This document shows positions 1 to 64,000 of a stretch of DNA of 64,000 nt, in pieces. Each line of letters opens with the position of its first letter. The stretch's first letter is position 1. Both the position numbers and the translations under genes were made by a program. Under the pieces are notes generated by a model. It had not been told where the DNA came from. It worked only from the letters and a program-made list of their open reading frames with translations, and did not search any database. Where the stretch lies: contig SPDP01000007.1 in assembly GCA_009360345.1 (NCBI GenBank), forward strand, positions 1 through 64,000, written 5' to 3'. This stretch comes from Alcaligenaceae bacterium SAGV5 (lineage in GTDB: Bacteria > Pseudomonadota > Gammaproteobacteria > Burkholderiales > Burkholderiaceae_B).

Positions 1-104
1 CCGTCGGTCGTGATCTGGCCCGCGTTGTGCACCTCGCCGCCCAGCAGCAGCACATAGCCGCCGCCTTCGGTCACCGTCTGCGGAACGTGCGTGGCGACTA
101 TGGT
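1..104 (-). pseudogene. Filamentous-haemagglutinin-like coding fragment (runs off left edge)
   Basis: Read on the minus strand, the window's first ~100 bases encode an open stretch that includes VTEGGGYVLLLGGEVHNAGQ. This pattern (GG-x-V-x-LLG-x-x-V-x-NAGQI) is characteristic of the beta-helical haemagglutinin repeats of two-partner-secretion exoproteins. The frame continues past the left edge. No start with a ribosome site is visible, and the N-terminal part that such a protein needs would have to overlap livM, so the gene looks truncated at its 5' side. The assignment rests on about 35 residues; the flanking sequence is not available. Confidence 0.4.
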
Positions 105-112
105 GGTGGGGC

Positions 113-1123
113 GTGCGCGCCGGGGTCGTCGCCCAGGCGGGGGCGTTCTCGGACCGCCGCCCATGGGCCGCGCGGTTGGTCGTCGCCGCCGCCGCGACGG
201 TGCTCCTGATCGCCTTCCACGGCGAACACTATGCGCTGCTGATGATCTCCACCGTGCTGCTGTTCGCGGCGGCCTGCGCCGGCATCAACATCCAGACCGG
301 CCTGGCCGGCCTGGCCAATTTCGCGGGCGCGGCCTTTTTCGCCTGCGGTGGCTATACGCTGGCGGTGCTGGCCAAGAGCACGGCGCTGCCGCATTTCCTG
401 GCCATCCTGGCAGGCGGCGTGGCGGCCGCCGCGATCGGCGCGGTCCTGCTGCTGCCGGTGCTTCGCACACGCGGCTACTACTCGGCCCTGGTCACGATCG
501 CCTTCGGCATCCTGTGCAGCTCCTTCCTGCAGGTCAACGAGCAACTGGGCGGTGCGCAGGGCCTGCAGGTTCCGCCCTTGACGATACTGGGCTGGGACAT
601 GGGCAGCGGCTTCGAGGTGGCGGGGCGAGAGGTGTCCTTCTACTTCGCCTATGGCGTGCTCGCGCTGGCGGTCTTCCTGTTGTCGTCGCTGGTGGCCCAT
701 GCGATCGAGTGGTCGGCGATAGGCGTGAACCTGGACGCCACGCGCAGCGACGAACTGGTCGGCTCGAGTTTCGGCATCAATCCGCAGCGCTGGAAGATCA
801 CGGCCTTTCTGCTGGGCAATTTCCTGATCGGCATCGCGGGCGCGGTGTATGCGGGGCTGACCAATTTCGTCAGCCCGGCCGGCGCGACCTTCGAGCAGTC
901 GCTGCTGCTGATCTCGATCGTGATCCTGGGCGGCATCGGCAACAGTTGGGGGGCGCTGATCGCCGCCGTGCTCGTGATCCTGTTGCCCGAGAAGCTGCAC
1001 TCGCTCCAGGAGTATCGCGTGCTGATTTTCTCGGTGTTCGTCGTCGCCGTCCTGCTGTTCCGCCCCAAGGGCCTGGTGCCACGCCGGATGCGCGATTTCT
1101 CGGTGATGGAGAAGCGATCATGA
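113..1123 (+). CDS. livM: Branched-chain amino-acid-type ABC transporter permease (LivM family)
   Basis: This is an inner-membrane permease subunit of a HAAT-family ABC importer, which carries branched-chain amino acids or related small organic acids. The 336-residue product is mostly hydrophobic and shows the family core GLAGLANFAGAAFFACGGYT near residues 63-82, corresponding to the GxxSLGHAAFFGIGAY region of LivM. It ends with the usual LLFRPKGLVPRR. The start is GTG at 113, which leaves an intact first membrane segment. The stop overlaps the start of livG by four bases (ATGA), so the two are translationally coupled. The partner permease LivH and the binding protein are not in the window; directly upstream lies an unrelated antisense fragment. 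Confidence 0.85.
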   Translation: MRAGVVAQAGAFSDRRPWAARLVVAAAATVLLIAFHGEHYALLMISTVLLFAAACAGINIQTGLAGLANFAGAAFFACGGYTLAVLAKSTALPHFLAILAGGVAAAAIGAVLLLPVLRTRGYYSALVTIAFGILCSSFLQVNEQLGGAQGLQVPPLTILGWDMGSGFEVAGREVSFYFAYGVLALAVFLLSSLVAHAIEWSAIGVNLDATRSDELVGSSFGINPQRWKITAFLLGNFLIGIAGAVYAGLTNFVSPAGATFEQSLLLISIVILGGIGNSWGALIAAVLVILLPEKLHSLQEYRVLIFSVFVVAVLLFRPKGLVPRRMRDFSVMEKRS

Positions 1124-1899
1124 ACGACCGCACTCTGGTTTGCAGCGACCTGACCATGCGCTTCGGTGGGCTGGTGGCCCTGGATGCCTTCAGCCTGGAA
1201 GTGCGCCCGGGGGAGGTGGTGGGGCTGCTCGGGCCGAACGGATCCGGCAAGACGACGTTCTTCAACGTCGTGACCGGCCTGTACAAGCCCGTGTCGGGCG
1301 CCATCCGTTTCGGCGACAAGGACTTGTTCCGCAAGGCGCCCAGCGAGATCAACCACGCCGGGATCGCTCGCAGCTTCCAGCGCTGCCGGCTGATGCTGGA
1401 GTTGTCGGTGTTCGACAACCTGTTGGTGGGTGCGCACAACCGGCTGCCCAACGGCTTGTTCCGCACCTTGTTCGGGCGCAAGGCGGCGCTGCGGTCCATC
1501 GCCGCCTTCATGGGCGCGGCGCGGGACTTGTGCGCCCGCTTCAATCCTCACATCGCTGACCGCTTGTTCGAGCCCGCGGGCAGCTTCAACATGATCGACA
1601 GGCGGCGCATCGAGCTGTGCCGCGCGCTGCTGGGCGGGCCCAGGCTCCTGCTGCTGGACGAACCCTCGGCGGGGATGACGCACGACGAGACCTTCCGGCT
1701 GATGGACGACGTCACCGGTTTCCAGCGAGAGTCGCCGGAGCTGTCCATCGTGCTGATCGAGCACGAGATGCAGGTCATCGAGCGGGTCAGCCAGCGGTGC
1801 GTGGTCCTGAACTTCGGGAAGAAGATCTGCGAGGGCAGCTATCGCACCGTGGTCGCCGACCCCCAGGTCCGCAAGGCGTATCTTGGAGAGGATGCATGA
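1120..1899 (+). CDS. livG: ABC transporter ATP-binding protein (LivG family) with degenerate signature motif
   Basis: This is one of the two cytoplasmic ATPases of the Liv-type importer. The 259-residue product has Walker A GPNGSGKT at residues 38-45, a Q-loop region (ARSFQRCRLM), Walker B LLLLDEPSAGM, and an H-loop (VLIEHEM). The ABC signature, normally LPYGQQRRLE in LivG, reads FNMIDRRRIE here, so the signature serine/tyrosine and glycine are absent. Because the LivF partner has a perfect signature, the pair may have one weakened ATP site. It overlaps livM and livF by four bases each. Confidence 0.85.
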   Translation: MNDRTLVCSDLTMRFGGLVALDAFSLEVRPGEVVGLLGPNGSGKTTFFNVVTGLYKPVSGAIRFGDKDLFRKAPSEINHAGIARSFQRCRLMLELSVFDNLLVGAHNRLPNGLFRTLFGRKAALRSIAAFMGAARDLCARFNPHIADRLFEPAGSFNMIDRRRIELCRALLGGPRLLLLDEPSAGMTHDETFRLMDDVTGFQRESPELSIVLIEHEMQVIERVSQRCVVLNFGKKICEGSYRTVVADPQVRKAYLGEDA

Positions 1900-2627
1900 A
1901 CAGCCCGCTCCTGGAGGTGGAAGACCTCGTCGTGGGATACGGCAGCGCGAACGTGCTGGACGGCGTTTCGGTCCGGGCCGGGGAAGGCCGGATCACCTGC
2001 CTGCTCGGAGCCAATGGCGTGGGCAAGAGCACGCTGATCAAGTCCATCTTCGGACTCGTCCCGGTCCGCCGGGGCCGGGTTCGGTTCGGCGGGCACGACA
2101 TCACGGGATGGGACACCCACCGCATCGTCGCCCAGGGGCTGGCGGCCATTCCGGAAGGCAACCGCGTTTTTCCGCGCATGTCCGTGCTCGACAACCTGAT
2201 GGCCGGCGCCTACCTGGAGCGGTCTTCCGCGAAAATCGCCACCCGCCTGGAGCGGGTCACGGCCTTGTTCCCCCGGCTGGCCGAACGGCGCAATCAGTTC
2301 GCCGGCACCTTGTCGGGGGGCGAACGCTCGATGCTGTCGATAGGGCGGGGCCTGATGAGCAACCCACGGCTGCTGGTCATCGACGAACCGTCGCTGGGTT
2401 TGTCGCCCTTGTTCGTCAAGGAGAACTTCAGGCTGATCCGCGAGCTGTGCTGCGACGACTGCGCGATCCTGCTGGTGGAGCAGAACGTGAAGCAGACGCT
2501 GGAGGTTTCGCACTATGGCTACGTGATCTCCCAGGGCGTCGTCGCCGTCGAGGGAACGGGCGAGCGCCTGCGCGGCAGCGCCGAGGTCGGCAACGCCTAC
2601 TTCGGGGCCGAGGCCGCGGTGCATTGA
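1896..2627 (+). CDS. livF: ABC transporter ATP-binding protein (LivF family)
   Basis: Second ATPase of the Liv-type importer, 243 residues, of standard length. It has Walker A GANGVGKST, the signature LSGGERSMLSIGRGL, Walker B LLVIDEPSLGLSP, and the H-loop-type LLVEQN typical of LivF. The start ATG overlaps the livG stop by four bases. It is the last gene of the transporter operon; a LysR-type gene follows on the same strand after about 130 bases. The substrate cannot be read from sequence. The neighbouring oxidoreductase and aldolase genes suggest a carboxylic or amino-acid-like compound. Confidence 0.9.
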   Translation: MNSPLLEVEDLVVGYGSANVLDGVSVRAGEGRITCLLGANGVGKSTLIKSIFGLVPVRRGRVRFGGHDITGWDTHRIVAQGLAAIPEGNRVFPRMSVLDNLMAGAYLERSSAKIATRLERVTALFPRLAERRNQFAGTLSGGERSMLSIGRGLMSNPRLLVIDEPSLGLSPLFVKENFRLIRELCCDDCAILLVEQNVKQTLEVSHYGYVISQGVVAVEGTGERLRGSAEVGNAYFGAEAAVH

Positions 2628-2759
2628 CCGAAGGTCCGCAGGGCGTCTGATAACATGAGGCCGCTACTTCCTGTCGTGCCTTGTGCTTGCAGCCGCCTCC
2701 ATCGAGCGCAAGGCACACGAGCCGGTTTGCCTGGTGGCTGCCAGGCATCCGGGAATGCT

Positions 2760-3698
2760 ATGCATGAGACCATGGCCACCAAGTCTTTCTCATTCGAGCA
2801 GCTCGGCTGGGATCAACTGCGCGCCCTGCTCGAGGTCGCCCGGGGCGGTTCGCTGGAGTCGGCCGCCAGGCGCCTGGGCGTGGACCAGTCCACGGTCAGC
2901 CGCCGGCTGGCGCAGGTCGAGTACAGCGCCGGCTCCGCGCTGTTCAAGCGCGATCGCAAGGGCTTGCAGCTCACCCCCATGGGGCGCGACGTGCTGGTCC
3001 GGCTGGAACGCATGGAAGCCATGCTCCACGAGATCCAGGGCATCACCGCGCAGGGGCAGTCGGTCAGCGGACGCGTCCTGATCGCCTCGATGGAAGGCGT
3101 GGGCGCGCTGCTCATCGCGCGCGCCGCGAAGGCTCTGCTGGACAGGCACCCGGGGCTCGAGGTCCATCTCGTGACCACGTCCAATTTCGTCGATGTCGCC
3201 CGGCGCGAAGCCGACATCTTCGTCAGTTTCTTCGAACCGCCTTCGGCGTCCCTGACCACGCACGGGGTGGCCCAGGTGCCGTTCCATCTCTACGCCAGCC
3301 CAGCCTACCTGGGGGAGCGCGTGATTGCCGGTCCCGAGGACCTGGCCGACGATCTTTTCATCGGCTACATCGACGACCCGATGTACCTGCCCGCGGCGCG
3401 CTGGCTGGAGAGCATCATCGAGAAGCCCAGGATAGGCTTTCGCGCGACCAGCATGTTCTCGCAGATGTTCGCCGCGCAGGAGGGGCTGGGCATCGTGATG
3501 CTGCCTTCCTACGCCAATGCGGAGTCGCTGGGGCTGGTCAAGATCATCGAGGACCGGTATTCCGAGGTGCCGCTGTTCGCCAGCGTGCAGCGCGACATGC
3601 AGTATTTGCCGCATATTCGGGTGGTGTTCGAGACGATCGCGGCATATCTGCAGGAGAAGATAGGGACGGTGAGTTCCAGGAGCGCCGGGCCTGGCTGA
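2760..3698 (+). CDS. LysR-family transcriptional regulator
   Basis: One-component DNA-binding regulator of about 312 residues. An N-terminal winged helix-turn-helix (LRALLEVARGGSLESAARRL, then DQSTVSRRLAQVE) is followed by a periplasmic-binding-protein-like effector domain. The segment MFAAQEGLGIVMLPSYAN is typical of the LysR effector domain. ATG 2760 is preceded by GGGA at a short distance; ATG 2772 is an alternative. The longer frame start at 2655 is unlikely because the extra residues are low in regulator-like character. It lies downstream of livF on the same strand and convergent with the next LysR gene, so it may control the transporter operon. Confidence 0.85.
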   Translation: MHETMATKSFSFEQLGWDQLRALLEVARGGSLESAARRLGVDQSTVSRRLAQVEYSAGSALFKRDRKGLQLTPMGRDVLVRLERMEAMLHEIQGITAQGQSVSGRVLIASMEGVGALLIARAAKALLDRHPGLEVHLVTTSNFVDVARREADIFVSFFEPPSASLTTHGVAQVPFHLYASPAYLGERVIAGPEDLADDLFIGYIDDPMYLPAARWLESIIEKPRIGFRATSMFSQMFAAQEGLGIVMLPSYANAESLGLVKIIEDRYSEVPLFASVQRDMQYLPHIRVVFETIAAYLQEKIGTVSSRSAGPG

Positions 3699-3718
3699 AG
3701 CTATTGATCCGGTGTCGA

Positions 3719-4678
3719 TCAGACGCAGGAAAGTTCGTTGCCCACTTCCTGCACGTGCGTGAGCAGGGAGCGGCTTTCTTCGGTGAGGGGTGCGCGCTCT
3801 CGAAAAATTACCGCGATGTCGCGCTTCAATGCGGGCACGGTGATTGGCAGTGCCTTGATCGTTCCTTCTTTCACCTTGTCCAGGGCGGAATGCGCGGGCA
3901 GCAGGGCGAGGTGATCGCTGGAGCCGATCAGGGTCTTCATGAAATCGATGGAGCCGCATTCCACGACGTGCCGGGGGTGATCGATGACCTCCGAGGCAAG
4001 GAGCTTTTCCAGCATCCCCCTGTGAGGACCCCCGACCATGGAGCAGACCCACGGATACTGGGCGAGATTGGCCCAGGAAAGCTCGGATTGGTGGAACAGT
4101 TCGTGGTCCGATCGGGCGAAGATGCACAATCGATCTCGAAAAAGCACGCGTTGCTTGAGCCCATCGAGGAAGAAGTCATAGAACTCGGTCTGGGCCAGGA
4201 CGAAATCGAATTCGCAGCGCAGCAGCCCCAGCAACAGCTCCACCTGGACTTTATCGACGACTCGCAGCAGCACGTCCGGATGTTCGGCTTTCCACCGCGC
4301 GACGGCGTGGGGAACCACCGTGCTTGCAAGGCTGGGCAGCACGCCTATGACGATCATGCGAGACTGCGGCTTGCCGCCTTTCAACCGGGTCGAAGCCAGA
4401 TCCATTTCGTCCCGGATGTGCCGGGCGTGGGAGTAGACGAGTTCGCCGAACATGGTGGGCTCGATCCCCGACGGGCTCCTGACCAGGAGCTTCATCCCCA
4501 GTTCATCCTCCAGCCGGTTCATGGACTTCGAAAGAGCGGGCTGTGAGATGGCAAGCTGCCTGGCGGCCTTGGCGAGGCTGCCCTGCTCGATGATGGTGGC
4601 GAGGTACAGCAGCTTGCGGGGGTCCATACCGTCTCTGGCGTTCAGGGCGAGCGTCGGGAAATACGCCGGTTTGTCCAT
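3719..4678 (-). CDS. LysR-family transcriptional regulator
   Basis: LysR-type regulator of 319 residues. The HTH is seen as YLATIIEQGSLAKAARQLAI followed by SQPALSKSMNRLEDELG near the N terminus; the effector domain follows. An internal methionine (MDPRKLLYLATI) 17 codons in is an alternative start, closer to the usual LysR N terminus. It is transcribed in the same direction as the aldehyde dehydrogenase/GMC/Bug/FAH/bicupin run and sits just downstream of it (18-base gap), so it is probably that cluster's regulator. Its 3' end faces the other LysR gene across only 20 bases. Confidence 0.88.
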   Translation of the reverse strand: MDKPAYFPTLALNARDGMDPRKLLYLATIIEQGSLAKAARQLAISQPALSKSMNRLEDELGMKLLVRSPSGIEPTMFGELVYSHARHIRDEMDLASTRLKGGKPQSRMIVIGVLPSLASTVVPHAVARWKAEHPDVLLRVVDKVQVELLLGLLRCEFDFVLAQTEFYDFFLDGLKQRVLFRDRLCIFARSDHELFHQSELSWANLAQYPWVCSMVGGPHRGMLEKLLASEVIDHPRHVVECGSIDFMKTLIGSSDHLALLPAHSALDKVKEGTIKALPITVPALKRDIAVIFRERAPLTEESRSLLTHVQEVGNELSCV

Positions 4679-4696
4679 CTTACGCTGCCCCTGCGC

Positions 4697-6151
4697 CTAC
4701 AGGAAAATCTGCAAGGACTTCTCCTCTGTGTAGGAATACAGCTCTTCCAGTCCCCGTTCGCGCCCTGTGCCGCTGTTCTTGTAGCCGCCGAACGGAACGG
4801 CCCGGACCTGGGTATTGACCCCGTTGATCCAGATATAGCCGGCCTCGATGCGCCGGGCCGTATTCAGGGCGTTCCTGATGTCGGATGTCCACACCGCGGC
4901 GGTCAGTCCGTATTCGACGGAGTTGGCCATCGCGACGGCATGGTCGATGTCCGACCAGCGGAGAATCGACAGGATGGGGCCGAAGATTTCCTCGCGCGCG
5001 ATGCGCATGTCCTGTTCGACATTTGCGAAAACCGTTGGGCGATACCAGAATCCGCGATCGAAGGGCGAGCCGGTGGGACGCGTTCCCCCTGTCAGCAGGC
5101 GCGCACCCTCGGCCTTGCCGATTTCCACGTAGTCCTCGATTCTGGCCAGGTGGGCCCGGGAGTTGATAGCTCCCATCCGGGTCGCCCGGTCGAAGGGGTC
5201 GCCGATGCGGATCGCTTCGGTTCTGGCCACGACGTGGCGCACGACTTCATCGTAGATCGCGTCGTGGACGAACAGGCGGCTGGTCGAACTGCACGATTGC
5301 CCCTGCCAGATGAAGTTCATGCCGTCCACCGCGGCCTGGGCTACTTTTTCGACGGGGGCGTCGGGAAAGACGATGAACGGGTTTTTTCCACCTAGTTCGA
5401 GCGAGATGGACTTGACGGCGGTCTCCGCCGCCGATCGTTGAATAGCGAGGCCGGTGCGGACCGATCCGACGAACGACAACCGCTTGACCCGCGGGTGCCG
5501 GACCAAGGCGTTGCCGACCATGCCGTCGCCCGTCACGATGTTCAGCACGCCGGGGGGAAGTACCTCGTTGGCGATTTCGCCAAGCAAGGTTGCCGACAGC
5601 GGGCATTGTTCGGAAGGTTTCAGGACGACGGCGTTGCCGGCCATCAAGGGCGAGGCCATGCCATGGGCCGCCATGGCCAATGGATGGTTGAACGCGACGA
5701 TCCTGCCCACGACGCCGTAGGGTTCGCGTACGGTGATGTTGAGCTTGTCCGATTTTTCCGGAATCGTGTTGCCCTGGAGCTCGTGCCCCAGGCCAGCAAA
5801 GTAGCGTAGCCTGTCGATGCAGCCGGAGATGTCGCCTTCCATCCCCGTAATGGAGTTGCCCGTATCGGCCACCTCTATTTCGAGCAGCTCGCCCGCCCGG
5901 GCCGTCATGGCGTCGGCCAGTTTCCGCAGATAGCCGGATCGTTCCGCCACGGATAGCGCCGCCCAGGCGGGTTGTGCGGCCGCGGCGGCATCGACGGCAT
6001 CGTGGACGTCGCGTTCACTTCCCCGGGGCACGCGGCCCGCGCAGCCTTCGGTGGCCGGGTTGATCGATTCGAGCCAGCCGTCGTTGCCTTCGACCAACCG
6101 GCCACCGATCAACATGCGGCCCATAAGCGAGTTGTCCTGGGTAGTACTCAT
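4697..6151 (-). CDS. NAD(P)+-dependent aldehyde dehydrogenase
   Basis: Oxidises an aldehyde to the carboxylate with NAD(P)+. The 484-residue protein has the full ALDH fold signatures: cofactor segment VAFNHPLAMAAHG, general-base glutamate in SLELGGKNP, catalytic cysteine (about residue 287) in GQSCSSTSR, and EEIFGPILSI near the C terminus. The start ATG overlaps the stop of the upstream GMC oxidoreductase gene by four bases, which argues that the alcohol oxidised by the GMC enzyme becomes this enzyme's aldehyde substrate. Similarity in layout to betaine-aldehyde dehydrogenases is clear, but the actual substrate is unknown. Confidence 0.9.
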   Translation of the reverse strand: MSTTQDNSLMGRMLIGGRLVEGNDGWLESINPATEGCAGRVPRGSERDVHDAVDAAAAAQPAWAALSVAERSGYLRKLADAMTARAGELLEIEVADTGNSITGMEGDISGCIDRLRYFAGLGHELQGNTIPEKSDKLNITVREPYGVVGRIVAFNHPLAMAAHGMASPLMAGNAVVLKPSEQCPLSATLLGEIANEVLPPGVLNIVTGDGMVGNALVRHPRVKRLSFVGSVRTGLAIQRSAAETAVKSISLELGGKNPFIVFPDAPVEKVAQAAVDGMNFIWQGQSCSSTSRLFVHDAIYDEVVRHVVARTEAIRIGDPFDRATRMGAINSRAHLARIEDYVEIGKAEGARLLTGGTRPTGSPFDRGFWYRPTVFANVEQDMRIAREEIFGPILSILRWSDIDHAVAMANSVEYGLTAAVWTSDIRNALNTARRIEAGYIWINGVNTQVRAVPFGGYKNSGTGRERGLEELYSYTEEKSLQIFL

Positions 6152-7830
6152 GCTTTTTCCTGAATCCTCGTTGCGGTGAATGACATCTCTACGCGCGATG
6201 AACGCGCGGGCTCCGGTGCGATGGGAGATCGCCCCCGGATGACGTCCGAAGCCCATTCGGCAATGGCCAGCACCGCCGCGTTGATGTTGCAGCTCAGCAC
6301 TTCCGGCATGACGGAGGCATCGACCACACGCAGGCGTTCGACGCCGCGCACGCGCAGTTGCTGGTCCACGACGGATGACTCGTCCAGGCCTGCTCGGCAT
6401 GTGCCGCATCCATGCTGGACCGTGGTGGCGGTCATGCGGATGTGTGCGTCGATCTCGTCGTCGGATTCGCATCGGGTGCCGGGGGAGAGCTCTTTTCCCC
6501 GATAGGGATCCAGGGCGGCCTGGCGGACGACGTCCCGGACGATGCGAAACCCTTCACGAAGGACGCGTATGTCGTCCGGATCGGAAAGGTAGCGGGGGTC
6601 GATGCGGGGAGCTTCCCGCGGGTCGGGAGATGCCAGTTGCACGTACCCCCGGCTCTTTGGGTGGGAGCCGACTGGACGCAGATAGAACACATCTTCCCAG
6701 TCGTTGAACCCAGGCAGCCAGGGCCGGGCTTCGAGCGCCCCGGCGCCGAAGATGATCTGGATGTCCGGGGCGTCGAGCCCGGCGCGCGAGCGCAGGATCG
6801 AATTGATCCCGCTCGGCAGGATGGTCGCGGGTCCTGTGCCGCAGGCGATGGCTCGTACCAGGGTGAACAGCAGCCGGTCCACGCGCAGCATCCGGTGCAG
6901 GGGGCTTTCTTCCCCTGTCCGGCGATGGATGAGGGGGATGGAAAGGTGGTCCTGCAGATTGGTGCCTACGCCGGGGAGATGTTGTACCGGGTCGATGCCG
7001 ACTCCGCGCAAGGCGTCCGCATCGCCGACGCCGGAGAGCATGAGTAGCTGGGGCGAGTTGAAGACGCCGCTCGTGACGATGATTTCACGGCGGGCCCGGA
7101 CCTCCCGGGAAGCGTCGCGCCACAGATATCGCACGCCGACCGCCCTCTTGCCCTCGAACACGATGCGAGTCGCCTGGCTGCGGGTTCTTACCACCAGGTT
7201 GGGCCGATTGCGGATCGGGCGCAGATAGGAGCGCGAGGCGCTGGCCCGCCTGCCTCGGTGGATGGCCGACTGGGCCAATCCAAAGCCGTTCGGCTCGGGG
7301 CCGTTGATGTCGTCGAAGGTCGGATAGCCCGCAGCGGTAGCGGCATCCAGTACGGCCCAGCCCAGCGGATCGCTACGGCACGTGTAGGAGACGCCTACCG
7401 GCCCGTCGTGCCCACGGTGCCCGGCCTGTTCCCCCTGCCAGGCCTCGAGCCGCTTGAAGTAGGGCAGGAGCTTTTCATAGGACCATGCAGGCATGCCCAG
7501 TCGGGTCCAGCGCTCGAAGTCGCTGCGGTTGCCCCGGTTGTGTGCCATGAAGTTGATCGAGGATGAACCGCCCAGTACCTTCCCCCGCTTCAGCTCGATC
7601 CGGCGTCCTTGCAGGTGGGGCTGGGGCTCGCTTGCATATCCCCAGTCGAACAGCCCCGCCTGGCGGATCCGGCCCACGCCCAGCGGCATGCTGATGTAGG
7701 GATGCCAGTCCTTCCCTCCGGCTTCGAGCAGCAGCACGCGGGCGTCTTCCTCTTCGCTCAGGCGCGAGGCGAGGACGCAGCCCGCGGAGCCTCCTCCCAC
7801 GATGACGTAGTCGAACTCTTCGGTACTCAT
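6148..7830 (-). CDS. GMC-family FAD-dependent alcohol dehydrogenase/oxidase (choline dehydrogenase-like)
   Basis: Flavoenzyme of the glucose-methanol-choline family that oxidises a primary alcohol. The N terminus has the ADP-binding motif DYVIVGGGSAGCVLASRL and the first GMC signature region (GKVLGGSSSINFM). A C-terminal HGCGTCRAG followed by VVDASVMPEVLSCNINA supplies the active-site histidine region. It is 560 residues long from ATG 7830, which is preceded by a good AGGGA ribosome site; ATG 7851 is an in-frame alternative. It is coupled to the aldehyde dehydrogenase by a four-base overlap and follows a Bug receptor gene, suggesting uptake and two-step oxidation of one substrate. Confidence 0.9.
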   Translation of the reverse strand: MSTEEFDYVIVGGGSAGCVLASRLSEEEDARVLLLEAGGKDWHPYISMPLGVGRIRQAGLFDWGYASEPQPHLQGRRIELKRGKVLGGSSSINFMAHNRGNRSDFERWTRLGMPAWSYEKLLPYFKRLEAWQGEQAGHRGHDGPVGVSYTCRSDPLGWAVLDAATAAGYPTFDDINGPEPNGFGLAQSAIHRGRRASASRSYLRPIRNRPNLVVRTRSQATRIVFEGKRAVGVRYLWRDASREVRARREIIVTSGVFNSPQLLMLSGVGDADALRGVGIDPVQHLPGVGTNLQDHLSIPLIHRRTGEESPLHRMLRVDRLLFTLVRAIACGTGPATILPSGINSILRSRAGLDAPDIQIIFGAGALEARPWLPGFNDWEDVFYLRPVGSHPKSRGYVQLASPDPREAPRIDPRYLSDPDDIRVLREGFRIVRDVVRQAALDPYRGKELSPGTRCESDDEIDAHIRMTATTVQHGCGTCRAGLDESSVVDQQLRVRGVERLRVVDASVMPEVLSCNINAAVLAIAEWASDVIRGRSPIAPEPARSSRVEMSFTATRIQEKA

Positions 7831-7857
7831 GATTCCCTGTGGATGTGGCATGTCCGC

Positions 7858-8841
7858 TTATTGACTGGCCTGGATGTTGTTGTCCTTGATGACCTTGCCC
7901 CAGCGCTCCGCCTCGCTTTTCATGAATGCCGTCACCGCCGCGGGATCCTTGAGATCCGCGGCGAATCCGAGTTCCGAGAACCGCTGCTGGACCGACTTGT
8001 CCATGACGGCCTTGGCGAAGGCGTCATGCAGCCTGGCGACGGTCTCGGGGGGCGTATTCGCCGGGGCCAGGAAGGCGTACCACAGGCGGGGGTTGAAGTT
8101 TCCGAACCCCAGTTCGCTCATCGTTGGCACGTCAGGCAACGAGGTCAGCCGTTTGTCCGAGGTGATGGCGAGCAGCCGCACCTTGCCCGTGGCCGCAAGG
8201 GAAATCGCTTCGGCCGAGGAAGGGAAAAAGAGCTGGACCTGGTTGCCTAGCAAGGCCTGGGTGGCATCGGCGTTCCCTCGATAGGGAACGTGCAACCCCG
8301 TGCCGCTCCAGTCATTGATCAGGCGGGCCGCCGACAGATGGGCCAACGTGCCCACGCCGCCGGAGGCGTAGACGAGTCCTTGCGAGGATTTCGCCGCTTT
8401 TTCCAGGTCGGCGAAGGACTGGATCTTCGATCCCGCCGAGACCGTCGCGACCATCGGAAAGGAGCCGATGCCGAGAATCGGCACGAAGTCCCGTTGCAGG
8501 TCGTAGGGCAGTTTCGGCAGCAGGGTCGATGCGACGACGCCGGATGCGGTCAAGCTGAGGATGGTGCAGCCGTCGGCCGGGGCCTTGGCCACCATATCCG
8601 TGCCTATGGTGGTCGTCGCTCCCGCCCGGTTCTCGATCACCACGGGTTTGCCGAGGTAGGCGCTGGCTTTCTCTCCCAGCGCGCGGCCGATGATATCTCC
8701 CACCCCGCCCGCGGGATTGGGGATGATCATCTTGATGTAAGGCGCGGCGCAGCCTTCCGCGGCATGGGCACTCGTGCCGGCCGCGCAGCCGGCGGTGATG
8801 AGCAATGCCAGGCGGGCAGCGATCTTCCCGGGGGTGTGCAT
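7858..8841 (-). CDS. Bug/TctC-family tripartite tricarboxylate transporter receptor
   Basis: Periplasmic solute receptor of the Bug family, which binds small carboxylates and related compounds and delivers them to a TctAB-type permease or to a sensor. The 327-residue product starts with a signal peptide (MHTPGKIAARLALLITAGCA) and has the family landmarks MIIPNPAGGVGDIIGRAL, VIENRAGATTTIGTD, and the C-terminal LPDVPTMSELG. A GGAGA ribosome site precedes ATG 8841. It lies between the FAH and GMC genes on the same strand and is the likely uptake component of this catabolic cluster. Confidence 0.92.
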   Translation of the reverse strand: MHTPGKIAARLALLITAGCAAGTSAHAAEGCAAPYIKMIIPNPAGGVGDIIGRALGEKASAYLGKPVVIENRAGATTTIGTDMVAKAPADGCTILSLTASGVVASTLLPKLPYDLQRDFVPILGIGSFPMVATVSAGSKIQSFADLEKAAKSSQGLVYASGGVGTLAHLSAARLINDWSGTGLHVPYRGNADATQALLGNQVQLFFPSSAEAISLAATGKVRLLAITSDKRLTSLPDVPTMSELGFGNFNPRLWYAFLAPANTPPETVARLHDAFAKAVMDKSVQQRFSELGFAADLKDPAAVTAFMKSEAERWGKVIKDNNIQASQ

Positions 8842-8900
8842 GGTTGTCTCCGATCGTATTGAAATGTTGGGGGGGCGTGCCGGAATCCGTATTCGTGGAC

Positions 8901-9764
8901 TTATCGGAACGAGTTCTTCAGTGTGCCGATGCCGCTGATGGATATTTCCACTTCGTCGCCCGGATTGAGGAACCGGGGAGGGGCGAAGCCGATGCCGACG
9001 CCCGCGGGCGTGCCGGTGGCGATGACATCTCCGGGCAGCAGTTCCAGGCCCGAGGAAATCGACGCGATCAGCGTGGGGATGTCGAAAATGAGTTCTCCGG
9101 TATTGGCCCGTTGGCGCAGTTCTCCGTTCACATGGCAGGTCACGTCCAGGTTTTCGGGATCGAGCGAATCCGCCGTCGCCACCCAGGGGCCCATGGGACA
9201 GAAGGTATCCAGCGACTTGCCCAGGAACCATTGCTTATGGTTACGCTGCCGGTCGCGTGCCGTCACATCGTTGACGATGGTGTAGCCCCAGACATGCTGG
9301 TAGGCGCGCTCCCGCGGAATGTTGCTTCCGGGCTTGCCGATCACCACCGCGAGTTCCGCCTCGTAGTCGACGGCGGACGTGACGCAGGCATGCAGCGAGA
9401 CGGGATCCCCATGGCCGACGATGGTGCTGGGAGGCTTGGAGAACACGGCGGGGTATTCATCGATCTCCGCGCCTTTGACCGCGCCGGCCTCATACCCGCT
9501 GCCGGAGAACTCCTTCGCGTGTTCGCGGTAGTTCTTGCCCACGCAGAAGATGTTGCGGGTCGGTACCAGCGGTGCCAGCAGCCTTGCCTGGCGGAGCGGA
9601 ACCGCGGGTGCTTGTTCCAGGCTGGCCGCATCCACGTCTTTCCCTCGCAGGATGACGTCCAGCACGGTTCGGAAGGACGGGTGCAGGGAACGCAGGCAGT
9701 GGGCCTCTTCGTCAACCAGGCCGACTCTCCGATCGTCTCCCTGGGCAAAGCTTGCGAATTTCAT
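8901..9764 (-). CDS. Fumarylacetoacetate hydrolase (FAH) family protein
   Basis: Member of the FAH superfamily, metal-dependent enzymes that hydrolyse C-C bonds of acylpyruvates or catalyse related decarboxylation/isomerisation. The 287-residue protein shows the core NIFCVGKNYREHAKEF, the metal-ligand segment DYEAELAVVIG with its two acidic residues, the strand GYTIVNDVTARDRQ, and GDVIATGTPAGVGIGF near the C terminus. An N-terminal extension of about 70 residues is the common short lid. It is flanked by bicupin and Bug genes, fitting a late step in breakdown of an aromatic or sugar-acid-derived keto acid. Confidence 0.92.
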   Translation of the reverse strand: MKFASFAQGDDRRVGLVDEEAHCLRSLHPSFRTVLDVILRGKDVDAASLEQAPAVPLRQARLLAPLVPTRNIFCVGKNYREHAKEFSGSGYEAGAVKGAEIDEYPAVFSKPPSTIVGHGDPVSLHACVTSAVDYEAELAVVIGKPGSNIPRERAYQHVWGYTIVNDVTARDRQRNHKQWFLGKSLDTFCPMGPWVATADSLDPENLDVTCHVNGELRQRANTGELIFDIPTLIASISSGLELLPGDVIATGTPAGVGIGFAPPRFLNPGDEVEISISGIGTLKNSFR

Positions 9765-9808
9765 TTTCTTTTCCTGTCGAAAGTGCTCGGTCGCCGGATC
9801 CGCCGGGA

Positions 9809-10648
9809 TCAGAATTTCGGCAGCTTGATGCGGAAGACCTCGGTTTCCTCACGCGCGGCGAAGCGCACGCAACCGTCCTCGGGGGTTAGTTCAAAAGCGG
9901 AGTGGGGGCCATATTCCTGGCCGCCGACCTCGACGCGGCCCTGGCTGATGAAAAGCAGTTCGATCGAATCACGGCTTCTGTCGTGATAAGTCGCGTCTGC
10001 TTCCAGGCGGATGAAGCCGACGCCGGTATTCCGTTCCGTAAACGAGCCCAGGTCTTTCCTGAAAACCCCGGTGTCTTCGGTCGATATCCATTCGTAGTTG
10101 GATGGATTCATCATGATCAAATCATCGTAGCGGGGCCGGGAATAAGTCGGTTTTCGGCCCATGGCCTTTTCGAAACAGGCCTCGGACCCGTCCTGGTTGT
10201 GGCGTTTTCCGCTCTCGTCGTAATAGGTGAAAATGCCGTTCTTGAATTCCCCGATTTTGGCTAGCTCGATATTCGCGGCTTCGCGCTCTTCCACGCTCAG
10301 AAAACCATGCCCGCTTGCGCCGCCAAACTGGCAGACGACCATTTCCAGTCCTTCCGGCCGATCCTGCGGACCGTAATGAACGCTTTCGGGAAAATAACCG
10401 ACCCAGCCTTCCGGCATGCTCCTGCCTTTGGCATAAGGGTAATTTCCCCTCAGGACATAACGGATCTGATCGAAATTGTGCCGGTGGCGCGGCGCCGTCC
10501 ATCCTCCTGCTCCGGTGCGCCCGACATTCAAGAGATAATTGTTCGGCGAGCCATTCTTCCCCGTGAGAAGAAATTTCTGCGCCAGAACGCCTTCCCTCAT
10601 GGTTCCGACGATTCCCGATTCCGCCGTGGCTTTTTCCGAGATTTTCAT
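9809..10648 (-). CDS. Bicupin-domain protein of unknown function
   Basis: Cytoplasmic two-cupin protein, 279 residues. The first cupin keeps likely metal ligands (PRHRHNFDQIRYVLRG, then GYFPESVHYGPQ). The second (YHDRSRDSIELLFISQGRVE) lacks the paired histidines and is probably structural. This layout resembles small ring-cleavage dioxygenases and sugar-acid isomerases, but I cannot assign a reaction. ATG 10648 is chosen because a strong AGGAGG sits just upstream; the frame stays open to 10822 but that extension is not protein-like. It is the first gene of the minus-strand catabolic run and is divergent from the aldolase gene, so the 235-base gap probably holds both promoters. Confidence 0.7.
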   Translation of the reverse strand: MKISEKATAESGIVGTMREGVLAQKFLLTGKNGSPNNYLLNVGRTGAGGWTAPRHRHNFDQIRYVLRGNYPYAKGRSMPEGWVGYFPESVHYGPQDRPEGLEMVVCQFGGASGHGFLSVEEREAANIELAKIGEFKNGIFTYYDESGKRHNQDGSEACFEKAMGRKPTYSRPRYDDLIMMNPSNYEWISTEDTGVFRKDLGSFTERNTGVGFIRLEADATYHDRSRDSIELLFISQGRVEVGGQEYGPHSAFELTPEDGCVRFAAREETEVFRIKLPKF

Positions 10649-10883
10649 AAGTCCTCCTGCATGGTTTCTGGAGTGGTCTTCGATAATGTGCGGAAAGTCT
10701 AGAGAGGCGATCGGCCGATAACAAGCGCGCACGCCACACGGATATAACTCGGGGTTATTGGGTGCGATTCGATGTGCTTCAATATCCTTGACGCTGCGGG
10801 GGGCTCCAAACGACCATTGCATCGTGCGGCCGTGGCTCGTTTATTTGGCCGGCCGCGGATGCTGGATAAATCGTGGAATGCAT

Positions 10884-11702
10884 ATGGAAGAATCTCCTCG
10901 TGACCTGGTGCGCAACGGCGTCAAGGAAAAGCTGGCAAGGAACGAGCTCGTCCTGTCCATGACGGTGCGGCTCGTCAGATCGATCGAAATCGTCAGCATC
11001 GCGCAGAGCGCCGGCTTCGACTCCTTCTACGTGGACCTGGAGCACAGCAGCTTTTCGCTGGATGCCACGGCGCAATTGTGTGTCGCGGGCCTGAGCCTGG
11101 GAGTGACGCCATTCGTCCGGGTGCCGTCGCTCGCCCCCGATTGCATCGCCAGGGTCCTGGATGGCGGGGCGCTGGGCGTCATTGCGCCGCATGTCCAGGG
11201 CGCGGACGAAGCGGCCCGGGTGGTGCGCGCCGCGAAATATCCCCCCTACGGCGCCCGTTCATTCACGGCGGCGCTGCCCCATCTGAAATTCCGGAGTTTT
11301 CCCAGTGCCGAAGCCGGGGCGGCGATCGATGCCGCCACCATGGTGGTCATCATGATCGAATCGGCCGCGGCGCTGGATGCCGTGGAGGCCATCGCCGCCG
11401 TCGACGGGGTGGACATGCTGTTCATCGGCACCAATGATCTGTGTGCGGAACTGGGCATTCCCGGGCAACTGGATCATCCGATGATTCGCCAGGCCTATGC
11501 CGCATGCATGCGTGCCTGCGAGTCGCACGGAAAGCATCTGGGCATAGGCGGACTGAACGCGAATCCCGCGCTCGCGGCTGAATTCGTCGAACTCGGCGCC
11601 CGCTACGTGTCGACCGGCACGGACCTGTCGTTCCTGTCCACCGGGGCGGCATCGAAGGCCCGGCAGATGCGCGAACGTTTTTCTCCACGTTCTTTCAATT
11701 GA
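10884..11702 (+). CDS. HpcH/HpaI-family class II aldolase
   Basis: Predicted metal-dependent aldolase that splits a 4-hydroxy-2-oxo acid into pyruvate (or oxaloacetate) and an aldehyde. The product of about 272 residues has the TIM-barrel landmarks FYVDLEHSSFSLD (base histidine), VRVPSLAPDCIARVLDGG (substrate arginine), MIES (metal glutamate) and FIGTNDLC (metal aspartate). The glutamine that normally precedes the glutamate by two positions is Met. ATG 10884 has a GTGGA at good spacing; ATG 10878 is an alternative. A DUF1330 gene follows six bases later. A second aldolase of the same subtype lies at 26.5 kb. Confidence 0.9.
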   Translation: MEESPRDLVRNGVKEKLARNELVLSMTVRLVRSIEIVSIAQSAGFDSFYVDLEHSSFSLDATAQLCVAGLSLGVTPFVRVPSLAPDCIARVLDGGALGVIAPHVQGADEAARVVRAAKYPPYGARSFTAALPHLKFRSFPSAEAGAAIDAATMVVIMIESAAALDAVEAIAAVDGVDMLFIGTNDLCAELGIPGQLDHPMIRQAYAACMRACESHGKHLGIGGLNANPALAAEFVELGARYVSTGTDLSFLSTGAASKARQMRERFSPRSFN

Positions 11703-11708
11703 GGAAGC

Positions 11709-12005
11709 ATGAACATGGCAAAAGCCTATTGGGTTGCGACGTATCGCTCGATCAACGATCCCGCCGCATTGGCGGAGTATGGCAAGCTTGCCGGCCCCGC
11801 GCTTCAGGCGGCCGGCGGGCGTTTCGTTGCCCGTGGCCTGCCTGCCGTCGCCTACGAGGCCGGGGTCAACGAGCGTGTCGTCCTGATCGAGTTCGACAGT
11901 GCGCAGCAGGCGATCGCCGCCCATGACGGCCCGGCGTACCAGGAAGCCCTCAAAGCCCTGGGTAGCGGAGCGGAGCGCGACGTTCGCATCGTCGAAGGTT
12001 TGTAG
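11709..12005 (+). CDS. DUF1330-family protein
   Basis: Small dimeric alpha-beta barrel-type protein, 98 residues, of the DUF1330 family: KAYWVATYRSINDPAALAEY at the start and VVLIEFDSAQQAIAAHDGPA in the middle are the family hallmarks. Its biochemical role is not established. A GAGGA ribosome site precedes ATG 11709, and the gene follows the aldolase after six bases, so they form a two-gene operon. Its end lies about 18 bases from the truncated arsC-like remnant on the other strand; this spot is the right border of the accessory block. Confidence 0.85.
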   Translation: MNMAKAYWVATYRSINDPAALAEYGKLAGPALQAAGGRFVARGLPAVAYEAGVNERVVLIEFDSAQQAIAAHDGPAYQEALKALGSGAERDVRIVEGL

Positions 12006-12023
12006 GCGCGGCCTAGAACCCCG

Positions 12024-12167
12024 TCCCGCCCAGTCCCGCAGCGCGTCCGCGCCCACCGGATGCTCGCGATAATCGATGAAATCGGCCTCCAGCCCCTGGG
12101 AAGCCAGCCATTTACGCGCCTTGCGGCAGGTATCGCAATTGTTCAGTCCGTAGACCCGCGTCGTCAT
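12024..12167 (-). pseudogene. Truncated ArsC/Spx-family reductase-like gene (N-terminal ~48 codons)
   Basis: From ATG 12167 the minus strand encodes VYGLNNCDTCRKARKWL, the redox C-x2-C start of arsenate-reductase-like (ArsC/YffB/Spx) proteins, and continues as expected to LRDWAG. At that point the family continues for roughly 65 more residues, but here the frame runs into the antisense of DUF1330 and no longer resembles the family. The frame happens to stay open to 11259, giving a spurious 302-residue hybrid. The gene lies 19 bases after the YqaA-type gene on the same strand, so it was probably the second gene of that operon before truncation. Confidence 0.75.
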
Positions 12168-12186
12168 ATTCCAGATCCTGTTCTTG

Positions 12187-12747
12187 CTACTTGTCGGGAA
12201 ACACCCACAGCAGGGCGGCGGTCATCGTGGCGTAGCGCCCGAACTTGCCGATGGCCATGTAGACCACGCAGGCCCGGAAATCCAGCCTCAGCCACCCCGC
12301 CACCGCGCACAGCGGATCCCCCACCAGGGGCACCCACGACAGCAGCAGCGTCTTGGCGCCATACCGCTCTATCCAGGCGTGGGCATAGGCGTGCCAGCGA
12401 TCCTTGCGCGTGGGTTCATGCTCCTCGTCCTCGCCCGGCTCCACGTCATGCCCATGGGGATGCCGCGCCTCGCGCCGCGCCTTGATGCGCTCCACCGCCC
12501 GCTTGGCGCCCATCCCCATCCAATAGCTGATCATCCCGCCCACGGTATTGCCCGCCGTGGCCACCAGCACCGCCACCCAGAACATCTGCGGCGCCAGCTT
12601 CACGTAGCCAAACACCGCCGGCTCGGACCCCATGGGTAGCAGCGTGGCCGACACCAGGCTGACCAGGAAAACGGCCGACAGCCCCACTTCGGGCAGGGCC
12701 AGCGCGTGGAGCAGCCAGTGAACGGAGGATTCCAGCCATTGATGCAT
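12187..12747 (-). CDS. yqaA: YqaA/DedA-like inner-membrane protein
   Basis: Small integral membrane protein of the SNARE-associated/DedA superfamily (YqaA type), 186 residues. Hydrophobic segments occur near residues 20-42, 50-75 and 150-175, with the conserved TLLPMGSEPAVFG and WVPLVGDPLCAVAGWLR re-entrant-loop motifs. DedA-family proteins act in membrane lipid and proton homeostasis; the specific role here is unknown. The middle holds a polar, acidic, histidine-containing stretch (about residues 92-112) that looks like a cytoplasmic loop. Start ATG 12747. Confidence 0.85.
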   Translation of the reverse strand: MHQWLESSVHWLLHALALPEVGLSAVFLVSLVSATLLPMGSEPAVFGYVKLAPQMFWVAVLVATAGNTVGGMISYWMGMGAKRAVERIKARREARHPHGHDVEPGEDEEHEPTRKDRWHAYAHAWIERYGAKTLLLSWVPLVGDPLCAVAGWLRLDFRACVVYMAIGKFGRYATMTAALLWVFPDK

Positions 12748-12999
12748 GGCGAGGAGTTTAGCCGAGAGGAAGCCCTCCTACGCGCTGCGCGCGCCCGGTG
12801 TGGCGGGCCTCCAGCCGCTACGCGGCAGCCCCCACGGAGCCGGCGCCCGCGGGGGCGGCGCTGGCGGCCCCGCCGGGCCGGATCCGCGGCGCCCCGGGGT
12901 AAAAACCGGACCCGACGATTCCGCCTGCGCAGCCCCCTTGGGTCATCTGTGTCACACTAAAGGGTTACGTTTTTTTCCACCAACCCCTGACGCAGCATC
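12748..12999. other. Intergenic region upstream of ilvA, very GC-rich
   Basis: The first ~150 bases are extremely GC-rich, with several self-complementary stretches (for example around 12840-12895), and resemble the CTACGCGCT-type intergenic repeat seen again near 53.5 and 53.77 kb. The last ~60 bases are less GC-rich and carry the presumed ilvA promoter. I see no convincing open frame or RNA gene. Confidence 0.4.
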
Positions 13000-14511
13000 A
13001 TGGCTACCGACTATCTCAAGCGCATTCTCACCGCCAAAGTCTACGACGTCGCGATCGAGTCCCACCTCGACGCCGCTCCCCAGATTTCGGCGCGAATTGC
13101 GAACACGGTGCTGCTCAAAAGAGAAGACACCCAGCCCGTCTTCAGCTTCAAACTCCGCGGCGCCTATAACAAGATGGCCAACCTGCCGCCCAAGGCGCTC
13201 GAACGCGGCGTCATCGCCGCCTCGGCCGGCAACCACGCCCAGGGCGTGGCGCTGGCCGCCCAGCGCATGGGCTGCCGGGCCGTCATCGTCATGCCCGTGA
13301 CCACCCCCCAGCTCAAGATCGACGCCGTCCTCGCCCGCAACGCCGAGGTCGTCCTGCACGGCGAAAGCTTCACCGACGCCTACAACCACGCCAAGCAGCT
13401 CGAAGCGAAAGAGAAACTCACCTTCGTCCACCCCTTCGACGACCCCGACGTCATCGCCGGCCAGGGCACCATAGGCATGGAAATCCTGCGCCAGCACCCC
13501 GGCCCCATCGATGCCATTTTCGTGGCCATCGGCGGCGGCGGACTCATCTCCGGCGTGGCGGCCTACGTCAAGCAGCTGCGCCCCGAGATCCGCATCATCG
13601 GCGTGCAGACCGTCGACTCCGACGCCATGGTCCAGAGCGTGAAAAAAGGCCGCCGCGTCACCCTGCCCGACGTCGGCCTCTTCTCGGACGGCACCGCCGT
13701 CAAACTGGTGGGCGAGGAAACCTACCGCCTCACGCGCAAGTACGTCGACGACTTCGTGGTCGTCGACACTGACGCCATCTGCGCGGCGATCAAAGACGTG
13801 TTCGAGGAAACCCGCAGCGTGCTGGAGCCCGCGGGCGCGCTGGCCCTGGCCGGCCTCAAGAAGTACGCCGCCCAGCACCGCCTGAAGGGCAAGACCCTGG
13901 TGGCCATCGCCTGCGGCGCCAACATGAACTTCGACCGGCTGCGCTTCGTGGCCGAGCGCGCCGACGTGGGTGAAGCGCGCGAAGCCGTGTTCGCGGTGAC
14001 CATGCCCGAAGAACGCGGCAGCTTCCGCCGCTTCTGCGAACTGGTCGGCAACCGCAACGTGACCGAGTTCAACTACCGGATGGCCGACTCCGAACAGGCC
14101 CACGTCTTCGTGGGCCTGCAAACGTCATCGGCGGGCGAATCGACGAAGATCGCCGCCAACTTCCGGCGCCACGGCTTCACCGCCATCGACCTCACGCACG
14201 ACGAACTGGCCAAGACCCACCTGCGCCACATGATCGGCGGCAGCGGCCCCCAGGCCAACCACGAACAGTTGTATCGCTTCGAATTCCCGGAGCGGCCCGG
14301 CGCGCTGATGCGCTTCCTGAACTCCATGTCGCCCAACTGGAACATCAGCCTGTTTCATTACCGCAACCAGGGCGGCGACTACGGACAGATCGTCGTGGGC
14401 CTGCAAGTGCCGCCGTCCGACAAGAAGGCCTTCGCGGCCTTCCTGGCGGAACTGGGCTACCGGAACTGGGACGAATCGGAGAACCCGGCCTACAAGCTGT
14501 TCCTGCGATAG
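13000..14511 (+). CDS. ilvA: Biosynthetic threonine dehydratase (threonine ammonia-lyase)
   Basis: PLP enzyme that deaminates L-threonine to 2-oxobutanoate, the first step of isoleucine synthesis. It has 503 residues, the full biosynthetic length. The N-terminal catalytic domain has the PLP lysine (K51) in FSFKLRGAYNKM, the SAGNHAQGVALAA phosphate/substrate loop and the glycine-rich AIGGGGLISG. The C-terminal third carries two ACT-like regulatory regions (EERGSFRRFCELVGNRNVTE and ERPGALMRFLNSM), so isoleucine feedback control is expected. The ribosome site is weak. It ends eight bases before the convergent DUF3830 gene. Confidence 0.96.
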   Translation: MATDYLKRILTAKVYDVAIESHLDAAPQISARIANTVLLKREDTQPVFSFKLRGAYNKMANLPPKALERGVIAASAGNHAQGVALAAQRMGCRAVIVMPVTTPQLKIDAVLARNAEVVLHGESFTDAYNHAKQLEAKEKLTFVHPFDDPDVIAGQGTIGMEILRQHPGPIDAIFVAIGGGGLISGVAAYVKQLRPEIRIIGVQTVDSDAMVQSVKKGRRVTLPDVGLFSDGTAVKLVGEETYRLTRKYVDDFVVVDTDAICAAIKDVFEETRSVLEPAGALALAGLKKYAAQHRLKGKTLVAIACGANMNFDRLRFVAERADVGEAREAVFAVTMPEERGSFRRFCELVGNRNVTEFNYRMADSEQAHVFVGLQTSSAGESTKIAANFRRHGFTAIDLTHDELAKTHLRHMIGGSGPQANHEQLYRFEFPERPGALMRFLNSMSPNWNISLFHYRNQGGDYGQIVVGLQVPPSDKKAFAAFLAELGYRNWDESENPAYKLFLR

Positions 14512-14518
14512 GCCGCCG

Positions 14519-14929
14519 TCAAGCCAGCTCGAAAACGATATCCTGCGCGCCTTCCCACAGCGTCTTCACGCCCAGGGCGCGCAGGTTCTCCTTGCCCTCG
14601 ACCACGGTCAGGAAATGGTTCCCCGCCAGCTGGCCCAGCTTGCTGGCGAACATGCAGCTGCCATAGGCCAGGATGATCTCGGTCTCGCTGTAGCCGCCCG
14701 GATAGAACAGGATGTCCCCCACCGACGGATGGCTGGTGTGGTTCTCGAACCCCACGCCGAGCTTGAACTCGCCCAGCGGAATCCAGCAGCCCTCGCCGCT
14801 CCAGCGCACGTGGATGATCTTCTGCTTGTAGGGCAGCAGCTTCAGGAAGGCGGCCACGGTCTGGGGGGCGTCCGGGTTGGTCTCGGCGATGAATTCGTAT
14901 TCGGCGGCGCGTATTCGGATTCTGGTCAT
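14519..14929 (-). CDS. DUF3830-family cyclophilin-like protein
   Basis: 136-residue cytoplasmic protein of the DUF3830 family, which adopts a cyclophilin-like beta-barrel. The segment LPYKQKIIHVRWSGEGCWIP and the later GDILFYPGG are family markers. Function is unknown; members often sit beside amidohydrolase or amino-acid catabolism genes. Here it lies between ilvA (convergent) and the LOG gene, transcribed together with the latter over a gap of about 90 bases. Confidence 0.8.
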   Translation of the reverse strand: MTRIRIRAAEYEFIAETNPDAPQTVAAFLKLLPYKQKIIHVRWSGEGCWIPLGEFKLGVGFENHTSHPSVGDILFYPGGYSETEIILAYGSCMFASKLGQLAGNHFLTVVEGKENLRALGVKTLWEGAQDIVFELA

Positions 14930-15020
14930 GGTTGCCTGCGAAGGTGGGGCCGGCGAGGAGCCCCGGCATGGTGGAAAAACCGGCGAGACCGCTTCAGTTT
15001 AATCAAATCGACGGGCACGC

Positions 15021-15635
15021 TCAGGCCGCGGGAGCCGGATCGGAATCGCCGATCCACTTCGTGACAGTCGGCGCCTTCCAGGCCGCCAGCCCATCGAGCA
15101 GCGCGCCCGGATCGACCTCGATCACGATCATGTCACGATGTTCGGGCTTCATGAACCCCTCCTGCACCGAGTGCGTCAGCATCGCGCGCATGGGCTCGTA
15201 GAAGCCGCGCACGTTCAGGACCCCGCACGCCTTGGTGTGATCCCCGAGCTGGGTCAGCGTGGCGGCCTCGAACAATTCCTCGAAAGTCCCCAACCCGCCC
15301 GGCATCGCGATGAAGGCATCCGCCAACTCGGCCATCCGAGCCTTGCGCGCCCGCATGTCCGCCACGACCTCGTGCGAAGTCAGGCCCGGATGCAGGTGCC
15401 CGCGATCATGCAGCCGCTGGTTGATGATGCCCACCGCCCGGCCACCGGCCGCCAGCACCGTATCCGCCATGATGCCCATCAGGCCCTTGTGGGTGCCGCC
15501 GTAGACCAGCGTCAGGCCGCGGGCTGCGACCTGCGCGCCCAATTCCCGCGCGGCTTGGGCGTACTCGTCCGAGAAACCGAAATTCGAGCCGCAGAAAACC
15601 GCGACCCTGCCAAGTGCAAGCGCTGTGGTGTTCAT
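15021..15635 (-). CDS. LOG-family protein (cytokinin riboside 5'-monophosphate phosphoribohydrolase-like)
   Basis: TIGR00730/LOG family nucleoside-5'-monophosphate phosphoribohydrolase, 204 residues. It has a Rossmann-type start (VAVFCGSNFGFSDEYAQAAR), the arginine-containing MRARKARM and the diagnostic PGGLGTFEELFE. LOG proteins release a base from AMP or cytokinin ribotides; in bacteria the physiological substrate is often unclear. Start ATG 15635 is chosen from the family length; the frame stays open to 15719. Confidence 0.9.
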   Translation of the reverse strand: MNTTALALGRVAVFCGSNFGFSDEYAQAARELGAQVAARGLTLVYGGTHKGLMGIMADTVLAAGGRAVGIINQRLHDRGHLHPGLTSHEVVADMRARKARMAELADAFIAMPGGLGTFEELFEAATLTQLGDHTKACGVLNVRGFYEPMRAMLTHSVQEGFMKPEHRDMIVIEVDPGALLDGLAAWKAPTVTKWIGDSDPAPAA

Positions 15636-15829
15636 GGAAAAAATCCTCGTCGCCGGCACGCCTGGTCGATCGCAATGCCTTCGACTCCCTGGTGCCGAAG
15701 CGTGAAAGTGTAAACGCAATGCCGGACCGCCCGACCGCGCTGCCCGCTGGAGTCACCACCCTGTAACGCGGGGCACGCAGGATGGCAGCGCTCCACTCCC
15801 GAGCGCCCACCCATCCGTACCCGAGAACA

Positions 15830-17233
15830 ATGAGCGAACACACCTATCCCGTCATCCCCCTGGACTTCTCCTTGCGCCGAGCCTTCCTGCTCAAGACCTT
15901 CCGCACCGCCGGCGCGGTCAGCCTGACGGGCTTCCTGGCCGCCTGTGGCGGCGACGGCGACGACTCCGTGAACCCCGCGCCGGTCGACCCCAAGCCCCCC
16001 GTTGACCCCGAACCGCCAGTCGAGAAGTTCAACCCCTTCGCCCAATTCACCGCGCTCCAGCCCGCCGACGCCAACGGCGTGATGCTGCCCAAAGGCTTCT
16101 CCTCGCGCATCGTCGCCCGCAGCGGCAAGGCGCCGGTCAGCGGCGGCAGCTTCCTGTGGCATGCCGCGCCCGACGGCGGCGCCTGTTATGCCACCGACGA
16201 CGGCGGCTGGATCTACGTCAGCAACGCGGAAATGATCGCCCCGCTGGGCGGCGTCAGCGCGCTCAAGTTCGACAAGACCGGCAAGGTCATCGACGCCTAC
16301 CCCATCCTGAAAAGCACTTCGGGCAACTGCGCCGGCGGCCCCACGCCCTGGAACACCTGGCTGTCGTGCGAAGAATTCGAACTCACCCAGCAGATCGCCG
16401 GCATGGTCTGGGAATGCGATCCCTACCACCCCTGGTCCGACGCCAACCCGCCGCGCGCCTGGCCCGCCCTGGGCAGGTACGCGCATGAAGCGGTCTGCGT
16501 GGACCCGTCCAACCGCATGCTGTACCTGACCGAGGACGCCAGCGGCGGACGGATCTACCGCTACGTCTGCGACGCCACCGACTGGCCCGCCAGCGCCGAG
16601 CGCCCCGTCAAGTTCGAGTCCGGCCAGTTGCAAGTGCTGCGCATCGACGCCCTGCCCCGCGACGCCGACTCTTCCGACGCGGCCTACGCGAACCTCATCG
16701 GCTTCGGCAAGACCCCGGTTTCCGTGACCTGGGAACCCGTGGCCTTTCCCGACCAAGGCCAGAAGAACATCCGCGACACCCTGCGCAAAGGCGGCATACT
16801 GCCCCCCGGCAACTACTTCCAGAAAGCCGAAGGCATCTGGTTCTTCAACGGCGTCGTCTTCTTCGTCACGTCCCGCAACAGCCGCATCTGGGCCTACGAC
16901 ACCGCCCATCGCACCCTCGAAGTCATCTTCGACGGCAAGCTGGGCCCGGCCGAGACCCACAGCATCGACGAACCGGACAACATCACCATCACCTCGTTCG
17001 GCGAAATGCTGGTAGCCGAAGACGCGGGCAACCTGGAAATCGGCGTGCTGCGCGACGACGGCACGTCGCAGGCGGTGATGCGGCTGGTCGGCCACGACGA
17101 CAGCGAGATCACCGGTCCCGCGGTGTCGCCCGACGGCACCCGCCTCTACTTCAGCTCGCAGCGCGGCACCACGGGCAAGTCGGAGGAAGGGATCACGTTC
17201 GAGGTGTTGTTGCCGACGAAGCTGGTGGGGTAG
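15830..17233 (+). CDS. PhoX-like (DUF839) lipoprotein phosphatase family protein
   Basis: Secreted beta-propeller protein related to PhoX alkaline phosphatases, 467 residues. The N terminus combines a twin-arginine-like SLRRAFLLKTF with a hydrophobic stretch and a lipobox (FLAACGG), so it is probably exported by Tat and lipidated. A proline-rich linker follows. The propeller part shows WISCEE-type (NTWLSCEEFE) and GRYAHEAVCVDPSN motifs, and the C terminus has GPAVSPDGTRLYFSSQRG. Phosphate starvation control is possible, but no Pho box was identified. Its 3' end overlaps the convergent XRE gene by 41 bases. Confidence 0.85.
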   Translation: MSEHTYPVIPLDFSLRRAFLLKTFRTAGAVSLTGFLAACGGDGDDSVNPAPVDPKPPVDPEPPVEKFNPFAQFTALQPADANGVMLPKGFSSRIVARSGKAPVSGGSFLWHAAPDGGACYATDDGGWIYVSNAEMIAPLGGVSALKFDKTGKVIDAYPILKSTSGNCAGGPTPWNTWLSCEEFELTQQIAGMVWECDPYHPWSDANPPRAWPALGRYAHEAVCVDPSNRMLYLTEDASGGRIYRYVCDATDWPASAERPVKFESGQLQVLRIDALPRDADSSDAAYANLIGFGKTPVSVTWEPVAFPDQGQKNIRDTLRKGGILPPGNYFQKAEGIWFFNGVVFFVTSRNSRIWAYDTAHRTLEVIFDGKLGPAETHSIDEPDNITITSFGEMLVAEDAGNLEIGVLRDDGTSQAVMRLVGHDDSEITGPAVSPDGTRLYFSSQRGTTGKSEEGITFEVLLPTKLVG

Positions 17234-17591
17234 GGTCGCGGGGGACGGGCGTGGGCAGCCTTTGCATTGGCACGGCGGAGGGGCTCGTGTGCTGCCCCGC
17301 CATCCGGTCATCAAGCTGATCGAGCGAAATCCCGAGTGCCTGGGCAATGTGGACGAGGGTCGCCTGACGCGGCCGGGCATCAGGACCTTCCATATTCGCG
17401 CAGGTCGGTTGCCGCACATCAAGGCGCGCCGCCATTTCCGCCTGGGTGATACCAAGGCACTCCCGCCACGCACGGATCAGGCTCCATCTATTCTTGACCT
17501 GAACGCTGACCACTTCATGAGGCACCGCCTCCCCCGCAGGGATGCGCGGCTCATTGCCAGCCAGCGCGATGTATTCGTCGTAGGGAAGCAC
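17193..17591 (-). CDS. XRE-family HTH protein (antitoxin-like), probably frameshifted at its 5' end
   Basis: The frame encodes LPYDEYIALAG at its start and an XRE helix-turn-helix (LGITQAEMAARLDVRQPTCANME), an arrangement common in HigA/MqsA-type antitoxin-like regulators. The ORF can only start at an internal GTG (17591). In another frame just upstream, GTG 17641 with a GGCGGA ribosome site reads VSTNHTIIDTGDGRP and then fits onto FVVLPYDEY if one base is restored near 17603. A single-base deletion (or read error) therefore probably broke the original N terminus. No toxin gene is recognisable next to it. The C-terminal tail is proline/threonine-rich and lies antisense to the PhoX-like gene. 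Confidence 0.65.
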   Translation of the reverse strand: MLPYDEYIALAGNEPRIPAGEAVPHEVVSVQVKNRWSLIRAWRECLGITQAEMAARLDVRQPTCANMEGPDARPRQATLVHIAQALGISLDQLDDRMAGQHTSPSAVPMQRLPTPVPRDPTPPASSATTPRT

Positions 17592-17827
17592 AACGAAGGC
17601 CGGCCGTCGCCAGTGTCAATGATGGTGTGGTTCGTGCTCACCGTGTTTTCCGCCAGGCTATTGCCGGGATGGGGTTTCAGTCCATCTGGCCATCGCACGG
17701 CTTCGCCTCTTGCACTTCGACCATTCGGATTTCGTGATGCGCGTCGAACAGCACACCTTTGTAGAGTCACGCAGCAGGTAGCGCGCCGGGCTCATGCCCC
17801 GGAGATCGACGGTTCGAGCCAGTCCCT

Positions 17828-17918
17828 CGACTTATCCCCGCTTACGCGGGGAACACGGACTCCTCAGTGGTGATCCCGCCGCCCTTGCGCGGTTCATCCC
17901 CGCTTACGCGGGGAACAC
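17828..17918 (-). CRISPR. Orphan two-repeat, one-spacer CRISPR array, type I-E repeat
   Basis: Two 29-base units lie at 17828-17856 and 17890-17918, separated by a 33-base spacer (17857-17889). Both contain the palindromic core CCCCGCTTACGCGGGG followed by AACAC, which on the minus strand is the well-known type I-E repeat beginning GTGTTCCCCGCG. The right-hand copy is canonical across 29 bases. The left-hand copy differs at three positions at its outer end, as is usual for the leader-distal, terminal repeat. With the AT-rich leader at the right, crRNA transcription would run on the minus strand. No cas gene is present within the window. Confidence 0.85.
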
Positions 17919-18020
17919 ACCAAATATAAGTGACTGTTTTAAAAAGAAAAAATCAGCCCCTTGAAATCCACCAACTTTTTAAAGAACCAATCCACCAGAA
18001 AAACAAACCGTTTTTTGCCT
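17919..18020 (-). promoter_or_regulatory. AT-rich CRISPR leader
   Basis: About 100 bases directly next to the canonical repeat are strikingly AT-rich compared with the rest of the window, with runs such as TTTTAAAAAG and GAAAAAATC. On the minus strand the motif TTGGTGGATT occurs close to the repeat with a second GGTGGATT about 20 bases further upstream, resembling the leader layout of known type I-E arrays. This orients the array (leader right, terminal repeat left). The leader reaches to within about 120 bases of the dgt stop; no cas remnant is visible in between. Confidence 0.6.
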
Positions 18021-18142
18021 GCCCATCATAGCCAACCAAACTGTCAGCCACGACAAGTTGCAGGCTCTGGACGCCATACATGAACACAGGCTTCCCCGCA
18101 TGTCGGAACACGACCGCCTAACCACCCGCGGGCGCTCCTCCC

Positions 18143-19279
18143 CTACTCGTCCGCCACCAAAAACAACCGCCGGTGCTCCTTGATGGCATACCGGTCGGTC
18201 ATCCCCGCGATGTAGTCCGCGATCGCGCGCGGCTGGTCCACGTTGGCCCGTGCCTGGTACTGCGGCGGCAACAGGCGCGGGTCTTCGAGGAAGGCAATGA
18301 ACAGGTCGCGCAGCACGCGCTTGGCCTTGGTGGTCATGCGCAGCACGCGGTAGTGGCGATACAGGTTGTCGCGCAGGAACACCTTGAGTTCCTCGGCCTC
18401 GGCCTTTACGTCGGGGCTGAAGCCCGCCAGGGGCGGTGCGCGGCGCACGTCGTCGATGGACGCGGGCTGGTGCCCGGCGATGCGGGCCGCCGTGGTTTCG
18501 GTCAGGTCGATGATCAGGGTGTTGATCATGCGCCGCACGGTCTCGGTGATGGCGCGCCGCTCGGGCAGGTCCGGGTAGCGCTGCACGACTTCGGCATGAT
18601 GGCGGCCGAAGATGCCGACCTGCCGCATCTGTTCGAGGGAGACCAGGCCCGAGCGCAGGCCGTCGTCGATGTCGTGGTTGTTGTAGGCGATCTCGTCCGA
18701 CAGGTTGGTCAGTTGCGCCTCCAGCGACGGCTGGGTGCGGTTCAGGAAGCGCTCGCCCACGTCGCCCAGGCGGGCCGCCCGGGTCAGCGAGCAATGCTTG
18801 AGGATGCCCTCGCGCGTCTCGAAGCACAGGTTCAGGCCGTTGAAGTCGCCGTAGCGTTCCTCCAGTTCGTCTACCACGCGCAGGCTTTGCAGGTTGTGCT
18901 CGAAGCCGCCGGCCTCGGGCGCGAATTCCTGCATGCAGGCGTGCAGCACGTCCTGACCGGCATGGCCGAAGGGGGTATGGCCAAGGTCATGGGCCAGCGA
19001 AATGGCCTCGACCAGGTCCTCGTTCAAGCCCAGGTTCCGCGCGATGGAGCGGGCGATCTGCGCCACCTCCAGGCTATGCGTGAGCCGGGTGCGGAACAGG
19101 TCTCCCTCGTGGTTCACGAAGACCTGGGTCTTGTACTCCAGCCGCCGGAAAGCGTTGGAATGGATGATGCGATCGCGGTCGCGCTGGAATTCGGAGCGCC
19201 CCTGGGGCGGGGTTTCGGGGTGGCGCCGGCCGCGGGTGGCGGCCGGGTCGGCGGCGTACGGAGCGAGGATTTGCGGCAT
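18143..19279 (-). CDS. dgt: Deoxyguanosinetriphosphate triphosphohydrolase-like HD protein
   Basis: dNTP triphosphohydrolase that converts dGTP to deoxyguanosine and triphosphate. The 378-residue protein has the HD-domain metal ligands in [16 protein letters not shown] and [15 protein letters not shown], plus the later [17 protein letters not shown]. It follows aroB on the same strand after about 30 bases (aroK-aroB-dgt order), the usual arrangement in Alcaligenaceae and other betaproteobacteria, so co-transcription is likely. Confidence 0.93.
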
Positions 19280-19310
19280 GAACGTCGGGGCTCCTCCGGA
19301 GTTGGGGGGG

Positions 19311-20420
19311 TCAGGCGAGTGTGGCTGGCTGCTCGCCCGCGGTCCTGGCGACGGTCCGGTCCAGGACCTGCCGGACCAGTCCGGCCTCGGCCGGGGACCT
19401 TACCGCTTCCCCCAGCCTGGGCAGGAGGATGAAGCGGATCTGGCCGGCTTCGGTCTTTTTGTCGCCCTGCATCAGGTCGAACCAGCGGTCGGCGCCGAGG
19501 TCGGGCGCGTATACCGGACAGCCGATGGCGAGCACCAGGCCGCGGATGCGTTCGGCGTCGGCCTGCGGCAGCCCGGAGGCGCGCGCGGACAGCTCGGCCG
19601 CCTGCACCATGCCGCAGCCGACGGCCTCGCCATGCAGCCAGGCGCCGAAGCCCAGCCCGGCCTCGATGGCGTGGGCGAAGGTGTGGCCGAAGTTCAGGAT
19701 GGCGCGCAGGCCGGTTTCCCGTTCGTCCTGCGAGACGACGTAGGCCTTGAGCTCGCACGAGCGGGCGATGGCGAGGGCCAGCGCGCCCGGCTCCAGCGCG
19801 CGCAGGTCCTGGGCATGGGCCTCGCACCAGGCGAAGAAATCGGCGTCCAGGATGGCGCCATACTTGATGACCTCGGCCAACCCGGCCGACACTTCGCGCG
19901 CGGGCAGCGTGGACAGCACGTCGGTGTCGATTTCCACCGCGATCGGCTGGTAGAACGCGCCGATCATGTTCTTGCCGATGGGATGGTTGACGGCGGTCTT
20001 GCCGCCCACCGACGAATCGACCTGGGACAGCAGCGTGGTCGGCACCTGGATGAAGCGGATGCCGCGCATGTAGACCGCGGCCGCGAAGCCGGCGATGTCG
20101 CCGATCACGCCGCCGCCCAGCGCGACGATGACGGCCTTGCGGTCGCAGTGCCGGGCCAGCATGGCGTCGAAGATCAGGTTCAGGGTCTGCCAGTCCTTGT
20201 ATTGCTCGCCATCGGGCAGTTCGATGCGCAGGATGGGCCGGCCGGTGGCCGCCAGGGCCTGTTCGGCACGCTCGGCGTACAGCGCCGCCACGGTGGGGTT
20301 GGTGACCACGACCAGGGTGGTGGCGTCGGCCGGCACGGCCTCGGCCAGGCGATCGAGACGGCCGGGGGCGATCCGTATGGGATAGCTCCCGCCCGGCGTC
20401 TCGACACGGACTTCTTTCAT
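19311..20420 (-). CDS. aroB: 3-dehydroquinate synthase
   Basis: Converts DAHP to 3-dehydroquinate with NAD+ and a divalent metal (Zn/Co), the second shikimate-pathway step. The 369-residue product has the NAD-binding [10 protein letters not shown] and [22 protein letters not shown], the [20 protein letters not shown] segment, and the metal-ligand region AEVIKYGAI with later [10 protein letters not shown] and LHGEAV histidines. ATG 20420 overlaps the aroK stop by four bases (ATGA), so the two are coupled. Confidence 0.97.
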
Positions 20421-20998
20421 AGACACTCCAGCGGAGGCAGGTCGGCCGGCGGCCGGACCTGCTTGTTGCAGGTTGCGAGCATGGGCAGGATGCGGCCGAC
20501 CAGCCGTGCCACCGACACCTTGCCCGTGTCGACGACGAGGTCGGCGATTTCCTCGTACAGCGGTTCGCGCTGGCGCAGCAGCTCGGTGATGCGGCCCAGC
20601 GGGTCGGCCGTCTGCAAAAGCGGCCGATTGCGGTCGTAGCGGGTGCGCTGGTAGAGCTCCTCGGCCTTGGCCCGCAGGTAGACGACCGTACCGCGTTGCT
20701 GCAGCATGCGGCGGTTGTCCCCGGCCAGCACGGCACCGCCCCCGGTGGCCAGGACCACCCCGGAAATCCGGCTGCACTCATCCAGCGCGTGGGTTTCGCG
20801 GCGCCGGAAGCCGCCTTCGCCTTCCAGCTCGAAAATGGTGGGGACCCGGACCCCGCAGCGCTCTTCCAGCACCTGGTCCACGTCCAGGAACTGGCGCGAC
20901 AGCGCCCGGGCCAGGCCGCGGCCGATCGTGGTTTTACCCGCCCCCATCATGCCGACGAGAAACACGGGCGGCACGAATGGCGTGCCCGCCGGCCCCAT
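20417..20998 (-). CDS. aroK: Shikimate kinase
   Basis: Phosphorylates shikimate with ATP. It has 193 residues from ATG 20998, chosen because it places the P-loop VFLVGMMGAGKTTIGRGLA at the usual distance from the N terminus. The frame is open to 21136, but that extension lacks family character. Shikimate-binding and lid residues are seen in FLDVDQVLEERCG, FRRRETHAL, ATGGGAVL and RYDRNRPLLQ. It is the first gene of aroK-aroB-dgt and is divergent from mrcA, as in related genomes. Confidence 0.95.
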   Translation of the reverse strand: MGPAGTPFVPPVFLVGMMGAGKTTIGRGLARALSRQFLDVDQVLEERCGVRVPTIFELEGEGGFRRRETHALDECSRISGVVLATGGGAVLAGDNRRMLQQRGTVVYLRAKAEELYQRTRYDRNRPLLQTADPLGRITELLRQREPLYEEIADLVVDTGKVSVARLVGRILPMLATCNKQVRPPADLPPLECL

Positions 20999-21195
20999 GG
21001 CGGCGGCCGCGCATGAATCGCAAGAGACCTGATCCACTAGCTCGTGAGGCCGAAGCCACAAAAAATCGATATAAGATGCATTATCCCGCAAGAGGGCCGG
21101 AAGCGGAAAATCCGGCCCCGGCGCCCGGCACACCAACTGTTACAGGAACGCCCTGGCCGCCGGGCAGTCTATAAGCCGATCCGTTTCTATGTTCC

Positions 21196-21201
21196 TATAA
21201 T
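21196..21201 (+). promoter_or_regulatory. Candidate -10 element (TATAAT) upstream of mrcA
   Basis: A perfect TATAAT lies 34 bases before the mrcA start, unusual in this GC-rich background. No good -35 hexamer is found at 16-18 bases spacing, so this is only a candidate promoter. Confidence 0.35.
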
Positions 21202-21234
21202 GGGTCTCGTCCTCGCACGAGAAGCAGCTTCCTC

Positions 21235-23598
21235 ATGTCCCGTATTCTCCTGAAGGTCGCCGGCGTTCTGGCCGGGCTGGCCGTTTGTGGCGCCCTCCTG
21301 GTGGGGCTGGCGCTGGCCCTCGCGTACCCGAACCTGCCCGATCTGGACGCCCTGACCGACTACCATCCCAAGATGCCGTTGCGCATCTACACCGCGGATA
21401 ACGCCCTGATCGGCGAATTCGGCGAAGAAAGACGCAACGTGGTACGCATCCGTGATGTGCCGGATGTGCTGAAATCGGCGATTTTGTCCGCAGAAGACGA
21501 CCGTTTCTACCAACATGGCGGCATAGATTGGTCCGGCGTCATCCGGGCGGCGCTCACCAACATGGTCAACCTGTCCAAGAGCCAGGGCGCCAGCACGATC
21601 ACCATGCAGGTGGCGCGGAACTTCTACCTGTCGTCGGAAAAGACCTGGACCCGCAAGCTCTACGAGATCCTGCTGACCTTCAAGATCGAGGCCAACCTGA
21701 CCAAGGACCAGATCCTGGAGCTCTACATCAACCAGATCTACCTCGGCCAGCGCGCCTACGGCTTCGCCTCGGCGGCCCGCATCTACTACGGCAAGCCGCT
21801 GTCGGAAATCACCGCCGCCGAGGCCGCGATGCTGGCCGGCATCCCCAAGGCCCCGTCACGCTACAACCCCGTGGTCAATCCGACCCGCGCCAAGCTGCGC
21901 CAGCAATATGTGCTGCAGCGCATGCTCGGCCTGGGATACCTGACCGAACCCGAGTACCGCGCCGCCCTGGACGAAAAACAGCAGGTCCGGCAGCTGGGCG
22001 GGGAGTTCGGCGTGCGCGCCGAATACGTGGCCGAACTGGCGCGCCAACTGGTCTACGACATCTATAAAGAAGAAACCTACACCCGCGGCCTGAACGTCTA
22101 CACGACCGTGAACCGCGACATGCAGGACGCCGCCTACGACTCCCTGCGCGAAGGCGTGCTGGACTACGAACGCCGCCATGGCTACCGGGGGCCCGAAGCC
22201 TTTGTCGATCTGCCCGGCGGCATCGACAACAACCCCGAGAAGCTGAACGAGGCGGTCGACGACGCGCTGAACGACTACCCCGACAGCGACACGCTGCTGT
22301 CCGCCGTGGTCCTGGCCGCCGATGCCAACAAGGTCCGGGTGGCCCGCAGCTCGGGCGAAATCATCGAGATCGCCGGCAAGGGGCTCAAGTTCGTCCAGCC
22401 GGCGCTGTCGGCCAAGGCCCAGCCCTCGGTGCGTATCCGCCGCGGCGCCATCGTCCGCATCCTGAAGAGCGGAAACGAGTGGGAAATCCTGCAGACGCCC
22501 CAGGTCCAGGCGGCCTTCGTCTCCACCGACCCGCAAAACGGCGCCATCCGCGCCATGGTCGGCGGCTTCGATTTCCACAGCGGCAAGTTCAACCGCGTCA
22601 CCCAGGCCTGGCGCCAGCCCGGCTCCAGCTTCAAGCCGTTCATCTACGCCGCCTCGCTGGAACGCGGGCTGACCCCCGCCACCATCATTTCCGACGATCC
22701 CTTCGTGCTCGAAGCCTCGGCCACCGGCTCGCAGCGCTGGGAACCGAAGAACTACGACGGCAAGAACGAACCGCCCATGACCATGCGCCAGGGGTTGGCC
22801 AAGTCCAAGAACATGGTGTCGATCCGCGTGCTGCAAAGCATCGGCCCGCAGTACGCCCAGGACTACATCACCCGCTTCGGCTTCGATGCCGCCCGCCACC
22901 CCGCCTACCTGACCATGGCGCTGGGCGCGGGGTCGGTCACGCCGCTGCAGATGGCCGGCGCCTATTCCGTCTTCGCCAACGGCGGCTACCGCGTCACCCC
23001 CTACCTGATCGACAAGGTCACCGACAGCACCGGCCGCGTGCTGATGCAGGCCCGCCCGACCAAGGCCGGCGACGAATCCCTGCGCGCCATCGACGCCCGC
23101 ACCGCCTACATCGCCGACTCCATGCTGCGCGACGTCGTGCGCACCGGCACCGCCCGCGCCGCCCTGTCGCTCAAGCGCCAGGACGTGGCGGGCAAGACCG
23201 GCACCACCAACAACTCGGTGGACGCCTGGTTCGCCGGCTACACTCCCGGCCTCGTGGGCGTGGCCTGGCTGGGCTACGACCAGCCGCGTTCGCTGGGCGT
23301 GCGCGAAACCGGCGGCGGCGCCGCCATGCCCATCTGGCTGAAATACATGCAGCGCGCGCTCAAGGAAATCCCCCAGCGCGAGCAGCCCATGCCGTCCGGC
23401 ATCATCGTGCAGAACGGCGACTACTACTTCGCCGAATTCCCGCCCGGCCAGGCCGTCGCCTCCGTCGGCCTGCCGCCCCCCTCATCCGACCCCATGTCCC
23501 GGCTGATCGACAGCCTGGGCAACCTGATCAACGGCAATGGCGGCAGCTCAGGCGGCAACAGCGGCGGCGGCAACACCCGCCAGGAATACCTGCCTTAA
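21235..23598 (+). CDS. mrcA: Class A penicillin-binding protein 1A (peptidoglycan glycosyltransferase/transpeptidase)
   Basis: Bifunctional cell-wall synthase that polymerises lipid II and cross-links the glycan strands. The 787-residue protein has an N-terminal membrane anchor (residues ~5-30). A GT51 domain follows with catalytic glutamate E87 in ILSAEDDRFYQHGGID and with GASTITMQVARN. The linker is OB-like. The transpeptidase domain has nucleophile S464 in GSSFKPFIYAASLE, SKN in GLAKSKNMVS, and KTG at about 654 in VAGKTGTTNNS. A glycine/serine-rich tail ends the protein. It is divergent from aroK-aroB-dgt. Start ATG 21235 directly gives the anchor. Confidence 0.97.
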   Translation: MSRILLKVAGVLAGLAVCGALLVGLALALAYPNLPDLDALTDYHPKMPLRIYTADNALIGEFGEERRNVVRIRDVPDVLKSAILSAEDDRFYQHGGIDWSGVIRAALTNMVNLSKSQGASTITMQVARNFYLSSEKTWTRKLYEILLTFKIEANLTKDQILELYINQIYLGQRAYGFASAARIYYGKPLSEITAAEAAMLAGIPKAPSRYNPVVNPTRAKLRQQYVLQRMLGLGYLTEPEYRAALDEKQQVRQLGGEFGVRAEYVAELARQLVYDIYKEETYTRGLNVYTTVNRDMQDAAYDSLREGVLDYERRHGYRGPEAFVDLPGGIDNNPEKLNEAVDDALNDYPDSDTLLSAVVLAADANKVRVARSSGEIIEIAGKGLKFVQPALSAKAQPSVRIRRGAIVRILKSGNEWEILQTPQVQAAFVSTDPQNGAIRAMVGGFDFHSGKFNRVTQAWRQPGSSFKPFIYAASLERGLTPATIISDDPFVLEASATGSQRWEPKNYDGKNEPPMTMRQGLAKSKNMVSIRVLQSIGPQYAQDYITRFGFDAARHPAYLTMALGAGSVTPLQMAGAYSVFANGGYRVTPYLIDKVTDSTGRVLMQARPTKAGDESLRAIDARTAYIADSMLRDVVRTGTARAALSLKRQDVAGKTGTTNNSVDAWFAGYTPGLVGVAWLGYDQPRSLGVRETGGGAAMPIWLKYMQRALKEIPQREQPMPSGIIVQNGDYYFAEFPPGQAVASVGLPPPSSDPMSRLIDSLGNLINGNGGSSGGNSGGGNTRQEYLP

Positions 23599-23634
23599 CT
23601 GCCGCCCCCCACCCGCCACAAGACGCCGCAGGCT

Positions 23635-23761
23635 GGGTCCGGGGCGCCCAAGGCCGGTGCGAGTTCTGCGCCCGCCCCGCCGCCCCAGCCGAAACCGGGA
23701 AGTCCCGGCAAAGCCGGGACCGGCGTCGCTGCGCCCCACCGGCCTTGGGCGCCCCGGACCC
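23635..23761. terminator. Long inverted repeat, likely bidirectional terminator between mrcA and cyaY
   Basis: Perfect 25-base inverted arms lie at 23635-23659 and 23737-23761, separated by 77 bases. The spacer itself contains an 8-base stem hairpin (GTCCCGGC-AAA-GCCGGGAC, 23702-23720). The element sits between the convergent stops of mrcA (23598) and cyaY (23777). No T-run is evident, so it may act as a structural barrier or be a dispersed repeat rather than a classical intrinsic terminator. Confidence 0.6.
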
Positions 23762-23776
23762 CGCCGTGTTTAGAAC

Positions 23777-24118
23777 TCACCGAACCGGCAACTCGTCGAC
23801 CACGACCTCCTCCCCCGCCTGCTCGGAACAAATCCGCGACAACGCCCGCGCCAGTTCCTCCCCCGACCGCGTATCCAGCCACTTCCCGTCCTTCAGGCGA
23901 TAATGGAACCCGCCGCTGCGCGCCGCCACCCACATTTCCTGCATTGGCGCCTGGCTATTGATCACTGCCTGGCTGCGATCCGCGAAGGTCAACGTCAGCA
24001 CATTGCCGCTGCGCGCTCCCTCGATATCGATGTCGCGCTTCTCGAACCACACGTCGGCCTGCCGCTCGATGGAATCCAGGATGGCATCGGCCAAGGCAAG
24101 AAACTCGCTTTCGTTCAT
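23777..24118 (-). CDS. cyaY: Frataxin-family iron-sulfur cluster assembly protein
   Basis: Iron-binding regulator of Fe-S cluster assembly, 113 residues, normal CyaY length. An acidic N-terminal helix (MNESEFLALADAILDSIE) is followed by the beta-sheet with NVLTLTFADRSQAVINSQAP, and then WVAARSGGFHYRLKDGKWLDTRSGEEL, the frataxin signature. It is divergent from the lptM lipoprotein gene across only 10 bases between the start codons, the classic cyaY/lppL-lysA arrangement. Confidence 0.95.
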   Translation of the reverse strand: MNESEFLALADAILDSIERQADVWFEKRDIDIEGARSGNVLTLTFADRSQAVINSQAPMQEMWVAARSGGFHYRLKDGKWLDTRSGEELARALSRICSEQAGEEVVVDELPVR

Positions 24119-24128
24119 AATTTCGACT

Positions 24129-24443
24129 ATGTCCGACATGAAACCCACGCATCCTGCGCGCGCCGCATGCCCAGACCCCTCGTTGGTTGCTGATACCGGC
24201 ATTGTAGCCAGCGCCGCCCGGCCTGCCGCGCGGCGTCTGGCCGCGCTGCTGGCGGCCCTGCCGCTCGCGCTGCTGGCCGCCTGCGGCATCAAGGGCCCGC
24301 TCTACCTGCCGGCCACGCCGGCGCCGACGGCGTCCGTCCCCGCCGCGCAGCCGGCCGCCGCGCCGGCATCCAAGACGACGGGCGACGTGGACGACATTTC
24401 CCGGCGCAACGAATCCATCTCGCATACTCCCCTGACACAATGA
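24129..24443 (+). CDS. lptM: LptM-like (YifL/LppL) small lipoprotein
   Basis: Small outer-membrane lipoprotein of the LptM/YifL family, which in E. coli assists maturation of the LptD translocon. The conserved core is a lipobox followed by GIKGPLYLP (LAACGIKGPLYLP, cysteine around residue 59). It has an unusually long N-terminal region if translation starts at ATG 24129; ATG 24138 is an alternative. The family normally begins close to the hydrophobic stretch, so a later start cannot be excluded. The stop overlaps a downstream ATG by four bases (24440), the typical coupling to lysA, but lysA is absent here. Confidence 0.85.
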   Translation: MSDMKPTHPARAACPDPSLVADTGIVASAARPAARRLAALLAALPLALLAACGIKGPLYLPATPAPTASVPAAQPAAAPASKTTGDVDDISRRNESISHTPLTQ

Positions 24444-24469
24444 CCACCCCCGCTTCCCTGCGGACAAGA
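24440..24469 (+). other. Possible remnant of the lysA start codon region
   Basis: ATG 24440 overlaps the lptM stop in the ATGA manner normally seen for lptM-lysA and reads MTTPAS before the sequence loses any resemblance to diaminopimelate decarboxylase; the convergent iclR gene begins its 3' end at 24531. Only a few codons are involved, so this is an inference from gene-order knowledge rather than from homology. Confidence 0.25.
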
Positions 24470-24530
24470 CCGGGTCAAGAACATCAATGTCGATTCCGCC
24501 CAGAAGCCTCCCGCCAGGAACGGTCCAGGG

Positions 24531-25310
24531 TCATCCAACAGCCCTGGCGGGCAGCGCAACGATATTGGGCGCGCTGGCGATCCGCCTCGACACCTCCCTT
24601 CCGGCCTCGATCACGCGCTCGGCGATGGCGCCGAACGCGACGGGGTCCACATGCGACGTCGACGCGGCGACCGCCAGGCTGCCCAGCACATCGCCCGCGC
24701 CGTTGAACAAAGGCGCGGCGATGGACACGATGCCCGCGTTGTACTCCCCCGTGGTCATCGCGTACTCCGCCTGCCTTATCTGCTTGAGCGCCTGCTTGAA
24801 GCGCTCCCAGTCCGCGCCCAGGCCGACCGCGGCGATGCTCTTGCGATGCTTGGTGAAGATCACCCGCAATTGATGCAGCGGCAGATAGGCCAGGATGATC
24901 TTCGCGGACGCCCCCGCCACCAGCGGGCGACGCTGCCCCCGGCTGAACAGCTCGGGCGGCGCATGTTTGCCGAGTGCCTGCTGCACGCACATGATGGACT
25001 CGCTGAACAGGATGCACAGCAAGGAGCTGTGTCCCGTCTCCTCGGTCAGTTGCTGGATCACGGGCGAGCCGGCGATATAGACCGGATCGCACAACCGCAT
25101 GGTCCGGTCCAGTTCGGGAATGCGCGGGCCCAGCACATAGGAACCGTTGGCCACCCTGGCCAGCAAGCCCCCCGAATGCAACGTCTTGAGATACCGGTAA
25201 CAGGTCGAGGCCGGCGCGCCGGAATACCGGATCAGGTCCTCCGTCGTCCACACCGGCGCCGCGGGCGTGAACACGTCGAGCAAGCTCAGCATCTTGTCCA
25301 GACTGCTCAT
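24531..25310 (-). CDS. IclR-family transcriptional regulator
   Basis: One-component regulator with an N-terminal winged helix (WTTEDLIRYSGAPASTCYRY) and the IclR effector domain (VAGASAKIILAYLP, then GIVSIAAPLFNGAGDVLGSL). It is 259 residues from ATG 25310, the normal family length. It is divergent from the Bug-aldolase-lactonase operon over an AT-richer 206-base gap that presumably holds its operator, so it most likely senses the substrate or intermediate of that pathway. Confidence 0.93.
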   Translation of the reverse strand: MSSLDKMLSLLDVFTPAAPVWTTEDLIRYSGAPASTCYRYLKTLHSGGLLARVANGSYVLGPRIPELDRTMRLCDPVYIAGSPVIQQLTEETGHSSLLCILFSESIMCVQQALGKHAPPELFSRGQRRPLVAGASAKIILAYLPLHQLRVIFTKHRKSIAAVGLGADWERFKQALKQIRQAEYAMTTGEYNAGIVSIAAPLFNGAGDVLGSLAVAASTSHVDPVAFGAIAERVIEAGREVSRRIASAPNIVALPARAVG

Positions 25311-25516
25311 GACCGCTCCATTCTCTGCTGGTCCGCCAATAAACGAAAGTTTCTCATATTGATGTACAAATTAACGGTTCCATGCAAGAATCAGGCTGAG
25401 AATACGACGCGCCGCCCCTTTTTTCACGGCCGCCCCTCCGTGCCGCGCACCCCGGCCTGCCAACCGGCGCGGCGCGCATCGCACAACACTTAGAACGCCC
25501 CACGGAGACTCAGCCC

Positions 25517-26482
25517 ATGAACAAAGCGGCCGCCGCGATTTTTCTATTCATTCTACATTTCGGTAATCTTTCATGGGCCCAGTCCCCCTGGCCCAGCAGG
25601 CCGGTGAAGATCATCGTTCCCTTCGCGCCAGGATCGTTCACCGACACGGCCGCCCGGGCTGTCGCGGTGGAACTGGGCAACCAGTTGGGCCAACCGTTCG
25701 TCATCGAAAACCGCGGCGGCGCGGGCAGCACCATCGGCACCGACGCGGTCGCGAAAGCAGCGCCCGACGGCTATACCTTCTTGCTGACCGACAACTCGTT
25801 CGCGGTCTCGGCGGCCCTGTACAAGGCACTGCCCTACCACCCCGCTTCCGATATTGCCCAGGTGGCGCTGGTCGCCGACGCTCCCGCCGTCCTGGCCGCG
25901 CGCAACGGCTTGAAGACGCGCACGCTGCGGGACACGGTCGAGTTCGCCCGCAAGAACCCGGGCACCCTGAACTTCGGCTCGGGCGGCCAGGGGTCGTCGG
26001 CCCATCTGGCGATGGAGGCCTTCCTCCTGCAGAATGGCCTGAAGATGGTCCACGTGCCCTTCAAGGGAGTCGCCGAGGCCATGACGGAAATCGCCGCCGA
26101 CCGCATCGACGTCGGCATCGGCAGCGTGGGCTCCACGGTCCAGCACATCAACGGCAAGCGCCTGTTCGCCCTGGCCGTCAGCGGCACGCAGCGCAACCCC
26201 ATGCTGCCGGACGTCCCCACCTTCGCCGAGGCCGGCTTTCCTGAGTACGGCATGATGTACTGGTTCGGCGTCATGGCGCCGGCCGCGGTGCCGGCCGCCA
26301 TCGTCGAACGCATGAACCAGGAAGTCGGCAAGGCGGTCAAGACCGACAGGGTAGCCAAGACCTTCGCGTCCGCCGGCGTGACGACCGTCGTGGCGCCAGC
26401 CGCGGTATTCCGGCAGCGCGTGACGGACGAGATCGCCACGTGGAAGGATGTCATCGCGCGCGCGCACGTCGAGGCCCAATGA
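25517..26482 (+). CDS. Bug/TctC-family solute receptor
   Basis: Periplasmic carboxylate-binding receptor, 321 residues. A signal peptide (MNKAAAAIFLFILHFGNLSW) is followed by the family core RPVKIIVPFAPGSFTDTAAR, FVIENRGGAGSTIGTD, LNFGSGGQGSSAHLAME and MLPDVPTFAEAG. It is the first gene of a three-gene operon: its stop overlaps the aldolase start, which argues that the imported compound feeds the aldolase and lactonase downstream. Confidence 0.93.
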   Translation: MNKAAAAIFLFILHFGNLSWAQSPWPSRPVKIIVPFAPGSFTDTAARAVAVELGNQLGQPFVIENRGGAGSTIGTDAVAKAAPDGYTFLLTDNSFAVSAALYKALPYHPASDIAQVALVADAPAVLAARNGLKTRTLRDTVEFARKNPGTLNFGSGGQGSSAHLAMEAFLLQNGLKMVHVPFKGVAEAMTEIAADRIDVGIGSVGSTVQHINGKRLFALAVSGTQRNPMLPDVPTFAEAGFPEYGMMYWFGVMAPAAVPAAIVERMNQEVGKAVKTDRVAKTFASAGVTTVVAPAAVFRQRVTDEIATWKDVIARAHVEAQ

Positions 26483-27288
26483 TGACGCCCCCCCGGACAT
26501 CCCCGCTGAAGGACAGGATGCGTGGCCAGGACCTCGTGCTGTGCATGGCGCTCCGGCAGGCCAGGACGGCCGATATGTCCATGATTGCGGCCGCCTGCGG
26601 CTTCGACGCGGTCTACGTCGACATGCAGCACAGCACGATAGGACTCGATGCCGTCTCGTCCCTGTGCGCCGGCGCGTTGGCCACCGGCATCGCGCCGCTG
26701 GTCCGCCTGCCGGGCCTGGACATGGACCTCATGCAACGCGTGCTGGACGGCGGCGCCCACGGCGTATTGCTGCCCGGCATCGAATCGGCAGACCAGGCGC
26801 GGGCAGCCGCGGTGGCGGGCCGCTACCCCCCCGCCGGCACCCGCTCGGTCATGGGCCCCACGCTCGGGACGCTCTACCGGCCGCAGGATGCCGCCAGGGT
26901 CAACGGCGAAACGCTGATGATCATGATGCTGGAATCGCCCGGGGCGATTTCCCGGGCCGACGAGATCGCCGCCGTGGACGGCGTGGACATGCTGCTGATC
27001 GGCTCCAACGATCTCTGCACCGCCATGGGCATTCCGGGCCAACTGCACCATCCCGACCTGTTCAAGGCGTATGAGACCGTCGCCGCGGCATGCCACCGGC
27101 ACGGCAAGACCCTGGGCATAGGCGGCATCCGCGGCGACATCGCGCTACAGAAGCGGCTGGTGGCGCTGGGCGCCCGCTTCCTGATCGCCGGCAGCGACGT
27201 GACCTATCTCATGGCTGCCGCGCGCAAGGACGCGGCGGACATCCGCCAGGCCCTGGCGCATCAGCCTTCCTCTCCAGACCTTTCCTGA
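26479..27288 (+). CDS. HpcH/HpaI-family class II aldolase
   Basis: Predicted aldolase yielding pyruvate or a related oxo acid and an aldehyde. The product of about 269 residues has VYVDMQHSTIGLD (base histidine), VRLPGLDMDLMQRVLDGG (arginine), MMLES (metal glutamate) and LIGSNDLC (metal aspartate). It belongs to the same NDLC subtype as the aldolase at 10.9-11.7 kb, with Met again in place of the usual glutamine. The start ATG overlaps the Bug stop (26479; a second ATG follows at 26482). The lactonase-like gene follows three bases after its stop. Confidence 0.9.
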   Translation: MMTPPRTSPLKDRMRGQDLVLCMALRQARTADMSMIAAACGFDAVYVDMQHSTIGLDAVSSLCAGALATGIAPLVRLPGLDMDLMQRVLDGGAHGVLLPGIESADQARAAAVAGRYPPAGTRSVMGPTLGTLYRPQDAARVNGETLMIMMLESPGAISRADEIAAVDGVDMLLIGSNDLCTAMGIPGQLHHPDLFKAYETVAAACHRHGKTLGIGGIRGDIALQKRLVALGARFLIAGSDVTYLMAAARKDAADIRQALAHQPSSPDLS

Positions 27289-27291
27289 CTC

Positions 27292-28128
27292 ATGACCATT
27301 CTTCACGCCTGCGATACCCACTTTCATGTCTTCGGCCCCGCGGACCGCTATCCGTACGCGGGCCAATTGCGCTACGACCCGCCGCAGGCGGATCTGGAAG
27401 ACTACCTGGGCGAGGCCAACGCCCTGGGTTTCTCCCGCTACGTCTTCGTGCAGCCCAGCGCCTACGGCCAGGACAATCGCTGCATGCTCGAGGCCATGCG
27501 CCGCATGGGCCCGGCCTGCCGCGGCATCGTGGACCTGCCCGACGACGCCCCCGACGAACAACTGGCCGACCTTCATCAGTTGGGCGTGCGAGGCGTGCGG
27601 ATCAACGTGAACCCCATCGCACAGCCGGCCTCCGGCCTGGCCGATGCGCTCATCCCGCGCATCAGGCGCTGGGAGACCCGCTGCGCGGCCACCGGCTGGC
27701 AGCTCGACTTCCTTGGCCCGGGATGGCTGACGCGCGAGCTGCTGCCCACCATGGCCTCGCTCAGGCTACCCTTCACCGTGGCGCACCTGGGCATGAACCT
27801 GGCGGCCGATGGTGCCCAGGCACCGGGATTCCAGGCGCTCCTGGACCTGCTTCGCCACGGCGACGGCCTTTGCTTCGTCAAATTGACCGGCAGCTACCGC
27901 ATCTCGAAGGCCCCGGGCTTCGGCGACATCGCCCCCATGGTCCATGCCCTGCTGGAGGCGGCGCCGGACCATCTGATCTGGGGCAGCGACTACCCCCATC
28001 TGTCGTTCCAGGAAAACAGCTCGGCCGACCTGTTCAAGCTGTTCACGTCCTGGGTGCCCGACGCCTTGCTGCAGCACCAGATTCTTGCCGCCACGCCGGC
28101 GAGGCTCTACGGCTGGGAGAGCGCCTGA
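27292..28128 (+). CDS. Amidohydrolase-superfamily lactonase (LigI/2-pyrone-4,6-dicarboxylate lactonase-like)
   Basis: TIM-barrel amidohydrolase_2 protein, 278 residues, with a canonical DTHFHVFGP at the N terminus, LPFTVAHLGMNL in the middle, and LIWGSDYPHLSF carrying the catalytic aspartate. These features match the LigI-type group that hydrolyses dicarboxylate lactones. It is the third gene of the Bug-aldolase-lactonase operon, so it may open a lactone before aldol cleavage. The exact substrate is unknown. Confidence 0.85.
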   Translation: MTILHACDTHFHVFGPADRYPYAGQLRYDPPQADLEDYLGEANALGFSRYVFVQPSAYGQDNRCMLEAMRRMGPACRGIVDLPDDAPDEQLADLHQLGVRGVRINVNPIAQPASGLADALIPRIRRWETRCAATGWQLDFLGPGWLTRELLPTMASLRLPFTVAHLGMNLAADGAQAPGFQALLDLLRHGDGLCFVKLTGSYRISKAPGFGDIAPMVHALLEAAPDHLIWGSDYPHLSFQENSSADLFKLFTSWVPDALLQHQILAATPARLYGWESA

Positions 28129-28254
28129 CGGCCCTGGGCGGGCGGGCCCGGCACCCGGGCCGGCTTGTCGATGGGCGGCGATTCCTGTTAGCCTCGCCTG
28201 CCGGGACGCGAGCCAGGCCCTCGCGCGTACCCGAAAGACTCACCGCCCCGCCGC

Positions 28255-28276
28255 CGGCCGTCGCGCCGGACGGCCG
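28255..28276. repeat. Hairpin directly upstream of the fghA ribosome site
   Basis: Eight-base arms CGGCCGTC (28255-28262) and GACGGCCG (28269-28276) flank a six-base loop. The hairpin ends two bases before the AAGGA ribosome site of fghA. A matching stem recurs just after the fghA stop (29142-29164). Confidence 0.5.
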
Positions 28277-28288
28277 CAAGGACTCCAC

Positions 28289-29134
28289 ATGCCCGAACTG
28301 ATCAGCCTGCACCAGTGTTTCGGTGGCCAGCAGCGCTTCTACCGCCACGACTCCTCCACCATCGGCCTGCCGATGCGTTTCTCGGTCTTCCTGCCCACCC
28401 ACGCCGAAGCCGGGCCCGTGCCGGTGCTGTTCTACCTGGCCGGCCTGACCTGCACCGAGGAAACCTTCATGATCAAGGCCGGCGCGCAGCGCTTCGCGCA
28501 GCAGCACGGCCTCATGCTGGTGGCACCGGACACCAGCCCGCGCGGCGCGGGCCTGCCGGGCGAAACCGACAGCTGGGATTTCGGCGCGGGCGCCGGTTTC
28601 TACCTGGACGCGACCCAGGAGCCCTGGCAGCGCCACTACCGGATGTACAGCTACATCGTGGACGAACTGTTCGGACTGGTCACCTCCGAACTGCCGGGCG
28701 ACCCGGCGCGCGCCGGCATCTTCGGCCATTCCATGGGCGGCCACGGCGCCCTGGTCCTGGCCCTGCGCAACCCGGGCAAATTCCGTTCGGTCTCGGCCTT
28801 CGCGCCCATCGCCCATCCTGTCGACTGCCCGTGGGGACACAAGGCCTTCGGCAATTACCTCGGCCCGGATCGCGAGGCCTGGAAACGCTACGACGCCACC
28901 GAACTGATGCGGACCTCACGCCAGCCCTTCCCCGGCGGCATCCTGGTCGATCAAGGCCTGGCCGACCAGTTCCTGGCGTCGCAGCTGCGGCCGGAAGCCT
29001 TCGAGGCCGCCTGCCGCGACGCCGGCCAGCCGCTGGAGCTGCGGCGCCATGCGGGCTACGACCACGGCTACTACTTCATCTCGACGTTCATGGAAGAACA
29101 CATGGCCTTCCATGCCAAGGCGCTGGGCGCCTGA
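28289..29134 (+). CDS. fghA: S-formylglutathione hydrolase
   Basis: Cytoplasmic serine esterase that hydrolyses S-formylglutathione to formate and glutathione, the second step of glutathione-dependent formaldehyde detoxification. The 281-residue protein shows VPVLFYLAGLTCTEETFMIK, nucleophile serine in IFGHSMGGHGALVLAL, and the histidine in AGYDHGYYFISTF, with normal family length. The usual partner alcohol dehydrogenase (adhC) is not next to it; upstream is an accessory lactonase gene. Start ATG 28289 has AAGGA seven bases upstream. Confidence 0.95.
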   Translation: MPELISLHQCFGGQQRFYRHDSSTIGLPMRFSVFLPTHAEAGPVPVLFYLAGLTCTEETFMIKAGAQRFAQQHGLMLVAPDTSPRGAGLPGETDSWDFGAGAGFYLDATQEPWQRHYRMYSYIVDELFGLVTSELPGDPARAGIFGHSMGGHGALVLALRNPGKFRSVSAFAPIAHPVDCPWGHKAFGNYLGPDREAWKRYDATELMRTSRQPFPGGILVDQGLADQFLASQLRPEAFEAACRDAGQPLELRRHAGYDHGYYFISTFMEEHMAFHAKALGA

Positions 29135-29141
29135 GCCTCCG

Positions 29142-29164
29142 CGGCCGTCCCGCGCGGACGGCCG
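29142..29164. terminator. Bidirectional terminator-like hairpin between fghA and the kinase gene
   Basis: Perfect nine-base arms CGGCCGTCC (29142-29150) and GGACGGCCG (29156-29164) flank a five-base loop between the convergent stops of fghA and the sensor kinase. There is no U-tract, so termination strength is uncertain. Confidence 0.55.
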
Positions 29165-29173
29165 TGCCGCTCT

Positions 29174-30490
29174 TCAGGACACCACGAGGGTAGCCCCCTC
29201 CCCGAAACACAGCAGGAAGCGGGTACCCCGTTGCAGTTCATCCGTGCTGGACACGACCGCCAGGCGCCAGCCCTGGATGTCGCACACCCGCTTGGCGATC
29301 GCCAGCCCGAGTCCGCGCTGGATACCCGCGCCGCCTTCCACCGGCACCTGGCTGTCGCGCAGCCGACCGCTGTAGTAGCGCTCGAAGACGAACGGCTGGT
29401 CGCCGGAAGCAATACCAGGACCGTTGTCCGCCAGGGCCATGCATTCGCCGGCCCAGCTCGCGGTCAGCGTGGCGGGCGCGGCATGGTCGATGGCATTGCG
29501 CACGAGATTGCGCAGCACGATCAGCAGGGCGTAGCGATCGAGCCTGGCCACGGCCATTTCGGGAATGTCGTTGACCAGGAGCAGGCCCGCCCGGTGCGCG
29601 CGCTCGGCCAGGCCGCTCCAGGCATCGTCCAGGCAGTCCCGCAGCGCGACCTCGGTGCGCGGCCCCGCCTGCGCACTGCTGATGGCGCGCGCCGTCTCGA
29701 GCGTGGAGGCGATCTCGTCCACCGCGTTCACGATGCGCGTCAGGCGCAGGCCCGCCTGCGGAGGCGGCTCGGACTCCAGGGCGATCAACTCCGCATCGGT
29801 CCGGATGCTGGTCAGCGGCGTGCGGATCTCATGGCTGAGGTTGGCCGAGAATTCGCGCTCCTGGGCAATGGACTGGTCCACCTTGTCCTGCATGCGATTG
29901 AACGCCTCGAGCAAGCGGCCCGCCTCGTCGCTGCGCACGACCTTCATGCCGGGGTTGCCGGGCGCCCACGATTCGATCCGGTCGGTCACTTCCACCATCG
30001 AGCCGACGACACGGCCGGCCAACGCGCGGGCGGTCCAGTATCCCAGCAGCGTGCAGGCCAGCCAGAGCCCCAGCAGGATGGCGCCGAACTCGTAGACCCG
30101 GTGCTCGTTGTCGGTCGCGTCGTACCGCAGGTACACCCGCCCTTTCGTCGAGTCGGCCACCGCCACGTGCCAGACCTCGCCCTCGGTGTTGAGCTGGTAC
30201 TGCCCCGGGCCCAGTCTGGCCAGCACGCGTGGTACGTCCCCGTTCGCCCCTACCCAGGCGTGCAGGCCGGGACCGAGCAGGATGTCGCCCCCGGTCCACA
30301 CCGTTTCGCCCGCCTCGAGGCGATGCACGAGCCGTTCGGCCTCGGTCAGCACGATCTGGTCGACGATGCGGTCTTCCTGCTGGTCCAGCACCAGATAGGC
30401 GACGACGGCCTGCGCCGCCACGAACAGGGAAATGGCGAGCGTCAGCGCCCAGATGACCCGCTGCTTGAGCGTGGCGGGACCAGCCATCAA
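29174..30490 (-). CDS. Two-component sensor histidine kinase
   Basis: Inner-membrane sensor kinase, 438 residues: membrane segments near residues 12-34 and 137-158 bracket a periplasmic domain of about 100 residues. HAMP-like sequence and the phosphoacceptor box SANLSHEIRTPLTSI follow, then the N box LRNLVRNAIDHA, and the ATP-binding G boxes LADNGPGI and RGLGLAIAKRVCD. The start overlaps the response regulator stop by four bases, so the pair is co-translated. The signal is unknown; the domain layout resembles PhoQ/QseC-type kinases. Confidence 0.92.
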   Translation of the reverse strand: MMAGPATLKQRVIWALTLAISLFVAAQAVVAYLVLDQQEDRIVDQIVLTEAERLVHRLEAGETVWTGGDILLGPGLHAWVGANGDVPRVLARLGPGQYQLNTEGEVWHVAVADSTKGRVYLRYDATDNEHRVYEFGAILLGLWLACTLLGYWTARALAGRVVGSMVEVTDRIESWAPGNPGMKVVRSDEAGRLLEAFNRMQDKVDQSIAQEREFSANLSHEIRTPLTSIRTDAELIALESEPPPQAGLRLTRIVNAVDEIASTLETARAISSAQAGPRTEVALRDCLDDAWSGLAERAHRAGLLLVNDIPEMAVARLDRYALLIVLRNLVRNAIDHAAPATLTASWAGECMALADNGPGIASGDQPFVFERYYSGRLRDSQVPVEGGAGIQRGLGLAIAKRVCDIQGWRLAVVSSTDELQRGTRFLLCFGEGATLVVS

Positions 30491-31185
30491 TCACGCCCCG
30501 GGCCGCCGGACAAGCGATACCCCACGCCGTGCACCGTTTCCAATCCGTCGAAGCCCGCTTCGGACAAGGCCTTGCGCAGCAGATGGATCTGGCTGCGCAA
30601 GGCATCCTTTTCCGGCACGTCGCTGCCCCACAGGGCGCTTTCCAGGTCGGCGCGCGACACCACCCGGCCCGGATCGCGGATCAGCACCTCGACGATGCGG
30701 CTGGCCTTGGGCGTCAGCCGCACCGGCCGCTCCATCACGCGCACCTCGCGGGTACGGGCGTCGTAGGACAGCTCGCCGAAACGGCGCACCGGATTGGCGA
30801 CCTGCCCCGAGGCGCGATTGAGCAGCGCCCGCACGCGGGCCTCGACCTCGGCCAGCGCGTACGGCTTGGTCACGTAATCATCGGCGCCATGGCCGAAGGC
30901 ATCGAGTTTCTGCTGCAGCTCGTCGCGCGCCGTCAGCAGCAGCACCGGCGTCGCCTGGTGCAGCTCCGCGCGCAGGCGATGCAGCACCGTCACGCCATCG
31001 ATCCCGGGCAGGCCGATGTCGAGCAGGACGGCATCGAAACAGCCGGCGCCGAGCCGGTACAGCGCGGACGGGCCGTCGTAGGCGACGTCGACGACATAGC
31101 CCTTGGCCTCGAAATAGGCGCACAGGTTGGCCGAGATCGTCATATCGTCTTCGACGATGAGCACACGGGGATGGGGCGTCGTCAT
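30487..31185 (-). CDS. OmpR-family response regulator
   Basis: DNA-binding response regulator, 232 residues. The receiver domain has the acidic pair in VLIVEDD, the phosphorylated aspartate in AVLLDIGLPGIDG, threonine in LLLTARDE and lysine in DYVTKPY. The C-terminal OmpR-type winged helix has RLTPKASRIVEVLI and LRSQIHLLRKAL. ATG 31185 (MTTPHPRV) is preferred over the longer frame start. It is the first gene of a two-gene operon with the sensor kinase; divergent from ggt, which it may control. Confidence 0.94.
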   Translation of the reverse strand: MTTPHPRVLIVEDDMTISANLCAYFEAKGYVVDVAYDGPSALYRLGAGCFDAVLLDIGLPGIDGVTVLHRLRAELHQATPVLLLTARDELQQKLDAFGHGADDYVTKPYALAEVEARVRALLNRASGQVANPVRRFGELSYDARTREVRVMERPVRLTPKASRIVEVLIRDPGRVVSRADLESALWGSDVPEKDALRSQIHLLRKALSEAGFDGLETVHGVGYRLSGGPGRD

Positions 31186-31289
31186 GGAACCGGAGTAAGG
31201 ACGGGTTTCCAAGTGTAAGCCGCTTTGCCGCGGTCAATGGTAAGGTCGCGGTCTGGCTGGCCCAAAGCCATCGCAAGGAAGCTTCATCC

Positions 31290-33062
31290 ATGACCTCGCT
31301 CGTTCGCGCCTCGCGCCTGCTCTGGCTGGCCTGTGCCGCGCTCGCCACGGCGGTCCGGGCCGCCGCCCCCGACCCGGGCATCGACCCCAATCCCGAGGCG
31401 CAGACCGCCTACCTGCCCAAGCAGGCCGTCATGGGCCGCCAGTTCATGGCGGCCACCGCCCACCCGCTCGCCACCCAGGCCGCCTACCGCGTGCTCGAGC
31501 GGGGCGGCAGCGCGGTCGACGCGGCCATCGCCGCGCAGATGATGCTGGGCCTGGTCGAGCCGCAGTCCTCGGGACTCGGGGGCGGCGCGTTCCTGGTCCA
31601 CTACGATGCCCGCCAGGACCGGGTCACGGTCTTCGACGGCCGCGAGACGGCGCCGGCCGCGGCGGACGCCAGCCGCTTCATGCAGGGAACCCGGCCCATG
31701 CGCTTCGACGATGCGGTCGACAGCGGCAAATCGGTCGGCACCCCGGGCCTGCTCCGGGCCCTGGAACTGGCGCACCGCCGGCATGGCAGGCTGCCCTGGC
31801 GATCGCTGTTCGACGACGCGATCGACCGCGCTCGCCAAGGCTTTCCGGTCTCCCAGCGGCTGGCGGCCCTACTGCGCGACAACGGCCGGCTGGCCGCCCA
31901 GCCCGCCGCCCGCGCCTACTTTTTCCACACCGACGGGTCGGCCGTGCGCGAAGGCGAACGGCTGCGCAATCCCGAACTCGCCCGCACGATGACGCGTATC
32001 GCCCGCGAGGGCGCCGACGCCTTCTACCGCGGGCCGCTGGCCCGCGCCATGGTCGAGGCGGTGCGCGCGCATGCGCGGCCCGGCGACCTGTCGACCGGGG
32101 ACCTGGCGCGCTACGAGGCGCGCGAACGCGCGGCGCTGTGCGGCCCCTACCAGGCCTATGTCGTATGCGGCGCGCCGCCGCCCGGCTCGGGGGGACTGGC
32201 CGTGCTGCAGATGCTGGCGCTGCTGGACGCCACGCCCATCGCGCAGGCCCGTCCCGTTTCGCTCGCCGCGGTGCACTACTTTTCCGAAGCAGGACGGCTG
32301 GCCTATGCCGACCGCGACCGCTATGTTGCCGACCCCGACTTCGTCGACGTGCCGGTGGCCGCCCTGCTCGATCCGGCCTACCTGGCCCGGCGGTCGGCGC
32401 TGATCGCGGCCGACCGCTCCATGGGCCGGGCCGAACCGGGAGAGCCCGTGCGCGGCGCGCTGGCCCGCCATGGCGCCGACGACACGCCCGCCCTGCCCTC
32501 GACCACCCACCTGTCCATCGTCGACGCCCAGGGCAACGCCGTGGCCATGACCTCCACGATCGAACAGGCCTTCGGCAGCAAGATCCTCGTGGCGGGCTTC
32601 CTGCTCAACAATGAGTTGACGGACTTCGCCCTGTCGCCGCGCGACGGCCAGGGCGTGCCCGTGGCCAACCGGGTCGAACCGGGCAAGCGCCCCCGCAGCA
32701 CCATGGCGCCGACCATCGTGCTGCGCGCCGGCGGCGCAACCCCGCGGCTGCGGCTGGTGGCGGGCTCGCCGGGGGGCAGCGCCATCGCCAACTACGTGGC
32801 GCGGGTGCTGCTGGCCAACCTGACCTGGGACCTCGACATCCAGACCGCCATTGACCTGCCGCATTACGGCAGCCGCAATCGCGCCACCGAACTGGAAAGC
32901 GACCCCCGGCTGGAAAGCCTGATCCCCGCCCTGCGCGCCATGGGGCATCCCGTCACGGTCTCGTCCATGCCCAGCGGACTGCACGGCATCGAGGTCCTGA
33001 GCAACGGGCTGCTGCGGGCCGGCGCGGATCCGCGGCGCGAAGGCACCGCGGCGGGGCGCTGA
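31290..33062 (+). CDS. ggt: Gamma-glutamyltransferase
   Basis: Periplasmic N-terminal-nucleophile hydrolase/transferase that cleaves the gamma-glutamyl bond of glutathione and related peptides. It has 590 residues with a signal peptide (residues 1-25). The precursor self-cleaves before Thr405 in PSTTHLSIVDAQGNAVAMTS, giving large and small subunits. Other markers are GGSAVDAAIAAQMMLGLVEPQSSGLGGGAF (glycine-rich core) and NNELTDF in the small subunit. It is divergent from the two-component system and followed by opgG after 180 bases. Confidence 0.94.
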   Translation: MTSLVRASRLLWLACAALATAVRAAAPDPGIDPNPEAQTAYLPKQAVMGRQFMAATAHPLATQAAYRVLERGGSAVDAAIAAQMMLGLVEPQSSGLGGGAFLVHYDARQDRVTVFDGRETAPAAADASRFMQGTRPMRFDDAVDSGKSVGTPGLLRALELAHRRHGRLPWRSLFDDAIDRARQGFPVSQRLAALLRDNGRLAAQPAARAYFFHTDGSAVREGERLRNPELARTMTRIAREGADAFYRGPLARAMVEAVRAHARPGDLSTGDLARYEARERAALCGPYQAYVVCGAPPPGSGGLAVLQMLALLDATPIAQARPVSLAAVHYFSEAGRLAYADRDRYVADPDFVDVPVAALLDPAYLARRSALIAADRSMGRAEPGEPVRGALARHGADDTPALPSTTHLSIVDAQGNAVAMTSTIEQAFGSKILVAGFLLNNELTDFALSPRDGQGVPVANRVEPGKRPRSTMAPTIVLRAGGATPRLRLVAGSPGGSAIANYVARVLLANLTWDLDIQTAIDLPHYGSRNRATELESDPRLESLIPALRAMGHPVTVSSMPSGLHGIEVLSNGLLRAGADPRREGTAAGR

Positions 33063-33245
33063 ACATGTGCCCCAAACCCGGGCCCCGGGGAACCAATTCG
33101 GTGAAAATGGCGTCAACCCTGGTCCGGCTGACGCAGCGTGGCTACATCCAGTAGTACATGCGTGCGCCCGGAGCCCCCCGGGGCCGCCCATACCCTCTAA
33201 AATCTCCGTTTCAGCCTTCCAGGCCACGCCGGACATCCAAGATCC

Positions 33246-34841
33246 GTGACTGACACCTCCCTTTCTTCCGCAAGGGTGCGCTCGTTTGCCGCCCGCATGC
33301 TCCTCTCGGCCCTGGCATTGTCGGCAGGCCTTCTCGCCGCCGCCCCCGCCGGTGCCTTCGATTTCTTCGATGTCTCCCGCCGGGCCAAGGAGCTCGCGGG
33401 CGAAAAATACAAGGCGCCCACCAGCCATCTGCCCAAGGAACTGCGCGACCTGAAATACGCCGAATACCAGCAGATCCAGCCCAAGCGCGACAAATATCTG
33501 TGGGCCGACGGCCGCACCGCGTTCCAGATCGCCTTCCATCACCAGGGCATGGCCTTCGACCTGCCGGTCAAGATCAACGAGATCGATGCCGAAGGCGTCC
33601 GCGAGATCAAATACGACCCCGCCGATTTCGACTTCGGCCCCCGCCAGGTCGATGCCAAGCTGCTGCGCGGCCTGGGCTTCGCCGGCTTCCGCATCCTGTA
33701 CCCGCTGAACGACCCGGCCAAGCGCGACGACGAGCTCGCGTCGTTCCTGGGCGCGAGCTACTTCCGCGTGGTCGGCAAGGGCCAGGTCTACGGCGTGTCG
33801 GCCCGCGGGCTGGCCATCGACACCGCGGTACCCTCGGGCGAGGAGTTCCCCCGCTTCCGCGAGTTCTGGATCGCCCGCCCCGCCAACAACGACAAGCACG
33901 TCGTGATCTATGCCCTGCTGGATTCGCCCCGCGCCACCGGCGCCTACCGGTTCACCATCACGCCGGGGGAGGACTCCCTGGTCGAGGTCCGGTCGCGCGT
34001 CTACCTGCGCGCGCCCGTCGCCAAGCTCGGCATCGCCGGCATGGCCAGCATGTATCTCTACGGCTCGACCCAACCCTCCGGCACCGCCAACTACCGGCCC
34101 GAGCTGCACGATTCCGACGGCCTGTCTTTCCACGCCGGCAATGGCGAGTGGCTCTGGCGGCCGCTGAACAACCCGCGCCGCCTGGCCAACAGCTCATTCA
34201 TGGTCGAGAATCCGCGCGGCTTCGGCCTGCAGCAGCGGGCCCGGGATTTCCGCCAGTACGAAGACCTGGACGACCGCTACGACCTGCGTCCCACACTCTG
34301 GGTCGAACCCACCGGCAACTGGGGCAAGGGCCGGGTGGAACTGGTCGAGATCCCGACCGCGGACGAAACCAACGACAACATCGTCGCGTTCTGGGTACCC
34401 GAACACCAGCCCAAGCCTGGCGCGACGCTCGAAATGAACTACACGCTGCGCTGGACACGCAACGAGGCCGGGCTGCAGGATCCCAAGCTGGCCCGCGTGC
34501 TGCAGACACGGCGCTCGGTGGGCGAGACGCGCGGCACCGACCTGATCCGCCGCCCCGACGGCAGCACCGCGTTCCTGATCGATTTCTCCGCCCCGGCCCC
34601 CGCCAAGCCCAAGGACCCGCCGCTGCCCGTCTCGCTGAACTTCTCCACCGGCGGCAACGCCGACGTGCTGGAGAACAGCCTGCGCCGCAATCCGGTCACA
34701 GGCGGCTGGCGCGTCACGCTGCGCATCAAGGTCAAGGACCCGGCCAAGCCGGTCGAGATGCGGGCGGGCCTGGTCAACGGGCAGAACGCTGTCTCCGAGA
34801 CCTGGAGCTATCAGTTGCCAGGCTATGAAACGGGCGAGTGA
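33246..34841 (+). CDS. opgG: Osmoregulated periplasmic glucan biosynthesis protein G
   Basis: Periplasmic protein needed for synthesis and branching of osmoregulated periplasmic glucans. It has 531 residues from GTG 33246. This start gives a signal peptide with a charged n-region, a hydrophobic core ([16 protein letters not shown]) and an AGA cleavage site; ATG 33297 would remove the charged part. Family motifs include [49 protein letters not shown] and [11 protein letters not shown]. It is followed by opgH four bases after its stop, forming the standard operon. Confidence 0.94.
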
Positions 34842-34845
34842 TCCC

Positions 34846-37224
34846 ATGTCCGCGGCGATCGAGAACGATGCCCCTCGCGCAAGCGAGGCCGACGACCAGG
34901 AACAGACCCTGCTCGAGGCCTACGGCCCCGAGCTGGACGAATACGGCGTCATCCACCGCGACGAAGCCGGGCGCCTGTGCATCCAGACCGCGCCGGCCAT
35001 CAGGCGCTCCTCCATGGTTCCCGAGCCCTGGGTCACCAACCCCTTCGTGCGCGGCTGGCGCCGCGTGCAGGGACAGATGCACAAGACGCGCGCCGAGCGG
35101 CTCGCGCGGCCGCCCGAACCACGCTGGAAGATCGCCGGCCGGCTGCGCCGGCTGACGCTGCTGGTGGCCGTGCTGGCGCAGACCGCCGTCGCCACCTGGT
35201 ACATGAAGGCCGTGCTGCCCTACCAGGGCGGGCAGATCCTGGAAGTCGCGATCCTGCTGCTGTTCGCGCTGCTGTTCTGCTGGGTCTCGGCCGGCTTCTG
35301 GACCGCGCTGATGGGTTTCCTGCAATTGCTGATGGGACGCGACCGCTACAGCATCTCGGCCTCCGTGGCCGAAGGCGTGCCGATCTCGGCCGGCACCCGC
35401 ACCGCCCTCGTCATGCCCATCTGCAACGAGGACGTCGGCCGGGTGTTCGCGGGACTGCGCGCGACCTACGAGTCGGTCGCGCGGGCCGGCGTCCTCGACA
35501 AGTTCGACTTCTTCATCCTGAGCGACAGCTACAAGCCGGACAACTGCGTGCAGGAACAGCGCGCCTGGGTCGAGCTGTGCAAGACGGTGGAAGGCTTCGG
35601 CCGCATCCACTACCGGCGGCGCCGGCGGCGCGTCAAGCGCAAGAGCGGCAACATCGACGACTTCTGCCGGCGCTGGGGCGGCGAGTACGACTACATGGTC
35701 GTGCTGGATGCCGACAGCGTGATGAGCGGCGAATGCCTCAAGCGCCTGGTGGTGCTGATGGACGCCAACCCCGAGGCCGGCATCATCCAGAGCGCGCCGC
35801 GCGCCTCCGGCATGGACAGCCTGTACGCGCGCGTGCAGCAGTTCGCCACGCGCGTCTACGGACCGCTCTTCACGGCCGGCCTGCACTTCTGGCAATTGGG
35901 CGAATCCCACTACTGGGGCCACAACGCCATCATCCGCCTGGAGCCCTTCATCCAGCATTGCGCGCTGGCCCCCCTGCCCGGCAAGGGCAGTTTCGCCGGT
36001 GCCATCCTGTCGCACGACTTCGTCGAGGCGGCGTTGATGCGACGCGCCGGCTGGGGCGTCTGGATCGCCTACGACCTGCCGGGCAGCTACGAGGAACTGC
36101 CGCCCAATCTGCTGGACGAATTGCAGCGCGACCAACGCTGGTGCCAGGGCAACCTGATGAACTTCCGGCTGTTCCTGATCAAGGGCCTGCACCCGGTGCA
36201 CCGCGCGGTGTTCCTGACCGGCGTCATGTCCTATCTGTCGGCGCCGCTGTGGTTCCTGTTCCTGGCGCTGTCCACCGCGCTGCTGGCGGTCCACACGCTG
36301 ACCGAGCCGCAGTACTTCGTGACGCCGCACCAGCTCTTCCCGATCTGGCCCCAATGGCATCCCGAAGAGGCCATCGCGCTGTTCTCGACCACGGCGGTGC
36401 TGCTGTTCCTGCCCAAGATACTGAGCGTGCTGCTCGTGTGGGTGAAAGGCGCGCGCGGCTATGCCGGGTCGGGCAGGCTGCTTTGGTCCATGCTGCTGGA
36501 AGTACTGTTCTCCATGCTGCTGGCGCCGATTCGCATGCTGTTCCACACCCGCTTCGTCGTGGCGGCGTTCCTCGGCTGGAAAGTGCAGTGGAAATCGCCG
36601 GCCCGCGCCAACAACGAGACCCCCTGGCGCGAAGCCTTCCGGCGCCACGGACTGCAGACGCTGCTGGGCGTGTGCTGGGGCCTGCTGGTGGCCTGGCTGA
36701 ATCCGAACTTCCTGTGGTGGATGATCCCGATCCTGGCTTCGCTGCTGCTGGCGATTCCGCTGTCGGTGATGTCCAGCCGGGTCAGCCTGGGACGGGGCGC
36801 CTTCGAGGACGGACTGTTCTGCATTCCCGAGGAAACGTCCCCCCCTCCCGAACTGCACGACACCGCGCGCTACAACGAGCAGAACCAGGCCCGCCCCGCC
36901 CCCGGCTTCATGGACGCGCTGATGGATCCCGCCGCCAACGCGCTGGCCCGGGCCTTCTCCACCGGCCGGCACCTCCCCGGCCATCCGCTGATCGAGGCGG
37001 CGCGCACGCAACTGGTCGACGAGGTACTGGAAAAGGGCCCCGAGCGCCTGCCGGATCCCACACGCATGCGGCTGCTGGACGATCCCGAAGTCCTGGCCCG
37101 CGTACACCGGGCCCCCAGCCCACCACGGCCAGACCCACGAAGAAAACCACGAAAGGAAGATATCTGCTCATCTAGGATGGATCAGCTTGCGCGAAGGGCC
37201 GCCAGCAGCCCCTCGACCGGTTGA
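34846..37224 (+). CDS. opgH: Glucans biosynthesis glucosyltransferase H
   Basis: Inner-membrane GT2 glucosyltransferase that forms the beta-1,2-linked backbone of periplasmic glucans from UDP-glucose. It has 792 residues from ATG 34846 (an in-frame ATG at 34825 overlaps opgG). Two N-terminal membrane segments (about residues 100-155) precede the catalytic domain with [20 protein letters not shown], the DAD motif in [28 protein letters not shown], and Q-x-x-RW in [11 protein letters not shown]. Further membrane segments follow. The C-terminal end overlaps the convergent DUF3348 gene by 43 bases. Confidence 0.95.
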
Positions 37225-37922
37225 AATCGGAAATCCAGTTCGGCCAGCAGGACACCCCGCATATCCGCGCGGAAAGCATCCAGCCAGGGGCCGGGATCGT
37301 TGCCGGCCGGCTCGCCGGCCGCTTGTTGCTTCTGGACGGGAGCCTGGCCAGCCTTGCGCAGGCGCAGGAAATGGCCTTCCAGCAGGCCGGGCACCGAGGC
37401 CAGCAGATTGCGCTCCTGCGTGCCCAGCACCCGCTCCATGACCGCGTCCACCGCGGCCAGCCGCGCCATGTCGGGCGACCCGGCGGCCAGCATCGCGCGC
37501 AAGCGGCCGCGCAGGGCCGCGATGCCGGTCTCCATCTGCTGCTGCTTGGCCAGGCAGCGCTGGCGGTAGCGGGAAAAATCGGTGTCGTCGTCCGGATCGA
37601 CCAGCAGCGCGGGATCACGGCGATGGCGGCTGCGCACCGGGCGCAGCACCCTGTCCTGCTCGATGGACAGCGCCAGTTCGTCGCGCACCCGCGCGCAGTC
37701 CTCCCGCGCGGCCGAATCGCAGGCAGGCGTGCTGGCGGGCGCCGCTTTCGCATTGCCGCTCAGCACCGCGGACAGCGCGATGGCATCGGTCCAGCCGAGC
37801 CACAGGCTCAGCCGGTCGGCTAGCGGCTGCCGGGGAGTGGGAACGTGGGCGTGCGCTAGGCGGGCCAGCAGGCGGACGAAAGCCGGGCCGCTTGCGCCTG
37901 TGCGCCCGGAGATGTGCGCCAT
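37182..37922 (-). CDS. DUF3348-family protein
   Basis: Cytoplasmic, arginine- and leucine-rich protein of 246 residues that matches the betaproteobacterial DUF3348 family: an N-terminal [12 protein letters not shown] and [20 protein letters not shown], and a C-terminal [20 protein letters not shown] and VEGLLAAL. Its function is unknown; homologues are usually next to DUF802/DUF2894/OmpA-like genes, none of which is present here. It overlaps the 3' end of opgH convergently by 43 bases. Confidence 0.75.
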
Positions 37923-38034
37923 GGGACCGGACGGGCAAAACCCGGGAGTTTACACGCCCGGCCGCCCGCCACCCCGCCTGGGACAACGGGAACAGAAGTG
38001 GTTACATCTGCATTGACAGAGCGGGCCCGGGCCT

Positions 38035-38730
38035 CTAGTCGGCCACTTCGATCTTCCGGTAGACCTTGAACCCCTGGCTGCGCACCGTCGACACCGGCAG
38101 CTCCAGCCCGCATGCCTGTTCCACCTTGCGCCGCAGGCGGCGCATCTGCGTGTCCAGGCGGCGCTGGTCGTAGTCCAGGAAATTCTCGCCCAGCGCCTGC
38201 ACGATGGCCTTGCGCGTCACGCATTCGCCGGTCCCGTTGGCCAGGGCATGCAGCACCCGGTAGTCCTGCCCCGACAACGGAATCGGCGCGGCCCCGGGAG
38301 GCGTCAGGCTGGGCGGCGCCGACGAAAGCCGCCATGTCTCGCCAGCCGTCCCGGCCGGCAACAGGCGCTCGTCCGGCAGCACATCGTCGCGGGCGGAAAT
38401 GTCGCGGGCCACCGCCACCCGATGCGTCTTGTCGTCCGACAGGCGCGCCGACCACATGATGTGCGCCACGCTGCCGTCCTTGCGGACATAGCGATTCTCG
38501 AAATACCGCTGGAGATAGCCGCCCTCGATCCGCTCCACCGCGTGCAGCGTGCGCGCGCGGTCATCGGGATGGACGAACTCGATCATGCACCGCCCCACCA
38601 TTTCCTCGGGCTTGTAGCCGAAGATGCCCTCGCCCGCCCCGGTGATGGACAGGAAACGGCCGTCGTGGTCCACGACGCAGATGGCATCGAGCAGCAGGTC
38701 CAGGACTTCGGCGGGCGGCAGCTTGGCCAT
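38035..38730 (-). CDS. PAS-domain/OmpR-type winged-helix one-component regulator
   Basis: 231-residue soluble protein with an N-terminal PAS fold (LDAICVVDHDGRFLSITGAG, FGYKPEEMVGRCMIEFVHPD, RKDGSVAHIMWSAR) and a C-terminal OmpR/PhoB-type winged helix (LSGQDYRVLHALANGTGECV, LDTQMRRLRRKVEQ). There is no receiver domain, so the PAS domain presumably senses a ligand or redox state directly. It stands alone on the minus strand; the neighbouring genes give no clue to its targets. Confidence 0.85.
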   Translation of the reverse strand: MAKLPPAEVLDLLLDAICVVDHDGRFLSITGAGEGIFGYKPEEMVGRCMIEFVHPDDRARTLHAVERIEGGYLQRYFENRYVRKDGSVAHIMWSARLSDDKTHRVAVARDISARDDVLPDERLLPAGTAGETWRLSSAPPSLTPPGAAPIPLSGQDYRVLHALANGTGECVTRKAIVQALGENFLDYDQRRLDTQMRRLRRKVEQACGLELPVSTVRSQGFKVYRKIEVAD

Positions 38731-38873
38731 GGGTCATTCAGGCAATTGGGGTCGCGCAAAGGCGACCTGAGGCGCGATTTTACTCGATGGGATTCGGCCT
38801 GGGAGTCCGGTACGTGGGCGCGCGGATCGCGATCAACGTGGCGAGTCCGGGGTACCGGTGGCGGGCGAAAAAC

Positions 38874-39560
38874 TCAACCCAGGTATTTCTGCCGGATCGA
38901 CCCCACGTGCGCTTCCATCGTGCGCACCGCGCCGTCGCGGTCGCCGCGCCGGATACAGTCCAGCAGATCCTCCAGTTCCGCCACGTTCGCGCGCTCGCCC
39001 GCGTCCACCTTGGGCCGAAACCACAGCAGCATGGAGCGATCGAGCAACAGCGCCGCGAAATCCGACAACGTCCGATTGTCCGCCGTGTCGTACAACAGAT
39101 GATGAAAGCGCCGGTCGACCTCCATGCCGCCGGCATGGTCCTTCTGCCGGTACCGCTCCCAGCCGGCCTCCACCAGCTCCTGCAATTGCTGCACGACCTC
39201 GGGGCGCATGCGGTCGACCGCCAGCCCCGCCAGGAAAGGCTCGATCAATTGCCGCGCCGCGATCAACTCCAGGAAGCCGTCCAGGGTCTCGGCCTTGACC
39301 AGCAGCCCCTTGCGCGGAAGGATCTCCACCAGCCCCTCGCGAGCCAGCCGGTGCGTGGCCAGGTGGATGGGACTGCGCCCCAGCCCGAGCCGCTGGCACA
39401 ATTGCGCCACATTGATGTGTTCCCCCGGCCGCAGCTCGTGCGACAGGATCATCCTCTTGACCGCCACATAGGCCTGCTCGCCCAGCGAAAGCGAGCCGCT
39501 GGCATGTTCGTCGCCGTCGCGGGCGGCGGCAGGTCGCGAGGTCTTCGAGGATCTAGGCAT
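38874..39560 (-). CDS. GntR-family (FadR/FCD) transcriptional regulator
   Basis: 228-residue regulator with an N-terminal GntR winged helix (QAYVAVKRMILSHELRPGEH, then LCQRLGLGRSPIHLATHRLA) and a C-terminal FCD effector domain (ELIAARQLIEPFLAGLAVDR, DRRFHHLLYDTADN, with metal-binding histidines). It precedes, in the same direction, no catabolic gene directly; the Bug and RidA genes at 39.6-41.05 kb are transcribed towards it, so it is probably the distal gene of that unit and its regulator. Confidence 0.92.
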   Translation of the reverse strand: MPRSSKTSRPAAARDGDEHASGSLSLGEQAYVAVKRMILSHELRPGEHINVAQLCQRLGLGRSPIHLATHRLAREGLVEILPRKGLLVKAETLDGFLELIAARQLIEPFLAGLAVDRMRPEVVQQLQELVEAGWERYRQKDHAGGMEVDRRFHHLLYDTADNRTLSDFAALLLDRSMLLWFRPKVDAGERANVAELEDLLDCIRRGDRDGAVRTMEAHVGSIRQKYLG

Positions 39561-39623
39561 GCGGCATGATGAAACGTGGCGGGAGCGCCCGCGATTGTAG
39601 CCTCGCGGGCGCCCTGCCCTGGC

Positions 39624-40580
39624 TCACTCCGGCTTGAGTCCCGCCTTCTCCACCGCGACGCGGTACTGGTCCGACTGCTGCTGCAGGAAACGCCCGAACT
39701 CGGCCGGGGTCGAGGGCTTGGCCTCCATGCCCTGCTGCTGCAGCGTCTTCTGCACCTCCGAATCCTTCAAGGCCTGCGCGAACAGGTCATGCAGCCGGTC
39801 CACCCGATCCTGGGCCACGCCCGCGCGGGTCAACAGCCCCATCCAGGTTTCCGACGAAAACCCCGCCAATCCGGCCTCGGCGAAAGTCGGCACCCCGGGC
39901 AGCGCGGCCGAGCGATTCACCCCGGACACGGCCAGCGCCTTCAGCTTGCCCGCCGCGATATGCGGCGCCACCACGCCGACATCGCCCAGCGTCGCGTCCA
40001 CTTCACCCGACAACACCGCCATCGTGGCCGGCGCCGACCCCTTGTAGGGCACGTGCAGCATCTCCACGCCCGCGCGCTGCTTGAACAGCTCGAAGCCCAG
40101 ATGGCCCGACGACCCATTGCCGAACGACGAGAAACTCGCCTTGCCCTGCTGCGCCTTCGCCCAGTCGACGAAACCCTTCAGGTCCTGGGCGGGCACCTTG
40201 GACGACACCACCAGGACATGCGGATTCGAGGCCAGCGACGTGACCGGCTGGAAATCCTTGCGCGTGTCGAACGGCAGACTCTTGATCAGATAAGGATTGA
40301 TGACGAAACTCGCCGCCATCATCAACACCGTCTGCCCGTCCGCCGGCTTGCCCAGCAGCGCCTGCGCGCCAATGACCGTGCCGCCGCCCGGCCGGTTCTC
40401 GACCACCACGGACACTCCCGCCGCCTTGCCGACCACCTGTGCCAGCGCACGCGCCAACGCGTCGGAAGACCCGCCCGCGGCGTAAGGCACGATCAGCGTC
40501 AAGGGTTGGGAAGGAAACGGCTGCGCCAGCGATGCGGTGCACGCCAGGGACAACGCCAGACCAAACACGAACTTATTCAT
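39624..40580 (-). CDS. Bug/TctC-family solute receptor
   Basis: Periplasmic carboxylate receptor, 318 residues, with a signal peptide ending in LACTASLAQ. Core motifs are PLTLIVPYAAGGSSDALARA, VVVENRPGGGTVIGA, SFSSFGNGSSGHLGFELFK and ALPGVPTFAEAGL. It is downstream of the RidA gene with a 70-base gap that contains a hairpin, and upstream of the GntR regulator, so these three genes probably form one regulated unit. Confidence 0.93.
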   Translation of the reverse strand: MNKFVFGLALSLACTASLAQPFPSQPLTLIVPYAAGGSSDALARALAQVVGKAAGVSVVVENRPGGGTVIGAQALLGKPADGQTVLMMAASFVINPYLIKSLPFDTRKDFQPVTSLASNPHVLVVSSKVPAQDLKGFVDWAKAQQGKASFSSFGNGSSGHLGFELFKQRAGVEMLHVPYKGSAPATMAVLSGEVDATLGDVGVVAPHIAAGKLKALAVSGVNRSAALPGVPTFAEAGLAGFSSETWMGLLTRAGVAQDRVDRLHDLFAQALKDSEVQKTLQQQGMEAKPSTPAEFGRFLQQQSDQYRVAVEKAGLKPE

Positions 40581-40610
40581 GGCAACTCCGTGAAACTCCG
40601 CGGGAATGAA

Positions 40611-40633
40611 ATTCGGCCGCGACGCGGCCGAAT
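40611..40633. terminator. Intercistronic hairpin between ridA-like and Bug genes
   Basis: Perfect 11-base arms ATTCGGCCGCG (40611-40621) and CGCGGCCGAAT (40623-40633) flank a single base. Placed between two co-directional genes (minus strand), it could attenuate read-through or set different levels of the two proteins. No U-tract is seen. Confidence 0.45.
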
Positions 40634-40650
40634 GAAAGTGTCCGGCGGCT

Positions 40651-41052
40651 TCAGCCGCTGGCGCCCAGCCTGGCCTGGCCCTGGATCTCGACCAGGATCT
40701 CGGGCTTGGCCAGGGCCTGCACCTCGACCAGCGCGCAAGCCGGGAAATCTCCCGTGAAGAACTCGCGGCGCGCCTTCCAGACCCCCTGGTTGCCCGCCAT
40801 GCGCGTCACGAACACCGTCAGCGTGACCACGTCGTCGATCTTCCCGCCCGCGGCTTCCACCAGGTGCTTGATCTTCGTGAAGATGAATTGCGATTGCTCG
40901 TATTCATCGCCGCCCTGGATGGTGTTGCCGTCGTTGGCGCGGGCGGTCAGGCCCGAGAGGTAGAGGGTGTCGCCGACCTGCAGGCAGTTGGACCAGAGAC
41001 CGGGGGCGGCTTCGGCGACGTGGGGCGTGAGGATGCGTTGCTTGCGTGGCAT
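40651..41052 (-). CDS. RidA/YjgF-family enamine/imine deaminase-like protein
   Basis: 133-residue trimeric RidA-fold protein. Markers are LQVGDTLYLSGLTAR near the N terminus, VVTLTVFVTRM in the middle, and PACALVEVQALAKPEILVEI with the C-terminal arginine/glutamate region typical of the superfamily. RidA proteins deaminate reactive enamines or imines; pathway-bound members act on specific catabolic intermediates. Its promoter carries a perfect inverted repeat (41067-41089), and the Bug gene follows downstream. Confidence 0.88.
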   Translation of the reverse strand: MPRKQRILTPHVAEAAPGLWSNCLQVGDTLYLSGLTARANDGNTIQGGDEYEQSQFIFTKIKHLVEAAGGKIDDVVTLTVFVTRMAGNQGVWKARREFFTGDFPACALVEVQALAKPEILVEIQGQARLGASG

Positions 41053-41066
41053 ATCTGTCCGTCCTT

Positions 41067-41089
41067 GTGAAATATCAGTGATATTTCAC
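41067..41089. promoter_or_regulatory. Perfect inverted-repeat operator upstream of the RidA gene
   Basis: Ten-base arms GTGAAATATC and GATATTTCAC are separated by AGT, 15 bases before the RidA start. The AT-rich palindrome stands out from the GC-rich background, as expected for a dimeric regulator site. The GntR (38.9 kb) or MarR (41.2 kb) protein is the obvious candidate ligand. Confidence 0.65.
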
Positions 41090-41202
41090 AATCATAACCA
41101 CAGCGAAGCCAACCAGGCAACCGGATCGTCTGGACGGTGCCGGCGTGATCGTGCTATAGGAAATCGAACGACATTCAAACAGGTCGCTGCGCGCACCACG
41201 GC

Positions 41203-41718
41203 ATGAAAGAAGACTCCCCCCGCAATGACGCTACCCCGCCCCTGGGCGATTGGACCGGCGAGCTGTCCAACCGCCCCGGCCACCTGATCCGCCGCTGCTA
41301 CCAGATCCTGACGGCCCTCTATGCAAGGGAAACCGACTCCCTGGGCGTCACGCCGCTCCAATACGCGGTGATGCGCACCATCAGCCACCAGCCCCGCCGC
41401 TCCAAGCGGCGCCTGGGCGAGATCGCGGGACTCGACCGCACCACGGTCGCATGGATCGTTTCCAGCCTGGAAAAGAAAGGCCTCATCCGGCCCACCGCCG
41501 ACTCCATCGACAAGCGCATCCGCTACTTCGAGCTCACGCCTGAAGGCAACGACATGCTGACCGTCATGGACCCCCGGCTGAACGCGATGCAGGATCTGAT
41601 CCTCAAGCCTCTCCTGCCCTCGGAACGCAAGACCTTCCTGAAATCCATGCAGAAGATCGTCACCGCCTACAACCACCTGAGCCGGGCGCCCCTGCTGGAC
41701 GACGGGGAAGACAGCTAG
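41203..41718 (+). CDS. MarR-family transcriptional regulator
   Basis: 171-residue winged-helix dimer. The central MarR motif is LTALYARETDSLGVTPLQYA, then RLGEIAGLDRTTVAWIVSSL for the recognition helix and KKGLIRPTADSIDKRIRYFE for the wing. It is divergent from the RidA-Bug unit and convergent with the next Bug gene. By position it may bind the operator at 41067 or the two matching sites at 42784 and 42885 that control the Bug/amidohydrolase promoters. Confidence 0.92.
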   Translation: MKEDSPRNDATPPLGDWTGELSNRPGHLIRRCYQILTALYARETDSLGVTPLQYAVMRTISHQPRRSKRRLGEIAGLDRTTVAWIVSSLEKKGLIRPTADSIDKRIRYFELTPEGNDMLTVMDPRLNAMQDLILKPLLPSERKTFLKSMQKIVTAYNHLSRAPLLDDGEDS

Positions 41719-41731
41719 CCGGGCGGCGCCG

Positions 41732-42703
41732 TCAATCCACCTTCGCTCCGGACGACTTGACCTCCACCTTCCAGCGCTCGAGCTCTTCCCTGATGAAGCG
41801 CTCGAAGTCCTGCCGGGAGTCGCCGATGATGGACATCGAAAGCTCCTTGAATCGCTGCCGCACGTCCGGCTGATTCAGCGCCTTGACCGTCGCCGCGTTC
41901 AGCCGGTCCAGGATCTCTGGCGGCGTCTGGCGCGGCGCGAGCAGGCCCGACCAGGCCGTCACGTCGAAGCCCTTCAGGCCCGACTCGTCCAGCGTGGGCA
42001 GATCGGGCATGAATGGCGAGCGTGACCGGCTGGAGATGGCCAGCGCCCTGACCTTGCCGGCCGTGACGTTGGGCGTCACGGCCGGCAAGGTGTCGGACAA
42101 CAGATCGATGTTGTCCCCCAGCAGGTCGGTCATGGCCGCCGCCGACCCCTTGTAGGGCACATGCCTGATGTCTATCCCGGCCATGCGGGCGAACCTGGCC
42201 ATGACCAGGTGGTGGCTGCTGCCGTTCCCCGCCGACCCGTAGGTGAGCTTGCCCGGATGCGCCTTCGCGTACTGGATCAGTTCCCCGATGCTGGATACCG
42301 GCAGGCTGCGCCGAACCAGGATCACCATGGGCAGCGACGCGACGTTGCTGATGGGAGCGAAGTCACGCAGCGTGTCATAGCCCGCGTCGGCGAACAGGAA
42401 GGGATTGATCACCATCGCGCTCGTGCCGCCGATCAGGAGCGTATAGCCGTCCGCGGGCGCCTTGGCCGCCTGCGCGGTGCCCAGCATGCTGCCCGCGCCG
42501 GGGCGGTTCTCGACGATGAAGCGCTGCCCGAACTCGTCGGAGAAACGCTCGGACAACAGGCGGGCGATGATGTCGGCCCCCTGGCCGGGCGGAAACGGAA
42601 CGATGATGCGCACGGGCTTGGTGGGCCAATCGACCGGCGCCGCCCCGCCGGCGATCGGCACCAACGCCACCAGCAACGTGAAGAAAACACGGATGCGTTT
42701 CAT
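41732..42703 (-). CDS. Bug/TctC-family solute receptor
   Basis: Periplasmic carboxylate receptor of 323 residues. ATG 42703 follows an AGGAGA ribosome site and gives a signal peptide (FFTLLVALVPIAGGAAP). Core motifs are PVRIIVPFPPGQGADIIARL, FIVENRPGAGSMLGTA, LTYGSAGNGSSHHLVMARF and MPDLPTLDESGL. It is divergent from the amidohydrolase operon across a 213-base regulatory gap, so it is the likely uptake receptor for that pathway's substrate. Confidence 0.93.
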   Translation of the reverse strand: MKRIRVFFTLLVALVPIAGGAAPVDWPTKPVRIIVPFPPGQGADIIARLLSERFSDEFGQRFIVENRPGAGSMLGTAQAAKAPADGYTLLIGGTSAMVINPFLFADAGYDTLRDFAPISNVASLPMVILVRRSLPVSSIGELIQYAKAHPGKLTYGSAGNGSSHHLVMARFARMAGIDIRHVPYKGSAAAMTDLLGDNIDLLSDTLPAVTPNVTAGKVRALAISSRSRSPFMPDLPTLDESGLKGFDVTAWSGLLAPRQTPPEILDRLNAATVKALNQPDVRQRFKELSMSIIGDSRQDFERFIREELERWKVEVKSSGAKVD

Positions 42704-42783
42704 GGCACATCTCCTCTGCCTGCCGCGGCCCGGAACCTCAAGCGCCATGCGCCTCTGCGCGGCTGGATCACGGCACTCGATTT

Positions 42784-42801
42784 TTGACAGCATACTGCCA
42801 T
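42784..42801. promoter_or_regulatory. Operator-like site 1 (TTGACAGC-N3-CTGCCA type)
   Basis: TTGACAGCATACTGCCAT, an imperfect dyad. The same 18-base layout recurs at 42885-42902, 101 bases away, in the divergent promoter region between the Bug gene and the amidohydrolase operon. Confidence 0.6.
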
Positions 42802-42884
42802 CCATAAAAATCACGAGTGGGGTTTGCCCTTAACAAAAATCTACATATTTTCGTTGACTCATTCAAGCGCCCGGCCCTAATTTA

Positions 42885-42902
42885 TTGACAGCTAGCTGCC
42901 AA
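42885..42902. promoter_or_regulatory. Operator-like site 2 (TTGACAGC-N3-CTGCCA type)
   Basis: TTGACAGCTAGCTGCCAA, a dyad with a single mismatch, ending 14 bases before the GTG start of the first amidohydrolase gene. Binding here would block the ribosome/promoter region of the operon. It matches site 1 at 13 of the 14 conserved positions outside the central three. Confidence 0.65.
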
Positions 42903-42916
42903 TAAAAGGACTTAAA

Positions 42917-43762
42917 GTGCGCGTCATCGACTTTCGCCTGCGCCCGCCATCGGGCGGCTTCCTGAACATGGTCATGTATGCGGATCTGGATCGCAGCGCG
43001 CGCATGGCCGCAAACCTCGGCATGCGGCTTTCGCCCTCCGCCACGCGAGCCTCCATGGCGCTCCTCCTGCAGGAAATGGACGCCGCGCACGTCGTGGCCG
43101 GCGTCGTGCCCGGACGCGGTTCGCCCGTGCTCGGCACCGTGTCCAACGGCGACATCGCCGATCTCGTCCGGCGCCATCCCGGCCGCTTCATCGGCTTCGC
43201 CGGGGCGGATCCCACCGTCTGGCGCCAGGCCATCGAGCAAATCGAAACGGGCCTCGCCCAAGGCCTCAAGGGCGTGGTCCTGGAACCCGGCCTGCTGGCC
43301 CATCCCATGCATCTGGACGACGCGCGCCTCTACCCCGTCTACGCCTACTGCGAAGACAAGCGCCTGCCCGTGCTGCTGATGGCGGGAGGCAACGCCGGGC
43401 CCGACTGCACCTACAGCGCCGCCGAGCACATCGACCGCGTCGCGCGGGACTTCCCCGACCTGAGCCTGATCTCCGGCCACGGCAACTGGCCCTGGGCGGC
43501 CCAGATCCTGCACGTCTGCTACCGGCGTCCCAACATCTACCTGTCCCCCGACATGTACATCCATCGCGGCATGCCCGGCGCGCAGGACTACGTGAACGCG
43601 GCCAACGGCTTCATGGCCGACCGGTTCCTGTTCGCCTCGGCCTACCCCGTGATGCCGCTGGCCGAATCGATCGACCGCTTCCTGGCGCTGGGGATACACG
43701 AATCGGTGGCCGACCGGGTGCTGTACCGGAATGCCGCGACCCTGCTTGGCCTGGAAACCTGA
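42917..43762 (+). CDS. Amidohydrolase-superfamily protein lacking canonical metal motif (paralogue 1)
   Basis: 281-residue TIM-barrel protein related to amidohydrolase_2. The N-terminal H-x-H found in the family is replaced by VIDFRLRPPSGGF, and the catalytic aspartate segment (usually GSDYP) reads FASAYPVMP. The middle histidine region is kept as SGHGNWPW. Start GTG 42917 is preceded by AAAGGA. It is the first gene of a four-gene operon; the third gene is a paralogue with the same substitutions, so these are probably metal-free hydrolases or non-classical enzymes rather than decayed genes. Confidence 0.8.
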   Translation: MRVIDFRLRPPSGGFLNMVMYADLDRSARMAANLGMRLSPSATRASMALLLQEMDAAHVVAGVVPGRGSPVLGTVSNGDIADLVRRHPGRFIGFAGADPTVWRQAIEQIETGLAQGLKGVVLEPGLLAHPMHLDDARLYPVYAYCEDKRLPVLLMAGGNAGPDCTYSAAEHIDRVARDFPDLSLISGHGNWPWAAQILHVCYRRPNIYLSPDMYIHRGMPGAQDYVNAANGFMADRFLFASAYPVMPLAESIDRFLALGIHESVADRVLYRNAATLLGLET

Positions 43763-43793
43763 CCCATCCGTTCCCTTTCGTAGGAGACGCATC

Positions 43794-44615
43794 ATGCCGT
43801 ATGCCAAGACCCGCTCGGGCTCCCTGCACTACGAGGTCATCGATCACGTGGCGCCCTGGCATGCGCCGGGCGGGACCGTGCTGTTCCATCACGGCATCGG
43901 AGCCGCGCCCGGCATCTGGCTCAAGTGGCTGCCGAACCTGGTCGACCGCTACCGGATCGTCCTGTTCGACATGCGCGGCTATGACCGCTCCGAGGCCGCG
44001 GCCGAAGGCGCGGACTGGAGCATGGCGCTGCTGACGGACGATGTCTTCGCCGTCGCGGACGCAGCTGGCCTGGACACGTTCCACCTGGTCGGAGAATCCA
44101 TAGGCGGGACCGTCGCGCTGGCCTGCGCCTTGCGGCACCCCCACCGCCTCGCGTCCCTGACGATCAGCAACGGCGCGCATGTCGGCACCAACATCCAGCA
44201 CGTCGAGAACTGGGCATCGTGCATCGCCACGCAAGGCATCAAGGGATGGTCGGATCAATTCCTGCGCGACCGCTTCCACGACGATGCGCTGCCGCCGCGG
44301 GAACTGGACTGGTATGCGCAAGCCCAGGAACGCTGGCGCGGCGACGTCGTCCTGTCGGCGCTATCGGTCCTGATCGGCACCGACCTTTCCGCTCGCCTGC
44401 CGGACATCGCCATCCCCACGCTCCTGATGCATCCCGACTCCAGCCCGTTCATTCCCGCATCGGTCACGGCCGACCTGCACGCACGCCTGCCCGATTCGAC
44501 GCTGAACGTCTGGGGTCCGGCCCGCCACGGCCTGCCCTTCTCGCATGCGGCGGCGTGCTCGGCGCGGCTGCGCGCCTTCCTCGATGGGCTGCGCGCCCCG
44601 GACCGGGCCGCATGA
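43794..44615 (+). CDS. Alpha/beta-fold hydrolase (3-oxoadipate enol-lactonase-like)
   Basis: 273-residue serine hydrolase with an oxyanion segment LFHHGIGAAPGIW, nucleophile elbow VGESIGGTVAL and a histidine region in GPARHGLPFSH. These resemble PcaD-type enol-lactonases and carboxylesterases. A GGAGA ribosome site precedes ATG 43794. Its stop overlaps the start of the second amidohydrolase-like gene by four bases, so it works in the same pathway. Confidence 0.88.
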   Translation: MPYAKTRSGSLHYEVIDHVAPWHAPGGTVLFHHGIGAAPGIWLKWLPNLVDRYRIVLFDMRGYDRSEAAAEGADWSMALLTDDVFAVADAAGLDTFHLVGESIGGTVALACALRHPHRLASLTISNGAHVGTNIQHVENWASCIATQGIKGWSDQFLRDRFHDDALPPRELDWYAQAQERWRGDVVLSALSVLIGTDLSARLPDIAIPTLLMHPDSSPFIPASVTADLHARLPDSTLNVWGPARHGLPFSHAAACSARLRAFLDGLRAPDRAA

Positions 44616-45466
44616 AACTCATCGACTTCCGCGTGCGCCCGCCCGTGGCGGGCTTCGAGCACGCCAGCATGTATGCTCGGCCCGAGCGAACCGAGGCCAT
44701 GGGCGCGGTCTTCGGCTTTCCCGGCGCCATGCCTCCCAGCCTGCGCACGCGCTCGCCCCGGGACTTCCAGGCCGAGCGGCGCGCGGCCGGCATCGGCCTG
44801 TGCGTGCTGCCCGGACGCGTCGGCGCCCCCGGCGTCGGGCCGGCCGACAACGCCCTGCTGGTCGACTATGCCGCCAGCGAGGATGGCCTGTGCGCCTTTC
44901 CCGCGGTCGACCCCCTCGCCCCCGGCTGGGAAAACGCCATCGACGCCCTGCACCGGCGCAGCCCGGCGGCCGTTCGCGGCCTCGTGCTCGAACCGGGACT
45001 GCTGGCCTCGCCCCTCTATCCCGACGACGAACGCTGCGAGCCCGTCTACGCCTATTGCGCCGCGCGCGGCTGGCCGCTGATCCTGTCCGCGGGCGGCAAT
45101 ATCGGTCCCGACTGCGGCTTCAGCCTTCCCGTCCACGTGGACCGCGTCGCCCGCGATTTCCCGGAACTCCCCATCGTCGTCGCCCATGGCGGCTGGCCCT
45201 GGATCACCGCCATCAACCACGTCGCCTTCCGCCGCGGCAACGTCTACATCTCGCCCGACATGTACGCCCTCATGCCCGGCAACGAAGCATTCCTGGTGGC
45301 CATGAATTCGTATCTGTCGGAACGCTACCTCTACGCCTCCTCCTACCCGTTCGTCCCGCTGACGGCCTATCGCGATGCCTTCCTGAGCAAGATCGCCAGC
45401 GACACGGTGGCCGAACGGGTGCTGTTCCTCAACGCCGCCAACCTGCTTGGCCTGGAGGCGCCATGA
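44612..45466 (+). CDS. Amidohydrolase-superfamily protein lacking canonical metal motif (paralogue 2)
   Basis: 284-residue TIM-barrel protein paralogous to the product of the gene at 42917: LIDFRVRPPVAGF at the N terminus, GLVLEPGLLASPLYPDDERC in the middle, VAHGGWPW and YASSYPFVPL near the C terminus. The usual H-x-H and the catalytic aspartate are again absent. It overlaps both neighbours by four bases (alpha/beta hydrolase and aldehyde dehydrogenase), indicating tight translational coupling. Confidence 0.8.
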   Translation: MKLIDFRVRPPVAGFEHASMYARPERTEAMGAVFGFPGAMPPSLRTRSPRDFQAERRAAGIGLCVLPGRVGAPGVGPADNALLVDYAASEDGLCAFPAVDPLAPGWENAIDALHRRSPAAVRGLVLEPGLLASPLYPDDERCEPVYAYCAARGWPLILSAGGNIGPDCGFSLPVHVDRVARDFPELPIVVAHGGWPWITAINHVAFRRGNVYISPDMYALMPGNEAFLVAMNSYLSERYLYASSYPFVPLTAYRDAFLSKIASDTVAERVLFLNAANLLGLEAP

Positions 45467-46899
45467 TCAGGACCGAACAGCCCTTCATCGACGGACAAGA
45501 CCGCGCACCGGCCAACGGCCAATGGCTGGACATCGCCAGCCCGCTCACCGGCGCCGGCATCGCCCGCGTCGGCCGCGGCCAGCATGCCGACATCGACCTG
45601 GCCGTCGCGGCCGCCGGCAAGGCCCGGGCGGACTGGCGCGGGCGGCGCCCCATGGAGCGCGGCCGCGTCCTGGCGGCCCTCTGCGCCTGGATACGGACCC
45701 ATGCCCCGGAACTGGCGGAACTGGAACGCGAAGAAACCGGCAAGCCCGCCAGGCAGGCCCAGGCCGACGTCGAGACCGCGGCCCAATACTTCGAACTCTA
45801 CGGCGGACTGATCCCCGGTTTTCATGGCGACCTCATCGACCTGGGCGACCACCACCACGCCTATACCCGGCGCGAGCCCTACGGCGTCGTCGCCGTCATC
45901 CTGCCCTGGAACGCCCCCATCAACCAGGCGGCCCGCGCCATCGCGCCAGCGCTCGCGGCCGGCAACACGGTCGTCGCCAAACCCTCCGAATTCACATCCG
46001 CGACCACGCTCAGGCTGGCGCGGGCCGCCGTGGAACACGCCGGCCTGCCCGCCGGCGCCTTCAACGTCGTCACCGGGCTGGGCAACGAAGCCGGCGCGGC
46101 GCTGGTCGGCCATCCCGACGTGCGCAAGATCGCCTTCACCGGCTCCGTGCGCGCCGGCCGGGAGATCGCCCGCACCGCCGCCGACCGCCTCGTGCCCGCC
46201 ACCTTCGAACTGGGCGGCAAATCGCCCGACATCGTGTTCGCCGACGCCGACCTCGACGCCGCCGCCAGCGGCGTCGTCAAGGGCTACTCGCTGAACGCCG
46301 GACAACTCTGCACCGCGGGCACCCGCATTCTCGTCGACCGCGCCATCCACGACGACTTCGTGCAACGCCTCGTCGCGGCCACGCGCGCCCTGTCGATCGG
46401 CGGTGACCCCGGCGACGCCGTCGGCCCGCTCACGACGCCCGCGCAACTGGAGAAGGTCCAGGCGTACTTCGAGATCGCGCGCCAGGAAGGCCTGACCGCC
46501 GCCTGCGGTGGCGGCCGGGTCTCCCACGCCGACTGGCCCGAGGGCCGCTTCGTCGAACCCACGGTGTACGTCGGCGCGACCAACGACATGCGCACCGCGC
46601 GCGAAGAAATATTCGGGCCAGTGGCGTGCGTCATTCCTTTCGATGACGAAGACCAGGCCGTGGACATCGCCAACGACTCCCCCTATGGACTGGCCGCCGG
46701 CATCTGGACCCGCGACCTCGCGCGCGCGCACCGCGTCGCGGCACGCCTGGAAGCCGGACAGGTCTACGTCAACGACTACATGGCCGGCGGGGTCGAGACG
46801 CCGCTGGGGGGATACAAGCTAAGCGGGTATGGGCGAGAGAAGGGGCTGGAAGCCCTGCATCACTATTCACAGGTGAAGTGCGTGATCGCGCGGTTGTAG
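45463..46899 (+). CDS. NAD(P)+-dependent aldehyde dehydrogenase
   Basis: 478-residue ALDH with cofactor segment VILPWNAPINQAARA, general base in TFELGGKSPDIVF, catalytic cysteine C283 in NAGQLCTAGTR and EEIFGPVACVIPF. It closes the four-gene operon (amidohydrolase-like, alpha/beta hydrolase, amidohydrolase-like, ALDH) and presumably oxidises the aldehyde released by the upstream enzymes. The convergent LysR gene begins its 3' end 24 bases away. Confidence 0.93.
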   Translation: MIRTEQPFIDGQDRAPANGQWLDIASPLTGAGIARVGRGQHADIDLAVAAAGKARADWRGRRPMERGRVLAALCAWIRTHAPELAELEREETGKPARQAQADVETAAQYFELYGGLIPGFHGDLIDLGDHHHAYTRREPYGVVAVILPWNAPINQAARAIAPALAAGNTVVAKPSEFTSATTLRLARAAVEHAGLPAGAFNVVTGLGNEAGAALVGHPDVRKIAFTGSVRAGREIARTAADRLVPATFELGGKSPDIVFADADLDAAASGVVKGYSLNAGQLCTAGTRILVDRAIHDDFVQRLVAATRALSIGGDPGDAVGPLTTPAQLEKVQAYFEIARQEGLTAACGGGRVSHADWPEGRFVEPTVYVGATNDMRTAREEIFGPVACVIPFDDEDQAVDIANDSPYGLAAGIWTRDLARAHRVAARLEAGQVYVNDYMAGGVETPLGGYKLSGYGREKGLEALHHYSQVKCVIARL

Positions 46900-46922
46900 G
46901 AGGCGCCCGGCCCGCCACGAAC

Positions 46923-47879
46923 TCAGGCCGGATCGCCGGGCCCGTCCAGCGGGGCATACGCGGCGGCGGCACGCCGCGCCGCCTCGCCGATCACCCCCCG
47001 GAACCATGCGTGGAACGCGCTGCGCTGGGTACGTTCGTGCCAGTACAAGGCATTGCTGACACGCGGCAGGCGGCCCGGGAAGTCGACCATCCGCACCGGA
47101 AAAACCTCCTGTATCTTCAGCGCCATGCGCCGCGGCACCGTGGCGACGGCATCGGACACCATCAGCGTGCCAAGCAGCGCCATCAGCCCCTGGGCGTGGA
47201 TGCAGACCGCCAGGCTTTGCCCATGCTGCCGGATGAACTCGTCGATCACCCGCCCCGAGGTGGTACGGCCGCTTCCCAGCAGACGCACGTGAGGCAAGGC
47301 CACGTAGGCCGCCAGCGTCAGCGGCGCGGCCAACGCCCGGTTGCCGGGCCCGCCCATGACCACCACATCGTCCTCGAACAAAGGCATGGCCCGCACCGAA
47401 GGCAGGGGATCGCGCACCCAGCCCAGCCGGAAATCCACGTCGCCCGCGGCCAGCAGCGCATCGATACGCCGCTGGTCGGGCGACCGTATGCTCAACGCGA
47501 CGCGAGGAGCATCACGCCGCAGCACCATGGCGATGGCGGGCAGGAGCAGCTGCTCCAGGTACTCCGGGGCGGTCAGCACGACTTCGCGCCGCTCTCGCGA
47601 AGGATCGAAATCCTGCTGCGACGCCTGGATCAGCGCGACCTCCCCCAGGAAACGCTTGATCTCCCGCTCCAGCGCCAACGCCTTTTCCGTCGGCTGCATG
47701 CCTTGCGTGCTACGCACCAGCAGCGGATCGCCGAAGGTCTTGCGCAACCTGTTCAGCGCCTGCGTGATGGCCGGCTGCGAAACGCCCACCACCCGCGACG
47801 TGGCCGTCACTCCGCGCTCGGCCATCAACGTCAGGAAAATCTGCAAGGTGCGGAAGTCGACATTGGCCAACGGATGCAT
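46923..47879 (-). CDS. LysR-family transcriptional regulator
   Basis: 318-residue LysR regulator. The HTH is LQIFLTLMAERGVTATSRVV followed by SQPAITQALNRLRKTFG; the effector domain (VVLTAPEYLEQLLLPAIAMV) resembles the NodD/NahR/PcpR-like subgroup. It is divergent from the Bug/cupin genes at 48.0-49.6 kb, the usual arrangement for a LysR activator and its target operon. ATG 47879 is chosen from the family N terminus; the frame is open further upstream. Confidence 0.92.
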   Translation of the reverse strand: MHPLANVDFRTLQIFLTLMAERGVTATSRVVGVSQPAITQALNRLRKTFGDPLLVRSTQGMQPTEKALALEREIKRFLGEVALIQASQQDFDPSRERREVVLTAPEYLEQLLLPAIAMVLRRDAPRVALSIRSPDQRRIDALLAAGDVDFRLGWVRDPLPSVRAMPLFEDDVVVMGGPGNRALAAPLTLAAYVALPHVRLLGSGRTTSGRVIDEFIRQHGQSLAVCIHAQGLMALLGTLMVSDAVATVPRRMALKIQEVFPVRMVDFPGRLPRVSNALYWHERTQRSAFHAWFRGVIGEAARRAAAAYAPLDGPGDPA

Positions 47880-48019
47880 ACGGATTCCCCCAGGAATTGG
47901 CGCCCTGCCGGGCTCACATCCCATTAGGCGCTGCTTATTTTCTTCATAAGCGCCGCCCCGCCGACACCCCGTCCGACGGCGCGTAGCATGCCTGCCAAAC
48001 ACAAGCACCGGAGACAGCG

Positions 48020-48991
48020 ATGAAACCGATATGGGTTCTGGGCGCCCTGCTGGCGGCCTGTTCCACGCCCGCGGCCGCCAGCGACGCCAGGAGCTATCCA
48101 ACCAAGCCCGTCAAGCTGGTCCTGCCCTTCCCCACCGGCGCCACCTTCGTCGTCGGCCAGATGCTGGCCGAGCGGTTGACGCAGGAGCTGGGCCAGCCGG
48201 TCGTGGTGGAAAACAAGTCCGGCGCCGGCGGACGCATCGCCATGGAACACGTCGCCAAGGCCCCGCCCGACGGTTATACCCTGCTGCTGACCTCGCCCAC
48301 ACTGACGATTACCCCCGCCATCAACCAGAACCTGCGCTTCGACCCCTTGGCCGACCTGGCGCCCGTGGCCATGGTCGCCGAAGTGCCCAACGTATTCGTG
48401 GTCAATCCGCAGAAGTTCGGCCAGGACGATTTCTCCGCGCTGCGCGCACGCCTCACCGCCAACCCGGGCCGCTTCAGCTACGGCTCGGGCGGCGCCGGTT
48501 CGTCGAACCACCTGGCATTCGAGAAATTCAAGGCCTTGACCGGCACCGACATCCTGCACGTCCCCTACCAGGGCGCCTCGCAGGCCGTGACCTCGGCGGT
48601 GGGCGGACAGATCGACATGGTCATCAACGGCCTGCCCAGCTCCGTACCGCTGATCAAGGGCCAGCAACTCAGAGCGATGTTCGTGCTGACCCGGGAACGC
48701 CAGCCCCTCCTGCCCGACATCCCGTCGGCGGTCGAAGTCGGATTGCCCGACATGGTCGTGACCACCTGGTACGGCGTCCTCGCGCCGCGAAGCACACCAT
48801 CGCCGATCGTCGACAAGATTTCCGCCGCCATCCAGCGAGGATTCTCGACCGCCGAGGTACGCAAACGGCTCGCGGACAACGGCATCGAGGTCGTGTACGC
48901 CAACCCGCGCGACTTCTCCGCCTTCATCAGGCAGGACTACGCCGCCTGGAAAAAAGTCGTGTCCGACGCAGCCATCAGCGTGCAGAACTGA
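48020..48991 (+). CDS. Bug/TctC-family solute receptor
   Basis: Periplasmic carboxylate receptor, 323 residues, with a signal peptide and a possible lipobox-like LLAACSTPA near residue 14. Family core: PVKLVLPFPTGATFVVGQML, VVVENKSGAGGRIAMEHVAK, SYGSGGAGSSNHLAFEKFK and LLPDIPSAVEVGL. It is divergent from the LysR gene and is followed by a cupin gene after about 30 bases; together with the truncated esterase it forms a small accessory operon. Confidence 0.92.
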   Translation: MKPIWVLGALLAACSTPAAASDARSYPTKPVKLVLPFPTGATFVVGQMLAERLTQELGQPVVVENKSGAGGRIAMEHVAKAPPDGYTLLLTSPTLTITPAINQNLRFDPLADLAPVAMVAEVPNVFVVNPQKFGQDDFSALRARLTANPGRFSYGSGGAGSSNHLAFEKFKALTGTDILHVPYQGASQAVTSAVGGQIDMVINGLPSSVPLIKGQQLRAMFVLTRERQPLLPDIPSAVEVGLPDMVVTTWYGVLAPRSTPSPIVDKISAAIQRGFSTAEVRKRLADNGIEVVYANPRDFSAFIRQDYAAWKKVVSDAAISVQN

Positions 48992-49022
48992 CCCCCTCAC
49001 TCCCCCGCCACCAGGAACCCAC

Positions 49023-49631
49023 ATGCAAACCCTCTGCCCCACCCTGGACGAGATGCAATCCCGCATTGCCCGCTTCGACAAGCTCAAGCCGCGCTCCGCC
49101 CACTGGAACGACAACCTGGGCATCCCCGCGGACGTGCTGCGCATCTTCAACCCCAAGGCCAACTACGTGCTGATGGCGCCCGCCTCCCTGCCCGGACGGC
49201 TTTCCCCCAACCCCGCCATCGTCGATGGCGACAAAGGCGTCATCCGCGTCGGCCTCGCCGTCGCCGCGCCCAACGACGGCCCCGAACTCCACGTCCACTG
49301 GAAGACCCACGAGACCTTCATGGCGCTTTCCGGCCGGTGGCTCATACGCTGGGGCGACGAGGGCCAGGAAAGCGTGGAACTGGATCCCTACGACATGATC
49401 GCCATGCCACCCAAGGTCGCCCGCCAATTCATCAACATCTCCGACCAGGACGCCCATCTGCTCGTGATCATCCAGGGCCAGCTGGAAGACTTCGACGACG
49501 TCGGCCGCCTGCCCGCCGTGCGGCAGAAGATCATCGACCAGTACGGCGCAGATGTGCTGGACAAGATGGAAAACAACGGCTGGGATTTTTCCCTGGTGCC
49601 CAAGAGCATGCGGCAAGAGACCCAGGTATGA
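49023..49631 (+). CDS. Cupin-domain protein of unknown function
   Basis: 202-residue single-cupin protein. The cupin motif is visible as LHVHWKTHETFMALSGRWLI (His-x-His and Glu metal ligands) and later YDMIAMPPKVARQFINIS. A C-terminal helical tail (YGADVLDKMENNGWDFSLV) is unusual for the simplest cupins. The reaction is unknown; the gene is sandwiched between a Bug receptor and a truncated esterase, with whose start it overlaps by four bases. Confidence 0.75.
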   Translation: MQTLCPTLDEMQSRIARFDKLKPRSAHWNDNLGIPADVLRIFNPKANYVLMAPASLPGRLSPNPAIVDGDKGVIRVGLAVAAPNDGPELHVHWKTHETFMALSGRWLIRWGDEGQESVELDPYDMIAMPPKVARQFINISDQDAHLLVIIQGQLEDFDDVGRLPAVRQKIIDQYGADVLDKMENNGWDFSLVPKSMRQETQV

Positions 49632-49861
49632 CGGCGGCACCGCTCCCGCCTCTCGATCCCCTGATCGCCGCCGAGCAAGCCCGCCTCAAGGCCGCGGGGT
49701 GTGCCCAGGCGGATCCCACCGTGCTGCCGCTGGCCGAGGCGCGGGCTCAGCAGGATCGATATTTTGCTGCGATCAATGCGCGGTTGCCGCCCATTGCTAG
49801 CACGCGTGACTTGACTGTTGCAGGTGCGCAGGGCGATATGCGCGCACGCTTGTATCGGCCT
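49628..49861 (+). pseudogene. 5' fragment of an alpha/beta-hydrolase (acetyl-esterase-like) gene
   Basis: ATG 49628 overlaps the cupin stop and reads PLPPLDPLIAAEQARLKAAG and later RARLYRPSTA, the N-terminal pre-region of HSL/acetyl-esterase-like hydrolases that normally leads into the HGGGW oxyanion motif about 20 residues on. At about codon 78 similarity stops abruptly and a MnmC-like sequence in another frame begins. The gene has lost roughly three quarters of its length and all catalytic residues. Confidence 0.65.
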
Positions 49862-49866
49862 TCTAC

Positions 49867-50979
49867 GGCATCGCGGGGGCGGGCGTGGCGCATGCGCTGG
49901 CGTTGCGCGGCTGGCGCGTGTCCGTGTTCGATCCGGCGTGGGGCGCCCGGCCGCCGGAAGCCGGCCACCTGGCCGCCGCGTTGACGCCATTGCTGGCTCG
50001 CGACGACAGCCCGCGCGCGCGCCTGAGCCGCGCCGGGGCCTTGCGCGCGGCGGCGCGCTGGGCGCCCTGGGTGGATGGCGGGATCGTCGACCGCTGCGGC
50101 ACCGTCCAATTGGCCAAGTCCGACGAGAAAGAGGCCGGCATGCGTGCCATGCTGGCGGAGCTGGGGTTTCCGGCAGATTGGGCGTGCCCGGTGACGCGGG
50201 AAGAGGCCAGCGCGCTGGCGGGCTGCCCGACGGCGCGCGGCGGCGTGTATTTCCCCGGCGGGTTACGGGTGCGTCCCCGCCAATTGGGCGCGGCGCTGCT
50301 GTCCCGGCCGGGCATCGCGGTCCGGGCGGCGCGGGTGGCCCGCATCGAGGCGCTGCCGGCGGACGTGCCGTCGGGGCGGCGGTGGCGGGCTATCGATGGC
50401 GATGGCGCCACGCTGGCCGAGGCCGAGATCGTGGTGCTGGCCAATGCCGCCGAGGCGCCGCGGCTGCTCGCCGCCAGCGGCCTGGCGGCGACCGGAGGCG
50501 AACTGCCGGGCTTCTTCGGGCAAAAAGCCATCGCCGGGCAGATCACGCTGCTGCCGGCGCAAGCGGCCGCCTGGCACCCGCCGCATTGCGTGGTGGCGGG
50601 CGACGGCTATGTGTTGCCCGCCGTGGATGGCATGTGCGTGGCCGGCAGCACTTATGTGCATGACGCCCCGCGGGCGGTCGCCACGGCCGAGGGCCACGCG
50701 GTCAACCTCGAGCGGGCCGGCCGGCTCCTGCCGGAGCTGGCCGGCGCCGGCCTGGATCCCAGTGCGTCCATGGGCTGGGCGGGCTGGCGCGCCGTGTTGC
50801 CCGGCCGGCTGCCGGTGATCGGCGAATCGCCTGTCCATGGCGGGCTTTGGGCGGCGTCGGGCTATGCCTCGCGCGGACTCAGCTGGTCGGCCCTGGGGGG
50901 CGACATTCTGGCCGCTTTCCTGGAGGGAGAACCTATGGTGCTGGAAGGGGATTTGCTGCGCATGATCGCCTGGCGCTGA
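49867..50979 (+). pseudogene. mnmC: Truncated MnmC C-terminal FAD-dependent oxidase domain (5' part missing)
   Basis: The frame reads GIAGAGVAHALALRGWRVSVFDPAWGARP and continues to the C terminus with YVLPAVDGMCVAGSTYVHD and MGWAGWRAVLPGRLPVIGES, all typical of the MnmC oxidase domain that removes the carboxymethyl group during mnm5s2U34 tRNA modification. The N-terminal methyltransferase domain and the first glycines of the dinucleotide-binding motif are missing, because the upstream DNA belongs to the esterase fragment. The longest ORF with a start (GTG 49885) gives about 364 residues. Without the first beta strand, FAD binding is doubtful. Confidence 0.75.
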
Positions 50980-51245
50980 TTCCGGTCCGAATCGTGGGAA
51001 AATAGAGGGATTAACAGCAAAAAGACGTCCCTGTGGGCGCGCGGTGCCTGGCCCGTGGGCCTCGGCAGCGCATGGATGAGCGAGAGACGGCTGCTTCCAC
51101 GGTTTATTTGCCTCCCCGAATCCGTCAAAATAGAGGTTTTGGCGAAAAAGTGCGGTCTTTTGCCGCATTTGGGGCGGATAGCGGGGCCTCGCGAGGGTTG
51201 CGTCTTTGCTATTGCCAATCTGTCGAAAGCGATCGAGGGAAACCT

Positions 51246-53474
51246 GTGCCACTTCAATTCGACTCCTCCCGCTACCAGCGTCTGGAATCCCTGTCTCTCA
51301 ACACGACCGGTCCGGCCGCCGTCCGCTTCACCACGGACCAGGGCCAGCCGGTGCTGGTCGAAGCCAGCGCGCCTGGCGTGTTCAGGTTGAGCATGGGTAC
51401 GCCCGCCGTGACGGGCAAGCCGGCCTCCGGCCCGGCCGCGCGCGCCGCGGCCCTGCATGACCTGCTGGCCCGGGACGAGGCCATAGGCGAGGCCGTGGTT
51501 GAACAGGCGGACGTGGCCGGCCAGCCCGGCTGGCGCATCGTCCAGGGCGACAACGTGCTCGAGATCGCCGCCAATCCCGTGCGGCTGGCCCTTTACCGCA
51601 AGGGGCAGCAGGTGTTGGCTTCCTCCGCGGACGAGGACCTGTGCCCGCTCGGCACCGAGGACGCGGCGGCTCCGGCATCATGGGCCCTGTGCTTCGACCT
51701 CGCGGCCGGCGAAGCCGTCCACGGCCTGGGCGAGAGCCGCATCATGCTGGATCGCCGCGCCGAGCGCGTCGTATCCGACGAGGCCGATTCGCGCGCCCTG
51801 CCGCTGGCCTGGAGCCCGCGTGGCTGGGGGCTCTACGTCAATACGCTCGAGTCCGTCGTGCACGACATCGGCCTGCCCGAGTTCGCGCCCGACAGCTACG
51901 TGGTGACCATCGCCGATGCCCAGCTGGACCTGTTCCTGTTCGTGGGCGAACCGGCCGAGATCCTGAACCAGTACACCCAGCTGACCGGCCGCGCCGGACA
52001 GCCCACGTTGTGGAGCATGGGGGCCTGGCTGCACGAGGCGGCCGGCACCGGAGCCGGGCAACTGGCGGCCGTGGCGGGCCAGATGCGCAGCCGCGGCATG
52101 CCCGTGGATGCCGTGTCGTTCAGGCCGCCCGCGGCCTGGGACATCCGCGCCAAGCTGAACCTCGAATGGGACGCCGCCCGCTTCCCCGACCCGCGCCAGG
52201 TGCTGGGGGAGTTCAAGGGACTGGACCTGAAGGTGTGCGCGCCGGGCTTTCCGGGCGTACCGACCCAGAGTCCCATGTTCGCCGAGCTCGAGGACAAGGG
52301 CTGGCTGCTGACCGACGACACGGGCGGCGCCCAGGTGTTCGCCGGCGTGCCCGCCAGCGCGGGAGCCGCTTTCGGCCTGCTCGACCTGACCCACCGCGAC
52401 GTCTGGACCTTCTGGCGCGACAAGATCCGCCAGATCATGGACGAAGGTGTCGATGCGGTGTCCTGCGACATCCAGTTCGACATCCCCGACGGCGTCGAGG
52501 CGCGCAACGGCGATACCGGCGCCAGGCTGCGCACGGCCTATCCCATGCTGGCCAAGCGCTGCCTGTTCGAGGCGGCGGCCTGGAACAAGACGCCGCCCGA
52601 GGGCGTGGTGTGGAGCCGCGATCTTTTCCCGACCGGCCAGCGCCTGCCCATGCAGGCGCCCGTGTCCGTGCCCAACACCTGGGAAGGCCTGGCCGAATCG
52701 CTGCGCGCCGCGCTGACCTCGGGCGCCAGCGGCTTGCCGGCCCATGCCCATGACATCGGTTCGCCCGAGCATCCGCTGGGCACCATGACGCCCGAGCTGT
52801 ACCTGCGCTGGCTGGCGGCCGGGGTGTTCAGCTCGCACCTGCGCTTTCATGCGGTGCCGGGCCTGCTGCCCTGGGATTTCGGCGACGAGGCCTTCCAGCA
52901 CGCGCAGACGCTGATGCAGTGGCGCTACCGGCTCATTCCCTACGTGCTGGGCGTGATCGAGGACGCGGCCCGCACCGGCCTGCCGGTGCAGCGCTCCATG
53001 GCCCTGTCCTTCCCGGAGGATTCCGAGGCGCACGCCCACGAGTTGCAATACCTGCTCGGCCCGGCCCTGCTGGTCGCGCCAGCGGTGCAGCCCGGCAACC
53101 AGATCCGTGTCTACTTCCCCAAGGGCGAGGCCTGGTGGGACCTGAACACGGGCTGGCGCTACGAGGGCGGCACGACCTGGACCTTCGAGTGCGGACTGGA
53201 CCGCCTGCCGCTCTTCGGCCGCGAAGGCCACATGCTGTGCCTGGGCCCCGCCGCCCAGCACACCGGCGAATTCAACTCAGCCCGCATCCTGGACGAGGTC
53301 TGGCTGTTCGGCATGCCGGTGCACAACCCCAGCGTGATGCGCAACAAGATCCGCGTCATGCAGATGCAGGGATCGAGCTACGCCAAGGGCCTGGAAGGCC
53401 TGAAGATCCTGCCGTCCGAAGGCCTGGAAGTGAAGCGCCGCGGCGCGGAAGTGCGTATTTCCAGGGCAAGGTAG
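51246..53474 (+). CDS. Glycoside hydrolase family 31 protein (YicI/alpha-xylosidase-like), acid/base residue apparently missing
   Basis: Cytoplasmic GH31 protein of 742 residues, similar in length to E. coli YicI. It has an N-terminal beta domain (DLAAGEAVHGLGESR), the TIM barrel with nucleophile-type aspartate D408 in DAVSCDIQFDIPDGVEA, and HAHDIGSPEHP late in the barrel. At the position of the YicI acid/base aspartate (WGGD), counting back from AESLR, there is Ser474. GTG 51246 follows a GAGGGAAA ribosome site; the frame is open to 51033 but that part is not conserved-like. The 3' end abuts a large inverted repeat. Confidence 0.82.
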   Translation: MPLQFDSSRYQRLESLSLNTTGPAAVRFTTDQGQPVLVEASAPGVFRLSMGTPAVTGKPASGPAARAAALHDLLARDEAIGEAVVEQADVAGQPGWRIVQGDNVLEIAANPVRLALYRKGQQVLASSADEDLCPLGTEDAAAPASWALCFDLAAGEAVHGLGESRIMLDRRAERVVSDEADSRALPLAWSPRGWGLYVNTLESVVHDIGLPEFAPDSYVVTIADAQLDLFLFVGEPAEILNQYTQLTGRAGQPTLWSMGAWLHEAAGTGAGQLAAVAGQMRSRGMPVDAVSFRPPAAWDIRAKLNLEWDAARFPDPRQVLGEFKGLDLKVCAPGFPGVPTQSPMFAELEDKGWLLTDDTGGAQVFAGVPASAGAAFGLLDLTHRDVWTFWRDKIRQIMDEGVDAVSCDIQFDIPDGVEARNGDTGARLRTAYPMLAKRCLFEAAAWNKTPPEGVVWSRDLFPTGQRLPMQAPVSVPNTWEGLAESLRAALTSGASGLPAHAHDIGSPEHPLGTMTPELYLRWLAAGVFSSHLRFHAVPGLLPWDFGDEAFQHAQTLMQWRYRLIPYVLGVIEDAARTGLPVQRSMALSFPEDSEAHAHELQYLLGPALLVAPAVQPGNQIRVYFPKGEAWWDLNTGWRYEGGTTWTFECGLDRLPLFGREGHMLCLGPAAQHTGEFNSARILDEVWLFGMPVHNPSVMRNKIRVMQMQGSSYAKGLEGLKILPSEGLEVKRRGAEVRISRAR

Positions 53475-53478
53475 AAGA

Positions 53479-53787
53479 CCCCCCCTACGCGCTGACGCGC
53501 GCCCCCCAGGGGGCGAAACTGGCGGACCGGCAAAGCCGGATCCGCGGTTTCCTGGGTCTGGTACGCGCTTCTTGGATTGGATCATCCTGGCTACCGCTGG
53601 CTGCCAGCGATGGCAACGGTGCCACAATCCAAGAAACTGGAGCTAGACCCAGGATGCGGTGGATCCGGCTTTGCCGGTCCACTCGCATCGCCCCCTTGAG
53701 GGGGCGCCCGAAGGGCGTGGGGGTGGCCTTCCCTTCCGGTCCGCCGGTTTCGCCCCCTGGGGGGCGCGCGTCAGCGCGTAGGGGGGG
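53479..53787. repeat. Nested long inverted repeat filling a convergent intergenic space
   Basis: Outer arms of 52 bases (53479-53530 and 53736-53787) match with one mismatch. Inner arms of 53 bases (53528-53580 and 53625-53677) are imperfect but collinear, with identical blocks such as CCGGCAAAGCCGGATCC and TTCTTGGATTG. Bases 53678-53735 hold a further GCCCCCTTGAGGGGGC hairpin and sit outside the inner pair. The element begins four bases after the GH31 stop and ends one base before the NlpE-like stop. It probably acts as a bidirectional terminator or is a mobile intergenic repeat. Confidence 0.75.
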
Positions 53788-53788
53788 C

Positions 53789-54607
53789 CTAATCTTCGCA
53801 GGGGCTGTCCAGGGTGCCGCGGGCGAGTTTGTCCACGACGACCGATTCCACCGGGGGTTCGCCGGTGCGGGCGATGTGGCCGTCTATCCACATCAGCACG
53901 GGGGTGCCGGGCGCCACGCGCAGTTTGGCGTAGGCGTCGGCCAGTGCCTGTGCCTGGCCGGTGGGCGATACGGGATAGCGCTTGCCGGTGCTGCAGATGG
54001 CGAAGGTGGGCTGGCCGTCCTTGGACACGACCTTGCCGCGCATCGTGAAGCTGTCGGTGATGAAATCCACGTCGAACTGCTGGGTGAGCGCATAGTTCAG
54101 CGTGGACTGGATGGGGTCGCCGTTCTGGTCCAGCATGCGCAGCGTCGTGCCCGAAATGAACTCGTAGAGTCCGCCTTCGTTGCGGTCGCCGATCAGGCGG
54201 ATCTGGTCGGACGAGTCGACCAGGCGCTCCCAGCGGCCGGCGCTGACGAAGCTCTGTTCCTTGTTGTCGCGGGTCCCGAAATACACCCGGCGCATGCGCC
54301 AGGTCCAGTCGGGCAGCAGCGTGAGCGTGACGCGCTGGCCGGCGCAATCGGCGCAGGGAATGACGCCGCGGAAGGTTTGCGGCTGGGCCAGGGGCACGCC
54401 CCGGTCCTGTCTGCCCCGGTCCGCCTGTTCCTGCGTCATGGCGGGAGGCGGCGGCACCACCGCGTCGGCGGCGGTCAGGGTGCCGGAGTGCTGGCGGTCA
54501 GGCAGGGGGATGGAGCACGCGCCCAGTCCGGCCGCCACGACCAGGGCGGCGGCCAGGGTGGCAAGGCGGGAAGGAGCGGAACGGGGCGAAAGGGGCGGGT
54601 TGGTCAT
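53789..54607 (-). CDS. NlpE-like copper-resistance-type lipoprotein
   Basis: 272-residue envelope lipoprotein. A signal peptide with lipobox (VAAGLGACSIPL, cysteine about residue 31) is followed by an NlpE N-terminal-like domain with the CxxC-type FRGVIPCADCAGQRVTL and RVYFGTRDNKEQSFVSAGRW. A second part (RGKVVSKDGQPTFAICSTGK) resembles META/DUF4377-type domains. NlpE proteins sense envelope or copper stress in enterobacteria; the role here is inferred only from the domain. The stop is immediately beyond the large inverted repeat. Confidence 0.75.
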   Translation of the reverse strand: MTNPPLSPRSAPSRLATLAAALVVAAGLGACSIPLPDRQHSGTLTAADAVVPPPPAMTQEQADRGRQDRGVPLAQPQTFRGVIPCADCAGQRVTLTLLPDWTWRMRRVYFGTRDNKEQSFVSAGRWERLVDSSDQIRLIGDRNEGGLYEFISGTTLRMLDQNGDPIQSTLNYALTQQFDVDFITDSFTMRGKVVSKDGQPTFAICSTGKRYPVSPTGQAQALADAYAKLRVAPGTPVLMWIDGHIARTGEPPVESVVVDKLARGTLDSPCED

Positions 54608-54800
54608 GACGGCTCCGGCTCTTGAGATTTACCGCAAGTCTACCCTGTTGCGTCTGCCGGCATGCGATGGACAAGGCGGCGAATGGGCGGGTTGCCGTTT
54701 CGCGGGGGATGACATTTATTGCACGGCCCGCTCCACGCGGGACCCGGGGGGCGGTTAAGCTTGCGGGGGGCCGCCGTGGCGGCGTTTTTCATCCTTGTCT

Positions 54801-55655
54801 ATGTCATTCGTGCAGATACTCGCGGCCACCCCGTGGCTGGCAGGCGCGGCCGCCGCCGTGCTGGGGCTGGTGGTGGGCAGCTTCCTCAATGTCGTGATCG
54901 CGCGCCTGCCGCAGATGATGCAGCGTGCCTGGCAGGCACAGTGCGCCGAGCTGCATGGCGACGCGCCGTCCGGGCAGGAGCGTTTCGACCTGGCGCGTCC
55001 CGCTTCGCATTGCCCGGCATGCCGGCATCCCATCTCATGGCGCCACAACATCCCGGTCCTGGGCTGGCTCGTGCTGCGCGGCCGCTGCGCCCACTGCGCC
55101 GCGCCCATTTCCTGGCAGTATCCCCTGGTGGAACTCGCGGCGGCGGCCTTGTTCGCGGCCTGCGTGGCCGTGTTCGGCGTGACGTGGAGCAGCCTGGCGG
55201 CCATGGCGTTCTGCGCGGCCTGCCTGGCGTTGGCGGTGATCGATCTCCAGACTTCGCTGCTGCCGGACGACCTGACGCTGCCGCTGCTGTGGGGGGGCCT
55301 GTTCGTCAATCTGTGGGGCGGCTTCGCCTTCCTGCCCGACGCGGTCATCGGCGCGATGGCCGGCTACGGGGTGCTGTGGTCGGTGTATTGGCTGTTCCGC
55401 CTGCTGACGGGCAAGGAGGGCATGGGCTATGGCGATTTCAAGCTGCTGGCCGCCATCGGGGCCTGGTTGGGGTGGCAGAGCCTGCCACTGGTCATGGTGG
55501 CGGCGTCGCTGGCCGGCGTGGCGGTGGCCGGGGGGCTGCTGCTGGCCGGACGGGTGCGGCGCGACCAGCCGCTGCCCTTCGGCCCGTATCTGGCGGTGGC
55601 GGGCGTGGCGGCGCTGTTCGCCGGCGACGCATGGATTAAGCTGCTGGCATGGTAG
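54801..55655 (+). CDS. pilD: Type IV prepilin peptidase / N-methyltransferase
   Basis: Inner-membrane aspartyl protease that cleaves and N-methylates type IV prepilins and type II pseudopilins. It has 284 residues from ATG 54801 (TTG 54795 is possible). The cytoplasmic zinc-type tetracysteine CPACRHPISWRHNIPVLGWL ... CAHC is intact, and catalytic aspartates lie in AVIDLQTSLLPDDLTLP and GYGDFKLLAAIGAWLG. The stop overlaps the coaE start by seven bases, the common pilD-coaE arrangement. Confidence 0.95.
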   Translation: MSFVQILAATPWLAGAAAAVLGLVVGSFLNVVIARLPQMMQRAWQAQCAELHGDAPSGQERFDLARPASHCPACRHPISWRHNIPVLGWLVLRGRCAHCAAPISWQYPLVELAAAALFAACVAVFGVTWSSLAAMAFCAACLALAVIDLQTSLLPDDLTLPLLWGGLFVNLWGGFAFLPDAVIGAMAGYGVLWSVYWLFRLLTGKEGMGYGDFKLLAAIGAWLGWQSLPLVMVAASLAGVAVAGGLLLAGRVRRDQPLPFGPYLAVAGVAALFAGDAWIKLLAW

Positions 55656-56293
55656 GCACACCTTCTTCTTCCGGCGGGCGGCCCCTGCGAGTGGGCTTGA
55701 CGGGCGGCATCGGCTCCGGCAAGACGGCCGTGGCCGATCTCCTGGAGGCCCAGGGCGCGGCGGTCATCGACACCGACGCCATCGCGCATGCGCTTACCGC
55801 GCCGGGCGGCCTCGCCATCGAGCCGCTGCGGCGCGAATTCGGCCCGGACATGATAGGCGCCGATGGCGCGATGGATCGCCCCCGCATGCGGGCGCTGGTG
55901 TTTTCCGATGCCCGCGCCAAGGCGCGGCTCGAGGCGTTGATCCATCCGCTCATCGGCCAGGAGGTCGAGCGCGAGGCGGCCGCGCGCCAGGGGCTCTACC
56001 AGGTCTTCGTGGTGCCGCTGCTGGTGGAGTCCGGCCGCTGGCGGGATCGCGTGGACCGCATCTGCGTGGTCGATTGCGACGAGGCCACCCAGGTCCTGCG
56101 CGTCCGGCGCCGCAGCGGCCTCGCGCCCGAGATGGTCGCCCGCATCATGGCCGCCCAGGCCACGCGCGCCCAGCGCCTCGCGGTGGCCGACGACGTCATC
56201 GTCAACGATGGCCAGACCACGCCCGCCCAGTTGGCGGCGCGTACGCTGGACCGGCATCGCGCCTGGCTCGACCTGTCCGCGCTGCCCGTTTGA
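55649..56293 (+). CDS. coaE: Dephospho-CoA kinase
   Basis: Phosphorylates dephospho-CoA to CoA, the last step of CoA synthesis. 214 residues with a P-loop (VGLTGGIGSGKTAVADLLEA), DTDAIAHALTAPGG (acceptor-binding) and VVPLLVESGRWRDRVDRICV plus the arginine lid RVRRRSGLAPEMVARIMAAQ. The next genes in related genomes are zapD and yacG; here a Bug/LysR pair of 2.1 kb lies between coaE and zapD. Confidence 0.96.
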   Translation: MVGTPSSSGGRPLRVGLTGGIGSGKTAVADLLEAQGAAVIDTDAIAHALTAPGGLAIEPLRREFGPDMIGADGAMDRPRMRALVFSDARAKARLEALIHPLIGQEVEREAAARQGLYQVFVVPLLVESGRWRDRVDRICVVDCDEATQVLRVRRRSGLAPEMVARIMAAQATRAQRLAVADDVIVNDGQTTPAQLAARTLDRHRAWLDLSALPV

Positions 56294-56312
56294 GCGCGGC
56301 GTCGAGCCGGAC

Positions 56313-57269
56313 TCACTGGATGTTCAGCTTGCGGATCAGGGCGTCCCATCGCGCCCGCGTGTCATGCAGCCAGGCCGTGGTTCGCGCCGAGTCCGCCCAG
56401 AAGGGCGTCACGGCCATCTGGTCCAGTTGGCGGCGTACTTCGGGGCTTTCCAGGATCTCGCGCAGCAGGTCCCCCCACTTCTTCACCACGGACGCTGGCG
56501 TGCCCGCGGGAAACAGGATCACCTGGCTGAACTGCACGTCGAAGTCGGGTACGCCCTGTTCCTGTACGGTGGGGACTTGCGGCAACTGCGGGTTGCGGGC
56601 CGTGGCCGAGGTGGCCAGCGCCTGCAGCGCGCCGGACCGCACGTAGGGCAGCGTGTTGGTCGAGGCCACGAAAGCCAGCGGCACATGGCCGGCCACCACG
56701 TCGGACAGGGCGGGTGCGTTGCCCTTGTAGGGCACGTGCGTGCCGCGTATGCCGGTCCTGGCCTTCAGCAGCTCGAAAGTCAGGTGGCCCGGCGAGGCCA
56801 GGCCGGCCGAGGCGTAGGTCAGGTCTTCCTTCGTGGCCCGGTCCAGGAAGTCGCGGAAATTCTTCAGGCCCAGCCTGGGGTGGGCCACCAGTACCTGCGA
56901 GGTGGTGCCGAAGATGCCGGCCGGCACGAGGTCGCGGAAGGGGTCCAGCCCCATGTTCTTGTAGACCGAGGGATTGATCGTCAGCAGGTGGTCGATGCTG
57001 ACCAGCGCCGTGTAGCCGTCCTTGGGCGACCGGGCGACGTATTCGGCGCCGATGTTGCCGCCGGCTCCCGCGCGGTTCTCGACGATGACGGGTTGTTTCA
57101 GGCGCGATGCAGCCTGTTCGGCGATCAATCGCGCAATGAGATCCAGCGGCCCGCCGGCGGCGAAGTTGACGACCAGCTTGACCGGGCGGTCGGGGTAGTC
57201 GGCGCCCCGGGCCCAGGGCGCGGCGGCAAGAAGGAAGAAGGCGAGGAAAAGGCGCGCAAGCGGTCGCAT
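56313..57269 (-). CDS. Bug/TctC-family solute receptor
   Basis: Periplasmic carboxylate receptor, 318 residues. A GGAGA precedes ATG 57269 and the signal peptide ends near APWARGAD. Core: PVKLVVNFAAGGPLDLIARL, VIVENRAGAGGNIGAEYVAR, LTYASAGLASPGHLTFELLK. The last part reads LPQVPTVQEQGVPDFDV. It is divergent from the adjacent LysR gene, a frequent receptor-regulator pair, and lies inside the otherwise conserved coaE-zapD interval. Confidence 0.92.
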   Translation of the reverse strand: MRPLARLFLAFFLLAAAPWARGADYPDRPVKLVVNFAAGGPLDLIARLIAEQAASRLKQPVIVENRAGAGGNIGAEYVARSPKDGYTALVSIDHLLTINPSVYKNMGLDPFRDLVPAGIFGTTSQVLVAHPRLGLKNFRDFLDRATKEDLTYASAGLASPGHLTFELLKARTGIRGTHVPYKGNAPALSDVVAGHVPLAFVASTNTLPYVRSGALQALATSATARNPQLPQVPTVQEQGVPDFDVQFSQVILFPAGTPASVVKKWGDLLREILESPEVRRQLDQMAVTPFWADSARTTAWLHDTRARWDALIRKLNIQ

Positions 57270-57394
57270 GAGATGTCTCCGTGGAAGGGGGGCGGGCTGG
57301 CTGGGCCAGTCTGGTCGGCGCCGTGCCTGCATTATGGGAACGGAGAGGTATTTCCTTCCAATGATAAAATGCCGGGCTGTCATACATAAAATTC

Positions 57395-58360
57395 ATGGCA
57401 ATGAACTGGACCCGGCGCTTGCGCATCCGGCAGCTCGAAGTGCTGAGCAGCCTGGCCGATACGTGCAATCTCAGTCACACCGCCGATCGCCTCTGCATGA
57501 CGCAGCCAGCACTGTCCAAGTGGCTGGCCGAACTGGAGGGCGAACTGGGCGTGCCGTTGTTCGAACGCCATTCGCGGGGCCTCGTGCCCACCCGCTTCGG
57601 CGCGGCGATGGCCGAGCATGCCCGCATCATGCTGGCCGAGGTCGAGCGGGCCAGCCAGACCATGGCGCTGATGGCCGAAGGGGCGGACGGCCATCTGTCC
57701 ATCGGGGTGACGGCCACGGTCTCGACCGGGCTGCTGCCCGACAGTGTGGCCCTGCTGCTGTCGCGCCGTCCCGAAACCCGTTTGTCCATCACCGAATCGA
57801 CCCTGGACCAGCTCCTGCCACCGCTGCTGGAACGCCGCCTGGACTTCGTGGTGACGCGTCTCGAAGGCGATGCCATCGACGACCGCCTGCGCTGCACGCC
57901 GGTCTACAGCGAAAGCATCGCGGTGGCCGCGCCCCCCGCGCATCCGCTGGCCGGCCGCCGCAGCCTGACGTGGGCCGATCTGGACGGATGCGGCTGGGTG
58001 GTGCCGCCCAAGGGCAATCCGCTGCGGCGCGAACTGGACGCCGAGTTCGCGCTGGCCGGGCAGCCCGCGCCCCGCTACCGTGTGGAGGCGGTGGGCATCC
58101 TGATGCTGGTGGCCATGATGCAGCGGGCCAGCCTGCTGACCGCGCTGTCGCGCCGCGCACTGGACTATTTCCAGGCCGCCGGCCAACTGGTCGCGCTGGA
58201 CCTGCCCACCCGCCGGCAGGGCATGGTGGGCATCCTGCGCCACCGCGACGCGCCCGACACCACGCTGCATCGCGACTTCCACGCGGCCTTGCTGGAGGCG
58301 GCCGGGGCGGCCGGCGTCACAACTCGAAACCGCATTGCCGGGCGGCCTGCTTCAAAGTAA
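57395..58360 (+). CDS. LysR-family transcriptional regulator
   Basis: 321-residue LysR regulator: HTH region LEVLSSLADTCNLSHTADRL and TQPALSKWLAELEGELG, and an effector domain (TVSTGLLPDSVALLLSRRPE; VEAVGILMLVAMMQRASLLT) resembling the GbpR/CbbR-like subgroup. ATG 57395 is used; ATG 57401 is an alternative. The gap to the divergent Bug gene is 125 bases. It is the left neighbour of zapD on the same strand. Confidence 0.92.
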   Translation: MAMNWTRRLRIRQLEVLSSLADTCNLSHTADRLCMTQPALSKWLAELEGELGVPLFERHSRGLVPTRFGAAMAEHARIMLAEVERASQTMALMAEGADGHLSIGVTATVSTGLLPDSVALLLSRRPETRLSITESTLDQLLPPLLERRLDFVVTRLEGDAIDDRLRCTPVYSESIAVAAPPAHPLAGRRSLTWADLDGCGWVVPPKGNPLRRELDAEFALAGQPAPRYRVEAVGILMLVAMMQRASLLTALSRRALDYFQAAGQLVALDLPTRRQGMVGILRHRDAPDTTLHRDFHAALLEAAGAAGVTTRNRIAGRPASK

Positions 58361-58529
58361 GGGGGGATCGGGCTACGGTTGAGTGTTTTCCTGTCAGTTC
58401 CGTACCTACAATGATGGAGGTGTTCCGAAGCGCCCGCGCAAGGGCCGTTCGGAAGCGGACAAGGCAAGTGTCGCCGTGTCCATGCGGTACAGGTATATTT
58501 CTACGAAATTCCGATTCCGGACGGTCTAC

Positions 58530-59285
58530 GTGGTTCTTTACGAATACCCATTCAACGAGCGCGTCCGTACGCTGCTGCGTCTGGAAAGCCTCTTCGATAA
58601 TCTGTTCTTCTTCGTGCGGCAACCGGATGCCCGCGGGCATCACGTCGCATTGACCACGCTGTTTGAAATCCTGGACGTGTCGGCGCGCGCCGACCTCAAG
58701 TCCGAGCTGCTGCAGGACCTGGAGCGCTACCGCCAATCCTTGAGCTCGCTGCGCGAGCATCCCGGCGTCGACCGCCAGACCCTGGACGTCATGCTGTCCA
58801 GCATCGAGCAGGCCACGGGCTCGCTCGTGGCCCAGGGCAAGACCGGCCAGCCGCTGCGGCAGAACGAATGGCTGACCAGCATACGCAGCCGCCTGGCGAT
58901 CCCGGGCGGGGCCTGCGAGTTCGATGTCCCGTCCTTTCACGCCTGGAAGCACAAGCCGGTCGAGCAGCGGGTCCAGGATCTCGCCCAGTGGGTCGAGCCC
59001 TTCCTGCCCATACGGGACGGCCTGGCCATCGTGCTGAAGATGCTGCGCGAATCGGGCCGGCAGGTCGCGGTGGTGGCCGAGGGCGGCGCCTTCCAGCAGA
59101 TGCTGGGCGGCAAGGCCTACCAGTTGCTGCGCATCTATGTCGACGACACGCTGGGTGTGTTTCCCGAAGTCAGCGCCAACAAATACATGGTGTCGGTGCG
59201 GTTCTCGTCCCAGGGGGGGGATCTGAAGCCCCAGCCGGTGACGGCCGACGTGCCCTTCCGGCTGACGCTGTGCAACAGCTTCTGA
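58530..59285 (+). CDS. zapD: Cell division protein ZapD (FtsZ-associated)
   Basis: Cytoplasmic FtsZ-bundling protein of 251 residues. The GTG start at 58530 leads straight into [20 protein letters not shown], the canonical ZapD N terminus; ATG 58482 would add 16 unusual residues. Further family markers are [39 protein letters not shown] and [19 protein letters not shown]. It is followed by yacG, as expected, but coaE is separated from it by a Bug/LysR insertion, which may have removed its normal promoter. Confidence 0.93.
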
Positions 59286-59323
59286 GGGCGGCGGATCCCT
59301 CGTCCCCTGGCTACAATGCGGCC

Positions 59324-59539
59324 ATGGTCAAGAAAGTCAAATGCCCCACCTGCGCCAGGCCGGCCCCATGGAGTCCCGAGAACGCCTGGCGGCCCTTCTG
59401 TTCCGAACGCTGCCGCCAGATCGACCTGGGGGCCTGGGCGGCCGAGAAATTCGCGATTCCCGGCGCGCCGCTGGAGACCGACGACCTGAGCGGGGACTCC
59501 TCGGGGCGCCTGTTTCCTCCGCCGCCGTCGGTGAATTGA
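59324..59539 (+). CDS. yacG: DNA gyrase inhibitor YacG (zinc ribbon)
   Basis: 71-residue zinc-binding protein; YacG binds GyrB and inhibits gyrase in E. coli. The four zinc cysteines are seen in [20 protein letters not shown] and [15 protein letters not shown], with the typical acidic tail. It follows zapD by about 40 bases. Its stop is one base away from the stop of the convergent LysR gene. Confidence 0.93.
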
Positions 59540-59540
59540 A

Positions 59541-60449
59541 CTAGGCGTTGGCCAGCAGCGTCCGGATGTCCAGCGACCGGAGCAATTGCATCGTCTCCCG
59601 CGTCAGCCGGGTCAAGGGTTGCAGCCGCGCCGTGCACATGATCAGGTTGTTGTGCATGGACGGCGAATGTACGCGCGCCGTGGCCAGGGTGCCCGCGCGC
59701 CGCTGCGGCCCGATGGCGCTGGCCGACAGCAGCGCGTAGCCTTCCCCGCTTTCGGCCAGCGCGACCATGGTGTGCACCGCATTGACTTCGGCGACGATGT
59801 CCAGGGCGATGCCGCGCCGGCGGCAGGCGGCATCCACCACCGCGCGGATGGTGTTGGGCTCGCAGGGCAGGATCAGCGGGTAGTCCGCCAGCGCATCGAC
59901 GGGCAGCGACTCGGGCAGGCGCTCGCCCGGACCGGGTACCGACCCCACCAGCATCAGTTCCTCCTTGAACACGGGTTCATAGTCCAGCGTCTCTCCCGGG
60001 GCGGGGTCGTACAGCAGCGCGACGTCGACCCGGCCTTCGTGCAGCCATTCCCTCAGGCTCACGCTCAGCCCTTCGGTCACGGTCAGCGCGGCGCCGGGCA
60101 GGCGCTCGCGGAAGCCGCGCACCAGGCTGGGGGCGAGCAGGTGGGCGATGCGCGGGGGGAAGCCGACGACGATCTTGCCGCGTGGCACCGCCTTCAGTTC
60201 GTGGATTTCCTGTCGCGCGGTGGCCAGGCGATCGAGGACCACGCGGGCATGTTCCAGCAGGCGCCTGCCTGCCTCGGTCGGCTCCACGCCACGGCCGTTC
60301 CGGTAGAGCAGGTGCTCGTGCAACTCCACTTCCAGCAGGCGAATCTGCCGGCTCAGGGAAGGCTGGGTCATTTCGAGCACCATCGCGGCGCGGGTGAAGC
60401 TGCCGGCGTCGACGACCTGGACGAAGTACTCGAGTTGCTTGATATCCAT
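59541..60449 (-). CDS. LysR-family transcriptional regulator (Nac/Cbl-like)
   Basis: 302-residue LysR regulator beginning MDIKQLEYFVQVVDAGSFTR, then TQPSLSRQIRLLEVELHEHL, and an effector domain with VVGFPPRIAHLLAPSLVRGF and HTMVALAESGEGYALLSASA. This N terminus is typical of the Nac-like subgroup. It is divergent from the aromatic monooxygenase gene over about 120 bases and is its probable regulator. The stop lies one base from the yacG stop. Confidence 0.93.
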   Translation of the reverse strand: MDIKQLEYFVQVVDAGSFTRAAMVLEMTQPSLSRQIRLLEVELHEHLLYRNGRGVEPTEAGRRLLEHARVVLDRLATARQEIHELKAVPRGKIVVGFPPRIAHLLAPSLVRGFRERLPGAALTVTEGLSVSLREWLHEGRVDVALLYDPAPGETLDYEPVFKEELMLVGSVPGPGERLPESLPVDALADYPLILPCEPNTIRAVVDAACRRRGIALDIVAEVNAVHTMVALAESGEGYALLSASAIGPQRRAGTLATARVHSPSMHNNLIMCTARLQPLTRLTRETMQLLRSLDIRTLLANA

Positions 60450-60569
60450 CCCCGGCCTTTCCTCGCATAGAGAAGTTCTATAGCTGCTAGTGCTGTTCTG
60501 CAATTTACTCGATATGTCTGGACTTCAATAATGAGTGCTTCCGCGATGGCGGATCATTGGAGGAGTTTC

Positions 60570-61718
60570 ATGAAGAAGTCGGAGTTGCCGGTTGCGATCA
60601 TCGGCGCGGGGATCGGCGGATTGGCGGCGGCGGTCGCCCTGCGCGCGCAGGGCGTGGCCGTGCACGTGTACGAACAGGCGCGTCAGTTCGCGCGCATCGG
60701 CGCGGGCATCCAGATGTCGCCCAATGCGATGAGGGTGCTGGATGGGTTCGGACTGCGCCCGCAGCTGGAAGAGATCGCTTTCTCGCCCCGGTCGTCCCTG
60801 AATCGGGCGCACGACACCGGCGCCGTGACGAACGAGTTTCCGCTGGCCGAGGCTGTCCTGGAGCGCTATGGCATGCCTTTCCTGGCCATGCATCGCGGCG
60901 ACCTGCATGCGGCGCTGGCCGCGCGGGTGCCGCAGGAGCACATGTCGCTGGGCAAGAAGCTCATGCACCTGGACCAGGGAGACCGCGAGGCTGTGCTGCG
61001 GTTCGAGGATGGCAGCGAGGCCCGCGCGGCCGCCGTCATCGGCGCCGACGGCGTGCATTCCCTGGTGCGCGAGCTGCTGCTGGGCGAGGAGCAGCCTCGC
61101 TTCACCGGCCGCGTCGCCTACCGCACGACGTTTCCCGCGAGCCGGCTGGGCTCGCTCGACATCGGCCGGTCGCGCACGAAATGGTGGGGGCCGGACCGCC
61201 ACATCGTCATCTACTACGTGACCCGGCGCCAGGATGAGGTCTATTTCGTCACCAGCCAACCCGAGGACGCGGGCTGGCTGACTCCCGAGTCGTGGTCGGC
61301 CAAGGGTGACCTGGAGGTGCTGCGGGCGGCCTATGCCGATTTCCATCCCGATGTGCGCGCCGTGCTGGCAGCATGCCCGGACGTGCATAAATGGGCGATC
61401 TTCCAGCGCGATCCGCTGCCGAGCTGGGGACGGGGCAATATCGTGCTGATGGGCGACGCCTGCCATCCGATGACGCCCTACATGGCCCAGGGCGCGGCCA
61501 TGGCGCTGGAGGATTCGGTCGTCCTGGCGCGCTGCGTGGCGGAGCACGGCGCCGATCTCGACATGGCGTTCCGCCTGTTCGAGCAGGTCCGCAAGCCCCG
61601 CACGTCGGCGGTGCAGGCCGGGTCGAGCGCCAACAACTGGATGCGCGAGTCCACCAACCCGGACTGGGTCTATGGCTACGACGCCTGGAATGTATCGCTG
61701 GACGCAGGCGCACAGTAG
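60570..61718 (+). CDS. FAD-dependent aromatic-ring monooxygenase (6-hydroxynicotinate 3-monooxygenase/salicylate hydroxylase-like)
   Basis: Class A flavoprotein hydroxylase of 382 residues, which uses NAD(P)H and O2 to hydroxylate an aromatic acid. It has the GxGxxG motif in VAIIGAGIGGLAAAVALRAQ, the FAD/NADPH DG motif in VIGADGVHSLVRELLL, and the GD motif in GNIVLMGDACHPMTPYMAQG. Length and motifs such as KWWGPDRHIVIYYVTRRQDE are close to NicC, including a His-x3-Tyr pair. But GAGIQMSPNAM has Gln where NicC, as I recall it, has His, so the substrate may differ. AGGAG precedes ATG 60570. A Bug receptor and a Rieske oxygenase follow. Confidence 0.88.
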   Translation: MKKSELPVAIIGAGIGGLAAAVALRAQGVAVHVYEQARQFARIGAGIQMSPNAMRVLDGFGLRPQLEEIAFSPRSSLNRAHDTGAVTNEFPLAEAVLERYGMPFLAMHRGDLHAALAARVPQEHMSLGKKLMHLDQGDREAVLRFEDGSEARAAAVIGADGVHSLVRELLLGEEQPRFTGRVAYRTTFPASRLGSLDIGRSRTKWWGPDRHIVIYYVTRRQDEVYFVTSQPEDAGWLTPESWSAKGDLEVLRAAYADFHPDVRAVLAACPDVHKWAIFQRDPLPSWGRGNIVLMGDACHPMTPYMAQGAAMALEDSVVLARCVAEHGADLDMAFRLFEQVRKPRTSAVQAGSSANNWMRESTNPDWVYGYDAWNVSLDAGAQ

Positions 61719-61781
61719 GCCTTTCCAGCCGGACGGATCCGGGAGCCCGGCTCCGTCCGGCGCATGAAAACAGGAGACAGC

Positions 61782-62744
61782 ATGAAAACACGCATCAAGA
61801 CTTTCGTCGCGGCCATGGCGCTGGGAGCCGTCCCGGCGCTGGCGGCGCACGCCGATTATCCGGACCGTCCCATCAAGCTGGTGGTGCCGCACGGACCGGG
61901 AGGCGTCGCCGACACCGTGTCGCGCATCTTTGCCGACGCCCTGGCGCGCGAACTCAAGCAACCGGTCATCGTCGAGAACAAGGCCGGCGCCAGCACCATG
62001 ATAGGCGCGGACTACGTCGCCAAGGCAGCCCCGGACGGCTACACCTTGCTCATGGCATCCGTGACCACGCTGTCGATCAACCCTTTCCTGTATCCGAACA
62101 TCACCTACGACCCCAAGCGCGACTTCGCGCCGGTTTCCATGGTCGCGGCGCTGCCGTTCTATCTGATGGCCAGCCCCACGCTGGGAGTCAAGAACGTGAA
62201 GGAACTGGTGGCGCTGGCCCGGTCGCGGCCCGGCCAGTTGAACTACTCATCGCCGGGGTCGGGCACCTCGCCGCACCTGGTGGGTGCGTTGTTCGCCTCC
62301 ATGACCGGCGTCGACACCCTCCACGTGCCTTACAAGTCGACCGCATCGGCCGAGGTCGATCTCAACGCCGGCCGCATCCATTTCGCCTTCACCGGCTCGG
62401 GCATGGCGCCGATCCGGTCGGGCAGGGTGATCGGCCTGGGGGTGACCAGCGGCGAGCGCCTGGCCTCCATGCCCGAACTGCCGACGCTGAAGGAACAGGG
62501 CCTGGACCTGGAGGCGACCGTCTGGAATGGCGTGGTCGCTCCCGCCGGCACGTCGCCGGAGATCGTCGGCAAGCTCGCCGCCGCGCTGGCCCGGATCGCC
62601 CGGTCGCCGGACGTCAAGGAGAAGGTCCAGGCGCACGGGGGCCTGACGGTGGGCAATACGCCCGCGGAGTTCAAGCGCCTGATCGATACCGAGGCCGCGC
62701 GGTGGGAGAAGGTCATCAAGGAGGCCAGCATCACCGTGCAGTGA
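61782..62744 (+). CDS. Bug/TctC-family solute receptor
   Basis: Periplasmic carboxylate receptor, 320 residues. ATG 61782 is preceded by CAGGAG; ATG 61764 is an in-frame alternative. A signal peptide (TFVAAMALGAVPALAAHADY) precedes PIKLVVPHGPGGVADTVSRI, VIVENKAGASTMIGADYVAK, LNYSSPGSGTSPHLVGALF and MPELPTLKEQGL. It sits between the aromatic monooxygenase and the Rieske oxygenase, so it probably imports the aromatic acid they degrade. Confidence 0.93.
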   Translation: MKTRIKTFVAAMALGAVPALAAHADYPDRPIKLVVPHGPGGVADTVSRIFADALARELKQPVIVENKAGASTMIGADYVAKAAPDGYTLLMASVTTLSINPFLYPNITYDPKRDFAPVSMVAALPFYLMASPTLGVKNVKELVALARSRPGQLNYSSPGSGTSPHLVGALFASMTGVDTLHVPYKSTASAEVDLNAGRIHFAFTGSGMAPIRSGRVIGLGVTSGERLASMPELPTLKEQGLDLEATVWNGVVAPAGTSPEIVGKLAAALARIARSPDVKEKVQAHGGLTVGNTPAEFKRLIDTEAARWEKVIKEASITVQ

Positions 62745-63021
62745 CGCTGGCGGGAGGCCGGGGGCGCCCTCGCCGGCGGCTCCGAATGCGCCCCCCGAGC
62801 GGGCCGCCCCGCCCCACCGATCAAGGACTACGGTGGTGATGAGTGACGATCGCAGGTTGAGACACAGCGAGGGTGCCTTCTCCCATTCAACAAGACGGTC
62901 GTACTGAAGTTCATGGGGATAGGTGACTAGCGGTGCAGGTCTTGTCCGATGCGCAGGGGCCGGGCTAATCCTTACCATCGCTTCCGTCGCCCCAAGTTCG
63001 CGAGGCGCATTGGAGAAAACG
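62745..63021. other. Intergenic region before the Rieske oxygenase
   Basis: 277 bases without a convincing ORF. The first part is very GC-rich with short self-complementary stretches, possibly the terminator of the Bug gene. The rest has more mixed composition and would hold the oxygenase promoter. I see no tRNA and no clear operator. Confidence 0.3.
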
Positions 63022-64000
63022 ATGGAGGCAGCAGAGGCGCTGGTCGACTGGCCCAGCGAAGGCATCACCCGGGTGCCGTTCCAGGTCTTTTCCGACCGGG
63101 AGGTCTACGACCGGGAGCAGCAGCGGATCTTCCGCGGCCCGGTCTGGCAGTTTCTTTGCATCGAACAGGACATCCCCGAGCCCGGCGACGTCGTCACGTC
63201 CTGGATGGGCGAGACGCCGGTGATCGTCGCGCGCGACCACGATGGCCAGGTCAACGCCATGGTCAACCGCTGCGCCCACAAGGGCGCGCTGGTCGCGTTG
63301 AAGGCCAGGGACAAGGTCAAGAACCTGACCTGTGTCTACCATGCATGGTCGTACCGGCTGGATGGCCGGCTGAGGTCGATCGCCTTCCAGAACGGCGTCA
63401 ACGGCAAGGGCGGCATGCCCGAAGACTTCGACGTCGAGGCCCATCGGCTGCAACCGGTGCGCGTCCAGGTCTTCTGCGGGCTGGTGTTCGGCACGCTGTC
63501 GGACGAGACGCCGCCGCTGGACGAGTTCCTGGGCCCGCGCATGAGCGCCTTCATCCAGCGCAACTTCGGCCGGCCGCTGAAGGTGCTGGGCCGGCATAGC
63601 CAGGTCATCCACAACAACTGGAAGCTGTACGCCGAGAACGTGCGGGATTCCTATCACGCGACGCTGCTGCATACCTTCTACACCACCTTCAAGGTGAACC
63701 GGCTGGACATGGACGGGGGCATCATCCTGTCCGACCGCAAGTGGCACCACATCAGCTATTCGAAGCGCGCCACCTTCAACCTGGACAAGGAATACCTGAC
63801 GGCCGAGGTGCACTCGGCCAAGTACGGCGCGCAGCACGGCGAATCCGCCCTGGAAGGGCCCGAGCTGCTCGATGCGTGGGAGGAGTTCGACGACGGCATC
63901 ACCCACAGCATCCAGACCGTGTTCCCCAACGTGGTGTTCCAGTTCACGCTGAACTCCCTGGCCATCCGCTTCTTCGTCCCCCAGGGCGTGGACAAGACCG
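63022..64000 (+). CDS. Rieske aromatic-ring-hydroxylating oxygenase alpha subunit (3' end beyond window)
   Basis: Catalytic subunit of a two- or three-component ring-hydroxylating oxygenase; at least 326 residues are in the window and the gene continues past the right edge. The Rieske [2Fe-2S] ligands are in NRCAHKGAL and LTCVYHAWSYRLDG (C-x-H, C-x2-H). The mononuclear iron site begins in NNWKLYAENVRDSYHATLLH (Asp-x2-His-x4-His). ATG 63022 follows a TTGGAGAA ribosome site. The beta subunit and reductase would lie downstream. The regulator, monooxygenase and Bug neighbours suggest an aromatic acid as substrate. Confidence 0.9.
   Translation, partial: MEAAEALVDWPSEGITRVPFQVFSDREVYDREQQRIFRGPVWQFLCIEQDIPEPGDVVTSWMGETPVIVARDHDGQVNAMVNRCAHKGALVALKARDKVKNLTCVYHAWSYRLDGRLRSIAFQNGVNGKGGMPEDFDVEAHRLQPVRVQVFCGLVFGTLSDETPPLDEFLGPRMSAFIQRNFGRPLKVLGRHSQVIHNNWKLYAENVRDSYHATLLHTFYTTFKVNRLDMDGGIILSDRKWHHISYSKRATFNLDKEYLTAEVHSAKYGAQHGESALEGPELLDAWEEFDDGITHSIQTVFPNVVFQFTLNSLAIRFFVPQGVDKT

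Follow-up and report, generated by a model that had tools for sequence, protein, structure and literature searches.

A single-spacer type I-E CRISPR array between dgt and phoX, very probably the remnant of an eroded CRISPR-Cas locus

Orphan CRISPR arrays and the decay of CRISPR systems are already known, and the closest described cases come from E. coli, for which PMC8616872 recounts that orphan arrays remain after the loss of type I-F cas genes (Almendros et al. 2016, told in PMC8616872). According to the same source, the spacer of an orphan array can block the establishment of incoming cognate cas genes. The array described here was found in a 64,000-nucleotide stretch of DNA from Alcaligenaceae bacterium SAGV5 (hereafter the window; contig SPDP01000007.1 of assembly GCA_009360345.1). 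It resembles the type I-F orphan arrays of E. coli in that it would be a small array remaining after the loss of cas genes. The two differ in their spacers: the best matches of the E. coli spacers, as presented in PMC8616872, are cas genes, whereas the best match of the window spacer is a phage lysozyme gene.

The window holds a minimal type I-E array on the minus strand, consisting of leader, repeat, spacer and repeat, which is read in the direction from a dgt-like to a phoX-like gene. The leader-proximal repeat (17890-17918, minus strand, 29 nt) is identical to the consensus repeat of two arrays that lie beside the type I-E cas3 gene in G008, one of the ten other genomes of the genus that were compared (G001 to G010). 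It is followed by the single spacer (17857-17889, minus strand, 33 nt) and by the leader-distal, terminal repeat (17828-17856, minus strand), which is identical to the leader-proximal unit at 26 of 29 positions. All three differences fall within the outer six positions, which agrees with a preliminary description of this DNA in which the distal copy had been called degenerate at its outer end; the positions given there for the repeat units and the spacer hold as well. Over the whole 64 kb of the window, no exact 23-mer other than the core of the repeat (17834-17856 and 17896-17918) recurs at a distance of up to 100 nt. Units of 29 nt and a spacer of 33 nt are those of a type I-E array, and the spacers of the relatives' arrays are nearly all 32-33 nt long.

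The leader adjoins the first repeat and extends from 17919 to about 18078 on the minus strand, as delimited by blastn homology to array leaders. When the repeats, the spacer and the leader were used together as blastn query, the closest matches lay in G008:C21 (an array with 79% identity, reaching 18073) and in G002:C21 (an array with 76%, to 18078). The window leader was aligned with 14 leaders from arrays of the same genus (15 sequences in total) and scored over the 75 alignment columns that adjoin the repeat. The set did not include the second G002:C21 array, a small one of G009 (783.7-784.1 kb) or two from G001. Of the 32 columns in which the other 14 leaders never vary, none is changed in the window leader; of the 38 that are conserved to at least 90%, one is changed. 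This change, at position -16, is also found in one cas2-adjacent array of G002. Judged by this alignment, the leader is intact, with all 32 invariant columns kept, and the AT-rich stretch beside the repeats had rightly been taken for a leader. A stretch of 69% identity to the repeat end and leader of the window is present in G002:C29:31674-31820 (L043 3675-3821), where no array of at least two repeats was called; it is perhaps another leader remnant.

A comparison of the dgt-phoX interval among related strains had been proposed in the preliminary description. With a 1051-base query around the array, matches were obtained in 10 of the 11 genus genomes, the own one included; seven proteins of the window together with ten proteins of G009 (eight Cas proteins, a RelE-like and an XRE protein) were mapped by tblastn on 18 stretches and the window. 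The flanking anchors are the dgt-like gene (18143-19279, minus strand), which encodes HD and HD_assoc domains and has its best named matches in Achromobacter and Bordetella (77-78%), and the phoX-like gene (15782-17233, plus strand; PF05787). An array is located inside this interval in six of the 11 genus genomes (the window, G002, G004, G007, G008 and G009), a count in which phoX was not located in the five remaining ones (G001, G003, G005, G006 and G010). The repeat numbers given below in brackets derive from one pattern, and a second pattern differs by one in some arrays.

The order in G007 is dgt, array (25), XRE gene, cas3 to cas2, array (25), array (24) and phoX, with all arrays in the same direction. 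G008 carries dgt, an array (22) and the start of cas3 at the end of a first contig, and the remaining cas3, the genes to cas2, an array (11) and phoX on a second one; we infer that the two contigs adjoin. In total, G008 carries two type I-E loci, one of which is apparently split in this way over two contigs within cas3. One contig of G002 shows dgt, approximately 16 kb, an array (32), a cas1 fragment (residues 209-307) with cas2, an array (34) and phoX, and another contig shows an array (24), a complete operon, an array (18), relE and an XRE gene. The cas1 fragment and the whole cas2 gene between two arrays (G002:C21:44893-45493; L045 4894-5494) are a half-deleted cas operon, and the same genome has a complete one on another contig. 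G009 has dgt, array (10), relE, XRE gene, one repeat and phoX, with its cas operon about 65 kb away. This operon, a homologue of the one in G008, is of type I-E by its protein profiles: Cse1, Cse2, Cas7, Cas5, Cas6 and Cas1 score above the NCBIfam cut-offs, Cas2 passes PF09707, and Cas3 is above the cut-off for two Cas3 domain models and reaches 517.9 of the 569 bits needed for the full-length model. In G004, the order is dgt, about 15 kb, array (8) and phoX, and its genome gave no Cas1, Cas3 or Cas7 match. Outside this series, G001 has a diverged type I-E system located elsewhere, G003 carries type I-F cas3 and cas1 genes approximately 6 to 10 kb from dgt (L057 11347-15734, G003:C15), and no Cas1 match was found in G005, G006 and G010.

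In the window, the order is reduced to dgt, two repeats, the remnants of relE and an XRE gene, and phoX. The distance from the end of dgt to the end of phoX is about 0.9 kb here, 1.7 kb in G009 and 16.6 kb in G007. The window shares the dgt-phoX site, the 29-nt repeat family and a homologous leader with the type I-E loci of G007, G008, G002 and G009, and with those of G002 and G009 also the RelE-XRE neighbours. It differs from them in lacking every cas gene that was searched for and in having one spacer, whereas the arrays of these relatives comprise 10 to 43 repeats, with the exception of a broken G009 array (3 plus 2). The G004 array is similar to that of the window in its genus, its position in the dgt-phoX interval and the missing Cas1, Cas3 and Cas7 matches; it is longer, is separated from dgt by other DNA and has another leader type. 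The dgt-phoX interval is thus a type I-E CRISPR-Cas site in the genus, which is whole in G007 and, over two contigs, in G008, and which is eroded in G002, G004 and G009 and most of all in the window.

A tree of dgt and the upstream aroB, calculated for the 11 genus genomes and two outgroups, groups the window with G004, G009, G007 and G002 with a support of 1.000, and G008 with G010 forms the next group; among the closest species, the branching order has weak support (0.204 and 0.437). Since all of these grouped relatives except G010 have arrays at the site, a loss of the cas genes in the lineage of the window is the simple reading. The window therefore very probably holds an eroded type I-E locus at dgt-phoX, which lost its cas operon and most of its spacers in this lineage. 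A deletion of the cas operon near dgt was one of two options raised in the preliminary description, and the whole or partial type I-E loci in the same interval of close relatives speak for it.

The ancestral state would have been a type I-E CRISPR-Cas locus between dgt and phoX. Arrays of the same direction that flank the operon, as they are found in G007, would allow recombination that deletes everything between them, and we infer that the cas operon of the window was lost by this route, with the leader, two repeats and one spacer left behind. Smaller deletions would also have broken the toxin-antitoxin pair. A possible trace of such an event is preserved in G009. There, 188 nt that run from the XRE gene across the next repeat match G002:C29 at 98% identity, and 132 nt that lead from this same repeat to phoX match the end of the G002:C21 array on the phoX side at 88%. 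The two homologous stretches overlap by 28 nt, which lie within the 29-nt repeat. The homology therefore switches within one repeat, and the join of at least one rearrangement at this site lies in a CRISPR repeat; this hints at a way in which cas operons may disappear here. The 73 bases of the junction between the XRE gene and phoX in the window (17234-17306) have no blastn match to G009 and contain no recognised repeat, so that the window's own join is either lost or located elsewhere. The leader of the window is of a different type from the leaders next to dgt in G007 and G009, which counts against a firm reconstruction of the route.

The genes between the array and phoX are decayed as well. 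Of the RelE/ParE-like toxin gene (17686-17754, minus strand), only a C-terminal part with residues 61-83 of the 85-residue G009 protein is recognisable. The XRE antitoxin-like gene (17193-17591, minus strand; HTH_3) shows nucleotide homology to the relatives from 17307 upwards; compared with G002 and G009, its N-terminal part is out of frame, and its C-terminus passes the end of the relatives' proteins. The G009 array adjoins an 85-aa ParE/RelE-like and a 113-aa HTH_3 protein, and the pair is encoded in one frame each beside the G002 and G009 arrays. The G007 copy of the XRE gene likewise seems to be divided between two frames, and the search for a RelE-like neighbour gave no match there. The array had earlier been placed between an XRE gene and dgt; this placement stands, with the amendment that the XRE gene is a remnant. 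The own genome contains a further XRE gene of this family at another place (G000:C13:204535-204849), and no array was found beside it. A tRNA-Met(CAU)-like sequence (17761-17832, plus strand) reaches 28.1 bits against an Rfam cut-off of 29, and ARAGORN reported no tRNA in the window or in nine relatives' loci. The end of this tRNA-like sequence overlaps the degenerate outer part of the distal repeat; it shares 31 nt (17767-17797) with trailers of the G002 and G009 arrays and partly resembles phage tRNA-Met genes.

The absence of cas genes, which the preliminary description had noted for the 64 kb, extends to the whole assembly for the five proteins covered. Pfam profiles for Cas1 (PF01867), type I-E Cas2 (PF09707) and Cas6e (PF08798) found no match in the own genome, and neither did the Cas3 and Cas7 proteins of G009 as queries; Cse1, Cse2 and Cas5 were not searched separately. 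By these five proteins, a complete type I-E CRISPR-Cas system is not present in the genome as assembled. As controls, the three Pfam models recognise Cas1, Cas2 and Cas6e of G009, and the Cas3 and Cas7 queries match five of the 11 genus genomes (G001, G002, G007, G008 and G009), with lowest identities of 44% and 54%, both in G001. PF22590, a model of a Cas3-like C domain, gave two hits in the own genome, located in open reading frames that encode 1447 and 722 aa. These were rejected as Cas3, since the model responds in every one of 14 control genomes and the full-length Cas3 query had no match; the frames are taken as other helicases. The assembly comprises 6.01 Mb in 16 contigs, with 98.68% completeness and 7.63% contamination, and therefore does not strictly exclude a cas operon in a gap. 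This bears on the second option raised earlier, a satellite array for which a cas operon at another place in the same cell would act in trans. The intact leader would fit such a role, and G009 provides an example of the arrangement with its dgt-side array far from its cas operon; however, the own assembly lacks a match to any of the five Cas proteins, and a genome-wide look for other arrays with the same repeat found no second one with a repeat core within three mismatches, so that service in trans is highly unlikely.

The origin of the spacer was approached by several searches. The preliminary description had recommended a BLAST search of the spacer, and blastn yielded nothing convincing against phages (lowest E 0.09 among the best 20 of 31 records) or plasmids (lowest E 0.9 among the best 20 of 71 records). 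In type I-E systems, mismatches are tolerated at five spacer positions; a full-length pattern in which these five were left open matched no viral contig. With up to three mismatches, the spacer matched the array itself and nothing else in 268 genomes of the family, and none of the 372 spacers of the genus arrays is shared with it (best 13 mismatches; some spacers are counted twice, as two of the stretches overlap). The canonical PAM of type I-E systems is AAG, and a pattern of AAG and the first 21 spacer bases matched one viral contig, while this pattern read backwards and its unreversed complement each matched none. The matched sequence belongs to a 143-aa phage lysozyme gene (PF00959; PHROG endolysin) and equals the spacer at 27 of 33 bases; the spacer reads RKGGGITTEES and the gene RKGGGITKEES. 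The spacer fits an RKGGGIT-EES motif that phage lysozyme genes carry behind AAG. A codon-degenerate pattern of AAG and the first seven codons detected 30 stretches, the best of which has five mismatches to the whole 33-base spacer. The lysozyme frame motif IDK-RKGGGIT is found in 26 of them, two of which are identical in sequence there, and is absent from four; as the pattern itself dictates AAG and RKGGGIT, the independent evidence lies in the surroundings alone. Among lysozyme loci collected by protein similarity, with AAG not required (best 80 of 125), the best has six mismatches and is on the query's own contig, and the next four have seven each. AAG is in front in seven of the eight best loci of this set, the query's contig included; it encodes a conserved Lys, and its presence is therefore partly a property of the gene. 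By comparison, the best of 60 shuffled spacers has 10 mismatches to the lysozyme loci. A near-exact source phage was not found in the phage, plasmid and viral-contig searches. With five to six mismatches in 33 bases to a gene of a mobile element and the type I-E PAM in front, the spacer most likely represents the memory of a phage, taken from a phage lysozyme gene.

This origin also weighs on the idea that the orphan array was exapted, either for a Cas-independent task of its transcript or for blocking incoming cognate cas genes by its spacer. The leader and the repeats are conserved, and anti-cas orphan arrays have been reported in E. coli (PMC8616872). However, in 17 genus loci holding most of their cas genes, the best match of the spacer has 11 mismatches, as opposed to five to six in phage lysozyme genes, so that the array does not have the spacer of an anti-cas orphan array and exaptation is very improbable. 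That the sequence is a chance or dispersed palindromic repeat instead of a CRISPR, as its mere two units might suggest, has next to no probability and is in our view already refuted, since the repeat is the consensus of the G008 arrays beside cas3, the leader is homologous to array leaders, and the core has no further copy in the 6.01 Mb assembly with up to three mismatches allowed and therefore stands outside any dispersed repeat family, to which the second repeat might have belonged according to a caveat of the preliminary description.

As an eroded type I-E locus, the array is most likely an immunologically silent relic, which could work only if type I-E cas genes returned. Without Cas6e, Cascade, Cas3 and Cas1-Cas2, neither mature crRNA nor interference nor the acquisition of new spacers would be expected. 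Transcription from the leader may occur, and any transcript would be idle. It had been suggested earlier that the leader looks intact and could still support spacer acquisition or crRNA production; the first part is confirmed by the alignment, but acquisition and crRNA maturation are not expected in a genome without cas matches.

The more interesting part of the finding is the series of stages at one site together with the join inside a repeat. Closely related species show a decay series at dgt-phoX, which runs from the whole locus through partial cas operons and arrays without cas genes to one spacer with its leader. A tentative and rather doubtful extension is that arrays of the same direction act as recombination sites at dgt-phoX, by which cas genes are repeatedly excised and may be regained, so that mini-arrays such as that of the window could serve as a landing pad for re-arming. 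The series of stages and the join that was placed inside a repeat make the repeat-mediated loss and regain of cas genes testable.
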